A DNA stretch of 47,654 nt from a bacterium HR11 (GTDB lineage Bacteria; Acidobacteriota; HRBIN11): contig BEHN01000007.1 of the NCBI GenBank assembly GCA_002898535.1, forward strand, positions 68,946 through 116,599, read 5' to 3'. A program made the position numbers and the translations under genes. The notes under the pieces were generated by a model. That model ran no database searches. It saw only the letters and a list, made by a program, of their open reading frames with translations, and was not told the DNA's origin. Below are positions 1 to 47,654 of the stretch, in pieces (position 1 is the first letter of the stretch; each line of letters opens with the position of its first letter).

Positions 1-21
1 TCGTCCTTCCGTCCCTTTGCC

Positions 22-88
22 ACATCGTGCTTCCCGGGCGATGGAAAAGGCCGTCCCGACGCCATGCTCACGAACCGAACGGCTCGGA
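22..88 (+). mobile_element. Right-end inverted repeat of a TIR element, cut by the window edge
   Basis: This stretch matches the right terminal inverted repeat found throughout the window: a CATCGTGCTTCCCGGGCG block, then a GAACCGAACGGCTC end. The preceding bases 1-20 look like CGTCCTTC/CGTCCCTT octamers, the kind of array found inside the complete copies. The left half lies outside the window. The outermost bases (usually CTGCTA) are replaced here by the heptamer array that follows. Confidence 0.7.
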
Positions 89-125
89 TATCTTGCATCT
101 TGTAGCCTGTATCTTGTATCCTACC
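89..125 (+). repeat. Heptamer array, family G (TCTTGTA units)
   Basis: Successive 7-bp units read TCTTGCA, TCTTGTA, GCCTGTA, TCTTGTA, TCCTACC. The same family occurs on the other strand at 9573-9615 and again at 44972-44996. It sits about 27 bp upstream of the start codon at 152, so the native promoter of that gene is not obvious. Confidence 0.7.
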
Positions 126-151
126 CTCATCGCCTGTCAGGGAGGCACACC

Positions 152-1546
152 ATGGTCGTCTGGCGTCCGGACCCCACGTTTTATCCGTCTCCTCGACTGG
201 CCATGCAGGCCCCGCCGGAGCGGCTGGCCTACGTGGCGACCATCAATCCCAACGGCGACGGCCGCCCCGATGCCATGAGCGTCGTCGACGTCGACCCCCG
301 TTCGCCCACGTACGGCCAGGTCGTCGGCCGGACGGAGCTCCCCTATCCGGGGGATGAGCTCCACCACTTCGGCTGGAATGCCTGCAGTTCGGCCCTGTGC
401 CCCTATGCACCCCATCCCCACGTCGAGCGCCGGTATCTGGTCGTCCCCGGCCTGCGGTCGTCTCGGATTTACATCCTGGACACCAAGCTGGACCCCCGGA
501 ATCCCCGTATCGTGAAGGTCATCGAACCCCAGGAGGTCGCCCAGCGGGCCGGCTACTCCCGGCCCCACACGGTCCACTGCGGGCCGGACGGGATTTATCT
601 AAGCGCCCTGGGCAACCCCGAGGGCGACGGCCCCGGGGGCATCTTCATCCTCGACCACGACACCTTCGAGGTCCTGGGCCGCTGGGAAGTCGACCGGGGG
701 CCCCAATTCCTGGCCTACGACTTCTGGTGGCACCTGGGCTACGACGTGATGATCACCAGCGAGTGGGGCACGCCCCGGATGGTCGAAAACGGCGTCGACC
801 TGAACGCCCTCCTGAACAGCCGTTACGGCCACCACATCCACGTCTGGGACCTGCGGCGCCGTCGGCACGTGCAGGCCCTCGACCTCGGTCCCGAGCACCA
901 GATGGTCCTCGAACTCCGGCCGGCCCACGACCCGACGAAGGCCTACGGCTTCGCCGGCGTCGTCCTCTCGCTGAAGGACCTGTCGGCCTCCATCTGGCTG
1001 TGGCACCGGACGAACGGGACCTGGGACGTCCAGAAGGTCATTGAAATCCCGGCCGAGCCGGCCGACCCGGACCGGCTCCCGCCGGCCTTGAAGGACTTCA
1101 AGGCCGTCCCGCCCCTCGTGACGGACATCGCCCTCTCCCTGGACGACCGCTTCCTGTACGTCTCCTGCTGGGGCACGGGCGAGCTCCGGCAGTACGACGT
1201 CTCGGACCCCTTCCGTCCGAAGCTGACGGGGACTGTCCAGCTCGGCGGCATCGTTCGGCGGGCGCCCCATCCGAAGGACCCGAAGCGTCCCCTCAACGGC
1301 GGCCCCCAGATGGTCGAGGTCAGCCGGGACGGCCGTCGGGTGTACGTGACGAACTCCCTGTACATCCCCTGGGACCCCATCTTTTACCCCGACGGCATCC
1401 GGGGCTGGATGGTCAAGCTCGACGCCGACCCCCAGGGCGGTCTCAAAGCGGACCGGGACTTCTTCGTCGATTTCGGGGACTACCGGCCCCATCAGGTCCG
1501 TCTGGAGGGCGGGGACGCCTCGTCCGACTCGTACTGCTATCCGTAG
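152..1546 (+). CDS. SBP56-family selenium-binding protein / methanethiol oxidase-like
   Basis: The predicted 464-aa protein belongs to the SBP56 (SELENBP1/MtoX) family, whose studied members oxidise methanethiol to formaldehyde, H2S and H2O2. Visible hallmarks are an FYPSPRLAMQAPPE start, GWNACSSALCPY with the conserved Cys near residue 78, HxxHC in RPHTVHCGPDGIYLSALG, the DFWWHLGYDVMITSEWGTP block and a C-terminal PHQVRLEGGDASSDSYCYP. The ATG at 152 follows GGGAGG and gives the normal family length. An in-frame start at 17 would only add residues encoded by repeat DNA. No signal peptide is seen from this start. The next gene begins 15 bp downstream and encodes a membrane protein, so the two are probably co-transcribed. 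Which substrate this homologue uses cannot be told from sequence. Confidence 0.93.
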   Translation: MVVWRPDPTFYPSPRLAMQAPPERLAYVATINPNGDGRPDAMSVVDVDPRSPTYGQVVGRTELPYPGDELHHFGWNACSSALCPYAPHPHVERRYLVVPGLRSSRIYILDTKLDPRNPRIVKVIEPQEVAQRAGYSRPHTVHCGPDGIYLSALGNPEGDGPGGIFILDHDTFEVLGRWEVDRGPQFLAYDFWWHLGYDVMITSEWGTPRMVENGVDLNALLNSRYGHHIHVWDLRRRRHVQALDLGPEHQMVLELRPAHDPTKAYGFAGVVLSLKDLSASIWLWHRTNGTWDVQKVIEIPAEPADPDRLPPALKDFKAVPPLVTDIALSLDDRFLYVSCWGTGELRQYDVSDPFRPKLTGTVQLGGIVRRAPHPKDPKRPLNGGPQMVEVSRDGRRVYVTNSLYIPWDPIFYPDGIRGWMVKLDADPQGGLKADRDFFVDFGDYRPHQVRLEGGDASSDSYCYP

Positions 1547-1561
1547 GACCGGGCGGGGGTC

Positions 1562-2218
1562 ATGACGGACGGCCTCGGATTCTGGCTGGCCCTGGCCCTG
1601 CTGGGGGCCTATCACGGAGTCAATCCGGCGATGGGCTGGCTCTTCGCCGTGGCCCTGGGGCTTCAGGAGCGAAGCCGTCGGGCCGTCCTGGGGGCCCTGG
1701 TCCCGATCGCCGTCGGGCACTGGGCCTCCATCGGCCTCGTGACGGCCGTCCTGCTGAGCCTTCAGCTCCGCCTGCCCCAGGGCCTCCTCCGGGGCCTGGC
1801 GGCGGCCGTCCTGATGACCTTTGGGCTGTACCGACTCGTCCGGTCCCGACATCCCCGCTGGGTCGGCCTGCGAGTCGGCTTTCGGGACCTCGTCCTGTGG
1901 TCCTTCCTGATGGCGACGGGCCACGGGGCGGGTCTCATGTTGGTCCCGGTCCTGCTGGGGGTCTCGCCGGCCGGCGGCGGTCATCATCACGGCGGGATGG
2001 CGGACACCTCCGGCGGCCCCGGGTCAGTGAGCCTGGGCCTGGCGGCCGTCGCCTGGCACACGGCCGTCTACCTGCTGGTGATGGGCTTGGTGGCCTTCGT
2101 CGTCTATGAAAAGGTCGGTCTGGCCGTCCTGCGGCGGGCCTGGGTCAATTTGGACGTCCTGTGGGCCGCCGCCCTGATCGCCGCCGGCCTATGGGTCTCG
2201 TTGGCCCCCCTCGGGTAA
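1562..2218 (+). CDS. Polytopic membrane protein linked to SBP56
   Basis: This 218-aa protein is almost entirely hydrophobic, with about six membrane segments. It has an N-terminal GAYHGVNPAMGWLFAVALG motif and a second conserved-looking motif, MATGHGAGLMLVPVLLG. A short HHHGG stretch sits in a loop near residue 143. The layout resembles small metal/redox transporter-like families (NicO, UreH or DsbD-type transmembrane domains), but I cannot assign a family firmly. It starts 15 bp after the SBP56 stop, which suggests a shared transcript. The histidine-rich loop hints at metal handling, for instance supply of copper or another metal to the SBP56 protein. That is inference. Its last 74 bp overlap the 3' end of lgt on the opposite strand. 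Confidence 0.8.
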   Translation: MTDGLGFWLALALLGAYHGVNPAMGWLFAVALGLQERSRRAVLGALVPIAVGHWASIGLVTAVLLSLQLRLPQGLLRGLAAAVLMTFGLYRLVRSRHPRWVGLRVGFRDLVLWSFLMATGHGAGLMLVPVLLGVSPAGGGHHHGGMADTSGGPGSVSLGLAAVAWHTAVYLLVMGLVAFVVYEKVGLAVLRRAWVNLDVLWAAALIAAGLWVSLAPLG

Positions 2219-3065
2219 GCGTCGAAAGGTCAGGGTTCGCAGATGATGGCTCGCCGCTTCGCAGGCCATCGGCAGGAATTTTCCCCATCCGCATCCGTCG
2301 AGCCCGTTCCAGAAAGAACAGGCCCGCCCCGATGAGCCCGACCGATATCAGGTCATTGACGCTCCACGACCCCCACACGACCGGCTTAGGGACCCCGCGT
2401 AGACGTTCTAAGCCGAGCCGGATGACCCCATAGCCCATCAGGTAAATACCCCAAAGCCCTCCGGTGCCCGACCAGGACGTCCGCCCCCATCGAAAGAGCC
2501 AAAAGGCCAGTCCTCCCTCTAAGAGGGCCTCGTAGACCTGAACGGGATGGAGGCGAACCCGCAGGGGCGTCCCATTGACGGCCTGGGCCAAGGGATGGGT
2601 AAACACGATGCCCCAGGGCAAGTCCGTCGGTCGACCCCAGCAACAGCCGGCCGCCAGACAGCCGAGCCGTCCGAGGGCATGACCGCTTGCCAGGGCGGGC
2701 GCCACAGCGTCCAGGACTGGCCGCACCTGCCGATAACGGAAGTGAGCAACAGCCGCCAACGTGGCGAATCCTGCCAGAAGGCCCCCGTAGTACATCCCCC
2801 CGGATTGCAAGAGCTGACCGGGGGAAACTTCTAACCAGGCGGGCCGGGGCGCGACAAGGGCGTGGAGGACCCGGGTCCCAAGGAGGCCGGCGGTGACCGT
2901 GACTCCATAAAGCAAGGAAGCATCGCTGACCGAAAAGCCCTGTCGGGTTAGACGGTTCCGAAAAATCCAATAGCTCAGGATGAATCCGCCCAGATAGATG
3001 GTCCCATAGCTGTAGACGACAACCGGACCCCACCGGAACAAGATGGGCCACATGGCCGAACCCAT
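2145..3065 (-). CDS. lgt: Prolipoprotein diacylglyceryl transferase
   Basis: Lgt transfers diacylglycerol from phosphatidylglycerol to the lipobox cysteine of prelipoproteins at the inner membrane. The protein has seven or so hydrophobic segments and the family signatures SGGMYYGGLLAG and GHALGRLGCLAAGCCWGRPT, the counterpart of the GRIGNF...GE signature in E. coli, followed by HPVQVYEALLEG. The Cys-rich version of the signature occurs in some non-proteobacterial Lgt proteins. I chose the ATG at 3065 (MGSAMWPILF). A TTG at 3086 or the ATG at 3053 are alternatives and none has a clear ribosome site. The C-terminus carries an Arg/Pro-rich tail of about 45 residues that runs antisense into the upstream gene. 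That tail may be a stop-codon readthrough extension without function. The MltD-like lipoprotein at 26.7 kb is one likely substrate. Confidence 0.92.
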   Translation of the reverse strand: MGSAMWPILFRWGPVVVYSYGTIYLGGFILSYWIFRNRLTRQGFSVSDASLLYGVTVTAGLLGTRVLHALVAPRPAWLEVSPGQLLQSGGMYYGGLLAGFATLAAVAHFRYRQVRPVLDAVAPALASGHALGRLGCLAAGCCWGRPTDLPWGIVFTHPLAQAVNGTPLRVRLHPVQVYEALLEGGLAFWLFRWGRTSWSGTGGLWGIYLMGYGVIRLGLERLRGVPKPVVWGSWSVNDLISVGLIGAGLFFLERARRMRMGKIPADGLRSGEPSSANPDLSTLTRGGPTRPIGRRRSGRRPTGRPN

Positions 3066-3257
3066 CCGAAAGTATAGCAATCTCAATGGAAGGACCTGGG
3101 GACCCGGACCCCTTGTTCAGGCCGGCGTCCGGAGAGAAGCGACCGGCTCCCCGCCTCGTTACCGCCGTCCCGGAAGGAGGCCTGCCGCAGGCGGAGAGGG
3201 GGTGGGGGGCTTTGTCGCCCCCCACCGAGGGATCACGAGTTCAAGGGTTCATGGTTT

Positions 3258-6200
3258 TTAACGGCACTGCAGAGCAAAGGCGCGCTGGAGGAAGATGGCC
3301 ATCTGGGCCCGGTTGACGGGGGCCAGCGGACAGTAGGTCGTCGCCGTGCATCCGCCGGTGATGTTGTTCGCCCACATCCAGTGGACATGCGGACAGTAGA
3401 AGACGCCGTCGGGCACGTCCGTAAATTGGTTAGGCAAACCGTCGGTGCAGTCCCAGCTCCCGCCCGGGCCGCTCCCGACCGCCGGCGGGTCCGTCCCCAA
3501 GACGGCCCGGCTAATAAAGATGGCCATCTGGGCCCGGTTGACGGGGTCCAGCGGGCAGTAGGTCGTCGCCGTGCACCCGCCGGCGATGTTGTTCGCCCAC
3601 ATCCAGTGCACATGCCGACAGTAGAACACCCCGTCGGGCACGTCCGTGAATTGGTTAGGCAAACCGTCGGTGCAGTCCCAGCTCCCGCCCGGACCGCTCC
3701 CGACCGCCGGCGGGTCCGTCCCCAGGACGGCCCGGCTAATAAAGATGGCCATCTGGGCCCGGTTGATATCGGCGAGCGGACAGTACACAAGGTCCGTCAT
3801 GTCACCGTCGCCGTTCAGGTCGGCGCCGTAAACGCTCGCCTCCGTGCCGCATCCACCAGTGATTTGGTTCGAGATCAGCCGCTGAACGTAGTAGTCGACC
3901 CCCGAGGCCACGTCGGCGATGCTCGTACGGGCGAGGACACGCACCTGCACGTTAGACTCGTCGGGGTCGTTGCTCACGATGCCGACCCGGGAGTCGATAC
4001 AGCCGCTCGAGGAATTCCATGAGAAGTTCAGCAGACTGCTGGTCGAGGGCGCGATCGTCAAGGGTAGCGTCGTCGTGACGGTCACCGAAGGTGCCAGGCT
4101 GTTGTCCACGCCGCTGATGATGAGGTCCGAAGCCCCCAGGTTCTTAACGGTGAGGCCCTGGCCCTGGGTGTGGCCCCAGACGACCGTGCCGAAATCGAGG
4201 GTCGTCGTCGGCATATGGATGTCCGGATAGGGCCCCACGCCCGTGCCCTGGGCGTTAATGGACCCAGAACCCGCCGTGTCCGTCGTGACGGGAATGCCCG
4301 CAGACTGGAATCCGCCGGCGGCCGGCGTGAAGGTCACCTGGCAAAGGACTTCAGCGCCCGCATTGACCGTAAAGGGCGTCGGCGGGCAGCTGACCGCAAA
4401 CTGCGGGTCGGGTGAGGGACCGACCGTCGTCACCGCAAAGGGTGCCGTTCCGATGTTCCGGATATGGACCGGCAGGGTCTTGGAGCCGCCGACCGCCACA
4501 AAGGCAAACTCCAAGGGATCCGGCACAATCTCGAGGATACCGACAGGTGGTGCCGACGATGCGTCGACCGTCAGGGTTTCAATCGTCGTGGCATTTACCT
4601 TCAGGTCGATCAAATAGGTTCCAGCAGGTGTCCCGTCGCAGGCCGGATTCCCTGTATTACCCGGCACGAACGAACCGACGAAGATGCCGTCCCCGGCGAC
4701 CTGGTCCGGCGGGGTCCCGTCGTCCACCAAGGTAAGCGTCGTACAAAGAGTCGGGGAGGTCACCTGCTGACATACGACTTCGACGTTGTCGATGGCCCAC
4801 CACCAGGCCCAGTTGGCATTGTAGTAATGGAATCGGACTTTTACGTTCGGTTGGCCAGCCGCGATCGCCGTTAAGTCCACTGCCTTCGTGTTAGGCGTCG
4901 GATAACCGTCGTCGCTAATCATATGAAGCACGGTGGTCCACGTCGTCCCCCCGTCGATGCTCACATCCACGTCTGCTACGTCGCCAAGATTATTGTACTG
5001 GTTGCTGAAGCGAAGCCACACGTTCTTGCCCGGACCCGTGCACGCGCTTAGATCCATCGAGGGCGTAATCAGCTGTTCGTCCATCACGCCGCAGCCGGAA
5101 CCCGCACAATCCGAGTCCGCAATTGCGAAAGTCCCGCTAAATGGAGGACCGATAGAGCGACTGCAAGGATTCGTATCGGTCCAAGTAGCCGTGCAAGTGC
5201 CGCCGTTGACGATCGTCCAGGAGGCCGGAATCCCGCCGCTGAAGTCTTCGGTCAGGACGGGCGTTTCTATCACCGTCACCTTCTGCACATCGGCCGTCAC
5301 GCTCCCGGGGGCCCCGACGTTCCAGCCGTTGACGTTGATGACCTTCATCACGAAGGGCTGGCCGACGAAGCCACTGAAGGGCCCCATGCCGTAAGGCCAG
5401 ATGCGGGCCCGCAGGTCATAGTCGCCGGGACCCGAACCGGCCGCCGCGACCTGGGCGGCCCGCAGGGCGTTGATCCGCTTGTCGGTGACCGACTTCTTGC
5501 CCGCCGGCGTTCCATCGCCCGTATAAGACTGGAAAGTAGGATCGCCGATGGTGGCAAGGTCCACGTCGTCGTTGCCTAAGGCACTACAGTCGGCGTCCGT
5601 CATCGTCGAGGCCACGCCCGTCGTCAGGATGATGTTCCGGATCTGCCACCACTGGAGGCTGGGCTGAACGGCCTTCAGCAGGGCTGCCAGGCCCGTCACG
5701 TGGGGCGTCGCCATCGAGGTCCCGGAGGCAAACACGTACTGGGCGTTGGGATCTCCGGAGCACATCCCGATGAGCGGCCACGGACAGGCCCCCAGGATAA
5801 GACTGCCCGGCGCAAAGATGTCCACGCTCCGACCGCCCCAGTTGGAGAAGGACGAAGCGCAGTCGTGCTGGTTCATCGACCCGACGGCGATGATGTTGTC
5901 CAGGTCGTAGTTGGACGGGAAGTTATCGGTGGTATCGTTGTCCGAGGCGTCATTGCCGGCCGCAAAGACGGCCAAGATGCCGGCGTCCCGATTCGCCGCA
6001 ATGGCATCATAGAGGGCCCATGAGAATCCGCCGCCGCCCCAGCTGTTGCTCGTCGCTACCAGATTGAAGCCCCGCTGGACCTTCAAGTAGTAGGCATACT
6101 CGAAGCACTTGATGGCGTCGGCCGTCGTGCCCGTGCCCGAACTATCGAGGAACTTGCATCCGATGATCTTGACCCGATTCTGGAGGCCGCCCATGCCGAC

Positions 6201-7232
6201 GAGACCCGCAACGTTGTTGGCCCGGGCCGCGATCGTGCTGGCCACATGGGTGCCGTGTCCGAAGTCGTCCATGGGGTCGCCGAAGTTGGCACTGCCGCAA
6301 CCGGGGCCTCCGCCGCCGGCCCCGATGGTCCGGATACCGTGGACGTCGTCGACGATACCGTCGTTGTCGTCGTCCAGACCATTGGCCGGGACCTCACCCG
6401 GGTTGACCCACATGTTGGCCGCCACGTCCACGTGCGTGTAGTCGACGCCCGTATCGATGACCATTACCAGAACGTCTTGGGTCGTCGTTTGCGGCACGTG
6501 CGTCCATGCGCCCTGTGACTCGACGGTGACGCACTTCTTGGGGTCGGTACAGGGGAGTACGCTGATGTCCGGGCGGCTTGCGTTGTTCCCGCCGCAACCG
6601 AAGCCGCTGGGACAAAGGAAGGGGTCTACATAAGTGCATGCCGTGGCCATCTGAAGGTCCCACGAATACGTGAACCACGATTTGCCGTCCGTGTCGGGGG
6701 ACTCGGGGTCACACTGGGAGTAGTATCCTGGAAAAGGATGCGTCGCCGTGTCCCGAATCTGGACGAAGGGGTCGTTCGGGTAAGCGGCCTGTAAGACGTG
6801 CACGATGTAGTTGGGCTCGGCGTACTGCACCAGCCCGCTTTTCTCAAAGAGTTCGATGGCCCGCTTGACCGAAAGGTTCACCGGGAGCCGGACCCACTGG
6901 AGTCCGGGAACCATCCGGGATTCGAGGAGCACGGTCGTACCCAGTTGCCGGTGAAGCGCCTGGGCCTGGGCGGCGGATACGCCCTTCTTGAAGCGCACGA
7001 GGACTTCACCGGGCACGTAGGGCCGCTCCGCCTTTTTGTTTGCCCGGAAAAGGTAACCAAACTCTGGAGGAAGATGGCGACCTTTCCCGATCCGGACCCG
7101 TTCGAACAGCGAGTCCCGATCGGCTTTGGGGTCGCCGGCTGAAGGCCGGGGCTGAAGCCCCAACATGAGGGGCGTCAGCAACAAGAGGCCCGGCAGGAGC
7201 CACAGCCAATGGAGTCGTTTCCCCCTCTTCAT
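3258..7232 (-). CDS. Secreted subtilisin-like serine protease with C-terminal SLH-like repeats
   Basis: A 1324-aa multidomain exoprotease. Residues 1-32 form a signal peptide (MKRGKRLHWLWLLPGLLLL). Residues 72-149 look like a fervidolysin/I9-type prodomain (VPGEVLVRFKKGVS...YAEPNYIVHV). The S8 catalytic domain follows with Asp260 (VMVIDTGVDYTH), His326 (FGHGTHVAS), Asn427 (AAGND) and Ser506 (ASGTSMATPHVTGLAALLKA). An NGLDDDNDGIVDD stretch may bind calcium. Downstream are a jelly-roll-like segment (from about 670), an ASPM-SPD2-Hydin/choice-of-anchor-like Ig domain (about 905-1010), another Ig-like domain, then S-layer-homology-like repeats with INRAQMAIFISRAVLG motifs. The last repeats are a 75-aa near-exact tandem duplication. 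The start has AGGGAGGG four bases upstream. It probably degrades extracellular protein while attached to the cell surface. Confidence 0.93.
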   Translation of the reverse strand: MKRGKRLHWLWLLPGLLLLTPLMLGLQPRPSAGDPKADRDSLFERVRIGKGRHLPPEFGYLFRANKKAERPYVPGEVLVRFKKGVSAAQAQALHRQLGTTVLLESRMVPGLQWVRLPVNLSVKRAIELFEKSGLVQYAEPNYIVHVLQAAYPNDPFVQIRDTATHPFPGYYSQCDPESPDTDGKSWFTYSWDLQMATACTYVDPFLCPSGFGCGGNNASRPDISVLPCTDPKKCVTVESQGAWTHVPQTTTQDVLVMVIDTGVDYTHVDVAANMWVNPGEVPANGLDDDNDGIVDDVHGIRTIGAGGGGPGCGSANFGDPMDDFGHGTHVASTIAARANNVAGLVGMGGLQNRVKIIGCKFLDSSGTGTTADAIKCFEYAYYLKVQRGFNLVATSNSWGGGGFSWALYDAIAANRDAGILAVFAAGNDASDNDTTDNFPSNYDLDNIIAVGSMNQHDCASSFSNWGGRSVDIFAPGSLILGACPWPLIGMCSGDPNAQYVFASGTSMATPHVTGLAALLKAVQPSLQWWQIRNIILTTGVASTMTDADCSALGNDDVDLATIGDPTFQSYTGDGTPAGKKSVTDKRINALRAAQVAAAGSGPGDYDLRARIWPYGMGPFSGFVGQPFVMKVINVNGWNVGAPGSVTADVQKVTVIETPVLTEDFSGGIPASWTIVNGGTCTATWTDTNPCSRSIGPPFSGTFAIADSDCAGSGCGVMDEQLITPSMDLSACTGPGKNVWLRFSNQYNNLGDVADVDVSIDGGTTWTTVLHMISDDGYPTPNTKAVDLTAIAAGQPNVKVRFHYYNANWAWWWAIDNVEVVCQQVTSPTLCTTLTLVDDGTPPDQVAGDGIFVGSFVPGNTGNPACDGTPAGTYLIDLKVNATTIETLTVDASSAPPVGILEIVPDPLEFAFVAVGGSKTLPVHIRNIGTAPFAVTTVGPSPDPQFAVSCPPTPFTVNAGAEVLCQVTFTPAAGGFQSAGIPVTTDTAGSGSINAQGTGVGPYPDIHMPTTTLDFGTVVWGHTQGQGLTVKNLGASDLIISGVDNSLAPSVTVTTTLPLTIAPSTSSLLNFSWNSSSGCIDSRVGIVSNDPDESNVQVRVLARTSIADVASGVDYYVQRLISNQITGGCGTEASVYGADLNGDGDMTDLVYCPLADINRAQMAIFISRAVLGTDPPAVGSGPGGSWDCTDGLPNQFTDVPDGVFYCRHVHWMWANNIAGGCTATTYCPLDPVNRAQMAIFISRAVLGTDPPAVGSGPGGSWDCTDGLPNQFTDVPDGVFYCPHVHWMWANNITGGCTATTYCPLAPVNRAQMAIFLQRAFALQCR
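3295..3805 (-). repeat. 225-bp tandem repeat inside the protease gene
   Basis: The phrase atggccatctgggcccggtt recurs at 3295, 3520 and 3745, exactly 225 bp (75 codons) apart. The unit from 3295 to 3519 is nearly identical to 3520-3744, and a third, partial, more diverged copy follows. Each unit encodes an SLH-like module with conserved Cys and the INRAQ/VNRAQ motif. Near identity at DNA level implies recent duplication or gene conversion, so the copy number may vary between strains. Confidence 0.9.
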
Positions 7233-7244
7233 AGGACCCTCCCT

Positions 7245-7271
7245 CGTAAGTATTCATCATGAATACTTACG
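7245..7271. promoter_or_regulatory. 27-bp perfect palindrome next to the protease ribosome site
   Basis: CGTAAGTATTCAT and ATGAATACTTACG form 13-bp perfect arms around a single C. It is AT-rich in a GC-rich genome and lies in the predicted 5' leader of the protease, ending directly at the AGGGAGGG ribosome site. It may be a repressor operator (its form suits a dimeric winged-helix or ArsR-type regulator) or a leader hairpin controlling translation. Confidence 0.65.
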
Positions 7272-7365
7272 TAGTTATTTGGGTTGCATCTTAGGGATCA
7301 CCGACGCCACGTCGGTTTATTCCATCGGGCTGAAGACCCCACGCCACCCTACCTGGAGGTCTTTC

Positions 7366-7394
7366 ATTTTACCTGCAGGCCTTTACCGTGTCAA
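7366..7394 (-). promoter_or_regulatory. Sigma70-type promoter of the protease gene
   Basis: On the minus strand TTGACA (7394-7389) is followed 17 bp later by TAAAAT (7371-7366). This is a near-consensus housekeeping promoter. Transcription would begin near 7359 and give a leader of about 125 nt that contains the 27-bp palindrome. Confidence 0.65.
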
Positions 7395-7669
7395 CAGCCT
7401 CTTCCTGAAGTTCGGACATGACATGGGACAAAGGAACCCAAATCAGGCCGATGGGAAGCCGCGAGGGCTTCGGCCCGGGGATCGATCCCCTGACTTGGAC
7501 GGGGCGAGAGCGTTTTCTCAGGTCATATCTGGATGCCTGCGCCTGGATGTCCAAACTCATATCCGAAGGTCAGCCTCCTCGGGGGTTGGGTGTCCTGACC
7601 CGCATCGGGTGCGATTCGATAGGGGCGTCCAAGACTCGGAACACCCGCCGTCCTGCGGGGGTCTCTTGA

Positions 7670-7923
7670 GAGAGCGTTCGGTTCGTGAAAACCTGCATGG
7701 ATTCGGCTTTTCCCACCCTCCGGGGCGGACGATTTTTGGGAGGGACGGAGGGACGAAGTAACGAAGGGACGAGCTACGGTCTTGGGCCGACGGGCCGGTC
7801 GAGATACTCCTTACATCATCACTTCGTCCCTTCATCACTCCATCACGCCGTCACTTTGAAAAATCGTACTTTCCGGGGATGGAAAAAGTTGTTCCGGCAC
7901 CATTCTCACGAACCGAACAGCTC
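7670..7923. mobile_element. TIR element, copy with CACTCCGT octamer arms
   Basis: The left end (GCGTTCGGTTCGTGAAAACC) and right end (ATTCTCACGAACCGAACAGCTC) are inverted repeats of the window-wide family. Inside, a GAGGGACG array (about 7740-7771) and its complement CACTTCGT/CACTCCAT/CACGCCGT (about 7818-7858) flank a centre with TCTTGGGCCGACGGGCCGG. Both outer tips have lost bases compared with other copies. The region from 7272 to 7669 holds the protease promoter, a small hairpin (ACCGACG-CCA-CGTCGGT at 7300-7316) and one 34-bp-type hairpin (near 7643-7660), but no gene. Bases 7926-7960 repeat part of the right end. Confidence 0.75.
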
Positions 7924-7949
7924 TATTGGAAAATCGTCCTTCCCGACCG

Positions 7950-8003
7950 ATGGAACGCCTGAGGCCCGACACCCAGTACCTAACGCCCAACACCCAAATC
8001 CCC
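7950..8003. repeat. Heptamer array, family F (GGTGTTG), entering hyuB
   Basis: On the minus strand the units read GGTGTTG, GGCGTTA, GGTACTG, GGTGTCG, GGCCTCA. The array contains the hyuB stop codon (TAG in GCGTTAGG) and encodes the last residues of HyuB. The same family lies at 12480-12520 and 44437-44536. Confidence 0.7.
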
Positions 8004-9572
8004 CCAACCGCCTCCGCCGGGCGTCTCGATGCAGAGGACGTCGCCGGGCTGGACGTCGACCTGAAACTTGCCCGGCAGGTCGAGGACGGCCCCGTCGGCC
8101 CGGACGAGGCGATTCCGGCCCGGCCGTCCGGGCTGGCCCCCGGCCAGGCCGTAGGGAGCCGTCTTCCGGCGGTCCGAGATGAGGCCGACCCGGGCCGGGG
8201 CCAGGAACTCGATTTCCCGGACGATGCCGTCGCCGCCCCGGTGGCGGCCCTCGCCGCCCGAGCCCCATCGGACCGAGTACCGTCGGATGCGGACGGGGAA
8301 CAGCCGCTCGATGGCCTCGACGGGCGTGTTCATCGTGTTCGTCATGTGGGTGTGGATGGCGCTCTCACCGTCCCCGTGGGGACCGGCGCCGGCGCCGCCG
8401 CCGATGGTCTCGTAGAAGGCAAAGGGCCGGCCCTGAAAGACGCCCCCGAAGGTCAGGTTGTTCATCGTCCCCTGGGCGGCGGCCGGGATGCGGTCGGGCA
8501 CGGCTTGGGCGAGGGCGCCCAAGACGACGTCGACGATCCGTTGGGATGTCTCGACGTTGCCGGCCGAGACGGGTGCCGGGGGCCGGGCGTGGACGACGGT
8601 CCCCTCGGGGGCGACGACCTGAATGGGGCGGAAGAGGCCGTCGTTGGTCGGGGCGTCGCCCTCCAGAAGGGCCCGGAAGCAGTACCGCACGGCCGACAGC
8701 GTCACGGCGTAAACGGCATTGACGCTCCCCCGGCACTGCGGGTCGGAGCCCGTGAAGTCGACGACGGCCTCGGCCGCCCGGACCGTGACGGCGGCCCGGA
8801 TGCGGACGGGCGCTTCCGAAAAGCCGTCGTCGTCCAGGAAGTCCTCGAAGACGTAGGTGCCCTCGGGGATTTGGGCCAAGGCGTGGCGCATGAGGGCCTC
8901 GGCGTAATCCAACAGGGCCCGGCTGTAGAAGAGGACCTCTGCCCGACCGTACTTCTCGACGAGCTCTCGAAGGCGCTGGGCGCCCACCCGGCAGGCATAG
9001 AGCTGAGCGAGGAGGTCGCCCTCCCGTTCTTCCGGCGTCCGGACGTTGGCCAGCAGGACCTGCCAGAGGTCTTCATTGCGCACCCCCCGCCGGTACAGAC
9101 GCACCGGCGGCAGGATGAGGCCCTCCTGAAAGATCTCCGAGGCCAGGGGCATCGACCCCGGACTCATGCCGCCGATGTCGGATTGATGCGCCCGGTTGGC
9201 CGTGAAAAACGTAAGCCGGTCCTCGATGAAGACGGGGTGGATCATCGTCACGTCCGGCAGGTGGGTCCCGCCCCGGTAGGGGTCGTTCAGGACGATGACG
9301 TCGTCGGGTTCGAGGTCCGGAAAGGCCTCCAGGGCCGCTCGAACCGACAGGGGCATCGCGCCGAGGTGGACCGGGATGTGGGCGGCCTGGGCGATGAGAC
9401 GGCCGTCGGCGTCGAAGACGGCGCAGGAGAAGTCGCGACGTTCTTTAATGTTCGGCGAGTAGGCGCTCCGCTCCAGGACGGAGCCCATCTCCTCGGCGAC
9501 GGCCGTTAGCATGTGGCGGAAGACTTCCAGCCGGACGGGGTCGACCGACGGAGCCGCCATCCGGGCCTCCAT
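7980..9572 (-). CDS. hyuB: HyuB-type N-methylhydantoinase/oxoprolinase subunit
   Basis: A 530-aa member of the hydantoinase B/5-oxoprolinase family, the subunit that with HyuA performs ATP-dependent opening of hydantoins, 5-oxoproline or related rings, or acts in acetone carboxylase-like enzymes. Visible signatures are RRDFSCAVFDADGRLIAQA, HIPVHLGAMP, DPYRGGTHLPDV, ANRAHQSDIGGMSPGSMP, the central GSVNAVYAVTLSAV and a C-terminal ETPGGGGWGDLGVGR. I used the ATG at 9572 (MEARMAAPSVDPVRLEV). An in-frame extension upstream is encoded by a heptamer array and is not credible. The last few residues and the stop lie in another array. No hyuA is present on either side: upstream is asnB and downstream is repeat DNA. 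The substrate is therefore open. Confidence 0.9.
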   Translation of the reverse strand: MEARMAAPSVDPVRLEVFRHMLTAVAEEMGSVLERSAYSPNIKERRDFSCAVFDADGRLIAQAAHIPVHLGAMPLSVRAALEAFPDLEPDDVIVLNDPYRGGTHLPDVTMIHPVFIEDRLTFFTANRAHQSDIGGMSPGSMPLASEIFQEGLILPPVRLYRRGVRNEDLWQVLLANVRTPEEREGDLLAQLYACRVGAQRLRELVEKYGRAEVLFYSRALLDYAEALMRHALAQIPEGTYVFEDFLDDDGFSEAPVRIRAAVTVRAAEAVVDFTGSDPQCRGSVNAVYAVTLSAVRYCFRALLEGDAPTNDGLFRPIQVVAPEGTVVHARPPAPVSAGNVETSQRIVDVVLGALAQAVPDRIPAAAQGTMNNLTFGGVFQGRPFAFYETIGGGAGAGPHGDGESAIHTHMTNTMNTPVEAIERLFPVRIRRYSVRWGSGGEGRHRGGDGIVREIEFLAPARVGLISDRRKTAPYGLAGGQPGRPGRNRLVRADGAVLDLPGKFQVDVQPGDVLCIETPGGGGWGDLGVGR

Positions 9573-9615
9573 GCAGGATGCGGGATACAAGATACAGGAT
9601 GCGAGATGCAGGATG
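9573..9615. repeat. Heptamer array, family G (GATGCAG), between asnB and hyuB
   Basis: Plus-strand units read GATGCGG, GATACAA, GATACAG, GATGCGA, GATGCAG, GATGGGA. The array directly precedes the hyuB start codon on the minus strand. It replaces any recognisable ribosome site and inflates the open frame with repeat-encoded residues. Confidence 0.75.
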
Positions 9616-9660
9616 GGAATAGATGCCCAAGCCCCGCCCACCGAGAGCGGCGTCCCACGA

Positions 9661-11589
9661 TCACCCGACGCCGACGGGTCGGGCCGACAGGACCCGGTCG
9701 TACCAGGCCTGAAAGAGCAGGAGGGCCCACAGGCGGTGGGCGTGGTCGGCCCGGAAGTCGAGGTGCTCCCGGATCCAGCCCTCGACGGTCGGCCATCGGA
9801 AGAGGCCGTGCCGACCGAGGGCCGCCGGATTCAGGTAGTCCAAAAGCAGGGACCGCAATTCCTGCCGGAGCCAGTTCTTCATCGGGATGCTGAAGCCCTG
9901 CTTTTCTCGCCGCAGGACCTCCGGCGGTAGATAGGGCCGCATCGCCTGTTTCAGGACCCACTTGGTCGTCCATCCGCGGAGCTTCCAGCGGCCCGGCAGG
10001 CGGAAGACCCACTCGACGAGCCGGCTGTCTAAGAGGGGGACCCTCGTCTCCAGGGAGACGGCCATGCTCATGCGGTCGACCTTCGTGAGGATGTCCTCGG
10101 CCAGGTAGGTCTTCAGGTCGACGTACAGGACCGCATTGATGGGGTCCCGAAACGCGCGGGCCCGGTCGAGGTAGGGCTCCATCAGGACCGTGAAGTCCCC
10201 GGCCCGGAGGGCCGCCTGCAGGTCCGGGGCGTAAAGGTCCGCCTTCTGGGTCCGGTTCAGGAAGAGGAGCCAACGGACGTGGCCCCAGGAATCTTCGTGC
10301 TGGAGGCCCTCCCCGAAGCGGCGGAGGCGGTTGACGAGGCCCTTCTTCTGGGGCGCCGGGGCGAGCCACCGGGTCATCTGACGGCCCATCCAGCGGCGCA
10401 CGGCGTAAGGCACCCAGGCCAGGGCCCGATGGAATTGCCAGGCGACGTACCAATCGTAGCCGCCGAAGACCTCGTCGCCGCCGTCGCCGGACAGGATGAC
10501 CTTCACGTGCTCCCGGGCCGTCTTGGAGACGAGGTAGGTCGGGAAGATCGAAAAGTCGGCCAGGGGCTCGTCCAGGAAGTCGAGGAGCCGCTCGACGGTC
10601 GTCACGATGTCGTAGGACAGGACGGCCTCCGTGTGGAGGGTCCGGTAGCGGGCGGCGACGAGCCGGGCGTAGGGCAGTTCGTTATAGGACGGGTCGTCGA
10701 AGCCGATGGAAAACGTCCGGACGGGTTCGGACGGGGTCGGCCCGTCGTGGAGCATGGCGACGACCGTCGAGGAGTCCATCCCGCCGCTCAGGAACGTCCC
10801 GACGGGGACGTCGCTGACGGTATGGCTCTGGACGGCGTCCCGGAGGCGGGCCCGAAGCTCGGCCAGGCACGCCGACAGACGCCGGTCCGGCCCGACGTCA
10901 GCCTCCGGAGGGACGTCCCAGAAGGACCGGACCTGCCAACGGCCGTCCCGGTAGAGGAGCCAGTGACCCGCCGGGAGCTTGAAGATGCCGTCAAAGAGCG
11001 TCGCCGGGGCCGGGACGTACTCCAGCGTCAGGTAAGCGTCGAGGGCCGTCGGATTCAGCCGCCGCTCGACGTCCGGATGGGCCAGGAGGGCCTTCAGCTC
11101 GGAGCCGAACAGGAGCCGACCGTCCGGTAAGACGGTGTAAAACAGGGGCTTGATGCCGACGGGGTCCCGGGCGAGCAGGGCCTGCCGCCGACGCCGGTCC
11201 CAGAGGGCGATCCCGAACATCCCCCGAAGACGCGGGACGACCTCGACGCCCCAGACCTCGTAGCCGTGAACGATGACTTCCGTGTCCGACCGGGTGCGGA
11301 AGACGTGGCCGGCCGCCTCCAGCTCCCGACGCAATTCCCGGAAGTTGTAAATCTCCCCGTTGAAGACGACCCAGACGGTCCCGTCCTCGTTCGTCATCGG
11401 CTGACGGCCGCCGGTCAGGTCGATGATGCTCAGCCGCCGGAAGCCCAGGGCCGCCTGGTCGTCGATGTAGAAGCCTTCGTCGTCGGGACCCCGGTGGACG
11501 AGGGTCCGGGTCATGGCCGCCAGGATGCGGCGGTCCTGTTCCGTCGGGGCCACCGGCTCGGGTCGGAACCATCCGCAGACGCCGCACAT
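9661..11589 (-). CDS. asnB: Asparagine synthase (glutamine-hydrolysing)
   Basis: AsnB makes asparagine, or amidates a related carboxylate, from aspartate, ATP and glutamine. The 642-aa protein begins MCGVCGWF. Cys2 is the class II glutaminase nucleophile once Met is removed, which is why I use the ATG at 11589 (GGAG upstream) rather than the ATG 12 bases earlier. The glutaminase domain shows HRGPDDEGFYID, GFRRLSIIDLTGGRQPM and VVFNGEIYNFRELR. The synthetase domain shows the PP-loop SGGMDSSTVVAM, LSGDGGDEVFGGYDWY and REKQGFSIPMKNWL. This long form is the type often found with exopolysaccharide or surface-glycan genes as well as in amino acid metabolism. The neighbours do not decide between them. 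An array-containing gap of about 90 bp separates it from hyuB downstream. Confidence 0.95.
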   Translation of the reverse strand: MCGVCGWFRPEPVAPTEQDRRILAAMTRTLVHRGPDDEGFYIDDQAALGFRRLSIIDLTGGRQPMTNEDGTVWVVFNGEIYNFRELRRELEAAGHVFRTRSDTEVIVHGYEVWGVEVVPRLRGMFGIALWDRRRRQALLARDPVGIKPLFYTVLPDGRLLFGSELKALLAHPDVERRLNPTALDAYLTLEYVPAPATLFDGIFKLPAGHWLLYRDGRWQVRSFWDVPPEADVGPDRRLSACLAELRARLRDAVQSHTVSDVPVGTFLSGGMDSSTVVAMLHDGPTPSEPVRTFSIGFDDPSYNELPYARLVAARYRTLHTEAVLSYDIVTTVERLLDFLDEPLADFSIFPTYLVSKTAREHVKVILSGDGGDEVFGGYDWYVAWQFHRALAWVPYAVRRWMGRQMTRWLAPAPQKKGLVNRLRRFGEGLQHEDSWGHVRWLLFLNRTQKADLYAPDLQAALRAGDFTVLMEPYLDRARAFRDPINAVLYVDLKTYLAEDILTKVDRMSMAVSLETRVPLLDSRLVEWVFRLPGRWKLRGWTTKWVLKQAMRPYLPPEVLRREKQGFSIPMKNWLRQELRSLLLDYLNPAALGRHGLFRWPTVEGWIREHLDFRADHAHRLWALLLFQAWYDRVLSARPVGVG

Positions 11590-11601
11590 GGGGTGCTCCA
11601 T

Positions 11602-11730
11602 TCGGAAAATTTCGAATTGCGAATTGGAGATCGCGGATGGGGCCTCTCTGAAGTCCCGGCCTCGAGGCCCTTACGCTTCATTCGCAACTCCCAACCTCAT
11701 CCTGCGTCTGAATTCCGGGCACCTGACCCC
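11602..11730. repeat. Degenerate ATTGCGA-type heptamers upstream of asnB
   Basis: Units ATTTCGA, ATTGCGA, ATTGGAG, ATCGCGG, ATGGGGC run from about 11610 to 11644. A weaker complementary arm (CATTCGC, AACTCCC, AACCTCA) follows at 11680-11702. The form is the same theme-and-variation heptamer layout as elsewhere, with an inverted pair of arms. It occupies most of the gap between asnB and hicA. Confidence 0.5.
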
Positions 11731-11761
11731 AAGACCCGACGCCGAAAATTCGGCTTTATTC

Positions 11762-11986
11762 TCAGAGTTGATTCCATTCTTCCACGGTCACGCCGACCTC
11801 TTTGAGAATGGCCCGGAGTGTACCTCTGGGGATATCGCGGCCCTTATGGATGGGGATCGAGATCTTCTTGCCCGTACGCGGGTGCCGCATGACGACATGC
11901 CGTCCGCCCCCGAAGGGTCCCTCGAAACCAAGAACCTTTAGCTTTCGTATCACCCTGTCAGGTTTTTCAGGATGTAATCTTGACAT
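11762..11986 (-). CDS. hicA: HicA-family mRNA interferase toxin
   Basis: A 74-aa protein with the compact HicA (YcfA-like) double-stranded RNA-binding fold. The sequence runs LKVLGFEGPFGGGRHVVMRHPRTGKK (abridged here: GFEGPFGGGRHVVMRHP), then SIPIHKGRDIPRGTLRAILK. The His in GGRHVVMRH is the family's catalytic residue. HicA toxins cleave mRNA and are blocked by HicB. The start follows AAGGAT. The HicB-like gene lies 158 bp upstream on the same strand, an unusually wide gap because hicA and hicB usually touch. The gap is AT-rich, unlike the surroundings, which fits acquisition by transfer and perhaps an independent promoter. Confidence 0.88.
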   Translation of the reverse strand: MSRLHPEKPDRVIRKLKVLGFEGPFGGGRHVVMRHPRTGKKISIPIHKGRDIPRGTLRAILKEVGVTVEEWNQL

Positions 11987-12144
11987 ATCCTTGTTTCCGA
12001 AATGCCTTCTCTGGACCTACCTTAATTGTACTCTCCAAACTACTTAACCTTAAATTTGACTTCAAAGCATGGTATATTCTGCGATTTGACCCTCAAAATG
12101 TGGAAAATATGTGGATAAATTATGGAAAGTGGGGGGCCGAGACT
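11987..12144. other. AT-rich spacer between hicB and hicA
   Basis: This 158-bp stretch is far richer in A and T than the rest of the window. It contains several TTTGA/TCAAA short inverted motifs and stretches resembling -10 boxes (for example TATACC on the minus strand). I see no open frame or convincing promoter pair. It may hold a separate hicA promoter or operator, or be the remnant of transferred DNA. Confidence 0.5.
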
Positions 12145-12426
12145 TTAATGGGTCGCCGGGTGGGGCTCGTCGACGGCATAGTACAGGGCACACCCATCGA
12201 TTTCGGGGATTTCGTCCCCGAAACGAAGGGCTGTCAGGACCCACGCTTCGATGGCGTCCTTGGCCATCTCGACGGCCTCATCTCGGGTCTTGCCCCACGT
12301 GATACAGCCCGGAAGGACCGGCACCACGACGGTCCACGTCCCGTCTTCATTTCGGGAGTATCGGGCATGGCTCAAAGCCAGTTGGACGTATTGTTCAAAG
12401 GAGACCTTTTTAGGTCGCTTGGGCAT
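12145..12426 (-). CDS. hicB: HicB-family antitoxin
   Basis: A 93-aa protein with the partial RNase H-like fold of HicB (UPF0150). The core reads RYSRNEDGTWTVVVPVLPGC, followed by TWGKTRDEAVEMAKDAIEAW. The N-terminus MPKRPKKVSFEQYVQLAL is a short helical lead. There is no obvious C-terminal helix-turn-helix or ribbon-helix-helix, so autoregulation may be weak or rely on another protein. GGAGG lies five bases before the ATG. The gene is upstream of hicA on the same strand, the less common antitoxin-first order. Solitary HicB-like proteins also exist, but the neighbouring HicA makes a toxin-antitoxin role likely. Confidence 0.87.
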   Translation of the reverse strand: MPKRPKKVSFEQYVQLALSHARYSRNEDGTWTVVVPVLPGCITWGKTRDEAVEMAKDAIEAWVLTALRFGDEIPEIDGCALYYAVDEPHPATH

Positions 12427-12479
12427 ATTGCCTCCGGCGGGCAGTGAGCCGGTCGGCGGATCTCGGCATGGGATGTCAG

Positions 12480-12522
12480 GCCTTGGGTGTTGGGTATTCG
12501 GTGCAGGATATGGAATCTAAAC
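12480..12522. repeat. Short GGTGTTG heptamer array, family F
   Basis: Units GGTGTTG, GGTATTC, GGTGCAG, GATATGG follow one another between hicB and the end of tyrS. No second arm is obvious. The remaining bases up to 12605 show no gene. Confidence 0.55.
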
Positions 12523-12605
12523 AGAGCACCGACATTGAAAATTCACGAACATAACACTATTCATCGGTCCCGAACCACCACTCATCCCTCTCCCCCCTTA
12601 CGGCC

Positions 12606-13868
12606 TTACTGCCCAAAGATAAGCGTCTTAAAACGGCGCTTGCCGACGCGCAGGACGACCTTGCAGGGGCGGGCCACCGGGAGGGTCGTCTCGACGTCGG
12701 TCACCCGTTCGAGCTGGTCGGCCAGTTCGACGTTCTGATGGACGGGGACGACCGTCAAGGCGACGGCCCCGTGCTGGATGAGGCGTTTGGCCTCGCTCCG
12801 GGACGGGGCCAGGCCCTCCTCGACGAGGAGTGTCACGAGGCTCAAGGGCCCGTCCGGGAGGGGACGGCGGGCGACCGGCATATCGGCCGGGAGCCGTCGC
12901 TCGGAGAAGACCTCGACGAAGCGGCGCTGGGCCGCCTCGGCCGCCTCGGGGCCGTGGTATTCGGCGACGATGGTCCGGGCCAGCCGGAGCTTGAAGTCCC
13001 GGGGATTCGCCCGGCCCCGGCGGGCGTCCTCCTTCATTCGCTCGATTTCGTCGAGGGGGACGTCCGTCAGGAGTTCGTAGTACCGCCACATGAGGGTGTC
13101 CGAGATGGACATGAGCTTGCCGAACATCGTGTCGGGCGGCTCCGTGATGCCGACGTAGTTGCCCAGGCTCTTGCTCATCTTCTCGACCCCGTCGAGGCCC
13201 TCGAGCAGGGGGACCGTCATGCAGATTTGGGGCGGCTGGCCCATCGCCCGCTGGAGGTCCCGCCCGACGAGGAGGTTGAACAGCTGGTCCTGGCCGCCGA
13301 GCTCGACGTCGGCCCGGAGGGCGACCGAGTCGTAGGCCTGCATGAGGGGATACAGGAGTTCGTGCAGGAACAGGGGCTGGGCCTCGGCCATCCGGCGTTG
13401 GAAGTCCTCCCGGGCCAGGAGGCGGGCGACGGTAAACTGGGCGCAGAGGCGGACGATGTCCTCGGCCCGGAGGGCGGCCAGCCACCGGCTGTTGAAGTCG
13501 AGGACGGTCCGGTCGGGGTCGAGGATCTTGAAGACCTGCTGGCGGTACGTCTGGGCGTTGGCCTGAATCTCTTCAGGCGTCAGGGGCCGCCGTGTGGCGG
13601 ACCGGCCCGTCGGGTCGCCGATGAGGCCCGTAAAGTCGCCGATCAGGAACACGACGGTATGCCCGAGGGTCTGGAAGTGCTTCATCTTCCGCAGGAGGAC
13701 CGTATGCCCCAGGTGAAGGTCCGGCGCCGTCGGGTCAAAGCCGGCCTTGACGACCAGGGGCCGGCCCGTGCGCTGGGACTCCTCCAGCCGGGCCTCCAGT
13801 TCTTCGGTCGTCACGACGTCGACGCATCCACGGGTCAAGACCCGCAACTGTTCGGCCACGGACGTCAT
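12606..13868 (-). CDS. tyrS: Tyrosyl-tRNA synthetase
   Basis: TyrRS charges tRNA-Tyr. The 420-aa protein has the class I signatures HLGH (residues 52-55, in APDLHLGHTVLL) and KMSKS (230-234, in GVEKMSKSLGNY), the tyrosine-site block LMQAYDSVALRADVELGGQDQ and a C-terminal S4-like RNA-binding domain (LVEEGLAPSRSEAKRLIQHGAV). The HLGH form and overall sequence resemble the TyrZ/TyrS2 branch. I chose the ATG at 13868 because TCAGGAGA precedes it. The open frame continues upstream only through a TATGGTC heptamer array, giving a repeat-encoded extension. Its stop is 180 bp from hicB. Confidence 0.96.
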   Translation of the reverse strand: MTSVAEQLRVLTRGCVDVVTTEELEARLEESQRTGRPLVVKAGFDPTAPDLHLGHTVLLRKMKHFQTLGHTVVFLIGDFTGLIGDPTGRSATRRPLTPEEIQANAQTYRQQVFKILDPDRTVLDFNSRWLAALRAEDIVRLCAQFTVARLLAREDFQRRMAEAQPLFLHELLYPLMQAYDSVALRADVELGGQDQLFNLLVGRDLQRAMGQPPQICMTVPLLEGLDGVEKMSKSLGNYVGITEPPDTMFGKLMSISDTLMWRYYELLTDVPLDEIERMKEDARRGRANPRDFKLRLARTIVAEYHGPEAAEAAQRRFVEVFSERRLPADMPVARRPLPDGPLSLVTLLVEEGLAPSRSEAKRLIQHGAVALTVVPVHQNVELADQLERVTDVETTLPVARPCKVVLRVGKRRFKTLIFGQ

Positions 13869-13887
13869 CGGGCGGCTCTCCTGAAGG

Positions 13888-14000
13888 GTATAGACCATAG
13901 ACCCCAGACCACGGACCATGGACCATAGAGCCCCGGGGCCCAAGCCGGTCTATGGTCTGGGGTCTATGGTCTGCGGTCCATGGTCTGCGGTCTATGGTCC
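13888..14000. repeat. Inverted TATGGTC heptamer array (family B) upstream of tyrS
   Basis: The left arm (13889-13928) repeats ATAGACC-type units and the right arm (13949-14000) repeats TATGGTC-type units. The two are reverse complements around the centre agccccggggcccaagccgg. The whole could fold into one long cruciform or RNA hairpin. The same centre occurs in the copies near 15745 and 46420. The array ends about 20 bp before the tyrS start and 18 bp after the J-protein stop. Confidence 0.85.
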
Positions 14001-14018
14001 CCTTCTCGGGTCCCCATC

Positions 14019-15449
14019 TTACCACGCTTCGGCGACTTTTTGAAGAAATCGGAGGAACGCCTTCCGGCGGGCCCAGTCGGGTTTTTCGGGGGAGCCCCAC
14101 TGCTTGAGGAGGGCGGGGCTTCGTCGCTTGACTTCTTCGAGGGCCTGGCGAGCCCGAGCCTGGAAGCCCCAGTGGTATAGGGCGCAGGCGTAGATCCACC
14201 AGACCTCGGCGGCCTCGGGGTGGGCCTGAGCCAGACGCTCGAGCCGCTGGGCCGCCGTATGACGGCGGTCGGGGACGTAGCTTTCGGCCAACGCCAGGAT
14301 GAGTTCTACGATCCAGTCGGACGTCGCCGCCGCGACGCTCTCCAGCCAGCGGACGGCCTCCGGCGTGTCCCCCTTCAAGAAGGCCCGGACGCCCCGGACG
14401 TAGAAGTCCTTGAGCGTCTTGGGGTCGATGCGGCCCGTCCGGGTCTCGACGACCTCGTAAGCGGGGCCTTCGGTTTGGAGCGACCGGTCGTACTTCTTCC
14501 GCTCGGCCTCATCGCTCAGGACTTTATAGGCCGTCTGGATGCGGCTGAACAGGCGGGTCACGACGGACCGCTGGAGTTCGTCGGCCTGGGGCCAGCGGTC
14601 GGGGTGGAACACGGCGGCCAGGCGGCGGTAGCGGTCCCGAATCTGGTCGGGTGTGGCGTCCGGCGTCAGGCCCAGGACCCGGTAGTGGGTCCACCGGCGG
14701 CTCTGGTGGGCATACGCCCGGAGTTCCTCCCATCGGTGGACGTACTCTTCGAGGCGGACCGGCGTTTCGGTCGTCGGCGGCGGGGCAGACGTGGGGACCG
14801 ACGTCGGTCCCGGGACCCAGAAGAACGACAGGAAGCGGGTCCCGGCGGCTGTCGGCGTCTGCGTCTCAGCGGCCAGGGCCGACCGGACCGCCGGGGGGAG
14901 CCGAGCGTCGTTCTGGAGCTCGGCCAGAAGCCGAGAGCGGGCGGCATCGGGGAAGGTCGGGGACACGGTCCGAGCGGCCGGGTCCAGCGCCTCGCCGGCC
15001 TCCCCGGCCAGACGCCACAACAGAAGCGGGACGGCCACGACGGGCAGGCCCTCCGGCAGGGTCAGGGCCTTCAGGGGCGCCCATGTCAGGGGCGCCGACC
15101 GGACCGTAGCCTCCCGGACGAGTCGATACAGAAGCTCCTCCCACGGGCCCGAGCCGACCCGGCGGGCGAGGTCCCGGCATACTTGCAGGATAGAGCCGGC
15201 CGCCGGCACGGGGTCTGTCTCCAGGTAGCGGGGCTGTAAGGTCAAGGCCATCTGGACGACCGAGCCCGGGGACAGCACGGGGTCCTCGGGCGTCATCCAC
15301 GCCCCGGCGAGGTCTCCGTGGTAGACGAAGAAAGCTCGGGGGGCCGGACCGGCCGCCTGGAGGACCCCGATGGCCCGGAGGCGCCACAGTCGGCCCAACG
15401 CCCACGGCAGGGGGACTCGAACGACGGTGGGCTTAACGCTCGGCTCCAT
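14019..15449 (-). CDS. J-domain protein with TPR-like C-terminus
   Basis: The 476-aa protein has a central J domain at about residues 255-320: WTHYRVLGLTPDATPDQIRD, then YRRLAAVFHPDRWPQ with the HPD motif that stimulates Hsp70 ATPase, then RIQTAYKVLSDEAERKKYD. Residues 1-220 resemble a PATAN/DUF4388-like N-terminal region, which I cannot assign firmly. A Pro/Thr-rich linker follows. After the J domain come helical repeats (AVRWLESVAAATSDWIVEL and onward) like a TPR region. This layout resembles J-proteins thought to recruit DnaK to particular clients, as in some delta-proteobacteria and acidobacteria. The start codon lies seven bases from a GGCAGATG array, and no ribosome site is visible. A later start cannot be excluded. 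Confidence 0.82.
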   Translation of the reverse strand: MEPSVKPTVVRVPLPWALGRLWRLRAIGVLQAAGPAPRAFFVYHGDLAGAWMTPEDPVLSPGSVVQMALTLQPRYLETDPVPAAGSILQVCRDLARRVGSGPWEELLYRLVREATVRSAPLTWAPLKALTLPEGLPVVAVPLLLWRLAGEAGEALDPAARTVSPTFPDAARSRLLAELQNDARLPPAVRSALAAETQTPTAAGTRFLSFFWVPGPTSVPTSAPPPTTETPVRLEEYVHRWEELRAYAHQSRRWTHYRVLGLTPDATPDQIRDRYRRLAAVFHPDRWPQADELQRSVVTRLFSRIQTAYKVLSDEAERKKYDRSLQTEGPAYEVVETRTGRIDPKTLKDFYVRGVRAFLKGDTPEAVRWLESVAAATSDWIVELILALAESYVPDRRHTAAQRLERLAQAHPEAAEVWWIYACALYHWGFQARARQALEEVKRRSPALLKQWGSPEKPDWARRKAFLRFLQKVAEAW

Positions 15450-15455
15450 GACTGG

Positions 15456-15689
15456 ATCGACAGATGGGCAGGTGGGCAGTCGGCAGGTCGGCCGGTGGGC
15501 CGGTCGGCCGACCGGCCGACTGCCTATCTGCCAACCTGCCTATCTGCCGACCTGCCCATCTGCCCATCTGCCAAATGCCCATCTGCCGACCTGCCGACGG
15601 CCCATCTGCCGAATACTTGAAACATCGTGCTTTCGTGGAGGTGCCCTTTCCGCCCTTCATCTCACTTCTCACCCCCCGAACCGCTCTGT
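15456..15689. mobile_element. TIR element with GGCAGATG octamer arms, left end missing
   Basis: From 15456 a GGCAGGTG-type array runs into GGCCGGTGGGCCGGTCGG and its complement, then a long CTGCCCAT-type array to about 15612. The right terminal repeat follows (ACTTGAAACATCGTGC to CCGAACCGCTCTGT, ending 15689) and then TA. This right end is the variant with a TTTCGTGGAGGTGCCC block and CTCACTTCTCAC, also seen at 38423, 45310 and 47090. The left terminal repeat is absent because the array reaches the start codon of the J-domain gene. Confidence 0.8.
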
Positions 15690-15701
15690 TATTCCTTTCC
15701 T

Positions 15702-15836
15702 TAATCCGACCATAGACCATAGACCGCAGACCCCAGACCATAGACCGGCTTGGGCCCAGGGGTCTGTGGTCCATGGTCTATGGTCCATGGTCTGTGGTCT
15801 GATGTCGAGGGTCCGATCCCGGTCCCGTCGGATTAA
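15702..15836. mobile_element. Small ATCCGAC-ended element with TATGGTC array
   Basis: TTAATCCGAC and GTCGGATTAA form perfect 10-bp ends. Between them lie inverted TATGGTC heptamer arms around a GGCTTGGGCCC centre and a non-repeated segment (about 15793-15826). Another copy in the opposite orientation lies at 46353-46484 and shares the segment and the neighbouring ATGAGACTGGTT. TA lies at both borders. There is no coding capacity. Confidence 0.75.
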
Positions 15837-15856
15837 TGAGACTGGTTTTGCCCATG

Positions 15857-15910
15857 GCCGAATGGCCTTACGGCCGAACCGCCGAATTGCCGAATACCCG
15901 AATGCCCGAC
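15857..15910. repeat. CCGAATG/CCGAACC octamer array (family C) entering a hydrolase gene
   Basis: Units such as GCCGAATG, GCCTTACG, GCCGAACC, GCCGAATT, GCCGAATA, CCCGAATG follow one another. The stop codon of the hydrolase gene (TAA, minus strand, 15868-15870) lies within it. Confidence 0.7.
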
Positions 15911-16680
15911 AGGAACTCCTGGATGGCGTGGGCCAGCTCGTCGGGCGCCTCGACGGGGAGCATGTGGCCGGCGTCGGGGACCATCACGAGGCGAGCGCCC
16001 GGGATGTGTTCGGCCAGGTAATAACTGTATTTGGGTGGCGTCATGACGTCCTGGAGGGCGCCGACGACGAGGGTCGGCGTTCGAATCGCTCCGATGTCAT
16101 TCATCCGGTCAAACGCATTGCAGGCCGAATAGTCCCGTCGTAGCGTGTCCAGAGGCACCTGTTCGAGGCGGGCGCGCGACTGGGCCCGCACGGACTCGGA
16201 GGCGTGGGGTCCGAACAGCCACGCCATCAGCCAGTCGATGGCCTCCCGCTTGGCACCCCGGTCGAGCCAGTCGAGCAGGTCCGGATGGACCCGCAGGCGG
16301 GCGCCCGTCCCGACCAGGACGAGGCCCGCCCACAGGTCCGGATACCGGAGGGCCGCCTCGATGGCGATGGCGCCGCCCATCGAATGGCCGACCAGGACCC
16401 AGGGCGGCGAATAGCGGCTCTGCAGGAATGCGACCAGTTCTTGGGCGTACTCCTCGATGGATGCACAGGCCGGCCCGGCGCTGTGACCGTGGCCCGGCAG
16501 GTCGACGCTCGCATAGGTCCATGTCTCCGGGTCGAGCTCCCGCAGGACCCGGACGACCGCGTTCCAGCCCGTATGGTCCCCGACGGCCCCATGAAGGAAG
16601 ATGACTTGTGGGGGCCGATGGCGACCGTACAGGCGAAGCCACCACCGGTCGGGGTCCGGGACGCGCTCAGGGGCTTGCAT
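15868..16680 (-). CDS. Alpha/beta-hydrolase fold enzyme
   Basis: A 270-aa alpha/beta hydrolase. The oxyanion segment is QVIFLHGAVGDHTGWN, the nucleophile elbow is LVGHSMGGAIAIEAAL (Ser near residue 98), the acid is the Asp in VVGALQDVMTPP, and the catalytic His is in PDAGHMLPVEAPDELA. The substrate is unknown: esterase, lactonase or C-C hydrolase are all possible. The ATG at 16680 lies inside the 3' end of sppA (14-bp overlap), so the two genes form an operon. The final residues IRVFGNSAVRP and the stop are encoded by an octamer array, so the native C-terminus has probably been replaced. The preceding FLSG is where related enzymes normally end. Confidence 0.9.
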   Translation of the reverse strand: MQAPERVPDPDRWWLRLYGRHRPPQVIFLHGAVGDHTGWNAVVRVLRELDPETWTYASVDLPGHGHSAGPACASIEEYAQELVAFLQSRYSPPWVLVGHSMGGAIAIEAALRYPDLWAGLVLVGTGARLRVHPDLLDWLDRGAKREAIDWLMAWLFGPHASESVRAQSRARLEQVPLDTLRRDYSACNAFDRMNDIGAIRTPTLVVGALQDVMTPPKYSYYLAEHIPGARLVMVPDAGHMLPVEAPDELAHAIQEFLSGIRVFGNSAVRP

Positions 16681-18403
16681 GGAAGCCAAACCCTACAGGC
16701 GGCATGACCAGGAGGACCGGGTCTTGGAGCACGGCCAGGTAGGACTCCAGCAAACGAGGCAGGACCCCTCGACCGTCGATGTCCCGACGCAGGCGGGCCG
16801 GGAAGCTATCGCTTTCCCCGATTTCCAGCAGGACCTCCCAGGGCGTCCGCCGCCTCGGATAGACCTTCCACTCGATGCGGGTGTCTTTCGGTTTCTTCAG
16901 GAGGCTCAGGATTTCCTCTTGGGCTTCCGGAAAGCCGCCGAGCCGGTCCACGAGTCGGTGTTCCTGGGCCTGTTCACCCGTCCAGATACGACCCTGGGCG
17001 ATGGCATCGACGGCCTCGTAGCTCATCTTGCGATGCTGAGCGACCTTCGCCACGAACATTTGATAAAAGCGGCCGATCTCTTCCTGCAGGGCGTGAAGCT
17101 GGTCCTCCGTCATGTAAGCGAAGGGCGACCACATACCGGCCTTCGGATTGGCGTATATCTCATAGACGTGGATGCCCAGCTTGTCCATCGTCTTTTGAAA
17201 AACGGGCTTGCCGGCAAACACCCCGATGGAGCCCGTGATCGTCCCGGGCTGGGCCACGATACGGTCGGCGTTCATCGAGATGTAATAGCCTCCCGAGCCG
17301 GCGACGTCGCTCATGCTGACGACGACGACCTTGCCGGCCTTCTTGACCCGCTCGACGGCGGCCAGGATCTGGTCCGAGGCCGTGCCGGACCCGCCGGGAC
17401 TGTCGTTCCGGATCAGGACACACCGGATCGTCTTGTCCCTGGCGATCTCATCCAGCCACTCGACGTACCGCTCCGACCCGATGTTCTCCCCGGGGTTCCC
17501 CCGGCCCGTAAAGATGCCCCCGACGGCGAACACCAGGGCGCACCGGACCCGCTCCCGTCCCTTCGGCTCCGGCATGGCGTCGTAGTAGCGCCGCAGGCTG
17601 ACCCACCGGTCGGACCACTCGGTCCGCATCCGCTGTTCGAATTCGGACCACGGCTCGATCCGGTCGATCAGCTTGGCCGCCAGGGCGCTTTCAGCCGTGA
17701 AGATCCCGCGAGCGACCAGGTCGGCCCACCGGTCCCGGGGGATGGGCCGGCCCCGGACGACTGAGTCTCGATACTGCCGGTCCAGCGACGTCGCGATCCA
17801 CGTCAGCATCTCCCGGACTTCCGGGGAAATCGACTCCTTCGTGAACACGTCGGCGGCGCTCTTGTAAGGGCCGTACTGGACCATCTGAAACTCGATGCCC
17901 AGCTTGTCTAAAAAGCCCTTCAGGGCCATGAAGGCCCCCCGGACCCCGTTGAGGACCAGGAAGCCTCCCGGTGGGGCCGTGACCGAGTCGGCCGCGCTGG
18001 CGACCAGATAACCGGCGTCGCCGACTTCCTCGACGTAGGCGGCGACCTTCTTCCCCGACTGACGGAAGCGCTGAAGGGCGGCGTGCAGTTCCTGGAGCTT
18101 GGCCAGACCGGCCGAGACGTCGCGGACGACCAGGACGAGGCCCCGGACCCGGTCGTCCTGCCGGGCTGTATCGATGGCCCGGACCATCTCCCACACGCTG
18201 AGGGGTCGCCGGACCTGGAAGACCTCCCAGGGCGTGAAGGGGACGAACTCCATCAGCTCGCCCTGCAGGTCGAGCCGCAGGACAAACGACCGGGGCAGGG
18301 GCGCCCGCCCGACGGCCTGCTGGAAGAAATACACCCCGGCGATGATCAAGAAACCCAAGAGGGCTAAAGCGATCAGACAACCGACGAGAGTCCGCCGCTT
18401 CAT
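16667..18403 (-). CDS. sppA: Signal peptide peptidase SppA (67-kDa type)
   Basis: SppA is a membrane-bound serine/lysine protease that clears cleaved signal peptides. The 578-aa protein has one N-terminal membrane anchor (residues 6-27, LVGCLIALALLGFLIIAGVY) and two S49 domains in tandem. The catalytic Lys is K181 in YGPYKSAAD (N-terminal domain) and the nucleophile is S370 in DVAGSGGYYIS, as in E. coli SppA. RNDSPGGSGTASDQI and PGTITGSIGVFAGKP are further family blocks. I used the ATG at 18403 after GGAGGTGGGTG. Its 3' end overlaps the alpha/beta-hydrolase gene. The last 60 residues beyond the peptidase fold have no clear match. Confidence 0.95.
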   Translation of the reverse strand: MKRRTLVGCLIALALLGFLIIAGVYFFQQAVGRAPLPRSFVLRLDLQGELMEFVPFTPWEVFQVRRPLSVWEMVRAIDTARQDDRVRGLVLVVRDVSAGLAKLQELHAALQRFRQSGKKVAAYVEEVGDAGYLVASAADSVTAPPGGFLVLNGVRGAFMALKGFLDKLGIEFQMVQYGPYKSAADVFTKESISPEVREMLTWIATSLDRQYRDSVVRGRPIPRDRWADLVARGIFTAESALAAKLIDRIEPWSEFEQRMRTEWSDRWVSLRRYYDAMPEPKGRERVRCALVFAVGGIFTGRGNPGENIGSERYVEWLDEIARDKTIRCVLIRNDSPGGSGTASDQILAAVERVKKAGKVVVVSMSDVAGSGGYYISMNADRIVAQPGTITGSIGVFAGKPVFQKTMDKLGIHVYEIYANPKAGMWSPFAYMTEDQLHALQEEIGRFYQMFVAKVAQHRKMSYEAVDAIAQGRIWTGEQAQEHRLVDRLGGFPEAQEEILSLLKKPKDTRIEWKVYPRRRTPWEVLLEIGESDSFPARLRRDIDGRGVLPRLLESYLAVLQDPVLLVMPPVGFGFHASP

Positions 18404-18857
18404 CACCCACCTCCGCGACCCGGGGCCCCCGGAGCGCATCCGGCCGAGCGCGACCCGATGATAACAAATCCGTTCAGTTCGGGAAAGTCCCGGCCAGATC
18501 GACTTTTGCCGACCCTTCGACCTTCAGGTTTTGGGACGGCGTGACGACGCCGATGCGGACCCTTCCGCCCGGACGACGGCTTCTTTTTCAAACTCCGTCC
18601 CGCCATCCCGCCGGCCCTTTGTCGGTCCCGGCCCCCGAGACACGCCTGTCTTACTCCCTGAGAAGCCCATCCGGACGGGCCCGGCGGCCGGGCTCGCGAC
18701 ACGATGAGACACGGGGACGCCCGCGACGACCCCCCCCCCCCAAGATTCCGCATCCATCCAGCATTTTTGCCTTTGGCACAGACCTTGTAAGAGGCCCCCC
18801 TCGGAAAGCACGTCCCTTCCAGGGTCGGAGCTCGAAACGTTCGAGGAGGTCGGTGCC
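18404..18857. other. Intergenic region with poly-C tract
   Basis: The gap between the divergent sppA and the small secreted protein gene has no credible gene. It holds a run of about 12 C (18730-18741) and the sigma54-like promoter at 18774-18790. Open frames here are GC-driven shadows. Confidence 0.6.
18774..18790 (+). promoter_or_regulatory. Possible sigma54 (-24/-12) promoter
   Basis: TGGCAC is followed by five bases and TTGTAA, against the consensus TGGCAC-N5-TTGCW. The GG and G positions have the correct spacing and a T-rich stretch lies just upstream. The one departure is T for C in the -12 GC pair. The start of transcription would be near 18800, 58 bases before the next gene. No activator site was recognised. 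Confidence 0.4.
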
Positions 18858-19142
18858 ATGAAAGGTCGGACGCTGGGTTTCCCGATAGCCCTCATCCTCT
18901 TCGTCGCGACGGCCCTCGCCGGGGTCCCCACGGGCGGAAGCCCCCGAGCGACCGTCACCGTGACGGCGTACGTCCTCCCCAAGAGCACCTGCACGCTGGG
19001 CTCCCCGAGCCCGGCGGCGGCCGGACGGCCTGCCGTCTGGTGCGAGACCCCTGCCGCTCAGCCGAACCCGGTCGTACGGGTCGAGCGGGTCGAGTCCGAG
19101 CGGCCCGGCGTCCCGAAAGCCGTCCTGACGGTCCTGCCCTGA
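18858..19142 (+). CDS. Small secreted protein of unknown function
   Basis: A 94-aa protein with a typical signal peptide (MKGRTLGFPIALILFVATAL, cleavage probably after ALA near residue 21). The mature part starts GVPTGGSPRATVTVTAYVLP and has two Cys (in KSTCTLGS and AVWCETP) that may form a disulfide. It is Pro/Val-rich with no recognised domain. The ATVTVTAYVLPKSTC segment recalls the first strand of spore-coat U/pilin-like subunits, but the protein is too short for such a fold. GAGGAGGT sits well placed before the ATG. The stop codon runs straight into a repeat region. Confidence 0.65.
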   Translation: MKGRTLGFPIALILFVATALAGVPTGGSPRATVTVTAYVLPKSTCTLGSPSPAAAGRPAVWCETPAAQPNPVVRVERVESERPGVPKAVLTVLP

Positions 19143-19425
19143 TTCGGCGGTCCGGGAATTCGGGAACTCGGGAGTCCGGGAGTTCGGGGATTCGGCAGAT
19201 GGGCAGTTCGGCAGTCGGCAGTTCGGCGGGTGGGCAGATAGAAAGCCACGGTCCTGGGCCGACGGGCCGGCCCGACCGCCGCCGTCCCCGGCGGCTCCTA
19301 CATAGATAACCCCGGGGGTCGTCTCTACCCTTGTATCTTCTATCTGCCCACCTGCCGACTGCCAAACTGCCCATCTGCCGAGTCCCCGAATTCCCGAACT
19401 CCCGAATGGCCGAACTGCCCATGGC
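19143..19425. repeat. Long palindromic array region between convergent genes
   Basis: A left arm of CCGGGAAT/TCGGGAAC octamers then GGCAGATG-type octamers leads to a centre (GTCCTGGGCCGACGGGCC). A right arm of CTGCCCAC octamers then CCCGAATT octamers mirrors it. The order of families is reversed, so the whole is a large imperfect palindrome. It fills the gap between two converging genes and ends two bases before the thiO stop, a position suited to transcription termination from both sides. No CAGAGCCG ends are present. Confidence 0.75.
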
Positions 19426-19427
19426 CG

Positions 19428-20534
19428 TCATCGGAAGCGCTCGTACAGGAAGGGGCGGAGGGCTGGCGGGACCTGGCCCGTGCGGAGGTACTCGACGATC
19501 AGCTCGGCCGTGATGGGCATCAGCAGGATGCCGTGGCGAAAGTGACCCGTGGCGACGACGAGGTTCTCGACGGGCGTCGGGCCGAGGACCGGCTTGTGGT
19601 CCGGCGTCGTGGGCCGGAAGCCGACCAGGATGTCGGCCAGGACCATGTCGTAGATGCCCGGGACCATCTCGTAGGCGCCTTCTAAGAGCGTGTAGATCCC
19701 GCCGGCCGTCGGATAGGGGTCGAAGCCGACCTCCTCTTGGGTAGCGCCGACGACGAGGCGGTCCGGCTTGGGGACGAGGTACGCCTGAAAGCCCCGCACG
19801 ACCCGCTCCGGCATGGGGGCCGTCGCCGTCGGCTTCAGGATCAGGACCTGGCCCTTGACGGGTCGGAGGGGAATCGGTAGGGCCTCTCGCACGTCCGGGA
19901 TCTGGGGACTCCAGGGCCCGGCCGCCAGGACGTAGACGTCGGCCTGGAAGAAGCCGCGGGCCGTCTCGACGCCCGTGCATCGGCCGTCGGCGAGGACGAT
20001 GCGCTCGACGGGCGTGTCCTCCAGGACCTGGACGCCGGCCCGGCCGAGCGCTTCCCGGAGGGCCCGGATCAACTGCCAGTTGTCGATCTGGTGGTCTCCC
20101 GGCGAGTAGAGGGCCCCGGCGATGTGCAGGGACAGGGCCGGCTCCAACTGATGGGCCTCCCGGGGGGTCAGGAGCCGGACGGCGGGGTCGAGCCGGTGGT
20201 ACAGCTCAAAGAAGTGCTGGACGTAGCCCCACTCGTCGGGGTCGCGGGCGACCACGAGGGTGCCCATCGTCCGGAAATGGAGGGGAATGCCCGTCTCCCG
20301 TTCCAGGCGCTCGACCCACTCGGGATAGCGGGCCAGGCTGGCCGCATTCAGGTGATACATCTCCTCTTCGCCGAACTGGGCCTCGACGACGGGGACCAGC
20401 ATGCCGGCCGCCGCCCGAGACGTCGCCTGGCCGCAGTGATTCCGCTCGACCAGCGTGACGGACCACCCCTGGCGACGGGCCTCGTAGGCGATGCCCATCC
20501 CGATGACGCCGCCGCCGATGACCAGCACGTGCAT
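19428..20534 (-). CDS. thiO: FAD-dependent glycine oxidase-like protein (ThiO)
   Basis: A 368-aa member of the D-amino acid oxidase/glycine oxidase family. ThiO oxidises glycine to dehydroglycine for thiazole synthesis in the thiamine pathway. The N-terminus MHVLVIGGGVIGMGIAYEAR is the FAD-binding Rossmann motif. Others are RAAAGMLVPV, PVKGQVLIL, ATGHFRHGILLMP and GFRPTTPDHKPVLGP, all typical of ThiO. The ATG at 20534 follows GAGGTCGGCCCC. The frame continues upstream only through a TIR element. No other thiamine genes lie nearby, so a role in amine or amino acid oxidation outside thiamine synthesis remains possible. Confidence 0.88.
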   Translation of the reverse strand: MHVLVIGGGVIGMGIAYEARRQGWSVTLVERNHCGQATSRAAAGMLVPVVEAQFGEEEMYHLNAASLARYPEWVERLERETGIPLHFRTMGTLVVARDPDEWGYVQHFFELYHRLDPAVRLLTPREAHQLEPALSLHIAGALYSPGDHQIDNWQLIRALREALGRAGVQVLEDTPVERIVLADGRCTGVETARGFFQADVYVLAAGPWSPQIPDVREALPIPLRPVKGQVLILKPTATAPMPERVVRGFQAYLVPKPDRLVVGATQEEVGFDPYPTAGGIYTLLEGAYEMVPGIYDMVLADILVGFRPTTPDHKPVLGPTPVENLVVATGHFRHGILLMPITAELIVEYLRTGQVPPALRPFLYERFR

Positions 20535-20553
20535 GGGGCCGACCTCGGAAATA

Positions 20554-20809
20554 GCAGAGCCGTTCGATTCGTGAAAACCCGCATGGATTCGGCTTTTTCC
20601 ACCCTTCGGGAAGGACGGTTTTTCAAGCTTTGGCAGATAGGCAGTTCGGCAGATGGGCAGATGGTCCCAAAAGCCCCGGGGCTGATCCTTGCCCACCCGG
20701 CTTCTATCTGCCTATCTGCCGACCTGCCCATCTGCCGGATGTTTGAAACATCGTGCTTCCCGGGCGTTGGGAAAGGTCGCTCCGACCGCCATTCTCACGA
20801 ACCGAATAT
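20554..20809. mobile_element. TIR element, near-identical to the copy at 30315-30574
   Basis: The left end GCAGAGCCGTTCGATTCGTG follows TA (20552-20553). Inside are a GGCAGATA octamer arm, the centre CCCAAAAGCCCCGGGGCTGA, the complementary CTGCCTAT arm and a right end that stops at GAACCGAAT. The last bases are replaced by a further array. Base for base it matches the reverse complement of the element at 30315-30574 with few differences. Confidence 0.88.
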
Positions 20810-20876
20810 CTGCCCACCTGCCGACTGCCGAACTGCCCACTGCCCACCTGCCGAACTCCCGAACTCCCGAACTGCC

Positions 20877-20880
<4 letters not shown>
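20808..20880. repeat. CTGCCCAC and CCCGAACT octamer arrays reaching the dihydrolipoyl dehydrogenase stop
   Basis: Units CTGCCCAC, CTGCCGAC, TGCCGAAC, TGCCCACT are followed by CCCGAACT x3. The array joins the truncated right end of the neighbouring element to the stop codon of the dehydrogenase gene (TAG at 20877-20879, minus strand). Confidence 0.7.
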
Positions 20881-22271
<1,391 letters not shown>

Positions 22272-22291
22272 CGGTCGTCCCTCCCCGTCGA

Positions 22292-22402
22292 AAGACCATG
22301 GACCACAGACTACAGACCATAGACTTAGACTTATCCCGGCCGCCGGAATGGCCTCGGCCTTCCGGCGAGCCGCTGTCTTAGGCCGATGGGTCTATGGTCT
22401 TC
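22292..22402. repeat. TATGGTC-type array (family B) around the cysteine desulfurase stop codon
   Basis: Units AAGACCATG, GACCACAG, ACTACAG, ACCATAG lie upstream. A GGCCGCCGGAATGGCCTCGG segment is in the centre, and GGGTCTATGGTCTTC closes on the other side. The TAG stop of the cysteine desulfurase (minus strand, 22392-22394) is the TAG of one CCATAGACC unit. Confidence 0.7.
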
Positions 22403-23534
22403 TATTCGCCTGGATCTCCCGGAACGCCGTCAGCAGGGCCGCCAGGTCGTCCCACGTCGTGTCCCGTCCGAGGCTGACCCGGAGGGAGCCCCGCACGACC
22501 TCCGGCGGCACGCCCATCGCCTGGAGGACGTGGCTCGGCTCGAGGCGACCGCTCGAGCAGGCGCTCCCCGTCGAGACGGCAAAGCCCTCCAGGTCGAGCC
22601 GCATCATCAGGGCCTCCCCGTCGGCCCCCGGGAAACTGAACATGCTCGTGTTCGGGACCCGTAGCGCCTTTTGGCCGTGGATCCACACGTCGGGGAACGC
22701 CTGACGGAGCTCGGCCTCGAAGCGGTCCCGGAGCCCCGCCAGCCGCTCGGCCTCGGCGACCCACCGTTCGGCGATGTACCGACAGGCCGCGCCGAGGCCG
22801 ACGATGCCCGGTACGTTCTCGGTCCCCGACCGGCGACCCCGCTCCTGGAATCCCCCATAAATGATGGGCGTCAGGTCCACGCCCTGCCGGACGTATAGGG
22901 CCCCGACGCCCTTCGGGCCGTAAATCTTGTGGGCCGACAGACTCAGGAGGTCGCATCCCCAGCGGCGGGGCTCCACCGGGAGCTTCCCGACGGCCTGGAC
23001 GGCGTCCACGTGGAAGAAAATCTCCCGCTCCCGACAGAGGGCCCCGATGGCCTCGACGGGCTGGACGACGCCCGTCTCGTTGTTGGCCGCCATGACGGAG
23101 ACGAGGACCGTGTCGGGTCGGAGCATTTCTCGAAAGCGGTCGAGGTCGACGATGCCGTCGGCCGTCACGGGGATCAGCTCGACGTCGAAGCCCTCATATC
23201 GAAGGGCCTTGGCCGCTTCGAGGACGGCCGGATGCTCGATGGCCGAAACGAGAATGTGGCGGCCCCGGCGGGCATACTGGCGGGCGACCCCCTGGACGGC
23301 CAGGTTGTCGGCCTCCGTCCCGCCGGACGTGAAGACGATCTCCCGGGGCTCGACGCCCAGCAGGGCCGCCACGGCCTCCCGGGCGTCGTCGACGGCCTGC
23401 TTGGCGACCTGTCCTTCCCAGTGGACGCTCGAGGCATTGCCGAAGCGGTCCCGCAGGAAGGGGAGCATCGCCTCCAGGACTTCGGGGGCGACGGGCGTCG
23501 TGGCGTTGTAATCCAGGTAAATGCGTCGGGCCAT
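22392..23534 (-). CDS. Cysteine desulfurase (IscS/NifS family)
   Basis: This PLP enzyme takes sulfur from cysteine for Fe-S clusters, thiamine, molybdopterin and tRNA thiolation. The 380-aa protein begins MARRIYLDYNATTPV. Key features are the GGTEADN motif, His101 in SAIEHPAV, Lys203 in SLSAHKIYGPKG (Schiff base) and Cys326 in STGSACSSG (persulfide loop). The short distance between these fits the group I (IscS/NifS) type. GGAGAAGGG precedes the ATG at 23534. The upstream extension of the frame is array-encoded. No IscU or Isc regulator lies next to it. The stop is in a heptamer array. Confidence 0.93.
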   Translation of the reverse strand: MARRIYLDYNATTPVAPEVLEAMLPFLRDRFGNASSVHWEGQVAKQAVDDAREAVAALLGVEPREIVFTSGGTEADNLAVQGVARQYARRGRHILVSAIEHPAVLEAAKALRYEGFDVELIPVTADGIVDLDRFREMLRPDTVLVSVMAANNETGVVQPVEAIGALCREREIFFHVDAVQAVGKLPVEPRRWGCDLLSLSAHKIYGPKGVGALYVRQGVDLTPIIYGGFQERGRRSGTENVPGIVGLGAACRYIAERWVAEAERLAGLRDRFEAELRQAFPDVWIHGQKALRVPNTSMFSFPGADGEALMMRLDLEGFAVSTGSACSSGRLEPSHVLQAMGVPPEVVRGSLRVSLGRDTTWDDLAALLTAFREIQANRRP

Positions 23535-23567
23535 CGTCCCTTCTCCGGCCTTAGGATAGAGGCCGAT

Positions 23568-23622
23568 CGAGAATAGGGCAATAAGGCAATAAGGCAGGTC
23601 GGCAGATAGGCAGGTAGGGGGC
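23568..23622. repeat. GGCAATAA octamer array (family I)
   Basis: Units AGGGCAAT, AAGGCAAT, AAGGCAGG, TCGGCAGA, TAGGCAGG directly upstream of the cysteine desulfurase. Similar GGCAATAA units occur at 30279-30306 and 38183-38205. Confidence 0.65.
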
Positions 23623-24243
23623 GGTGATCGACCCATGGGAGATGGCCCTCGCCGAACGCCGGAGGAGTTATCATCTTGCCTGAGCGTTTATCACTTCCAT
23701 GAGGCGGCCTCGGCGGACGGCCCCCATGCCAAGACACGGAGTTGGAGGCCACGGGAGATGTGGCCGGATGAAGCGGACACCCAGCCGGACCCGGCAGGCC
23801 AGGGGCCAGGCGCACAGGAGACGGCTCCGCGGGTTCCTCGGCGACGAGGCGGACGACGGCTTCAGCTCCAGGAGGCCGCCCCCTGGACCGGGATCGCCCG
23901 AGGCCACCCGCATCTTGAGGTCGTGATGCCCTTCCGTCCTGTCGAGAGCGGCCCGCGCCCAGGAGCCGAAGGCGTTGGGCCGTGAGCCGAGGGTTCCGCC
24001 AGAGCCGGTCGAGCCGATTCCAGGCACGGCCGAGTTGAATCCCCAGCCGGACGAAACGACGGGGCCGGGGCCCCAAAGCCGGGGCCGCCATCCCCAGGGC
24101 CGGGGTCTTCGGCGGGGAGCGGCGACTTCCCCCTGGGGTATCGTGTCATGGGGCCCATGGGTCTCACCTCCGTCTTCCCATCGGAGGCGACCTGGGGCCC
24201 TTGGCCTACCCCAAAAGTGATAAGCGGTCAGTACCTCGGACGT
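23623..24243. other. Unassigned 0.6-kb intergenic region
   Basis: Between the divergent cysteine desulfurase and acpP lies about 0.6 kb with no gene I can defend. Open frames on both strands are Gly/Pro/Arg-rich and lack ribosome sites. The sequence has several GC-rich inverted repeats (for example GGGGCCGGGGCCCC near 24060). I looked for RNase P RNA, tmRNA, SRP RNA and tRNA hallmarks and found none. Confidence 0.5.
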
Positions 24244-24272
24244 TTGCATTTTCCCGGCCTGTCGTCTAAGAT
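24244..24272 (+). promoter_or_regulatory. Sigma70-type promoter for acpP-fabF
   Basis: TTGCAT, 17 bp, then TAAGAT. Transcription would start near 24279 with a leader of about 32 nt to the acpP start codon. Confidence 0.55.
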
Positions 24273-24310
24273 GAGGCCCCATCGAGTCCAATGGCGACAG
24301 GAGGCGTCCT

Positions 24311-24571
24311 ATGCAAGACCACCGGGAAATCGAGCAAAAAGTCGTTCAAATCATCGCTGAGCAGTTGGACAAGGACCCCACTCAGATTCGGATGGAGTCT
24401 CGGTTTATCGAGGACCTGGGCGCGGACTCGCTGGACGTCATGCAGATCGTGATGAACCTGGAAGAGGCCTTTGGGATTCAGATCTCCGAGGAGGACACGG
24501 AAAAAATCCGGACCGTGGGGGACGCAGTCCAGTTTATCGCTCAGTACATGTCCCGGTCGGCCTCGACGTGA
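24311..24571 (+). CDS. acpP: Acyl carrier protein
   Basis: The 86-aa protein carries growing fatty acyl chains on a 4'-phosphopantetheine arm. The attachment site is Ser40 in EDLGADSLDVMQIVM. It is acidic and helical throughout, of normal ACP length, with an ITP-like central segment. AGGAGG lies seven bases before the ATG. fabF starts 30 bp downstream, the common acpP-fabF order, so this is the housekeeping fatty acid ACP and not a secondary-metabolism one. Confidence 0.97.
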   Translation: MQDHREIEQKVVQIIAEQLDKDPTQIRMESRFIEDLGADSLDVMQIVMNLEEAFGIQISEEDTEKIRTVGDAVQFIAQYMSRSAST

Positions 24572-24601
24572 GGCCGGCGGGTTCGTCTGAGGGAGACCCC
24601 G

Positions 24602-25846
24602 ATGACCCGTCGAGTCGTCGTCACCGGTATCGGGATGGTCACGCCGCTCCATCCGACGACGGAGGGGAGCTGGGAGGCTTTGGTCGCCGGTCAAAGCGGT
24701 GTTGGCTACGTAACGCGATACGAACTGGGGGAGGACTTTCCGGTCCGTATCGCCGCCGAGGTCAAGGGCTTCGACCCCCTGCCGTACATCGACAAGAAAG
24801 ACTTACGGAAGATGGACCTCTTCATCCAGTACGCCGTGGCGGCGACCGAGCAGGCCCTCGAGATGGCCCGCTATCGGGTCCGACCCGAGGAGGCGGACCG
24901 GGTCGCCGTCATCATCGGCTCCGGCATCGGCGGGTTTCCCATGATCGAGGAGATGCACAAGACCCTCTTGGAGAAGGGGCCCCGCCGGATCTGGCCGGCC
25001 TTCATCCCGGCCGTCATCGTGAATATGGCCGCCGGCGTCGTCTCGATCCGGACCGGCGCCAAGGGCCCCAACGTGGCCCCGTGCACGGCCTGTTCGACGG
25101 GTGCCCACGCCATCGGGGACGCCTTTAAGCTGATCCAGCGGGGGGCCGCCGACGTGGCCATCGCCGGCGGGGCCGAGGCGGCCATCACGCCCTTGGCCAT
25201 CGCCGGCTTTGCCGCCATGCACGCCCTATCGACCCGGAACGACGCCCCGGAGAAGGCCAGCCGCCCCTTCGATGCTCAGCGGGACGGCTTTGTGATGGGA
25301 GAGGGCGCCGGGATCCTGATCCTGGAGTCCCTGGAGCATGCCCTGGACCGGGGGGCCGACATCTTATGCGAGATCGTCGGTTATGGTCTGAACAGCGACG
25401 CCTACCACATCACGGCCCCCTGCGCCGACGGGGACGGGGCCATCCGGGTCATGCGGATGGCCCTCCAGGACGCCCGGATGGCCCCCGAAGAGGTCGACTA
25501 CATCAACGCCCACGGGACGTCCACGCCCTTGAACGACAAGATCGAGACCTTGGCCATTAAGGCCGTCTTTGGGGACCACGCCCGGAAGCTGGCCATCAGC
25601 TCGACGAAGTCGATGATGGGTCACCTCTTGGGCGCCGCCGGCGGCGTCGAGGCGGCCGTCTGCGTGCTGGCCATCCGCCACGGCGTCATCCCACCGACGA
25701 TCAACTACGAATATCCGGACCCCGAGTGCGACCTGGACTACGTCCCCAATCAGGCCCGCCGTCAAGACGTTCGGGTCGCCATGACGAACTCCTTCGGGTT
25801 TGGGGGCACCAACGCCTGCCTGATCTTTAAGCGGTATGAAGACTAA
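24602..25846 (+). CDS. fabF: 3-oxoacyl-ACP synthase II
   Basis: FabF elongates acyl-ACP by condensation with malonyl-ACP. The 414-aa protein has the nucleophile Cys164 in [16 protein letters not shown] and the two catalytic His in [11 protein letters not shown] and [12 protein letters not shown], plus the terminal [15 protein letters not shown]. It begins [16 protein letters not shown] after GAGGGAGACC. The final TAA is peculiar: its first two bases appear to be the TA target of a TIR element and its last A is the element's first base, so the insertion lies exactly at the stop codon. Confidence 0.97.
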
Positions 25847-26258
25847 CAGAGCCGTTCGGTTCAGGAGAATGGCGTCAGAACAATCTTTCCCATCCCCCGG
25901 AAAGCATGATGTTTCAAGCATTTGGCAGATGGGCAGTCGGCAGGTGGGCAGGTGGGCAAGTGGGCAGATGGGCAGGTCGGCAGATGGGCAGATGGGCAGG
26001 TGGGCAGGTGGGCAGATGGGCAGGTCGGGAGACTGGCGCCTATCCCCGGCCCACCGGCCGTCATGCCGGTGGCTTCCGGAGAGAGCCCGCCGTCCTGCGG
26101 GCGTCATCCTCATTAAACCGCCCGTCCTGGCCGGGTCGATCCCCTCTGAACACCGCCAGGGATGGCGGTGTCATCCTTCACAAGCTTGAAAAATCGAGAT
26201 GGCCGGGCCACCGTTTTCCCGGATGGGAACCGCATTTCTCCCAACCGAACGGCTCTGC
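25846..26258. mobile_element. Complete TIR element, octamer array plus hairpin units (413 bp)
   Basis: The left end ACAGAGCCGTTCGGTTCAGG follows TA of the fabF stop codon. The right end CCCAACCGAACGGCTCTGC is followed by TA. Inside are a GGCAGATG/GGCAGGTG array (25926-26027) and then four hairpin units of about 34 bp (26055-26178) with stems such as CACCGGC/GCCGGTG and ACACCGCC/GGCGGTGT. The inner terminal-repeat border GCTTGAAAAATCG resembles the left TTTCAAGC. The right 230 bp closely match the element at 38423-38803. No open frame looks coding. Confidence 0.9.
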
Positions 26259-26454
26259 TAACCGACCCCTCCCGATTCCCGCCGCATCCCTCCTCCCGTG
26301 ACTGTTCCATTCTCGGTGGGGAAATCGGTCGAGTAAGCAGGACTGGAGTGGCTTCTTTCCGTGACTAGGCCCGGTCCGAGCCGCGGCCAGCTGGGATGAG
26401 TTTTTCCGCCCTTTCACCCACCAGTTTTGGAACAGTCACCTCCTCCCCCGGCTT

Positions 26455-26484
26455 TTGACAGGCAGAGGGTCGTCTCGGTAGAAT
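26455..26484 (+). promoter_or_regulatory. Sigma70-type promoter for the MltD-like gene
   Basis: TTGACA, 18 bp, then TAGAAT. This would start transcription near 26491 and leave a leader of about 185 nt before the start codon. The leader contains a possible CGTGATG...CATCACG pairing (26550-26625). I recognise no known riboswitch. Bases 26261-26454 contain no gene. Confidence 0.6.
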
Positions 26485-26674
26485 AGGGCCGTTTTCAGGG
26501 GGCCGGGCTTGGGTCACGCGCCACGGCTTTCCGGCCGAATTGATGTAGGCTTCGTGATGACGTGGTAAACCATCGTTTTGGGCCGGTTGGGGCGCGCGCG
26601 GGCCCCTGGCCTGATTTCATCACGTCGTCGCGGTGGCACCGAGATCCGCCCTTTCAGATCCATGGGGGCTGAGG

Positions 26675-28525
26675 ATGATGCGAGGGCCCAGGTCGCATCA
26701 CTGGGTATGGGCATGGGGTGCTTTGCTTTTGGGGTGGGGTCTCGCCGGGTGCGGCGTCCATCGACCGACGGCGTCCAAGCCTCCGGCGAGTCCGACCGTC
26801 TCGTCCCGTTCGACGCCGGCCCCGAATCCAGGGCAGGGCGACGTCTTGCGGGAAGCCCGCCAGCGCTTTCAAGAAGCCCGGCAGGCCGTCCAGGACGAGC
26901 GTTACGACCAGGCCAAACTGGCCTTTGACGAGGCGGCCGTCCTCCTCCTCCAGGTCCCGCCCGACTCGCCCCTGTACGCCCAGGCGCAAGCCCTCCTGGA
27001 AGAGATCATGCACATGACCGTCGAACTCGAACAGGGCCTGCAGGCGCAGGGGATCGCCCTGGGCGAATCTTACGAACCGGCCATCATCGACCAAGTCAAG
27101 GACATCCACGTCTTCGTCTCCAAGGAAGAGGTCGACGTCGTCCGGACGTGGCTCGGTCAGGCGGCCGTCCAGTTCGACCTGCCCCTTCGACTGGACGCTA
27201 CGGCCGTCCAGGCCGTGACCGAGATGATCAAGGCCTTCCAGACGGTGCGGCGGTCGGAATTCGAGCGGGGCCTTCAGCGAATGCCCCTCCTGCTGGAGTT
27301 CTATCGACAGCAGTTTGCCCAGGCCGGCCTTCCCCAGGACCTGGCCTATCTGGCCCTGATCGAGAGTGGGTTCAACCCCTTTGCCCGCTCGCGGGCGGGG
27401 GCCAAGGGCGTCTGGCAATTTATCGCGGGCACGGCTCGGCGGTACGGGCTCCGGGTCAACTGGTGGCTGGACGAACGTTCGGACATCGTCCGGAGCGGGG
27501 AGGCGGCCATCGCTTACTTGAAGGACCTCTATCAAATGTTTGGGGACTGGTGGCTGGCCCTGGCGGCTTACAACGTGGGGGAGCGCCGCATCGCCTGGGC
27601 CGTCGAGCGGGCGGGCGTCCGGGACTTCTGGGCCATTCGCCGGATGGGCCTGATTCCAGCCGAGACGCGAAACTACGTGCCGGCCTTCATCGCCGCTCTG
27701 ATCATTGCAAAGCATCCGGACCGCTTCGGCTTTGAAGTCCCCTCGGCACCGCCCCTGGCCTGGGAGGAAGTCCCGGCCCGGGGCGGGGTCCGTCTGGCCA
27801 CGGTCGCCCAAGCGGCCGGGATTCCTTACGATCCCCTGCGGTTTTTGAACGCCAGCCTGCGTCGGGAGTACATCCCGGCCGGTGTCACCCATGTCTTGCG
27901 GGTCCCAAAGGACGTCGGGGCCCGACTGGTCCAAGTCCTGGAGCGGATCCCTCGGACGACAGTCGAGAATGTCCTCGTCTATCGGGTCCGGCGGCGCGAC
28001 ACCCTCCATCGGGTCGCCCGACGCTTTGGGGTCTCGGTCGAGCGACTGGCCGAATGGAACGGACTTTCGGCGACCGATGCCCGCCTGCGGCCAGGTCAGG
28101 TTCTTCGGATTCCACGGGGTCCCGATAGACCCGACGTTTGGGGTCAGCCCCTGGCCTTCAGGACGTCGACGACGACGTATCGGGTCCGACCCGGTGACAC
28201 GCTGTACCGCATTGCCCAGCGGCTGGGCGTGTCGGTCGAAGTCCTCCGCCGGATGAATCCAGAGGTGTCGCCCCACCGCTTGAGTGTCGGTCAGGTCCTG
28301 CGGGTCCCGGCCTCTTCAGCGACCCTGGGGTCCGAGGGGGTCGAAGGGTCGGTCGTTCACCGGGTTCGGCGTGGAGAGACGCTCTTTCGCATCGCCCGCC
28401 TCTATGGGGTCCCCCTGGAGCGACTCCTGGAGTATAATGGCCTGTCGGCGGACGCCCCAATTCGACCGGGGGACGTCCTGAAAATCCCCCCCAAGGAGGG
28501 CTACGATGCAAATTCGGGAACGTGA
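26675..28525 (+). CDS. MltD-like lytic transglycosylase lipoprotein with LysM repeats
   Basis: A cell-wall enzyme that cleaves the MurNAc-GlcNAc bond of peptidoglycan with anhydro-sugar formation. From the ATG at 26675 (GAGG upstream) the 616-aa product has a lipoprotein signal with lipobox LAGC ([17 protein letters not shown]). The SLT domain has [19 protein letters not shown] with the catalytic Glu, [14 protein letters not shown] and [13 protein letters not shown]. Three C-terminal LysM domains follow: [40 protein letters not shown] and [21 protein letters not shown] helical segment of about 150 residues precedes the SLT domain. The gene overlaps the STAS protein gene by 20 bp, so the two are translationally coupled. 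Confidence 0.93.
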
Positions 28526-28847
28526 GGTCGGAGACGTGACGGTCCTGGACGTCTCCGGCAAGATTACGATCGGCGAGGGTGATGTCCAACTGCGGAACAA
28601 AATCCACGAACTCTTCGAGCGGGGTCGGCGGAAGATCCTCTTGAACTTGGGGGAGGTATCTTACATGGACAGTGCCGGGATCGGCGAGCTGGTCGCCGCC
28701 TACACGGCGGCCCGCAATCGGGGCTGTGATCTGAAACTCCTGAACCTGACCAAGAAGGTCCAAGACCTCCTGACCATCACGCACCTGATGACGGTCTTCG
28801 AGGTTTATAAAGACGAAGCCGAGGCCCTGAAGAGCTTCTCCCAGTAA
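28506..28847 (+). CDS. STAS-domain anti-sigma factor antagonist
   Basis: A 113-aa single STAS domain protein like SpoIIAA/RsbV. Members bind an anti-sigma kinase and are switched by serine phosphorylation. The target Ser is in [15 protein letters not shown]. The rest ([37 protein letters not shown]) fits the family. It overlaps the end of the MltD-like gene and has AAGGAGG before its ATG, which suggests coupling. No kinase, phosphatase or sigma factor lies in the window, so the partner is unknown. Such proteins in two-membrane bacteria also take part in stress responses and Mla-type lipid transport. A link to envelope upkeep would fit its upstream neighbour. Confidence 0.92.
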
Positions 28848-28856
28848 TTCGCCCGT

Positions 28857-28867
28857 GGGGGGGGGGG
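28857..28867. repeat. Run of 11 G between the STAS gene and an unknown gene
   Basis: A homopolymer in the 77-bp gap before the next gene's start. Such tracts are prone to slippage and could change the spacing of upstream signals. A 12-C tract at 18730-18741 is the only comparable one in the window. Confidence 0.6.
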
Positions 28868-28924
28868 CCTGGGTGTCGAATGAAACCGTGGTAGGGTGGG
28901 GGTGGACCTATCGTCGGACGAACC

Positions 28925-30262
28925 GTGACGACAGACTGGCATGCATGGCTTCAACAGCGGGCCGAAGTCGCCCGGGAGTGGTCTCACGCCTTCTGTATGT
29001 GGTTCCGCGCCAGTCTGGCTTATTTCGTCCTCCACTATCACCCCAGCCGGGAAGACGCCTCGACGCCCCTGAACCTCAAGAATTTTGTCCCTGAGGTCCA
29101 GGTCTTCGCCCACGGGATGGCGGCCCTCCTTCAATCGACCGCCCATTTGGTCTCCGTCGAGTCGGTCGAACGCTATCAATTCCGGGAGTACCTCCGGAGC
29201 CTCTTGCAGGACGAGGCCGGTTGGTTTTTACTCCAGCCCTGGCCGACGGTCAGCCAGACGCCGGACGAGCAGATGCTTCAGTTCATGGATACTGTCGGTC
29301 AATTTCGCACGTTGGCCTTTCACATGGGACAAGCCCCCTGGGTCGCCTATCCGGCCTTTGTCGTCATGGGTCGGATTTTCCGCCAACACGTGCTGAGTAC
29401 GCCGATTGCGGCCTGGCTGGTTCAGCGGTCCCTGATCCCCGGCGTCGATGAGATCCCCCATGCGGAGGTCCGCTACCTGTGCCGGTATCAATTGCCGCCC
29501 GCCGTCCGGCCGGTCGTCGCCTGGGTCGTGGCCAAGCTGTATCAGTGGCTGGCCTACCTGGAGATGTTCCCGCCCCTATCCGAGGACATCGGTATCCTTC
29601 GGCGGAATTACATGGTTTTCATCCTCTTGAATGCCGAGGTCCAGCGGCTCAAACGGCGGTGGGACCGCTTCTTGGTCCAGGTCCATCCGTGGCCGTCGGA
29701 TTGGGTCGAAGCCCTGGAGGGTACGCTTTTCGCCCTCCAGATGGAGATGAAGAAGGTCATCCACCGGGAGATGCTGGGGTTCCTGGAGGTCCAACGGTCG
29801 GCTGGCCTCTACATGCGATTGGAAAACAGTCAAGGCATCCTGCGGAACGCCTTCCAACAGGCGATCCTGTCCCTCCTCCAGACGGCCGACCCCTCTCTCT
29901 CGGGGACCGTCCTGTTTCCCAACTATCGGACGAAGTTGGAACAGTCGCTCCGCCTGCGGGAGGACCTCTGGTCCCTCCGTCAGCTCGTACGGGACATCTG
30001 GCGGAACCACGCCTGGGACCGGTGGAGCGAGCTGGTCTCAGAGTTCCGTCGGTTCCGTAACACGACGATGCATTTCTTGATGTACCGGGACTGGACCCAC
30101 TTTGATGAGTTCTACCGGCAGGTCCAGCGGGTCCGCACGCCCGCCGCCCGGACGGCCTTACTGGACCAGCTGAATGCCTTCCTGGGTGCCCTCCTGAAAG
30201 AGGTCAATAAGCGGGACGTCCTCCAGGGCTACCCCTTCCCCTACAAGATCGAGGACGAGTGA
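28925..30262 (+). CDS. Unknown 445-aa helical protein
   Basis: I do not recognise this protein. It starts with GTG (MTTDWHAWLQQRAEVAREW) and has no clear ribosome site. It is Trp- and aromatic-rich and mostly helical, with several amphipathic stretches (PVVAWVVAKLYQWLAYLEMF, FRQHVLSTPIAAWLV) but no clear membrane-spanning segment or signal peptide. Length and codon use resemble real genes, and no alternate frame has similar features. It follows the STAS protein gene by 77 bp with an 11-G tract between. It could belong to a soluble complex with its upstream neighbours, but I have no evidence of function. Confidence 0.75.
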   Translation: MTTDWHAWLQQRAEVAREWSHAFCMWFRASLAYFVLHYHPSREDASTPLNLKNFVPEVQVFAHGMAALLQSTAHLVSVESVERYQFREYLRSLLQDEAGWFLLQPWPTVSQTPDEQMLQFMDTVGQFRTLAFHMGQAPWVAYPAFVVMGRIFRQHVLSTPIAAWLVQRSLIPGVDEIPHAEVRYLCRYQLPPAVRPVVAWVVAKLYQWLAYLEMFPPLSEDIGILRRNYMVFILLNAEVQRLKRRWDRFLVQVHPWPSDWVEALEGTLFALQMEMKKVIHREMLGFLEVQRSAGLYMRLENSQGILRNAFQQAILSLLQTADPSLSGTVLFPNYRTKLEQSLRLREDLWSLRQLVRDIWRNHAWDRWSELVSEFRRFRNTTMHFLMYRDWTHFDEFYRQVQRVRTPAARTALLDQLNAFLGALLKEVNKRDVLQGYPFPYKIEDE

Positions 30263-30278
30263 GGCGCGCCCCCTCATG

Positions 30279-30306
30279 CGGGCAGTAAGGCAATAAGGCC
30301 ATACGG
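30279..30306. repeat. GGCAATAA octamer array (family I)
   Basis: Units GGGCAGTA, AGGCAATA, AGGCCATA, ending six bases before the TA flank of the neighbouring TIR element. A matching GGCAATAGGG lies beyond the other side of that element, at the glycosyltransferase stop codon (30588-30602). Confidence 0.6.
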
Positions 30307-30314
30307 TAGTGATA

Positions 30315-30574
30315 GCAGAGCCGTTCGGTTCGTGAGAATGGCGTCGGCACAACCTTTCCCAACGCCCGGGAAGCACGGTTTTTCAAGCATCCGGCAGATG
30401 GGCAGGTCGGCAGATAGGCAGATAGAAGCCGGGTGGGCAAGGATCAGCCCCAGGGCTTTTGGGACCATCTGCCCATCTGCCGAACTGCCTATCTGCCAAA
30501 GCTTGAAAACCGTCCTTCCCGAAGGGTCGAAAAAGCCGAATCCATGCGGGTTTTCACCAACCGAACGGCTCTGC
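30315..30574. mobile_element. Complete TIR element (260 bp), sister of 20554-20809
   Basis: Perfectly delimited: TA at 30313-30314 and 30575-30576, GCAGAGCCGTTCGGTTCGTG at the left and ACCGAACGGCTCTGC at the right. Octamer arms GGCAGATG/GGCAGATA and CATCTGCC face each other across a centre containing GGGGCTGA-type sequence. It is the reverse complement of the copy at 20554-20809 with few changes. No coding capacity. Confidence 0.92.
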
Positions 30575-30587
30575 TATGAGACTGGTT

Positions 30588-31787
30588 CTACCCTATTGCC
30601 TTAGCGCCTTCCCGCCGCGCGGCCACCTCAACGATGCGGGCCGTCTTTTCCAAGTAGGCGGCATAGCTGTAGCGGGCCCGAAAGTACTCGACGGCCCGCC
30701 GAGCCCGGCGCTCGACCTCGTCTGGATGGCCGAGGGCATACCGCAAGCCGGCCAGGAGCCCTTCGGCCGACGGCTCGACGAGGAGGGCGACCTCGTCGGT
30801 CAGGACCTGTGTGTGGGTCGGATGACGAGTCGCCAGGATCGGCCGCCCGGCGGCGAGATAGCTGTAAATCTTCAGGGGCGTATTCGTCCCGGCCCGCCGG
30901 GGCGACACCAAGAGGTCAGCGGCCTTCTGCAGGGCGGCGGCCTCCTGGGGACTCATCCGAGGTAAGAGCCGAACACAGTCCTCTAAATCCAAGGCTCGCA
31001 AACGATCCGCCCATTCCGCATACCGCTCGGGTTCGACGCCCGCCAGGACCCATCGGACGGCCGAGCCGTCGGAGTCAGCCTTCCAACGGGCGATGGCTTC
31101 CAGGAGCATGTCCAGACCCTGATAGGGCTCGAAAGTCCCGATATAGGCGACCAGATAGTGGCCGTCGGGATTCACGGCCTGGCGGACCCGGCGGACCTCA
31201 TCGTCGGAGACTTGCTCGATGAATTCGGCGACGCCGACGTTTTCGATGACTTCGTAGGGTAAGTCCGGTCGCAGGCGGCGGACGACATGCGCCAGCTCAT
31301 CGCAGATGGCAATGAGCGCACGCGTGTGGCGAATCGCCCACCGTTCGAATCCCCGCCAGACCCAGGCGGCGACTCGGGCCAGGGGGACACCGAAGTTGTG
31401 CATCTGCTGACTCAGCAGGGAGTGCATGTCGTACAGATGGGGCAGGCCATACCGTTTCTGCCACCACGCGCCGATGAGGGAGGCTTCCTCGTGGGTGTGG
31501 ACGACGTCGTAGCGTTCAGACCGGAGGAGGCGCCGGGCGGTTTGATACAAGCTGAGGTCCAGCCAGATCTTGCGCAGGGACGGCCCGATGGGAACACTGC
31601 GCACGCCGGGCGGTCGGGCACAGCGCACGATCCGCACGCCCGGCAGGGCGACGTCCTCCCCAAAGGGGTACGTGACGAGGTCGACCTGATGGCCCAGGTC
31701 GCTGAGGGCCTTCAGCCGGTGAAGGACCGAAAAGGGCGTCCCCCGGGGCGTGAAGAACGGCTCCGGGGCCAACATCAGGATCCGCAT
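30588..31787 (-). CDS. Glycosyltransferase family 4 (GT-B) protein
   Basis: A 399-aa GT-B glycosyltransferase, likely of CAZy GT4. Features are the N-terminal MRILMLAPEPFFTPRGTPFS donor/acceptor domain, VHTHEEASLIGAW, the hinge region VAYIGTFEPYQGLDMLLEAI and the GT4 sugar-nucleotide motif region ADLLVSPRRAGTNTPLKIYSY with TPLKIYSYLAAGRPIL. It probably adds a hexose to an envelope glycan or lipid. The substrate is unknown. GAAGG lies close before the ATG. The last codons (AKAIG, then TAG) fall in GGCAATAGGG, like the octamer array beyond the adjacent element. Confidence 0.9.
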   Translation of the reverse strand: MRILMLAPEPFFTPRGTPFSVLHRLKALSDLGHQVDLVTYPFGEDVALPGVRIVRCARPPGVRSVPIGPSLRKIWLDLSLYQTARRLLRSERYDVVHTHEEASLIGAWWQKRYGLPHLYDMHSLLSQQMHNFGVPLARVAAWVWRGFERWAIRHTRALIAICDELAHVVRRLRPDLPYEVIENVGVAEFIEQVSDDEVRRVRQAVNPDGHYLVAYIGTFEPYQGLDMLLEAIARWKADSDGSAVRWVLAGVEPERYAEWADRLRALDLEDCVRLLPRMSPQEAAALQKAADLLVSPRRAGTNTPLKIYSYLAAGRPILATRHPTHTQVLTDEVALLVEPSAEGLLAGLRYALGHPDEVERRARRAVEYFRARYSYAAYLEKTARIVEVAARREGAKAIG

Positions 31788-31807
31788 CGGCGCCTTCCCG
31801 AGACTCA

Positions 31808-32045
31808 GCAGAACCGTTCGGTTCGTGAGAATGGCATCGGGACCACCTTTCCCATCCCCAGTGACGAAGTGACGAGCCAGGGTGATGGATGGTTCATAGC
31901 CGCTATGGGCTCATAGCTTATGGCTCATAGCCGCATTGGCTCATAGCTCGTGGCTCATGGCTCATAGTCCCATGAGCCATCAGCTATAAGCCATGAGCCA
32001 ATAAAGCCGAATCCCTGCGGGTTTTCACGAACCGAACGGCTCTGT
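31808..32045. mobile_element. Complete TIR element with TCATAGC heptamer core (238 bp)
   Basis: The ends are GCAGAACCGTTCGGTTCGTG (left) and ACCGAACGGCTCTGT (right), here flanked by CA on both sides in place of TA. The interior is a different family from the GGCAGATG copies: heptamers TCATAGC, TTATGGC, TCATAGC, TCGTGGC, TCATGGC with a CATGAGC/CATGAGCC reverse arm (31892-32007). So the same ends can carry unrelated arrays. Confidence 0.85.
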
Positions 32046-32071
32046 CAGATTACCAAAAACCGCCGCCGCTG

Positions 32072-33472
32072 TCATCGCCCGACGGCCGCCAGGCATTGCT
32101 CGACGGCCCGGTGGTATCGGGCCGGGTCGGGATTCAGGGGGTCGTAGTCCAGGTGGATTCCCTGGCGTTCGAGGGTCTGGGCAATGTCGAACCGGTATCG
32201 GGCCGTCGCCAGGTCCGCATCGTCCAGGAGCCGACAGAGGGTCGGGAGACCCTCGGGATGACCCCAGTCAGTCATCAGGCGGGCCCAGAAGTAGCGGTCG
32301 ACCCAGGCCGTCGGTGCATGTTTCAGCTCAGCCGGCAGGGTCGCCGGCGGCCGAGGCCACTGACGCTGGATCTCCCGCAGGAAGTCTGCCTTTTCGGCGG
32401 GGTCCGAAGTCCGGAGGAGGCGTTCGTAAAGGTCTACCAGCCACTGGCTCTCTGTCTCGGCGTCCCGAAAGGCCCGGCGATTCGTCGTCTGTGCCTTTGC
32501 CGGGGGCCCTTCTGCCGTCTCGACGGGTTCGTGAACGTGCACCGTGGGCCGGGCCGCTGGGACCCCCGATTGGACTTGCAAGATCAGGATACCGAGGGCG
32601 ACGAGGAGGGCCGCCGCCACGCCGCCCAGGGCCAAGCGTCGCCGCCATGCCGAGGCGGCCGTAGCCCACGGACGGACGAGGTGGGCCGCCAGTAAAGCCG
32701 CTCCAAAGGTCACGGCGACCATCGGCCCGCTGGGGGCGTCGTAGGCCCACGAGGCCAGCAGGCCGACGACCGTGATGAAGGTCCCCAGGCCATAAGCCGT
32801 CAGCAGGCGGGGCAGGAAACCGTCCAAGAACAGGGCCGAGATGACGGCTGGGATGACCAAAAAGCAGAAGACCAGCAGGACGCCGGCGACCCGGACGGAG
32901 AAGATGACGACGATCCCAAAGGTCACGTAGAACACGAAGTCCCACCATCGAACCCGCACGCCCGCCGCCCGGGCGGCCTCGTAGTCCTGGGAGATCTGCC
33001 AGAACCGGCGGAACAGCAGGGCATGGACCAGGCCGATGACCCCGTATACGGCCGCATCCAGGGCCACGTCGCGGGGACGGACCCACAGAATAATGCCTTC
33101 CAGCATCTCCTTGACGTATTCCGAGCCCTCGGGGGCCCAGTTCGCTAAGAGGATGCTGGCCGCTGTGGCCACGGCGTACACGATCCCGATGTAGGCCTCC
33201 TGAGGGACCCGCTGTTCCCGGTGTCGTGTCCAGGCCAACACGAAGGCGCCCAGGACGACGGCCCCCAGCGATAGGGCATAGCCCACGGGCGAGTTCGGCG
33301 TGCGGTGGAAAAACACGGCCATCATCCCGCCGAGGGCCGCAATCTGGGCCATCGCCAAGTCGACAAAGATGATGCCCCGTTCGATCACGTGGATCCCAAA
33401 GTAGGCATGGATGCCGATCAGGACCAGACACGCCAGGAAGGGCGTGCTCATGAACTCCAGGACCTGCGCCAT
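32072..33472 (-). CDS. Metal (Zn/Mn) ABC transporter permease with long C-terminal extension
   Basis: An ABC-3 family permease (ZnuB/MntB type) that would move zinc or manganese across the inner membrane. Residues 1-300 hold about eight or nine membrane segments with the typical IFVDLAMAQIAALGGMMAVF and RVAGVLLVFCFLVIPAVISA blocks. After the last helix (LALGGVAAALLVALGILIL) there is an unusual soluble tail of about 150 residues (HVHEPVE..., then helical LVDLYERLLRTSDPAEKADF to VEQCLAAVGR) that ordinary ZnuB lacks. GGGAGGTAGCG precedes the ATG. The binding protein is upstream in the same direction and no ATPase gene is nearby. Confidence 0.9.
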   Translation of the reverse strand: MAQVLEFMSTPFLACLVLIGIHAYFGIHVIERGIIFVDLAMAQIAALGGMMAVFFHRTPNSPVGYALSLGAVVLGAFVLAWTRHREQRVPQEAYIGIVYAVATAASILLANWAPEGSEYVKEMLEGIILWVRPRDVALDAAVYGVIGLVHALLFRRFWQISQDYEAARAAGVRVRWWDFVFYVTFGIVVIFSVRVAGVLLVFCFLVIPAVISALFLDGFLPRLLTAYGLGTFITVVGLLASWAYDAPSGPMVAVTFGAALLAAHLVRPWATAASAWRRRLALGGVAAALLVALGILILQVQSGVPAARPTVHVHEPVETAEGPPAKAQTTNRRAFRDAETESQWLVDLYERLLRTSDPAEKADFLREIQRQWPRPPATLPAELKHAPTAWVDRYFWARLMTDWGHPEGLPTLCRLLDDADLATARYRFDIAQTLERQGIHLDYDPLNPDPARYHRAVEQCLAAVGR

Positions 33473-33479
33473 CGCTACC

Positions 33480-33552
33480 TCCCGGGAATTCGGGAGTCCG
33501 GCCGTTCAGGAATTCGGGAATCCGGGATTCGGGAATTCGGGAGTTCGGGAAT
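33480..33552. repeat. CCCGAATT octamer array (family C) before the permease gene
   Basis: Minus-strand units CCCGAACT, CCCGAATT, CCCGAATC, CCGGATTC, CCGAATTC run to within a few bases of the GGGAGGT ribosome site. The gap 33553-33725 holds part of a 34-bp-type hairpin (CATGCCGGTGGC near 33593), other short GC-rich repeats and no gene. Confidence 0.75.
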
Positions 33553-33725
33553 GAGGGCGTCCGACCCGAATCTCCTGAAGCACTCATCATCATGCCGGTG
33601 GCCTGAGCCGCGGTGCACTTCATCACGGCGTCTGGACTCAGCGCTTCCGGGAAAGGCGCCGGACGCCCCGGGGCTTGCTACTTCGCTCAGGACCGGCGGC
33701 ACCCCGAGGGGTCACCATCGCCCGT

Positions 33726-34916
33726 CTATCCCCAGACGGCCGAACTCCCGAACGGCCGGATAGCTCCGGCCCCCGCTCTAACGAGCGGGGCTGGGATGAA
33801 AATAGTCGACCGGCCCGACCTCCCGAACTCCCGAATGGCCGGACTCCCGGATTCCCGGATCCCCGGATTCCCGGCCCGTTGGAAGGCCTCGGCGATGGAC
33901 CGGACCCAAAAGTCCACGACGTCCCAGTATGTCGGGAACTGGGCCGTCACGCCCATCGGGATGACAACCGGCACGGCCCCGGCCCGCTCGGCGACGGTCC
34001 GGACCTTCTCCTGGTCAAAATAAACGGCGGCGATGAGGACCCGGACGTTCTCCTTCTGCATCCGCTCGATGACCTGTGCGACGTGTTGGGGCGACGGCGG
34101 AATGCCCGGCTTCGGCTCGATGTAATCGACGATCTGCTGACCGAAGAGGGTCGCAAAGTAGATCCAGTCCTTGTGGTAGCACACGACCTTCCGGTCCCGG
34201 AAGACCAAGCCTGCTTTGAGCCAACCGCCCAAGCGGTCGATGAGAGGCTGTCCCTGATACGTCTTGGACCGCAAGAAAGAGATAAGCTGGCCACTTTCCA
34301 CGAGCCGGTCCAGGAGGTCGCCCCCGAACATCTGGACGAGGGCGTCGCCGAAGAGACGGCGGTCGACCTCGTCCTTGAAGTGCTGGAGGTTGTGCTCGTA
34401 AATGTCCCGGTGGGCCGGGTCGACCCGGATGAGGCCCGCCGCGATATTGGCGGCGACCCGCTTCATCAGCCAGGGGCTCGTGTAGATGTGGGGATTCCCG
34501 TAGACGTGAATGTCGCCCTCGGCCCGGGAAGCCATCGCCGGGACCTCCAGGAGTCGGATCCCCGCCGAGGCCGAGACGTAACCAGGACTGCCCGGCATGA
34601 TGCGGGCGTTGCCGGCCTTCGCCAGGAGGGCCGGCTCCCAGAGCTCCAGGTCGAGGCCTGTCGAGATAAAGAGGTCCGCATTCTGGACGAGAACGGCGTA
34701 GCTCGGCTTGGGCTTCACGAAGTGGGGGTCCTCGGTCCCGTCGGCGATGGAGACGACCTCCACGTAAGGCCCCCCGATGAGCTGGGCCACAAACCCATAG
34801 TTCGTCAGCGTGGCGACGACCCGGACTTTTTTCGGCTGAGCCGTCCCCGGAGGGCCTTGGGCCCAAACGATGCAGACCAAGATCCCGATCACTCCGATCC
34901 GTCTAAGACGCCGCAT
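33726..34916 (-). CDS. Metal ABC transporter substrate-binding protein (ZnuA/TroA-like)
   Basis: The periplasmic zinc/manganese-binding component. From the ATG at 34916 (GGAGGTGGCT upstream) the 396-aa product has a signal peptide (MRRLRRIGVIGILVCIVWAQ) and the cluster A-I fold: VVATLTNYGFVAQLIGG, DPHFVKPKPSYAVLVQNADL, GNPHIYTSPWLMKRVAANIA, VVCYHKDWIYFATLFG, PPSPQHVAQVIERMQKENV. Metal-ligand His are in DPHFV, NPHIY and CYHKDW. There is no His-rich loop as in high-affinity ZnuA. After SIAEAFQRA, where family members end, a tail of about 48 residues (GNPGIRESGSPAIREFGRSG and onward) is encoded by CCCGAATT arrays and a repeat hairpin. It is probably a recent non-native extension. Confidence 0.9.
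   Translation of the reverse strand: MRRLRRIGVIGILVCIVWAQGPPGTAQPKKVRVVATLTNYGFVAQLIGGPYVEVVSIADGTEDPHFVKPKPSYAVLVQNADLFISTGLDLELWEPALLAKAGNARIMPGSPGYVSASAGIRLLEVPAMASRAEGDIHVYGNPHIYTSPWLMKRVAANIAAGLIRVDPAHRDIYEHNLQHFKDEVDRRLFGDALVQMFGGDLLDRLVESGQLISFLRSKTYQGQPLIDRLGGWLKAGLVFRDRKVVCYHKDWIYFATLFGQQIVDYIEPKPGIPPSPQHVAQVIERMQKENVRVLIAAVYFDQEKVRTVAERAGAVPVVIPMGVTAQFPTYWDVVDFWVRSIAEAFQRAGNPGIRESGSPAIREFGRSGRSTIFIPAPLVRAGAGAIRPFGSSAVWG
33738..33875. repeat. CCCGAACT octamer arrays within the metal-binding protein frame
   Basis: Two array stretches, one near 33738-33756 and one near 33817-33868 (CCCGAACT, CCCGAATG, GCCGGACT, CCCGGATT, CCCGGATC), flank the hairpin at 33771-33790. They keep an open frame on the minus strand because units of 8 bp shift through all phases without stops. 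Confidence 0.7.
33771..33790. repeat. CCCCGCTC-TAAC-GAGCGGGG hairpin, copy 1
   Basis: An 8-bp perfect hairpin with TAAC loop and GCT after it. It recurs at 44943-44962 (loop TGGC) and 46165-46184 (loop TAAC). In this copy it lies inside the repeat-encoded tail of the metal-binding protein. Confidence 0.75.
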
Positions 34917-34962
34917 AGCCACCTCCATCCCGAGCAGATCCGCAGTGGGCTGGGTCTGTTCG

Positions 34963-35066
34963 CAGGGCCGTTCGGGCCTTGAGAATGCGTCGGATCGACC
35001 TTTCCCAGCGCCCAGGAAGCACGATTTCTCAGGCTTCGTAAGGTTCTCACGGGCCAAACCGTTCTG
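34963..35066. mobile_element. Short TIR element without interior array
   Basis: CAGGGCCGTTCGGGCCTTGAG at the left and ACGGGCCAAACCGTTCTG at the right form the ends. The inner left block (CTTTCCCAGCGCCCAGGAAGC) is present but there is no array or hairpin core, so this is a minimal or deleted copy. CG lies at both borders. It separates the porin gene from the start of the metal-binding protein gene. Confidence 0.7.
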
Positions 35067-35075
35067 CCGACCGAA

Positions 35076-36521
35076 TCAGTAATTCTCATGCTTGTGCGGC
35101 CCGGCCGCCCACGTCAGGAGGAACATTACCCGATGCTCCGTCGGACGGTCCATCCGACCCGTCCGAAGATAGCTGTACTGAAGCCGCAGGCGGACCCACT
35201 CGCTCTGCCAGAAGGTCAGGACCGGCGAAAGACCCCAGACGGTCGTACCGGCCTCGTCCATCCGTTGGACGTAGTCGGCCCGCAGGCCGACCAGCCACCG
35301 TTGGTCCAAGCGGTACTCGACGAAGCCGAAGCCCCCCCAGCGGGACTGCCACACAGGCGGGGCCGGCAGGATGGCGGCCGGCGTCTCCAGCGTCGTCGGC
35401 AGGACTTCCAAACGGTTCAGGAACACTTCCAACCACACGTCCAGGCCCCGGTACTTGGCCCGCTCGGGCGGCGTCCAGTTGAACCGGGCAAAGGCGTTCC
35501 ATATTCGATGCCGCAGACGGGGCTCCCGTTCGGCGAGGCCCCAGAGGGTCGAGGCCCCGAACTCCAGGAACGTACTGTCCGACAGGTCGTAGTAGTTGTT
35601 GAGATACGCCAGCCAGGCCGGCCGGGTCAGGGAGTTCCCCCGAAAGCCGTCGGCATCGCCGGCGACGAGCGAGACGACGACCTCGCCGGACGAACTCCAA
35701 AGCCTGGGGAGGAGCCACGCCGCGTGGACGCCCGTCTGGGCGACCTGGGCCTCCTCGCCCAGGTATTCCTGCATGGCCAGGGGCGGGTCGACCTGGGGGA
35801 AGGCATGCAGGTGCCATCGGTTTAACATCCCGGTCTGCAGGAACTGGCGTCCGACCGAGAGCCGCAGGCGCCCCGGGAGGGCCAGCCACTCGACGTAGGC
35901 CTCTTCCAGGTGGATCTCGCCGTCTTCCCAGGAGGCAAAGACCTTCATCCGACTGTAGGGGTCGAGCATGGAGACGAAGCCGAACTCGATCTCCCGAAGG
36001 ACAAAGGGCTGGTCGGACCCGTCGGCCGAGTCTCCCGAGGGCGTCGTGTAACGGCCCAGGACGTCGCCCGTCACGGTGACCTCGGGATTCAGCTTGCTGA
36101 GGTTCAGGGCACCGGAGCTCGGGGCCGCCGCCGTCGATTCCGCCGGCGGGGGCGGCGGGGGTGGCGTCGCTTGCTGGATCTCCTGCTTCAGACGCTCCAA
36201 TTCCTGGTCCGGTCCCGCCGGGACCGTCGGGGAAGTCGGCTGTTGTAAGAGCTGGCGGATCTGGTCCGTGACCTGTTGAAGCGCCTGGACCTGAGCGGCC
36301 AGGGCCTCGACCTGTCGGAGGAGGGCCTCCATCGCCTGGACCCGGGCCTGAAGGGCCTGGACCTGCTGACGGAGCTTTTCCAGCTCCGCCGTTTCGGCGG
36401 CCGGGCGTTCCTGGGCGAGGGCCGATCCGCCGACCAGCCAGGCCACGACGCCCATGACGCCCAGACGCCGCCAGAGACTATGCGAAAGATCGATGGAATT
36501 CCTGTACGAGTAAGGTCTCAT
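35076..36521 (-). CDS. Predicted outer-membrane porin with N-terminal coiled coil
   Basis: A 481-aa protein with a signal peptide (from MRPYSYRNSIDLSHSLWRRL, cleaved near ALA-QERPA) followed by a Leu/Gln-rich coiled coil (residues 45-120, LEKLRQQVQALQARVQAMEA), a Pro-rich linker and a C-terminal region of alternating aromatic strands typical of a beta barrel (KVFASWEDGEIHLEEAYVEW, RLRLSVGRQFLQTG). The C-terminus is HENY. This layout resembles porins such as OprP/phosphate-selective or zinc-regulated outer-membrane proteins found with ZnuA operons. GGAGGACC precedes the ATG. It probably lets metal ions or complexes reach the ABC system encoded downstream. The family is not certain. Confidence 0.82.
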   Translation of the reverse strand: MRPYSYRNSIDLSHSLWRRLGVMGVVAWLVGGSALAQERPAAETAELEKLRQQVQALQARVQAMEALLRQVEALAAQVQALQQVTDQIRQLLQQPTSPTVPAGPDQELERLKQEIQQATPPPPPPPAESTAAAPSSGALNLSKLNPEVTVTGDVLGRYTTPSGDSADGSDQPFVLREIEFGFVSMLDPYSRMKVFASWEDGEIHLEEAYVEWLALPGRLRLSVGRQFLQTGMLNRWHLHAFPQVDPPLAMQEYLGEEAQVAQTGVHAAWLLPRLWSSSGEVVVSLVAGDADGFRGNSLTRPAWLAYLNNYYDLSDSTFLEFGASTLWGLAEREPRLRHRIWNAFARFNWTPPERAKYRGLDVWLEVFLNRLEVLPTTLETPAAILPAPPVWQSRWGGFGFVEYRLDQRWLVGLRADYVQRMDEAGTTVWGLSPVLTFWQSEWVRLRLQYSYLRTGRMDRPTEHRVMFLLTWAAGPHKHENY

Positions 36522-36647
36522 GAAGGTCCTCCAAGAGGACGATATGAGATTTGAGAAGAGAAGGTCGCCCTCGATTGGGGGGGTCAGGGACCTACCCAAG
36601 GACCGGACGGCACTCCATGAAATCCCAAGACGGTCCTATGGGAGGTA

Positions 36648-36908
36648 TCATCCGACGGGGGGCGCTCGAGGGGAAAACGGAGGGATCAGGGCGCAGGCGA
36701 CCGGCGCCTGCACGTCAGGGGGCGCCAGAGGACGGCAGACCAGGGACACATCGAGCCCCGCTGGCGGACCGGACTCGACGAGGCTCTGGGCGCAGAGGGG
36801 GCACTTCCAAGCGTTTTCCAGGTGGGTATGGAGGCCCCACGTCCCCAGGAAGAGGAGGACACCCAGCACGGCCCACCGAAGGTACCATTCGAGACGTAGG
36901 GTCCTCAT
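36648..36908 (-). CDS. Small membrane or secreted Cys protein of the metal operon
   Basis: An 86-aa protein with one N-terminal hydrophobic segment (YLRWAVLGVLLFLGTWGLHT), a CPLC motif (ENAWKCPLCAQSLVES) and two further Cys (VSLVCRPLAPP, APVACALIPP). The CPLC plus HTH-type histidines suggest metal or redox binding in the periplasm. No family is recognised (a DUF2946-like role is possible). GAGGGACG precedes the ATG, and a near-consensus promoter lies just upstream. It is the first gene of the metal uptake operon, about 127 bp before the porin gene. Confidence 0.65.
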   Translation of the reverse strand: MRTLRLEWYLRWAVLGVLLFLGTWGLHTHLENAWKCPLCAQSLVESGPPAGLDVSLVCRPLAPPDVQAPVACALIPPFSPRAPPVG

Positions 36909-36929
36909 CAGGCGTCCCTCATCGGGCTT

Positions 36930-36957
36930 ATTATACGTCGGGGCATCTCCCGATCAA
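36930..36957 (-). promoter_or_regulatory. Sigma70-type promoter of the metal uptake operon
   Basis: On the minus strand TTGATC, 16 bp, TATAAT. Transcription would start near 36923, 15 nt from the first start codon. I do not recognise a Zur or Mur box with confidence. Confidence 0.6.
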
Positions 36958-37008
36958 CAGAACGTTCACCCCGACGAAAGGGGTCTGGATGCCAACCCGA
37001 TGGAGCGT

Positions 37009-37041
37009 GGGGCCGACGCCGCCATGACGGCCGGCCGTCGG
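37009..37041. repeat. Single hairpin unit of the 34-bp family
   Basis: CCGACGCCGCC-ATGAC-GGCCGGCCGTCGG folds imperfectly with the ATGACG loop typical of the hairpin units in the mobile elements. It stands alone between the two divergent promoters. Confidence 0.5.
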
Positions 37042-37070
37042 TTGATGGATCGGAAGACGGCGCCTATCAT
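37042..37070 (+). promoter_or_regulatory. Sigma70-type promoter of the VIT1-family gene
   Basis: TTGATG, 17 bp, TATCAT. Transcription near 37077 would include the hairpin at 37086-37128. Confidence 0.45.
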
Positions 37071-37085
37071 CTTTTTTCGATAGCG

Positions 37086-37128
37086 TCTCCCGGCGGGGAA
37101 GCCCGGCCCCTCGGGCCTTTCCGGGAGA
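37086..37128 (+). other. Leader hairpin before the iron transporter-like gene
   Basis: TCTCCCGG and CCGGGAGA form an outer 8-bp stem enclosing a second stem, AAGCCCG against CGGGCCTT. The ribosome site GGCGGAGG lies just outside. It could act as a structured leader or attenuator. Confidence 0.45.
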
Positions 37129-37147
37129 GACAGGCGGAGGTTCGCCG

Positions 37148-38179
37148 ATGACGCCGTCGCCGACGACTTCGCTGGAAGCCCTGGCCGAGACGCTGGTCCG
37201 TCAGGGCCTGCCGACGCCGGAAGTCCGGTCGATCGCCGCCCGGTTGGCCCGAAACGAGCTCTTTGACGGTTCTCTCTATCGGCGGCTGGCCCGGATCGAG
37301 AAGGACGAGGACGTTCGGCAAATGCTGAGGAATCTCAGCGAGTTTGAGGACCGCCACATCTGCTTCTGGCAACGTCTGGCGGGCCTGGACCGCGTGCGTT
37401 TAACGTTGGGCCTGCGGGTCAAGATGGGCTTTCTCCTCCTCCTGCGGCGGCTCCTGGGCTCGAAGCTGACCTTCCTGATCCTGGAGGCCATCGAGCACTA
37501 CGGGGTCACGAAGTACTTGAAGCTATGGGAGCAGTATCGGAATACGCCCCTGGCCGAAGGCATTCGGGCGATCCTGATGGACGAGCTCAAGCATGAAGAC
37601 GAGGCCATCCTGCAGGCCAGCCAACGGCACATTCGGAGCGAGGACTTCCGGCACACGATCCTGGGCCTCAACGACGGCCTCGTCGAGATTTTGGGGAGCG
37701 TGGGCGGGTTCTACGCGGCTTTCCGGGACCCCCATACCGTCGCCCTGGCGGCCTCCATCGTCGGCGTGGCCGGGGCCCTCTCGATGGCCGCCGGGGCCTA
37801 CGCCTCCGTCAAGTCCGAGGTCGAGGTCCAGGCCGTCGAGAGGTCCAAGATGCGGGTCCTGGCCGAGATCACGGGGAATGCGGTCGAGGAACCGGCCGGG
37901 GAGAACCCCTGGCGGGCCGCCCTCGTCGTCGGGGTCTTTTACCTGCTGGGGGCCTTGATTCCAGTCCTGCCCTTCTGGCTGGGCGCGCAACAGCCCGTCG
38001 TTTCGTTCGTGTCCGGGTTCCTGGCGGCCGGCCTGATGGCGGCCCTCCTGGCCGTGATGTCCGGCACGCCGGTCCTGCGGAAGATGACCGAGAATGCCGT
38101 CATCGTGGCGGGCACCGTCGCCGTCACGTACGCCATGGGCCTGCTGGCCCAACGGTATTTCGGGATCGAGATTCGCTGA
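37148..38179 (+). CDS. Ferritin-like/VIT1 fusion (MbfA-like iron transporter)
   Basis: A 343-aa protein with a rubrerythrin-like helical domain (residues 1-160, with acidic metal-ligand motifs RNELFDGSLYRRLARIEKDE, SEFEDRHICFWQRLAG and MDELKHEDEAILQ) fused to a CCC1/VIT1-type membrane domain (GLNDGLVEILGSVGGFYAAF, GALSMAAGAYASVKSE, four or five segments to the end). Homologues such as MbfA export iron or load it away from the cytosol and protect against peroxide. GGAGG precedes the ATG. It sits opposite the metal uptake operon, with divergent promoters, so the two may be regulated together. Confidence 0.92.
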   Translation: MTPSPTTSLEALAETLVRQGLPTPEVRSIAARLARNELFDGSLYRRLARIEKDEDVRQMLRNLSEFEDRHICFWQRLAGLDRVRLTLGLRVKMGFLLLLRRLLGSKLTFLILEAIEHYGVTKYLKLWEQYRNTPLAEGIRAILMDELKHEDEAILQASQRHIRSEDFRHTILGLNDGLVEILGSVGGFYAAFRDPHTVALAASIVGVAGALSMAAGAYASVKSEVEVQAVERSKMRVLAEITGNAVEEPAGENPWRAALVVGVFYLLGALIPVLPFWLGAQQPVVSFVSGFLAAGLMAALLAVMSGTPVLRKMTENAVIVAGTVAVTYAMGLLAQRYFGIEIR

Positions 38180-38182
38180 AGT

Positions 38183-38420
38183 GAGGCAGTAAGGCAATTC
38201 GGCGGATGAGCAGGTAGGCCGGGACGCGGGTCGTCCGGGTGGACATCTCTTTTTCTGAGCACCGGGGCCCTCGGCGAGGTCTTTGGATTTTACTCTCTAC
38301 TTCCCTAACATCGAACTGTATCCGACCTGTCGTCCATCCATACGACTTACCCCCATTCCCTTACTGCCTCATTAGCTTACTGCCCTACTGCCTTACTTAT
38401 CGCCTGACCCTCTAACGGCC
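38183..38420. repeat. Octamer arrays GGCAGTAA and CTTACTGC around unassigned DNA
   Basis: After the VIT1-family stop, GGCAGTAA/GGCAATTC units run to about 38205. From about 38355 to 38405 the complement appears as CCCTTACT, GCCTCATT, AGCTTACT, GCCCTACT, GCCTTACT. So the arms are inverted and form a loose palindrome of family I. The stretch between them shows no gene. Confidence 0.6.
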
Positions 38421-38422
38421 TA

Positions 38423-38803
38423 TCAGAGCCGTTCGGGCGGTGAGAAGTGAGATGGAGAGCGGAAAGGGCACCTCCACGAAAGCACGATGTTTAGGCAGTC
38501 GGCAGATAGGCAGTCGGCAGGTGGGCAGGTGGGCAAGTGGGCAGGTGGGCAGGTGGGCAAGTGGGCAGGTCGAGAGACGGGCGTCGGTCCCCGGCCCACC
38601 GGCCGTCATGCCGGTGGCTTCCGGAGAGAGCCCGCCGTCCTGCGGGCGTCATCCTCATTAAACCGCCCGTCTTGGCCGGGTCGATCCCCTCTGAACACCG
38701 CCAGGGATGGCGGTGTCATCCTTCACAAGCTTGAAAAATCGAGATGGCTGGGCCATCGTTTTCCCGGATGGGAACCGCATTTCTCCCAACCGAACAGCTC
38801 TGC
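38423..38803. mobile_element. Complete TIR element with octamer array and hairpin units (381 bp)
   Basis: TA flanks at 38421-38422 and 38804-38805. The left end (TCAGAGCCGTTCGGGCGGTG) is the variant with the GAAGTGAGATGGAGAGC block. The interior holds a GGCAGGTG/GGCAAGTG array (38505-38570) then four hairpin units (about 38594-38722) and the right end shared with 25846-26258. It ends 12 bp before the moeA start codon, so moeA has lost or never had another upstream region. Confidence 0.9.
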
Positions 38804-38817
38804 TATGTGAGGCATCC

Positions 38818-40077
38818 ATGCGGACCTATACGGAAGCGTTGGAAGTCCTGCGCAGTCGGGTCCGGCCTCTGGGTAAGGTCGAGGTCCCCTTAGACCAGGC
38901 CCTGGGGCGGGTCGCGGCCGAAGCCGTCCGGGCGCCGTCGGACCAGCCGCCTTGGGCGAATGCGGCGATGGACGGCTACGCCGTTCGGAGCGCGGACGTC
39001 GCCGTCCCCGAGGAACGCCCCGCACTACGGGTCATCGGTCAAGTCGCCGCCGGTCAATGGCCGGACCGGACGGTCGAGCCCGGGACGGCCGTCCGCATCT
39101 TTACGGGGGCCCCGGTCCCGCCCGGCGCCGACGCCGTCGTCCCCCAGGAGGACGTCGTCGAGACGCCGGAAGGGATCCAAATCCGCCGACCGGTTTCGCC
39201 GGGTGAAAACGTCCGGCCGCCGGCCGAGGACTTCTCGGCCGGCACGTGCCTGATCCCGGTCGGTCGGTACATCACGCCGGCGGACATCGCCCTGGCCGCC
39301 ACGGTCGGGCGGGACCGCCTGTGGGTCTACCGGGTCCCGCGAGCACTGGTCCTGGCCTCGGGTCAGGAACTCGCCGAGCCGGGTCAGCCGCTCGAACGGG
39401 GGCGCATCTATGACTCCAACAGTTACTTCTTACAAGCCCGCCTTCGGCGGCTTGGCATCCCGGTCGAGCGATGGTCCTTTCTCCCCGACCGGTGGGCGGA
39501 CGTCCGCTCGACGCTGGCCCGGGCGTTCGACCGATTCGACGTCGTCATCACGACAGGCGGCGTGTCGGTCGGGGAATACGACTTGATTCGGAAGGCGTGG
39601 GAGTCGCTGGGCCTCGAGACGCTTATCGCCGGCGTGGCCATCAAGCCGGGCAAGCCCCTGTGGGTCGGTACGGCCGACGGCCGGTGGGCCTTCGGCCTAC
39701 CGGGCAATCCGGCCTCGGCTTACGTGTGCCTGGAAGCGTTCGTCTATCCGTGGCTCTGGTGGGTGCAGGGATTTCCCGGGGCGCTTCCCTACCGATTCCC
39801 CGTGACTCTCGGCCGGGCGGTGCAGAATCCCGGCGGGCGGACATTTTTCCTCCGATGCCGCCTGCATGTCCGACCGGAGGGGTGGTATGCCGAGCCGGCC
39901 GGTCCGCAGGGGTCCCACATCGTTCGGACGACGGCCCGGTCTCAGGCGCTCGTCGTCGTCGAGCCAAACGCCCGCCTGGAGGCCGGGGCCGTCGTGGGGG
40001 CCTTGATCCCCGAGGCGCATCCCCTGGACCTGCTCCTGGCCGAGAACAGCGAGTGGCGAGTGGCGAATGGCGAATAG
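38818..40077 (+). CDS. moeA: Molybdopterin molybdenumtransferase
   Basis: MoeA inserts molybdenum into adenylated molybdopterin. The 419-aa protein has the MoeA domains in order: MRTYTEALEVLRSRV with PWANAAMDGYAV, TGAPVPPGADAVV, GENVRPPAEDF, the central TTGGVSVGEYDLIRKAWE and GVAIKPGKPLW, and FGLPGNPASAYV, then the C-terminal domain IV. GTGAGG lies before the ATG at 38818. The final residues SEWRVANGE and the stop TAG are made by the GCGAATG heptamer array, so its native C-terminus has been altered. No other molybdopterin gene lies in the window. Confidence 0.93.
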   Translation: MRTYTEALEVLRSRVRPLGKVEVPLDQALGRVAAEAVRAPSDQPPWANAAMDGYAVRSADVAVPEERPALRVIGQVAAGQWPDRTVEPGTAVRIFTGAPVPPGADAVVPQEDVVETPEGIQIRRPVSPGENVRPPAEDFSAGTCLIPVGRYITPADIALAATVGRDRLWVYRVPRALVLASGQELAEPGQPLERGRIYDSNSYFLQARLRRLGIPVERWSFLPDRWADVRSTLARAFDRFDVVITTGGVSVGEYDLIRKAWESLGLETLIAGVAIKPGKPLWVGTADGRWAFGLPGNPASAYVCLEAFVYPWLWWVQGFPGALPYRFPVTLGRAVQNPGGRTFFLRCRLHVRPEGWYAEPAGPQGSHIVRTTARSQALVVVEPNARLEAGAVVGALIPEAHPLDLLLAENSEWRVANGE

Positions 40078-40104
40078 CGAGTAGCGAATGGCGAGTGGCG
40101 ACAG
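40048..40104. repeat. GCGAATG heptamer array (family E) at the 3' end of moeA
   Basis: Units GCGAGTG, GCGAATG, GCGAATA, GCGAGTA, GCGAATG, GCGAGTG, GCGACAG begin inside moeA (from the Ser-Glu-Trp codons) and continue past the stop. There is an imperfect complement (GCCATTCGTTG) at 40113-40124. Confidence 0.8.
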
Positions 40105-40185
40105 TGACGGTTTGCCATTCGTTGTTTCCACCATCCTGGACCTGTCCACCGCTAAAAATGAGACAGGCCCGCAATTTCGTGGGGG

Positions 40186-40214
40186 TTGCCCCCCGGGGGA
40201 GGCGGAATTATAAT
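40186..40214 (+). promoter_or_regulatory. Sigma70-type promoter of the polyamine gene
   Basis: TTGCCC, 17 bp, TATAAT. Transcription would start near 40221, 24 bases before the leader ORF. Confidence 0.6.
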
Positions 40215-40244
40215 GAAAGCAACTCCATTTGAGGAGTCGGTGTC

Positions 40245-40301
40245 ATGGATGACGATATTCGACGCGGATATGGATTTTTCTTCCGACCGAAAATTCCTTG
40301 A
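40245..40301 (+). CDS. 18-residue leader ORF before the AdoMetDC gene
   Basis: ATG to TGA encodes MDDDIRRGYGFFFRPKIP. GAGGAG lies nine bases upstream. The stop lies just before AAGGAGGTGAGG, the ribosome site of the AdoMet decarboxylase gene, so a ribosome stalled or terminating here would cover that site. A peptide ending in RPKIP (Pro last) is the sort that stalls ribosomes. Regulation by polyamines or AdoMet is a hypothesis: leader ORFs control AdoMetDC in eukaryotes and ornithine decarboxylase speF in E. coli. Confidence 0.5.
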   Translation: MDDDIRRGYGFFFRPKIP

Positions 40302-40315
40302 AGGAGGTGAGGCCG

Positions 40316-41668
40316 ATGACGCAAGCCCTCGGGGTTCATTACCTTCTAGAGCTCCGGGATTGTGATCCCCGCATCATCGACGACCTCCCCGAGGTCCAGC
40401 GGATTCTGCTGGAGGCGGCGCGCCGGTCCCGCGCGACCATCATCGACACGGTCTTCCGCAAATTCTCCCCCCAAGGCATCAGCGGCGTCGTGATCATCGC
40501 CGAATCCCACTTTTCCATCCACACGTGGCCCGAGTATCGGTATGCGGCCGTCGACATCTACACGTGTGGACGGATCGACCCTCTCTCGGCCGTCGGCTAC
40601 ATGATCGAGGAGTTCCGGTCTGGGAATCCGGCCTTCGTGATGCTCAAGCGCGGGCTCCTGCCGCAACCCTTCGAGGACTTACAGTTTCGGTTAGGCCGTC
40701 CCCGTTTGCCCGTTCAGGAGGACCCCAACGAGATCTCCGAGTGGTTTTTCCTGGACTTCATCAATCCCAGCAGTGCGAACCTCATCAAGGCCCGGCGGCT
40801 GATCTTCTCGGCGCGCTCGCCGTACCAGGAGATCGAAATCCTGGACACGCAGGCCTTCGGGAAGTGCCTGATGCTGGACGGGCGGATGCAGTCAGCCCAG
40901 GCGGACGAATTCATCTATCATGAAGCCTTGGTGCATCCGGCCATGGTCACGCACCCGAACCCGGAGTCGGTCCTTATCGTCGGTGGCGGTGAGGGCGCGA
41001 CGCTCCGGGAAGTCTTGCGGCATCGGACGGTCCGACGGGCCGTGATGGTCGATATCGACCGTCAGGTCGTGGAGGCCTGTCGGCTGTTCCTACCTGAATG
41101 GAGTGACGGGGCGTTCGAGGACCCACGGACGGAACTCGTCATCGACGACGCCCGGCATTACCTGACGTCGACGGACGAGCAGTTTGACGTCATCATCATG
41201 GACATCACCGAGCCCTTGGAGAACGGGCCCTCGGCCCCGCTGGTGACCTATGAGATGTTCCAGATCGTTCGGTCCCACCTGAAGCCTCAGGGGATCGTGG
41301 CCCACCAGTCGGGCAGTACGGGTACTTCCGAACTTCACTTCTTCGCCTCGATGTACAAGACGCTCCGAGCCGTCTTTCGGTACGTGGCGCCCTATTCGAT
41401 CCAGATCACGTCCTTTGCGATGCCGTGGGGGATCGTGATCGCATCGGATGCACTGGACCCCCGAACGCTGACGGCGGATGAGGTTGACCGTCGCCTGCGG
41501 GCCCGGTGTGAGGTCGAGAAACTCCGTTTTTACGACGGCGCCGTCCACCAAGCCCTCTTTGCATTGCCGAGATACATGCGGTCGATGTTGGAGGAACTGG
41601 GCCAAGTCCTCTATGACGATGGACCGCCCCTGTACCGACCTATCGACTATGCCATCACGATCGGGTAG
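40316..41668 (+). CDS. Fused S-adenosylmethionine decarboxylase-spermidine synthase
   Basis: A 450-aa two-domain enzyme for spermidine. Residues 1-120 are a bacterial SpeH-type AdoMet decarboxylase: self-cleavage at Glu63-Ser64 in AESHFSIHTWPEYRYAAVD gives the pyruvoyl group, and the catalytic His69 and Cys84 are present. Residues 165-450 are spermidine synthase (SpeE): EILDTQAFGKCLMLDGRMQ, PESVLIVGGGEGATLRE, MVDIDRQVVEACR and DARHYL. Similar fusions are known in bacteria. AAGGAGGTGAGG precedes the ATG at 40316. No ornithine or arginine decarboxylase lies in the window, so putrescine must come from elsewhere. Its 3' end overlaps the ABC ATPase gene on the opposite strand by 14 bp. Confidence 0.95.
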   Translation: MTQALGVHYLLELRDCDPRIIDDLPEVQRILLEAARRSRATIIDTVFRKFSPQGISGVVIIAESHFSIHTWPEYRYAAVDIYTCGRIDPLSAVGYMIEEFRSGNPAFVMLKRGLLPQPFEDLQFRLGRPRLPVQEDPNEISEWFFLDFINPSSANLIKARRLIFSARSPYQEIEILDTQAFGKCLMLDGRMQSAQADEFIYHEALVHPAMVTHPNPESVLIVGGGEGATLREVLRHRTVRRAVMVDIDRQVVEACRLFLPEWSDGAFEDPRTELVIDDARHYLTSTDEQFDVIIMDITEPLENGPSAPLVTYEMFQIVRSHLKPQGIVAHQSGSTGTSELHFFASMYKTLRAVFRYVAPYSIQITSFAMPWGIVIASDALDPRTLTADEVDRRLRARCEVEKLRFYDGAVHQALFALPRYMRSMLEELGQVLYDDGPPLYRPIDYAITIG

Positions 41669-42389
41669 GCTCCGGTGGGTCGAGGGTGGCGTCGGCCCCG
41701 GCGGGGGTCTCCTGCAGGGTGGTCCAGGGCTCGGCGACGTCGACCAGGCGGCCGTGCTCCAAGACGATCCGGCGCTGGGCCCACCGGGCTACGTGAGGGG
41801 CATGCGTGACCAGCAGGATCGTCTTACCGCGAGCGTGAATCCTTTGGAAGAGGGCCAGGACGGTCTGTTCGGCCTCGTGGTCCAGGCTTCCCGTCGGCTC
41901 GTCGGCCAAGAGGATGGGAGGATCGTTGACGAGGGCCCGGGCGATGGCCACCCGCTGTTGCTCCCCGCCGGAGAGCTGGGCCGGGTAGTGAGAAAATCGC
42001 TCCTTCGGCAGGCCGACGAGTTCCAGGACCCGCCGGGCCTGGGCTTCGTCGGGCACGCTGTGGAAGTACTGGGCCAGCATGACGTTCTCCAGGGCCGTCA
42101 GGTACGGGACGAGGTGGAACTGCTGGAAAATGATGCCGACGTAATTGCGGCGGTAGTCGGCGGCGGCGGCGCCCTCCAGGGTATGGACGGGGATCCGGTC
42201 GACCCAGACCTCCCCGGCCGTCGGTCGGTCCAGGCCCCCGATAAGGTGGAGGAGCGTGCTCTTGCCGGCCCCCGAGGGCCCCATGATGGCGACCCACTCG
42301 CCGCGTTCGATGGCCAGCGAGACCCCGTCCAGCGCCCGGACGCCGTTCGGATACTCCTTCACGACTTGGCGACACTCGATGAAAGCCAT
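41655..42389 (-). CDS. ABC transporter ATPase (LolD/MacB-like)
   Basis: A 244-aa ATPase with Walker [10 protein letters not shown], signature [15 protein letters not shown], Walker [14 protein letters not shown]-loop [17 protein letters not shown] and H-loop [12 protein letters not shown]. It resembles MacB/LolD-type ATPases of permeases with an extracytoplasmic domain (lipoprotein release, cell division or efflux). No permease lies in the same operon. It is 75 bp downstream of thrS on the same strand, so may be co-transcribed with it. The final residues after DVAEPWTT are low complexity. Confidence 0.93.
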
Positions 42390-42464
42390 CGTAACCCCTG
42401 CTTCGGATGTCTCCCTCGTCGAGAGCGGTCTGGCAAGTCCATGGCGGCCTGAAAAGGATGCCGG

Positions 42465-44420
42465 TCATTCTTCCGGGGGCCATAAATCCAGCCGACGGGA
42501 CGCCCGCAGGCGGAGGAAGTGAGCCTCCATCTGAGCCACCGGCCACGGACCCTGGTCGCCCAGGCCCCGGACCCGGACGGCGACCGTCTCCTGGGCCGCT
42601 TCTCGGTCACCCACGACGAAGATAAAGGGAATCTTTTCCAGCTCGGCGTCTCGGACCTTGGCCGAGACCCGCTCGTCCCGGAGGTCCACTTCGACCCGGA
42701 ATCCTTGTTGAAATAGCCGCTGCTGGATCCGCTGGGCGTAGTCGGCATGCCGGTCTGAGATCGGTAGGACTCGAGCCTGGACGGGGGCGACCCAGAAGGG
42801 AAAGGCACCGGCGAAGTTCTCGATCAGTACGCCCATGAAGCGCTCCATCGAGCCCAGGATGGCCCGGTGGATCATCGTGACCCGATGGGGGTGCCCGTCG
42901 GGACCGACGTAGGTCAGGTCGAAACGTTCAGGCAGGTTGAAGTCCACCTGGACCGTCGAGCACTGCCACCACCGCCCGATGGCGTCCCGGATCTTCACGT
43001 CGATTTTGGGGCCGTAAAAGACGCCCTCCCCGGGGTCGACCTCGTAGGCCAGGCCGGCCCGCTCGAGGGCCTGCTGAAGCGCTCGCGTGGCGACCTCCCA
43101 GGCCTCCAGGGTGCCGACGTACTTTTCCGGCCGCGTCGAAAGATAGACCTTGTACTCATGGAATCCAAAGGCCCCGAGGACCTCCCGGATGAAGTCCAAG
43201 ACACCTAAGATCTCGGCTTCAATCTGGTCCTGCGTGCAGAAAATGTGAGAGTCGTCCTGCGTGAAGCCCCGGACCCGGAGGAGGCCGTGGAGGACGCCTG
43301 AACGTTCGTACCGATAGACGGTCCCGAATTCGAACAGCCGGACCGGGAGCTCCCGATAGCTCCGACGACGGGACTTGTAGATGACGATGTGAAACGGGCA
43401 ATTCATCGGCTTCAGCTGATAGGGCACCCGCTCTTCCAGCTCCATGGGCGGGAACATGTAGTCCCGGTAGAAGTCCAGGTGGCCGCTGACCCGCCAGTGT
43501 TCGAGCCGGGCGACGTGGGGCGTGTAGACGACCTGATAGCCTCGACGGAAGTGGGCCTCGTACAGGAATTCCTCCAACTGCCGACGAATGACGGCCCCCT
43601 TGGGATGCCACAGGATCAAGCCCGGCCCGATAGAATCCTGGACGGAGAAAAGGTCCAGCTCGGCACCCAGCCGCCGGTGGTCCCGCCGGCGGGCCTCCTC
43701 GAGTTGCGTGAGATACTCGACGAGGGCCGCCTCCGTCGGGAAGCAGGTCCCGTAAATCCGCTGGAGCTGGGGGTTCCGCTCGTCGCCCCGCCAGTAGGCC
43801 CCCGAGGTCGACAGGAGCTTCAGGGCCTTCAGGTACCCCGTCGAGGGGACGTGGGGGCCCTTGCAGAAGTCCAGGAACTCGGCCTGCTGGTAGCAACTGA
43901 CGGGGTCGCCGCCGCGTTCGTGGATCAGCTCGACCTTGAAGATTTCCCCGCGGCTCTCGAAGTACCGTAAGGCCTCTTCCTTAGGAAGCCACTTGTGGAC
44001 GATGGGGATGTCCTGCTCGGCCAGCTCTTTCATCCGCCGTTCGATGCGGGCCAAGTCCTCTTCGGTGAAGGGCGTGTCCCGCAGGAAGTCGTAGTAAAAG
44101 CCGTTCTCGATGGGAGGACCGACGGCCAGCTTGGTCTCCGGGAACAACTGCTGGACGGCCTGGGCCAGCAGGTGCGCACAGCTATGCCGGTACACCTCCA
44201 GGGCCTTTGGATGGTCCGGCGTGATCAGCTCGTCGACCCGCAGGTCCCGGTCGACGGCCGAATGATGGTCCCAATACTGGTCCCCGGACCGGAGCAGGAT
44301 GATCTCGGACGCCCGGTCCGGGTCATAGCGGCGGAGGACCTCGGCGACCTCCGTCCCGGCCGGAACTTGAACGACCCGGCCGTCGGGGAATACGACCTGA
44401 ACGTACGACGCATCGGCCAT
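42465..44420 (-). CDS. thrS: Threonyl-tRNA synthetase
   Basis: ThrRS charges tRNA-Thr. The 651-aa protein has the N-terminal TGS domain (VQVVFPDGRVVQVPAGTEVA), the editing domain (HSCAHLLAQAVQQLFPET, with the HxxxH metal site) and the class II core: motif 2 region PMNCPFHIVIYKSRRRSYRE (zinc ligands Cys, His) with FEFGTVYRYERSGVLHGLLR, and motif 3 near HRAILGSMERFMG. The C-terminal anticodon-binding domain is PFWVAPVQARVLPISDRH. I see no T-box leader. It starts MADASYVQVV. Confidence 0.97.
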   Translation of the reverse strand: MADASYVQVVFPDGRVVQVPAGTEVAEVLRRYDPDRASEIILLRSGDQYWDHHSAVDRDLRVDELITPDHPKALEVYRHSCAHLLAQAVQQLFPETKLAVGPPIENGFYYDFLRDTPFTEEDLARIERRMKELAEQDIPIVHKWLPKEEALRYFESRGEIFKVELIHERGGDPVSCYQQAEFLDFCKGPHVPSTGYLKALKLLSTSGAYWRGDERNPQLQRIYGTCFPTEAALVEYLTQLEEARRRDHRRLGAELDLFSVQDSIGPGLILWHPKGAVIRRQLEEFLYEAHFRRGYQVVYTPHVARLEHWRVSGHLDFYRDYMFPPMELEERVPYQLKPMNCPFHIVIYKSRRRSYRELPVRLFEFGTVYRYERSGVLHGLLRVRGFTQDDSHIFCTQDQIEAEILGVLDFIREVLGAFGFHEYKVYLSTRPEKYVGTLEAWEVATRALQQALERAGLAYEVDPGEGVFYGPKIDVKIRDAIGRWWQCSTVQVDFNLPERFDLTYVGPDGHPHRVTMIHRAILGSMERFMGVLIENFAGAFPFWVAPVQARVLPISDRHADYAQRIQQRLFQQGFRVEVDLRDERVSAKVRDAELEKIPFIFVVGDREAAQETVAVRVRGLGDQGPWPVAQMEAHFLRLRASRRLDLWPPEE

Positions 44421-44436
44421 GCCTGACCCACCCTTA

Positions 44437-44536
44437 GATAGGTGTTCGGTGTTGGGACTGGGAGGTCAGGGTTTAGGAATCAGGCTTTCCCCGGAGCCCT
44501 GCCCCCCTAAAAGCCCAACACCGAACACCTGACATC
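44437..44536. repeat. Inverted GGTGTTG arrays between thrS and a small gene
   Basis: AGGTGTTCGGTGTTGGG (44440-44456) and CCCAACACCGAACACCT (44514-44530) are perfect reverse complements 57 bp apart. The rest are degenerate family-F units. The structure can form a cruciform or hairpin. Confidence 0.8.
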
Positions 44537-44580
44537 TATTCTTACCTATTCTACGAAAAGGCCTCCCCCCGGTCCACGCC

Positions 44581-44609
44581 GACCTGGACTCGGGAGTCGA
44601 CTCCAGGTC
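44581..44609. promoter_or_regulatory. Nested palindrome upstream of the 57-aa gene
   Basis: GACCTGGA...TCCAGGTC arms enclose GGAGTCGACTCC, itself a perfect 12-bp palindrome. It lies 56 bp before the start of the small Cys protein, a usual operator distance. No regulator is identified. Confidence 0.35.
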
Positions 44610-44664
44610 GAAACTCATAGTCCTGCCCCCTGCCTCTCTGCCTATCATCCCAAGGAGGTGAACC

Positions 44665-44838
44665 ATGGAAGCGCGGATCGTCCTTTCCCTATGCCTCGAA
44701 TGTGGGGCCTGCCCCGAGGTGCGGGTCTACGATGACGCCGTCGCCATCGGCGAGGGCGAGACATTCGTCCAGCTTTCGCGCGAGGCGTGGAACCTGTTGG
44801 TCGATAAGGTCCTGAACGGAGAGCTGAGCAAGCTGTAA
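44665..44838 (+). CDS. 57-aa Cys-rich protein
   Basis: A small gene with an ideal ribosome site (AAGGAGGTGAACC). The product MEARIVLSLCLECGACPEVR and onward has a Cys-X2-Cys-X2-Cys cluster (residues 10, 13, 16), then an acidic stretch (VYDDAVAIGEGETFVQLSRE) and a helical end (AWNLLVDKVLNGELSKL). The Cys cluster suggests a metal or Fe-S site. Similar small LCLECGACPEV proteins appear in several bacterial genomes as conserved hypotheticals. It is divergent from thrS and flanked by repeats. Its start and stop both lie outside repeats, which supports a real gene. Confidence 0.75.
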   Translation: MEARIVLSLCLECGACPEVRVYDDAVAIGEGETFVQLSREAWNLLVDKVLNGELSKL

Positions 44839-44942
44839 GGCCCCGACCTCGGGTCACCGGGCGGTCGGACATCGTCCGGCCGCCCGGAAGGACCCCGCCG
44901 GGGACAGAACGTTTCAGTCCCCGCATCCCATATCCGGTCGGA

Positions 44943-44962
44943 CCCCGCTCTGGCGAGCGGGG
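44943..44962. repeat. CCCCGCTC-TGGC-GAGCGGGG hairpin, copy 2
   Basis: Second copy of the 8-bp hairpin, here followed by a family-G array (about 44972-44996) and a right-end terminal repeat. The gap 44839-44942 shows no gene. Confidence 0.75.
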
Positions 44963-44994
44963 CTTAGATCTCGTACCTTGCATCCCGCATCTTA

Positions 44995-45067
44995 CTTGAA
45001 ACACCGTGCTTTCCGGGTCGTAGGGAAGGTCGGTCCGACGCCATTCTCATGGGCCGAACTGCTTTGA
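44995..45067. mobile_element. Half TIR element joined to the next element
   Basis: Family-G heptamers (TACCTTG, CATCCCG, CATCTTA) lead to the right terminal repeat (CACCGTGCTTTCCGGGTCG to GGGCCGAACTGCTTTGA). The TA at 45068-45069 is shared with the left border of the next element. No left half of this copy was found. Confidence 0.75.
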
Positions 45068-45069
45068 TA

Positions 45070-45376
45070 ACAGAGCCGTTCGGTTGGGAGAAATGCGGTC
45101 CCCATCCGGGAAAACGGTGGCCCGGCCATCTCGATGTTTCAAGCTTCCTCCGGATGACCCGGCCAGGACGGGCGGTTCATGAAGATGACGCCCGCAGGAC
45201 GGCGGGCTCTCTCCGGAAGCCACCGGCGTGACGGCCGGTGGGCCGGGGACCGACGCCCGTCTCTCGACCTGCCCATCTGCCCACCTGCCCATCTGCCGAA
45301 TGCTTGAAAAATCGTGCTTTCGTAGAGGTACCCTTTCCGCTCTCCATCTCACTTCTCACCGCCCGAACCGCTCTGA
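45070..45376. mobile_element. Complete TIR element with hairpin units and short array (307 bp)
   Basis: TA flanks (45068-45069, 45377-45378). The left end ACAGAGCCGTTCGGTTGGGA is followed by the AAATGCGG/CATCCGGG block, then three hairpin units (about 45157-45262), a short CTGCCCAT array (45268-45296) and the right end variant with CTTTCGTAGAGGTACCC and CCGAACCGCTCTGA. It is the reverse orientation of the copy at 38423-38803. Confidence 0.9.
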
Positions 45377-45480
45377 TAACAGATCCCCGATTTGCGTCCA
45401 GCTCCGGCTCAAGCGTAAAATGGGACGTCTGAGCCCCTCATAGCGCCTCGGTCCAGTCCCTCTTCGGCGGGGAGGCCTCT

Positions 45481-46014
45481 ATGCAAAGACGTCCGTGGAC
45501 CCGGCTTCTGGTAGGAACAGTGATCGCGCTCTGTACCGGGGGCGCCGAGGCCCACGCCCAGTATCGGGGTCAGGTCGCCGTGGGCTTAGGTCCGGCCGTC
45601 GTAGCGCCGGCCGAGGCCGACACACCGGCCGGCCCCGGCTTGAACGGCCATCTTTCCTTCTTCTTGTCCCACCGCTGGTCCGTCTCGATTCGGGCCGGCG
45701 TCTTTCGGACTGGCGGCGACGGAGCCCGGCTCCGGGAGTCCTTCGTCGGAGCGGACTTCGGTCTCCATTTTGACCTGGGGCGATGGCATCCATTCTTTCA
45801 AGCCGGGGTCCACGTGTATGAAGTCCGCTTCCGGGCCGGTCCGGGGGCTCCGTGGGAGAAGAGCACGGACCCGGGCCTCCAGTTCGGCGTCGGTCTGGAG
45901 TATTTCCTGCGTCCGACGCTGGGACTCCGGCTCACGCTGGAGGGCCACGACGTCCTCAGTGACCTGGACGCCTCCTTCATCGAGCTGAACACGGCCGTGC
46001 GGTTCTATTTTTAA
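45481..46014 (+). CDS. Small outer-membrane beta-barrel protein
   Basis: A 177-aa protein with signal peptide (MQRRPWTRLLVGTVIALCTG, cleavage near AHA-QYRG). The mature part alternates hydrophobic and polar residues in strands (HLSFFLSHRWSVSIRAGVF, GADFGLHFDLG, FFQAGVHVYEVRF, LRLTLEGHDVL) and ends in ...NTAVRFYF, with the C-terminal aromatic typical of outer-membrane barrels recognised by BamA. Length fits an eight-stranded barrel of OmpW/OmpA-like kind. GGGGAGG precedes the ATG. Function unknown. Confidence 0.82.
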   Translation: MQRRPWTRLLVGTVIALCTGGAEAHAQYRGQVAVGLGPAVVAPAEADTPAGPGLNGHLSFFLSHRWSVSIRAGVFRTGGDGARLRESFVGADFGLHFDLGRWHPFFQAGVHVYEVRFRAGPGAPWEKSTDPGLQFGVGLEYFLRPTLGLRLTLEGHDVLSDLDASFIELNTAVRFYF

Positions 46015-46034
46015 CGGCCGTTTGGCCTCCGGGA

Positions 46035-46334
46035 ATTCGGGCGTTCGGCCGAGGGCCCCAAAAGCCCGGGGACCGCTCCTGGTCCATCCAGGGCGCTGTC
46101 GGCCTATCGGCCCAAGGCCGTAGCTCGTCCCTTCCCCGACGGCCGGGCGGCCGGATGGCCGCGACCCCGCTCTAACGAGCGGGGCTTGGATAAAAGACGG
46201 CCCATCGGCCGACCGGCCCAAGACCGTCGCTCGTCACTCCGTCACTTCTTCACTCCGTCACTTTGAAACATCGTGCTTCCCGGGCGTGGGGAAAGGTTGT
46301 TCCGACGCCATTCTCACGAACCGAACGGCTCTGC
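46035..46334. mobile_element. Composite repeat ending in a TIR right end
   Basis: A GAATTCGGGCGTTCGG stretch and the GGCCCCAAAAGCCCGGGG centre (compare 20650 and 30460) are followed by GGCCTATCGGCCCAAGGCC, hairpin CCCCGCTC-TAAC-GAGCGGGG (46165-46184), CTTGGGCC-type centre, CACTCCGT octamers (46233-46263) and the right terminal repeat (CATCGTGCTTCCCGGGCG to CGAACGGCTCTGC), then TA. No left terminal repeat is recognised, so this appears to be a rearranged or nested copy. Confidence 0.65.
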
Positions 46335-46352
46335 TATGTTAGAACCAGTCTC

Positions 46353-46484
46353 ATAAATCCGACGGGACCGGGATCGGACCCTCGATATCAGACCAAAGAC
46401 CACAGACCATGGACCATAGACCCCCGGGGCCCAAGCCGGTCTATGGTCCGTGGTCTATGGTCTGTGATCTATGGTCGGATTTAT
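46353..46484. mobile_element. Small ATCCGAC-ended element with TATGGTC arms (132 bp)
   Basis: ATAAATCCGAC and GTCGGATTTAT form perfect 11-bp ends. The interior has the unique segment GGGACCGGGATCGGACCC, then inverted TATGGTC arms around CCCCGGGGCCCAAGCCGG. It is the inverted counterpart of 15702-15836. The sequence AACCAGTCTCAT lies just outside, as in the other copy. Confidence 0.8.
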
Positions 46485-46580
46485 GCGAGCGCTTCCAGGC
46501 ACCTTTTATGAGATGGCTTGGCTCTGTTGATATTCTCTTCAGGCTTCTGGGGAGGCCTGGGCCCGCCGACACAGGGGGCG

Positions 46581-46604
46581 GACGCCGGCATGACGGCCGG
46601 CGTC
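46581..46604. repeat. Isolated hairpin of the 34-bp family, 9-bp stem
   Basis: GACGCCGGC-ATGACG-GCCGGCGTC, a perfect 9-bp stem with the usual ATGACG loop. The bases 46485-46580 and 46605-46683 contain no gene. Confidence 0.7.
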
Positions 46605-46685
46605 CGGATGGGATGGACGCCGCAGGGGGCTTTGAGACGATGGCTCAGGGATGTCCACAGAGCCAGATGGCTTGTAATCTGCTTA

Positions 46686-47159
46686 TCACAGCCGTTCGGT
46701 TGGGAGAAATGCGGTTCCCATCCGGGAAAACGGAAACGGTGGCCCGGCGACCTCGATTTTTCAAGCTTGTTAAGGATGACACCGCCATGACGGGCGGTGT
46801 TCAGAGGGGATTGACACCGCCATCCCTGGCGGTGTTCAGATGGGATGACACCGCCATCCCTGGCAGTGTTCGGAGGGGATGGCACCGCCATGACGGGCGG
46901 TGTTCAGAGGGGATCGACCCGGCCAGGACGGGCGGTGCATGCGGAGGACGCCCGCAGGACGGCGGGCTCTCTCCGGAAGCCACCGGCATGACGGCCGGTG
47001 TCCCGGGGATAGACGCCCGTCGCCCGACCTGCCCATCTGCCGACCTGCCCATCGGCCCACCTGCCAACTGCCCATCTGCCGAATGCCTGAAACATCGTGC
47101 TTTCGTGGAGATGCCCTTTCCGCTTCCCATCGCACTTCTCATCTCCCGAACGGCTCTGT
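46686..47159. mobile_element. Longest TIR element, seven tandem hairpins plus octamer array (474 bp)
   Basis: TA flanks (46684-46685, 47160-47161). The left end is TCACAGCCGTTCGGTTGGGA, the right end CTCCCGAACGGCTCTGT. After the left terminal repeat come seven hairpins (46779-47000) spaced 31-35 bp, then GCCCGTCGCCCG and a CTGCCCAT/CTGCCGAC array (47033-47087). It is the same family as 25846-26258, 38423-38803 and 45070-45376, with more hairpin units. No coding frame is credible. Confidence 0.9.
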
Positions 47160-47224
47160 TATCTACCCATTCCCTCATCGCCCATCGGTCTACTGGCCGG
47201 CCTGCCGAACCCTCGACGGATGCT

Positions 47225-47654
47225 TCAGTGGGGTCCCGCGATAGCCCCAGTATCGGGGATCCGCCACGTCGCCGGCCCGGCGGGCTGGAGGTCTTGCACC
47301 CAAAGGACGTCGCCCCGCTCGATACGCCGCAGGCGGGCGACCCCGCCGGCGTCCAGGTGCCGCCGGAGGATTTCGTAAGTATACTTTTGACCGTCGCTGG
47401 CGCACCCGACCGTCTGGAACTTGCCCTTCATCTCGGCCATCGGGGCGATGAGCCGAAACCAGGCTGGACCCGCAGGTAGCTCCGGCGGCGCCTGGGGACC
47501 GAGAGTCAGGAAGCTGAACTTCAGGACCTGAATCGTGCGATACAATCGGCGGTTGAGGTCGGCGAGGCTTGGGGGGACGGTCCATCGACGGACCTCGTGG
47601 CACCAGAAGCGGCCCTCGGCCAGAAGCGGACAGGGGCGATGATGCAGGCAAGGG
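47225..47654 (-). CDS. Partial gene running off the right edge, Cys/His-containing protein
   Basis: The frame stays open from the window edge to a stop at 47225-47227, giving at least 142 residues of the C-terminal part. The visible start has PCLHHRPCPLLAEGRFWCHE, a Cys/His cluster that could bind zinc or an Fe-S centre, then VRRWTVPPSLADLNRRLYRT, IQVLKFSFLTLGPQAPP and GKFQTVGCASDGQKYTYEIL. I do not recognise the family. The ATG-like residue at 47545 is an internal TTG, so the true start lies beyond the edge. The other frame of this stretch (47190-47651) is less convincing. Confidence 0.6.
   Translation of the reverse strand, partial: PCLHHRPCPLLAEGRFWCHEVRRWTVPPSLADLNRRLYRTIQVLKFSFLTLGPQAPPELPAGPAWFRLIAPMAEMKGKFQTVGCASDGQKYTYEILRRHLDAGGVARLRRIERGDVLWVQDLQPAGPATWRIPDTGAIAGPH

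Follow-up and report, generated by a model that had tools for sequence, protein, structure and literature searches.

Tandem hairpins whose stem bases change in pairs while the loop stays raise the question of whether their folded form works as RNA, works as DNA, or merely follows from the way in which such repeats multiply. An array of this kind lies near the end of the 47,654-nucleotide stretch analysed here (the window), which is part of the 2.99 Mb draft genome of an acidobacterium, bacterium HR11; the nearest named genome, from within its genus, is JAUQPV (JZ-1.bins.94), likewise an Acidobacteriota MAG. A preliminary description had reported seven units with paired stems, six-base loops and a spacing of 31–35 bp, and direct reading together with a search recovered all seven at 46779–47001, with stems, loops and spacing as claimed. 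All are on the plus strand. Unit 1 (ACACCGCC-ATGACG-GGCGGTGT) occupies 46779–46800, unit 2 (loop ATCCCT) 46814–46835, unit 3 (loop ATCCCT, one C-A mismatch) 46848–46869 and unit 4 (GCACCGCC-ATGACG-GGCGGTGT) 46882–46903. The fifth unit, described as imperfect, is indeed degenerate at 46917–46938, where its sequence was read directly as ACCCGGCC-AGGACG-GGCGGTGC. Unit 6 (ACGCCCGC-AGGACG-GCGGGCTC, 46948–46969) pairs over six bases only, and unit 7 (CCACCGGC-ATGACG-GCCGGTGT) closes the array at 46980–47001.

The same units recur elsewhere in the window. Groups that had been noted near 26 kb and 38.6 kb are present as four-hairpin arrays at 26051–26171 and 38596–38716, both on the minus strand, and the group noted at 45157 is a three-hairpin array at 45157–45241 on the plus strand. 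Single units had been listed as well: the one at 46582–46603 (ACGCCGGC-ATGACG-GCCGGCGT, plus strand, 47 bits) was confirmed as a lone hairpin outside any element, the one near 37009 corresponds to a weaker match only (37011–37041, plus strand, 31.5 bits), and a further lone unit at 7637–7667 (minus strand, 33 bits) was absent from that list. What had been missed is that every group in the window except the singles is placed inside a TA-ended terminal-inverted-repeat (TIR), MITE-like element, with convergent copies of the end sequence TA[AG]CAGAGCCGTTCGG at both element ends. The element around the reported array spans 46684–47161 on the plus strand, and its ends, TATCACAGCCGTTCGGTT and TAACAGAGCCGTTCGG, each have two mismatches to the 18-base end. 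The minus-strand arrays belong to minus-strand elements at 25844–26260 and 38421–38805, and the three-hairpin array to a plus-strand element at 45068–45378; sibling elements free of hairpins are found at 30313–30576 and 31806–32047. The elements at 46684–47161 and 25844–26260 also carry a tract of 8-bp repeats. Such degenerate tracts (GGCAGGTG/CTGCCCAT, CGGGAATT) occur at 15459–15610, 19153–19427, 25924–26025, 33483–33874, 38501–38570 and 47022–47080, between genes as well as inside TIR elements, and their length differs between copies.

Beyond the window, the units form a large family. In the genome of the window (G000), a paired-column profile with a score of at least 14 found at least 420 units in 161 arrays within 1.21 Mb, against 4 units in a reversed-sequence control at the same score, and in a sister species about 90% identical (G001) the profile found 158 units in 0.415 Mb; since the searched stretches were picked around matches, these counts are not densities. 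With three or fewer mismatches allowed, the pattern of the first unit has 186 matches in the genome, and the reversed pattern has none. A calibrated covariance model run against 297 genomes of the phylum found units in G000, G001 and one further genome (G002), and among the rest gave one weak, solitary match, in a genome of another genus (G182). The hairpins are genuine and occur far more often than chance would give, and the family is restricted to the genus, the other sampled Acidobacteriota genera being without it bar that one isolated match. Anaerolineae and one viral contig also gave exact matches, which were set aside as coding stretches or an isolated hairpin, with no arrays.

The TIR elements are numerous too, and only partly coincide with the arrays. 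End matches numbered 411 in G000, 144 in G001, 2 in G002 and none in a reversed control, and 70 end pairs were found in the first 0.83 Mb of G000 examined. About half of the units of G000 are inside TA-ended TIR elements, and about 64 of its 161 arrays lie between two TIR ends, compared with 4% of random points; for 49 of the 161 (about 30%) the nearest TIR end is more than 700 bp away. Of the 55 arrays in G001, not one is enclosed by two ends, and 48 are without an end nearby. These arrays without a nearby end rule out that all arrays are parts of TIR elements, and for the same reason the hairpin arrays are a separate repeat family, which the TIR element captured in the G000 lineage. The elements begin and end in TA, and one of them, its right end mutated, has an empty site in G001 that is consistent with insertion at TA.

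The arrays are highly ordered. Of the multi-unit arrays in G000, 110 out of 112 have their units in a single orientation, head to tail, and the unit spacing peaks at 31/32 and 34/35 bp. About six pairs of the stem act as a helix and the two outermost positions are without covariation. The four bases 5' of the stem are mostly GATG, GAAG, GAGG or GGGG, the foot of the unit ends in G, usually as G-N-N-G, and the loop is mostly T-N-A-C, closed by A-T, by G-C or by an A-G apposition. Modules in G001 follow a fixed order, namely hairpin 1, about 10 bases, hairpin 2, a TCGGATGGGATGG-type linker, hairpin 3, a CAGGACAGGGGG-type linker and hairpin 4, and stem and loop at each hairpin position differ between copies. 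The units within one array are paralogues, since what was copied to form the arrays is a multi-hairpin module whose linkers are specific to their position. Array length varies between copies, and arrays are shortened by recombination between units. Some units are hybrids that combine the 5' arm of one type with the 3' arm of the next type. Of 12 such hybrids, 10 close their array, compared with 8 of 52 normal units of that type, which fits unit loss by recombination.

That stem bases change in pairs, as the preliminary description had proposed, survives a collection of units made blind to pairing, shuffling of arms and sliding of arms. Pairing was kept out of the selection by accepting units that lay at the expected distance from a strong neighbour and recognising them by nothing more than the loop and the preceding base. 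Among 247 distinct units of G000 collected in this way, stem pair 7 is Watson-Crick in 230, where independent arms would give 116, with G-C and C-G at 116:111; pairs 3, 6 and 8 are also above expectation. The same pairs covary in 104 units of G001, and none of 2000 arm shuffles reached the observed pairing in either genome. Perfect six-base stems are found in 128 units of G000 and 62 of G001, and in at most two when one arm is slid by 1–3 bases. A model-fitted alignment of G001 units gives the same picture, though such an alignment leans to the model. Covariation holds within the position classes defined by linkers; at one G001 position (H4 type) true members have GGC/GCC, GGG/CCC, AGC/GCT and GCC/GGC stems, in a search diluted by chance matches. 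The loop-closing pair covaries too, as A-T or G-C.

On balance we think it probable that the hairpins are non-autonomous, REP-like DNA repeats of mobile type, a family belonging to one genus and spread as single-stranded DNA hairpins through a trans-acting enzyme, one module having later been amplified after TIR capture. Head-to-tail multi-hairpin modules would be copied into many intergenic sites, the unit folding as single-stranded DNA and being recognised by a trans-acting recombinase, in the manner of REP and IS200/IS605-type systems. Spread would then require the folded unit, and stem pairing may be kept by this requirement, by copying of one arm from the other in replication, or by both. 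In the G000 lineage the module would have been captured inside the TA-ended TIR element, whose amplification may have made much of the copy number, the reported array included. It is established that TnpA-REP proteins recognise their hairpins by loop, foot and stem (PMC8266576), and REPIN hairpins are reported to have compensatory changes (PMC3116915). Counting against this explanation, the arrays of G001 are mostly without a TIR nearby, so that movement of the module itself falls outside the TIR account, and no mobilising enzyme was found among the families searched.

The Y1/RAYT transposase family (PF01797) has no match in G000 or G002, and IS630 (PF13358), DDE_Tnp_1 (PF01609) and Transposase_mut (PF00872) have none in G000, G001 or G002; both absences weigh against the mechanism just outlined, and on the latter these three families were set aside as drivers of the TIR elements. 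Longer TIR-bounded genes (0.7–3.5 kb), considered as autonomous copies, were ordinary cellular genes or had no Pfam match where checked. MAGs can lose multi-copy transposase genes, and the G000 MAG may be incomplete. G001 has one PF01797 gene, flanked by another hairpin family, GGAGCGCAGACGTCCCCGTCTGC: the RAYT-like Y1 transposase at L057 1285–1812 has clustered hairpins of this kind on both sides, an apparent REPtron, and a few of them also occur in G000, which is without such a RAYT gene. Across 37 RAYT loci of the phylum there was no good match to the hairpin unit. In another Acidobacteriota genus, a RAYT gene has hairpins nearby whose loop is of the TGAC type (L206 1203–1233, 1290–1320 and 1880–1910); their loop resembles that of the units studied here, and their stem and foot do not.

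A possible alternative, to which we give distinctly less credence, is that the palindromes are passive, carried along by TIR elements and array expansion, with pairing produced by template switching and whole-unit exchange and no folded form being selected. Switching of the template between the arms of a hairpin can give rise to hairpins and preserve them, and offers a route to compensatory changes without selection (PMC8794818). The perfect six-base stems that recur, at different positions and in different genomes, are of only 7–8 kinds, as whole-unit exchange would give, and of 20 pairs of units with exactly two stem differences, 4 are set apart by one complete base-pair change. The commonest covariation is from C-G to G-C, a change with no route through G-U, and the hybrid units and variable array lengths speak for frequent recombination. 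Passive origin leaves the conserved loop and foot unexplained, however, as well as the dispersed TIR-free arrays of G001. The present data do not separate enzyme-driven spread from passive pairing.

A role as RNA, in which the arrays would be transcribed as structured RNA, for instance stabilising mRNA ends, with the loop, U-N-A-C on one of the strands, as a recognition or tetraloop motif, appears unlikely. It would account for the covarying stems and for a conserved T-N-A-C loop whose closing pair covaries, and the reported array does fold strongly, whether treated as DNA or as RNA from either strand, at about 4.8 standard deviations below dinucleotide shuffles. A search of the window against Rfam, however, gave no match at the gathering score. 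Although about 79% of the G000 sequence is coding, only 2 of 153 arrays are inside genes. With gene calls from our own hexamer-based predictions, gene 3' ends facing an array in G000 were sense in 63 cases and antisense in 58, and gene starts gave 89 against 83 (p = 0.70–0.72); the counts in G001, 30/22 for 3' ends and 29/18 for starts, were not significant either, and array orientation is without bias relative to flanking genes in both genomes. This absence of bias speaks against an mRNA-end element. Units with a single mismatch have 19 G-U against 38 A-C on the reported strand, which is no G-U excess. Read as RNA, the opposite strand has the reverse ratio, 38 to 19 (nominal p = 0.016), a signal in favour of RNA that is weak since the units are not independent.

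The arrays also turn over. Of nine loci syntenic with G001 arrays, four have no unit in G000 and others have different unit numbers, and a two-hairpin insertion in G001, about 310 bp long, corresponds to an empty syntenic site in G000. This insertion (L132, about 4870–5180) is bounded by inverted tracts of the type TCGGTATTGGGTGTT, and is a second kind of carrier for the hairpins. Gene avoidance, turnover and the lack of orientation bias and of a G·U excess speak against conserved RNA and in favour of a REP-like mobile repeat at the level of DNA; the orientation counts and the G-U ratio, taken with the C-G to G-C changes, the turnover and the hybrids, favour a DNA-level repeat with rapid turnover. 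The preliminary description had read the covariation as selection for the folded form, as cruciform DNA or as RNA, a reading that finds partial support only. The covariation stands and a DNA-level hairpin fits better than an RNA role, which is disfavoured, while template switching offers a way to the same pattern without selection. The number of units is little guide to function, since they are dispersed repeats of mobile type.

Chance inverted repeats of a G+C-rich genome, where short palindromes are common, or an assembly error, have already been refuted by the reversed-sequence, reversed-pattern and slid-arm controls and by the presence of the hairpins in G002 and in the independently assembled sister genome.

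How the preferred DNA-level repeat relates to known systems can be judged from its parts. The units are short, high-copy and mainly intergenic palindromes, as the general definition of REPs has it, and may possibly work like a REP. With the REPs and REPINs of the GTAG superfamily and their RAYT (PMC3733652, PMC8266576, PMC3116915) they share the 20–40 bp palindromes, the hundreds of intergenic copies, the paired stem changes and the conserved loop, and some of the hairpins that flank RAYT genes in other Acidobacteriota (L206) carry a TGAC loop like theirs. In contrast to that superfamily, the units lack the GTAG foot at the 5' end, having mostly GATG, GAAG or GAGG, and are arranged head to tail, where GTAG repeats form inverted (head-to-head or tail-to-tail) dimers and are rarely head to tail. 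The units, moreover, form position-specific multi-hairpin modules; and where the GTAG superfamily calls for a RAYT gene flanked by the same hairpin, G000 has no RAYT and none was found beside the hairpin studied. The CGTC-tagged REPs, including the Neisseria dRS3 (PMC3733652), are similar in their 8–9 bp stems, 4–5 base loops and lack of a known dedicated transposase, but have a terminal unpaired CGTC tag and CCA tail, A-T pairs that open the stem, and head-to-head dimers; the units here have neither tag nor such A-T pairs, and form head-to-tail clusters. Membership in either superfamily as defined in PMC3733652 was rejected on the missing tags, the head-to-tail rather than inverted arrangement and the lack of an accompanying RAYT.

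REP-like palindromes and MITE-like elements are both known kinds, and the hairpins described here are a variant rather than a standard REP. Bacterial MITEs with TA target duplication include Correia, ERIC and RUP. Like these, the TIR elements are short, gene-less, bounded by TA inverted repeats and present in hundreds of copies; unlike them, they have an internal hairpin array and 8-bp tracts of variable length. The enclosing element has the terminal inverted repeats of a MITE, and no partner transposase with the same terminal repeats was found in G000 among the Y1 family, the three DDE families and the TIR-bounded genes checked. Double-hairpin elements of fungal mitochondrial DNA are also mobile, G+C-rich hairpins in which loops are conserved and stem changes compensatory, and resemble the units in these respects; they differ in being mitochondrial, in having two hairpins and in having no link to a TIR element. 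We tentatively raise the possibility that these repeats, having neither GTAG nor CGTC tags, represent an additional class of palindromic repeat in bacteria, which would spread as T-N-A-C-loop multi-hairpin modules by a putative single-strand DNA enzyme and be captured and amplified by a TIR element.

Strong stem covariation is usually read as proof of a functional RNA, and the present family illustrates that dispersed DNA repeats of mobile type can acquire it too. With several hundred natural copies spread over two close species, the family provides material for asking whether selection or template switching accounts for the pairing, and REP-like hairpins and TIR elements are here linked in one genome in which a transposase was found for neither. 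Other repeats were also seen in the window. Palindromic blocks of 7-bp repeats (GGTCTAT / GACCATA) around a CCCCGGGGCCCAAGCCGG core are present in several copies, at 13899–13999, 15708–15846 and 46374–46476, and two tandem 225-bp copies, 95% identical, are found at 3292–3741 inside a minus-strand open reading frame of 1324 amino acids (3258–7232).
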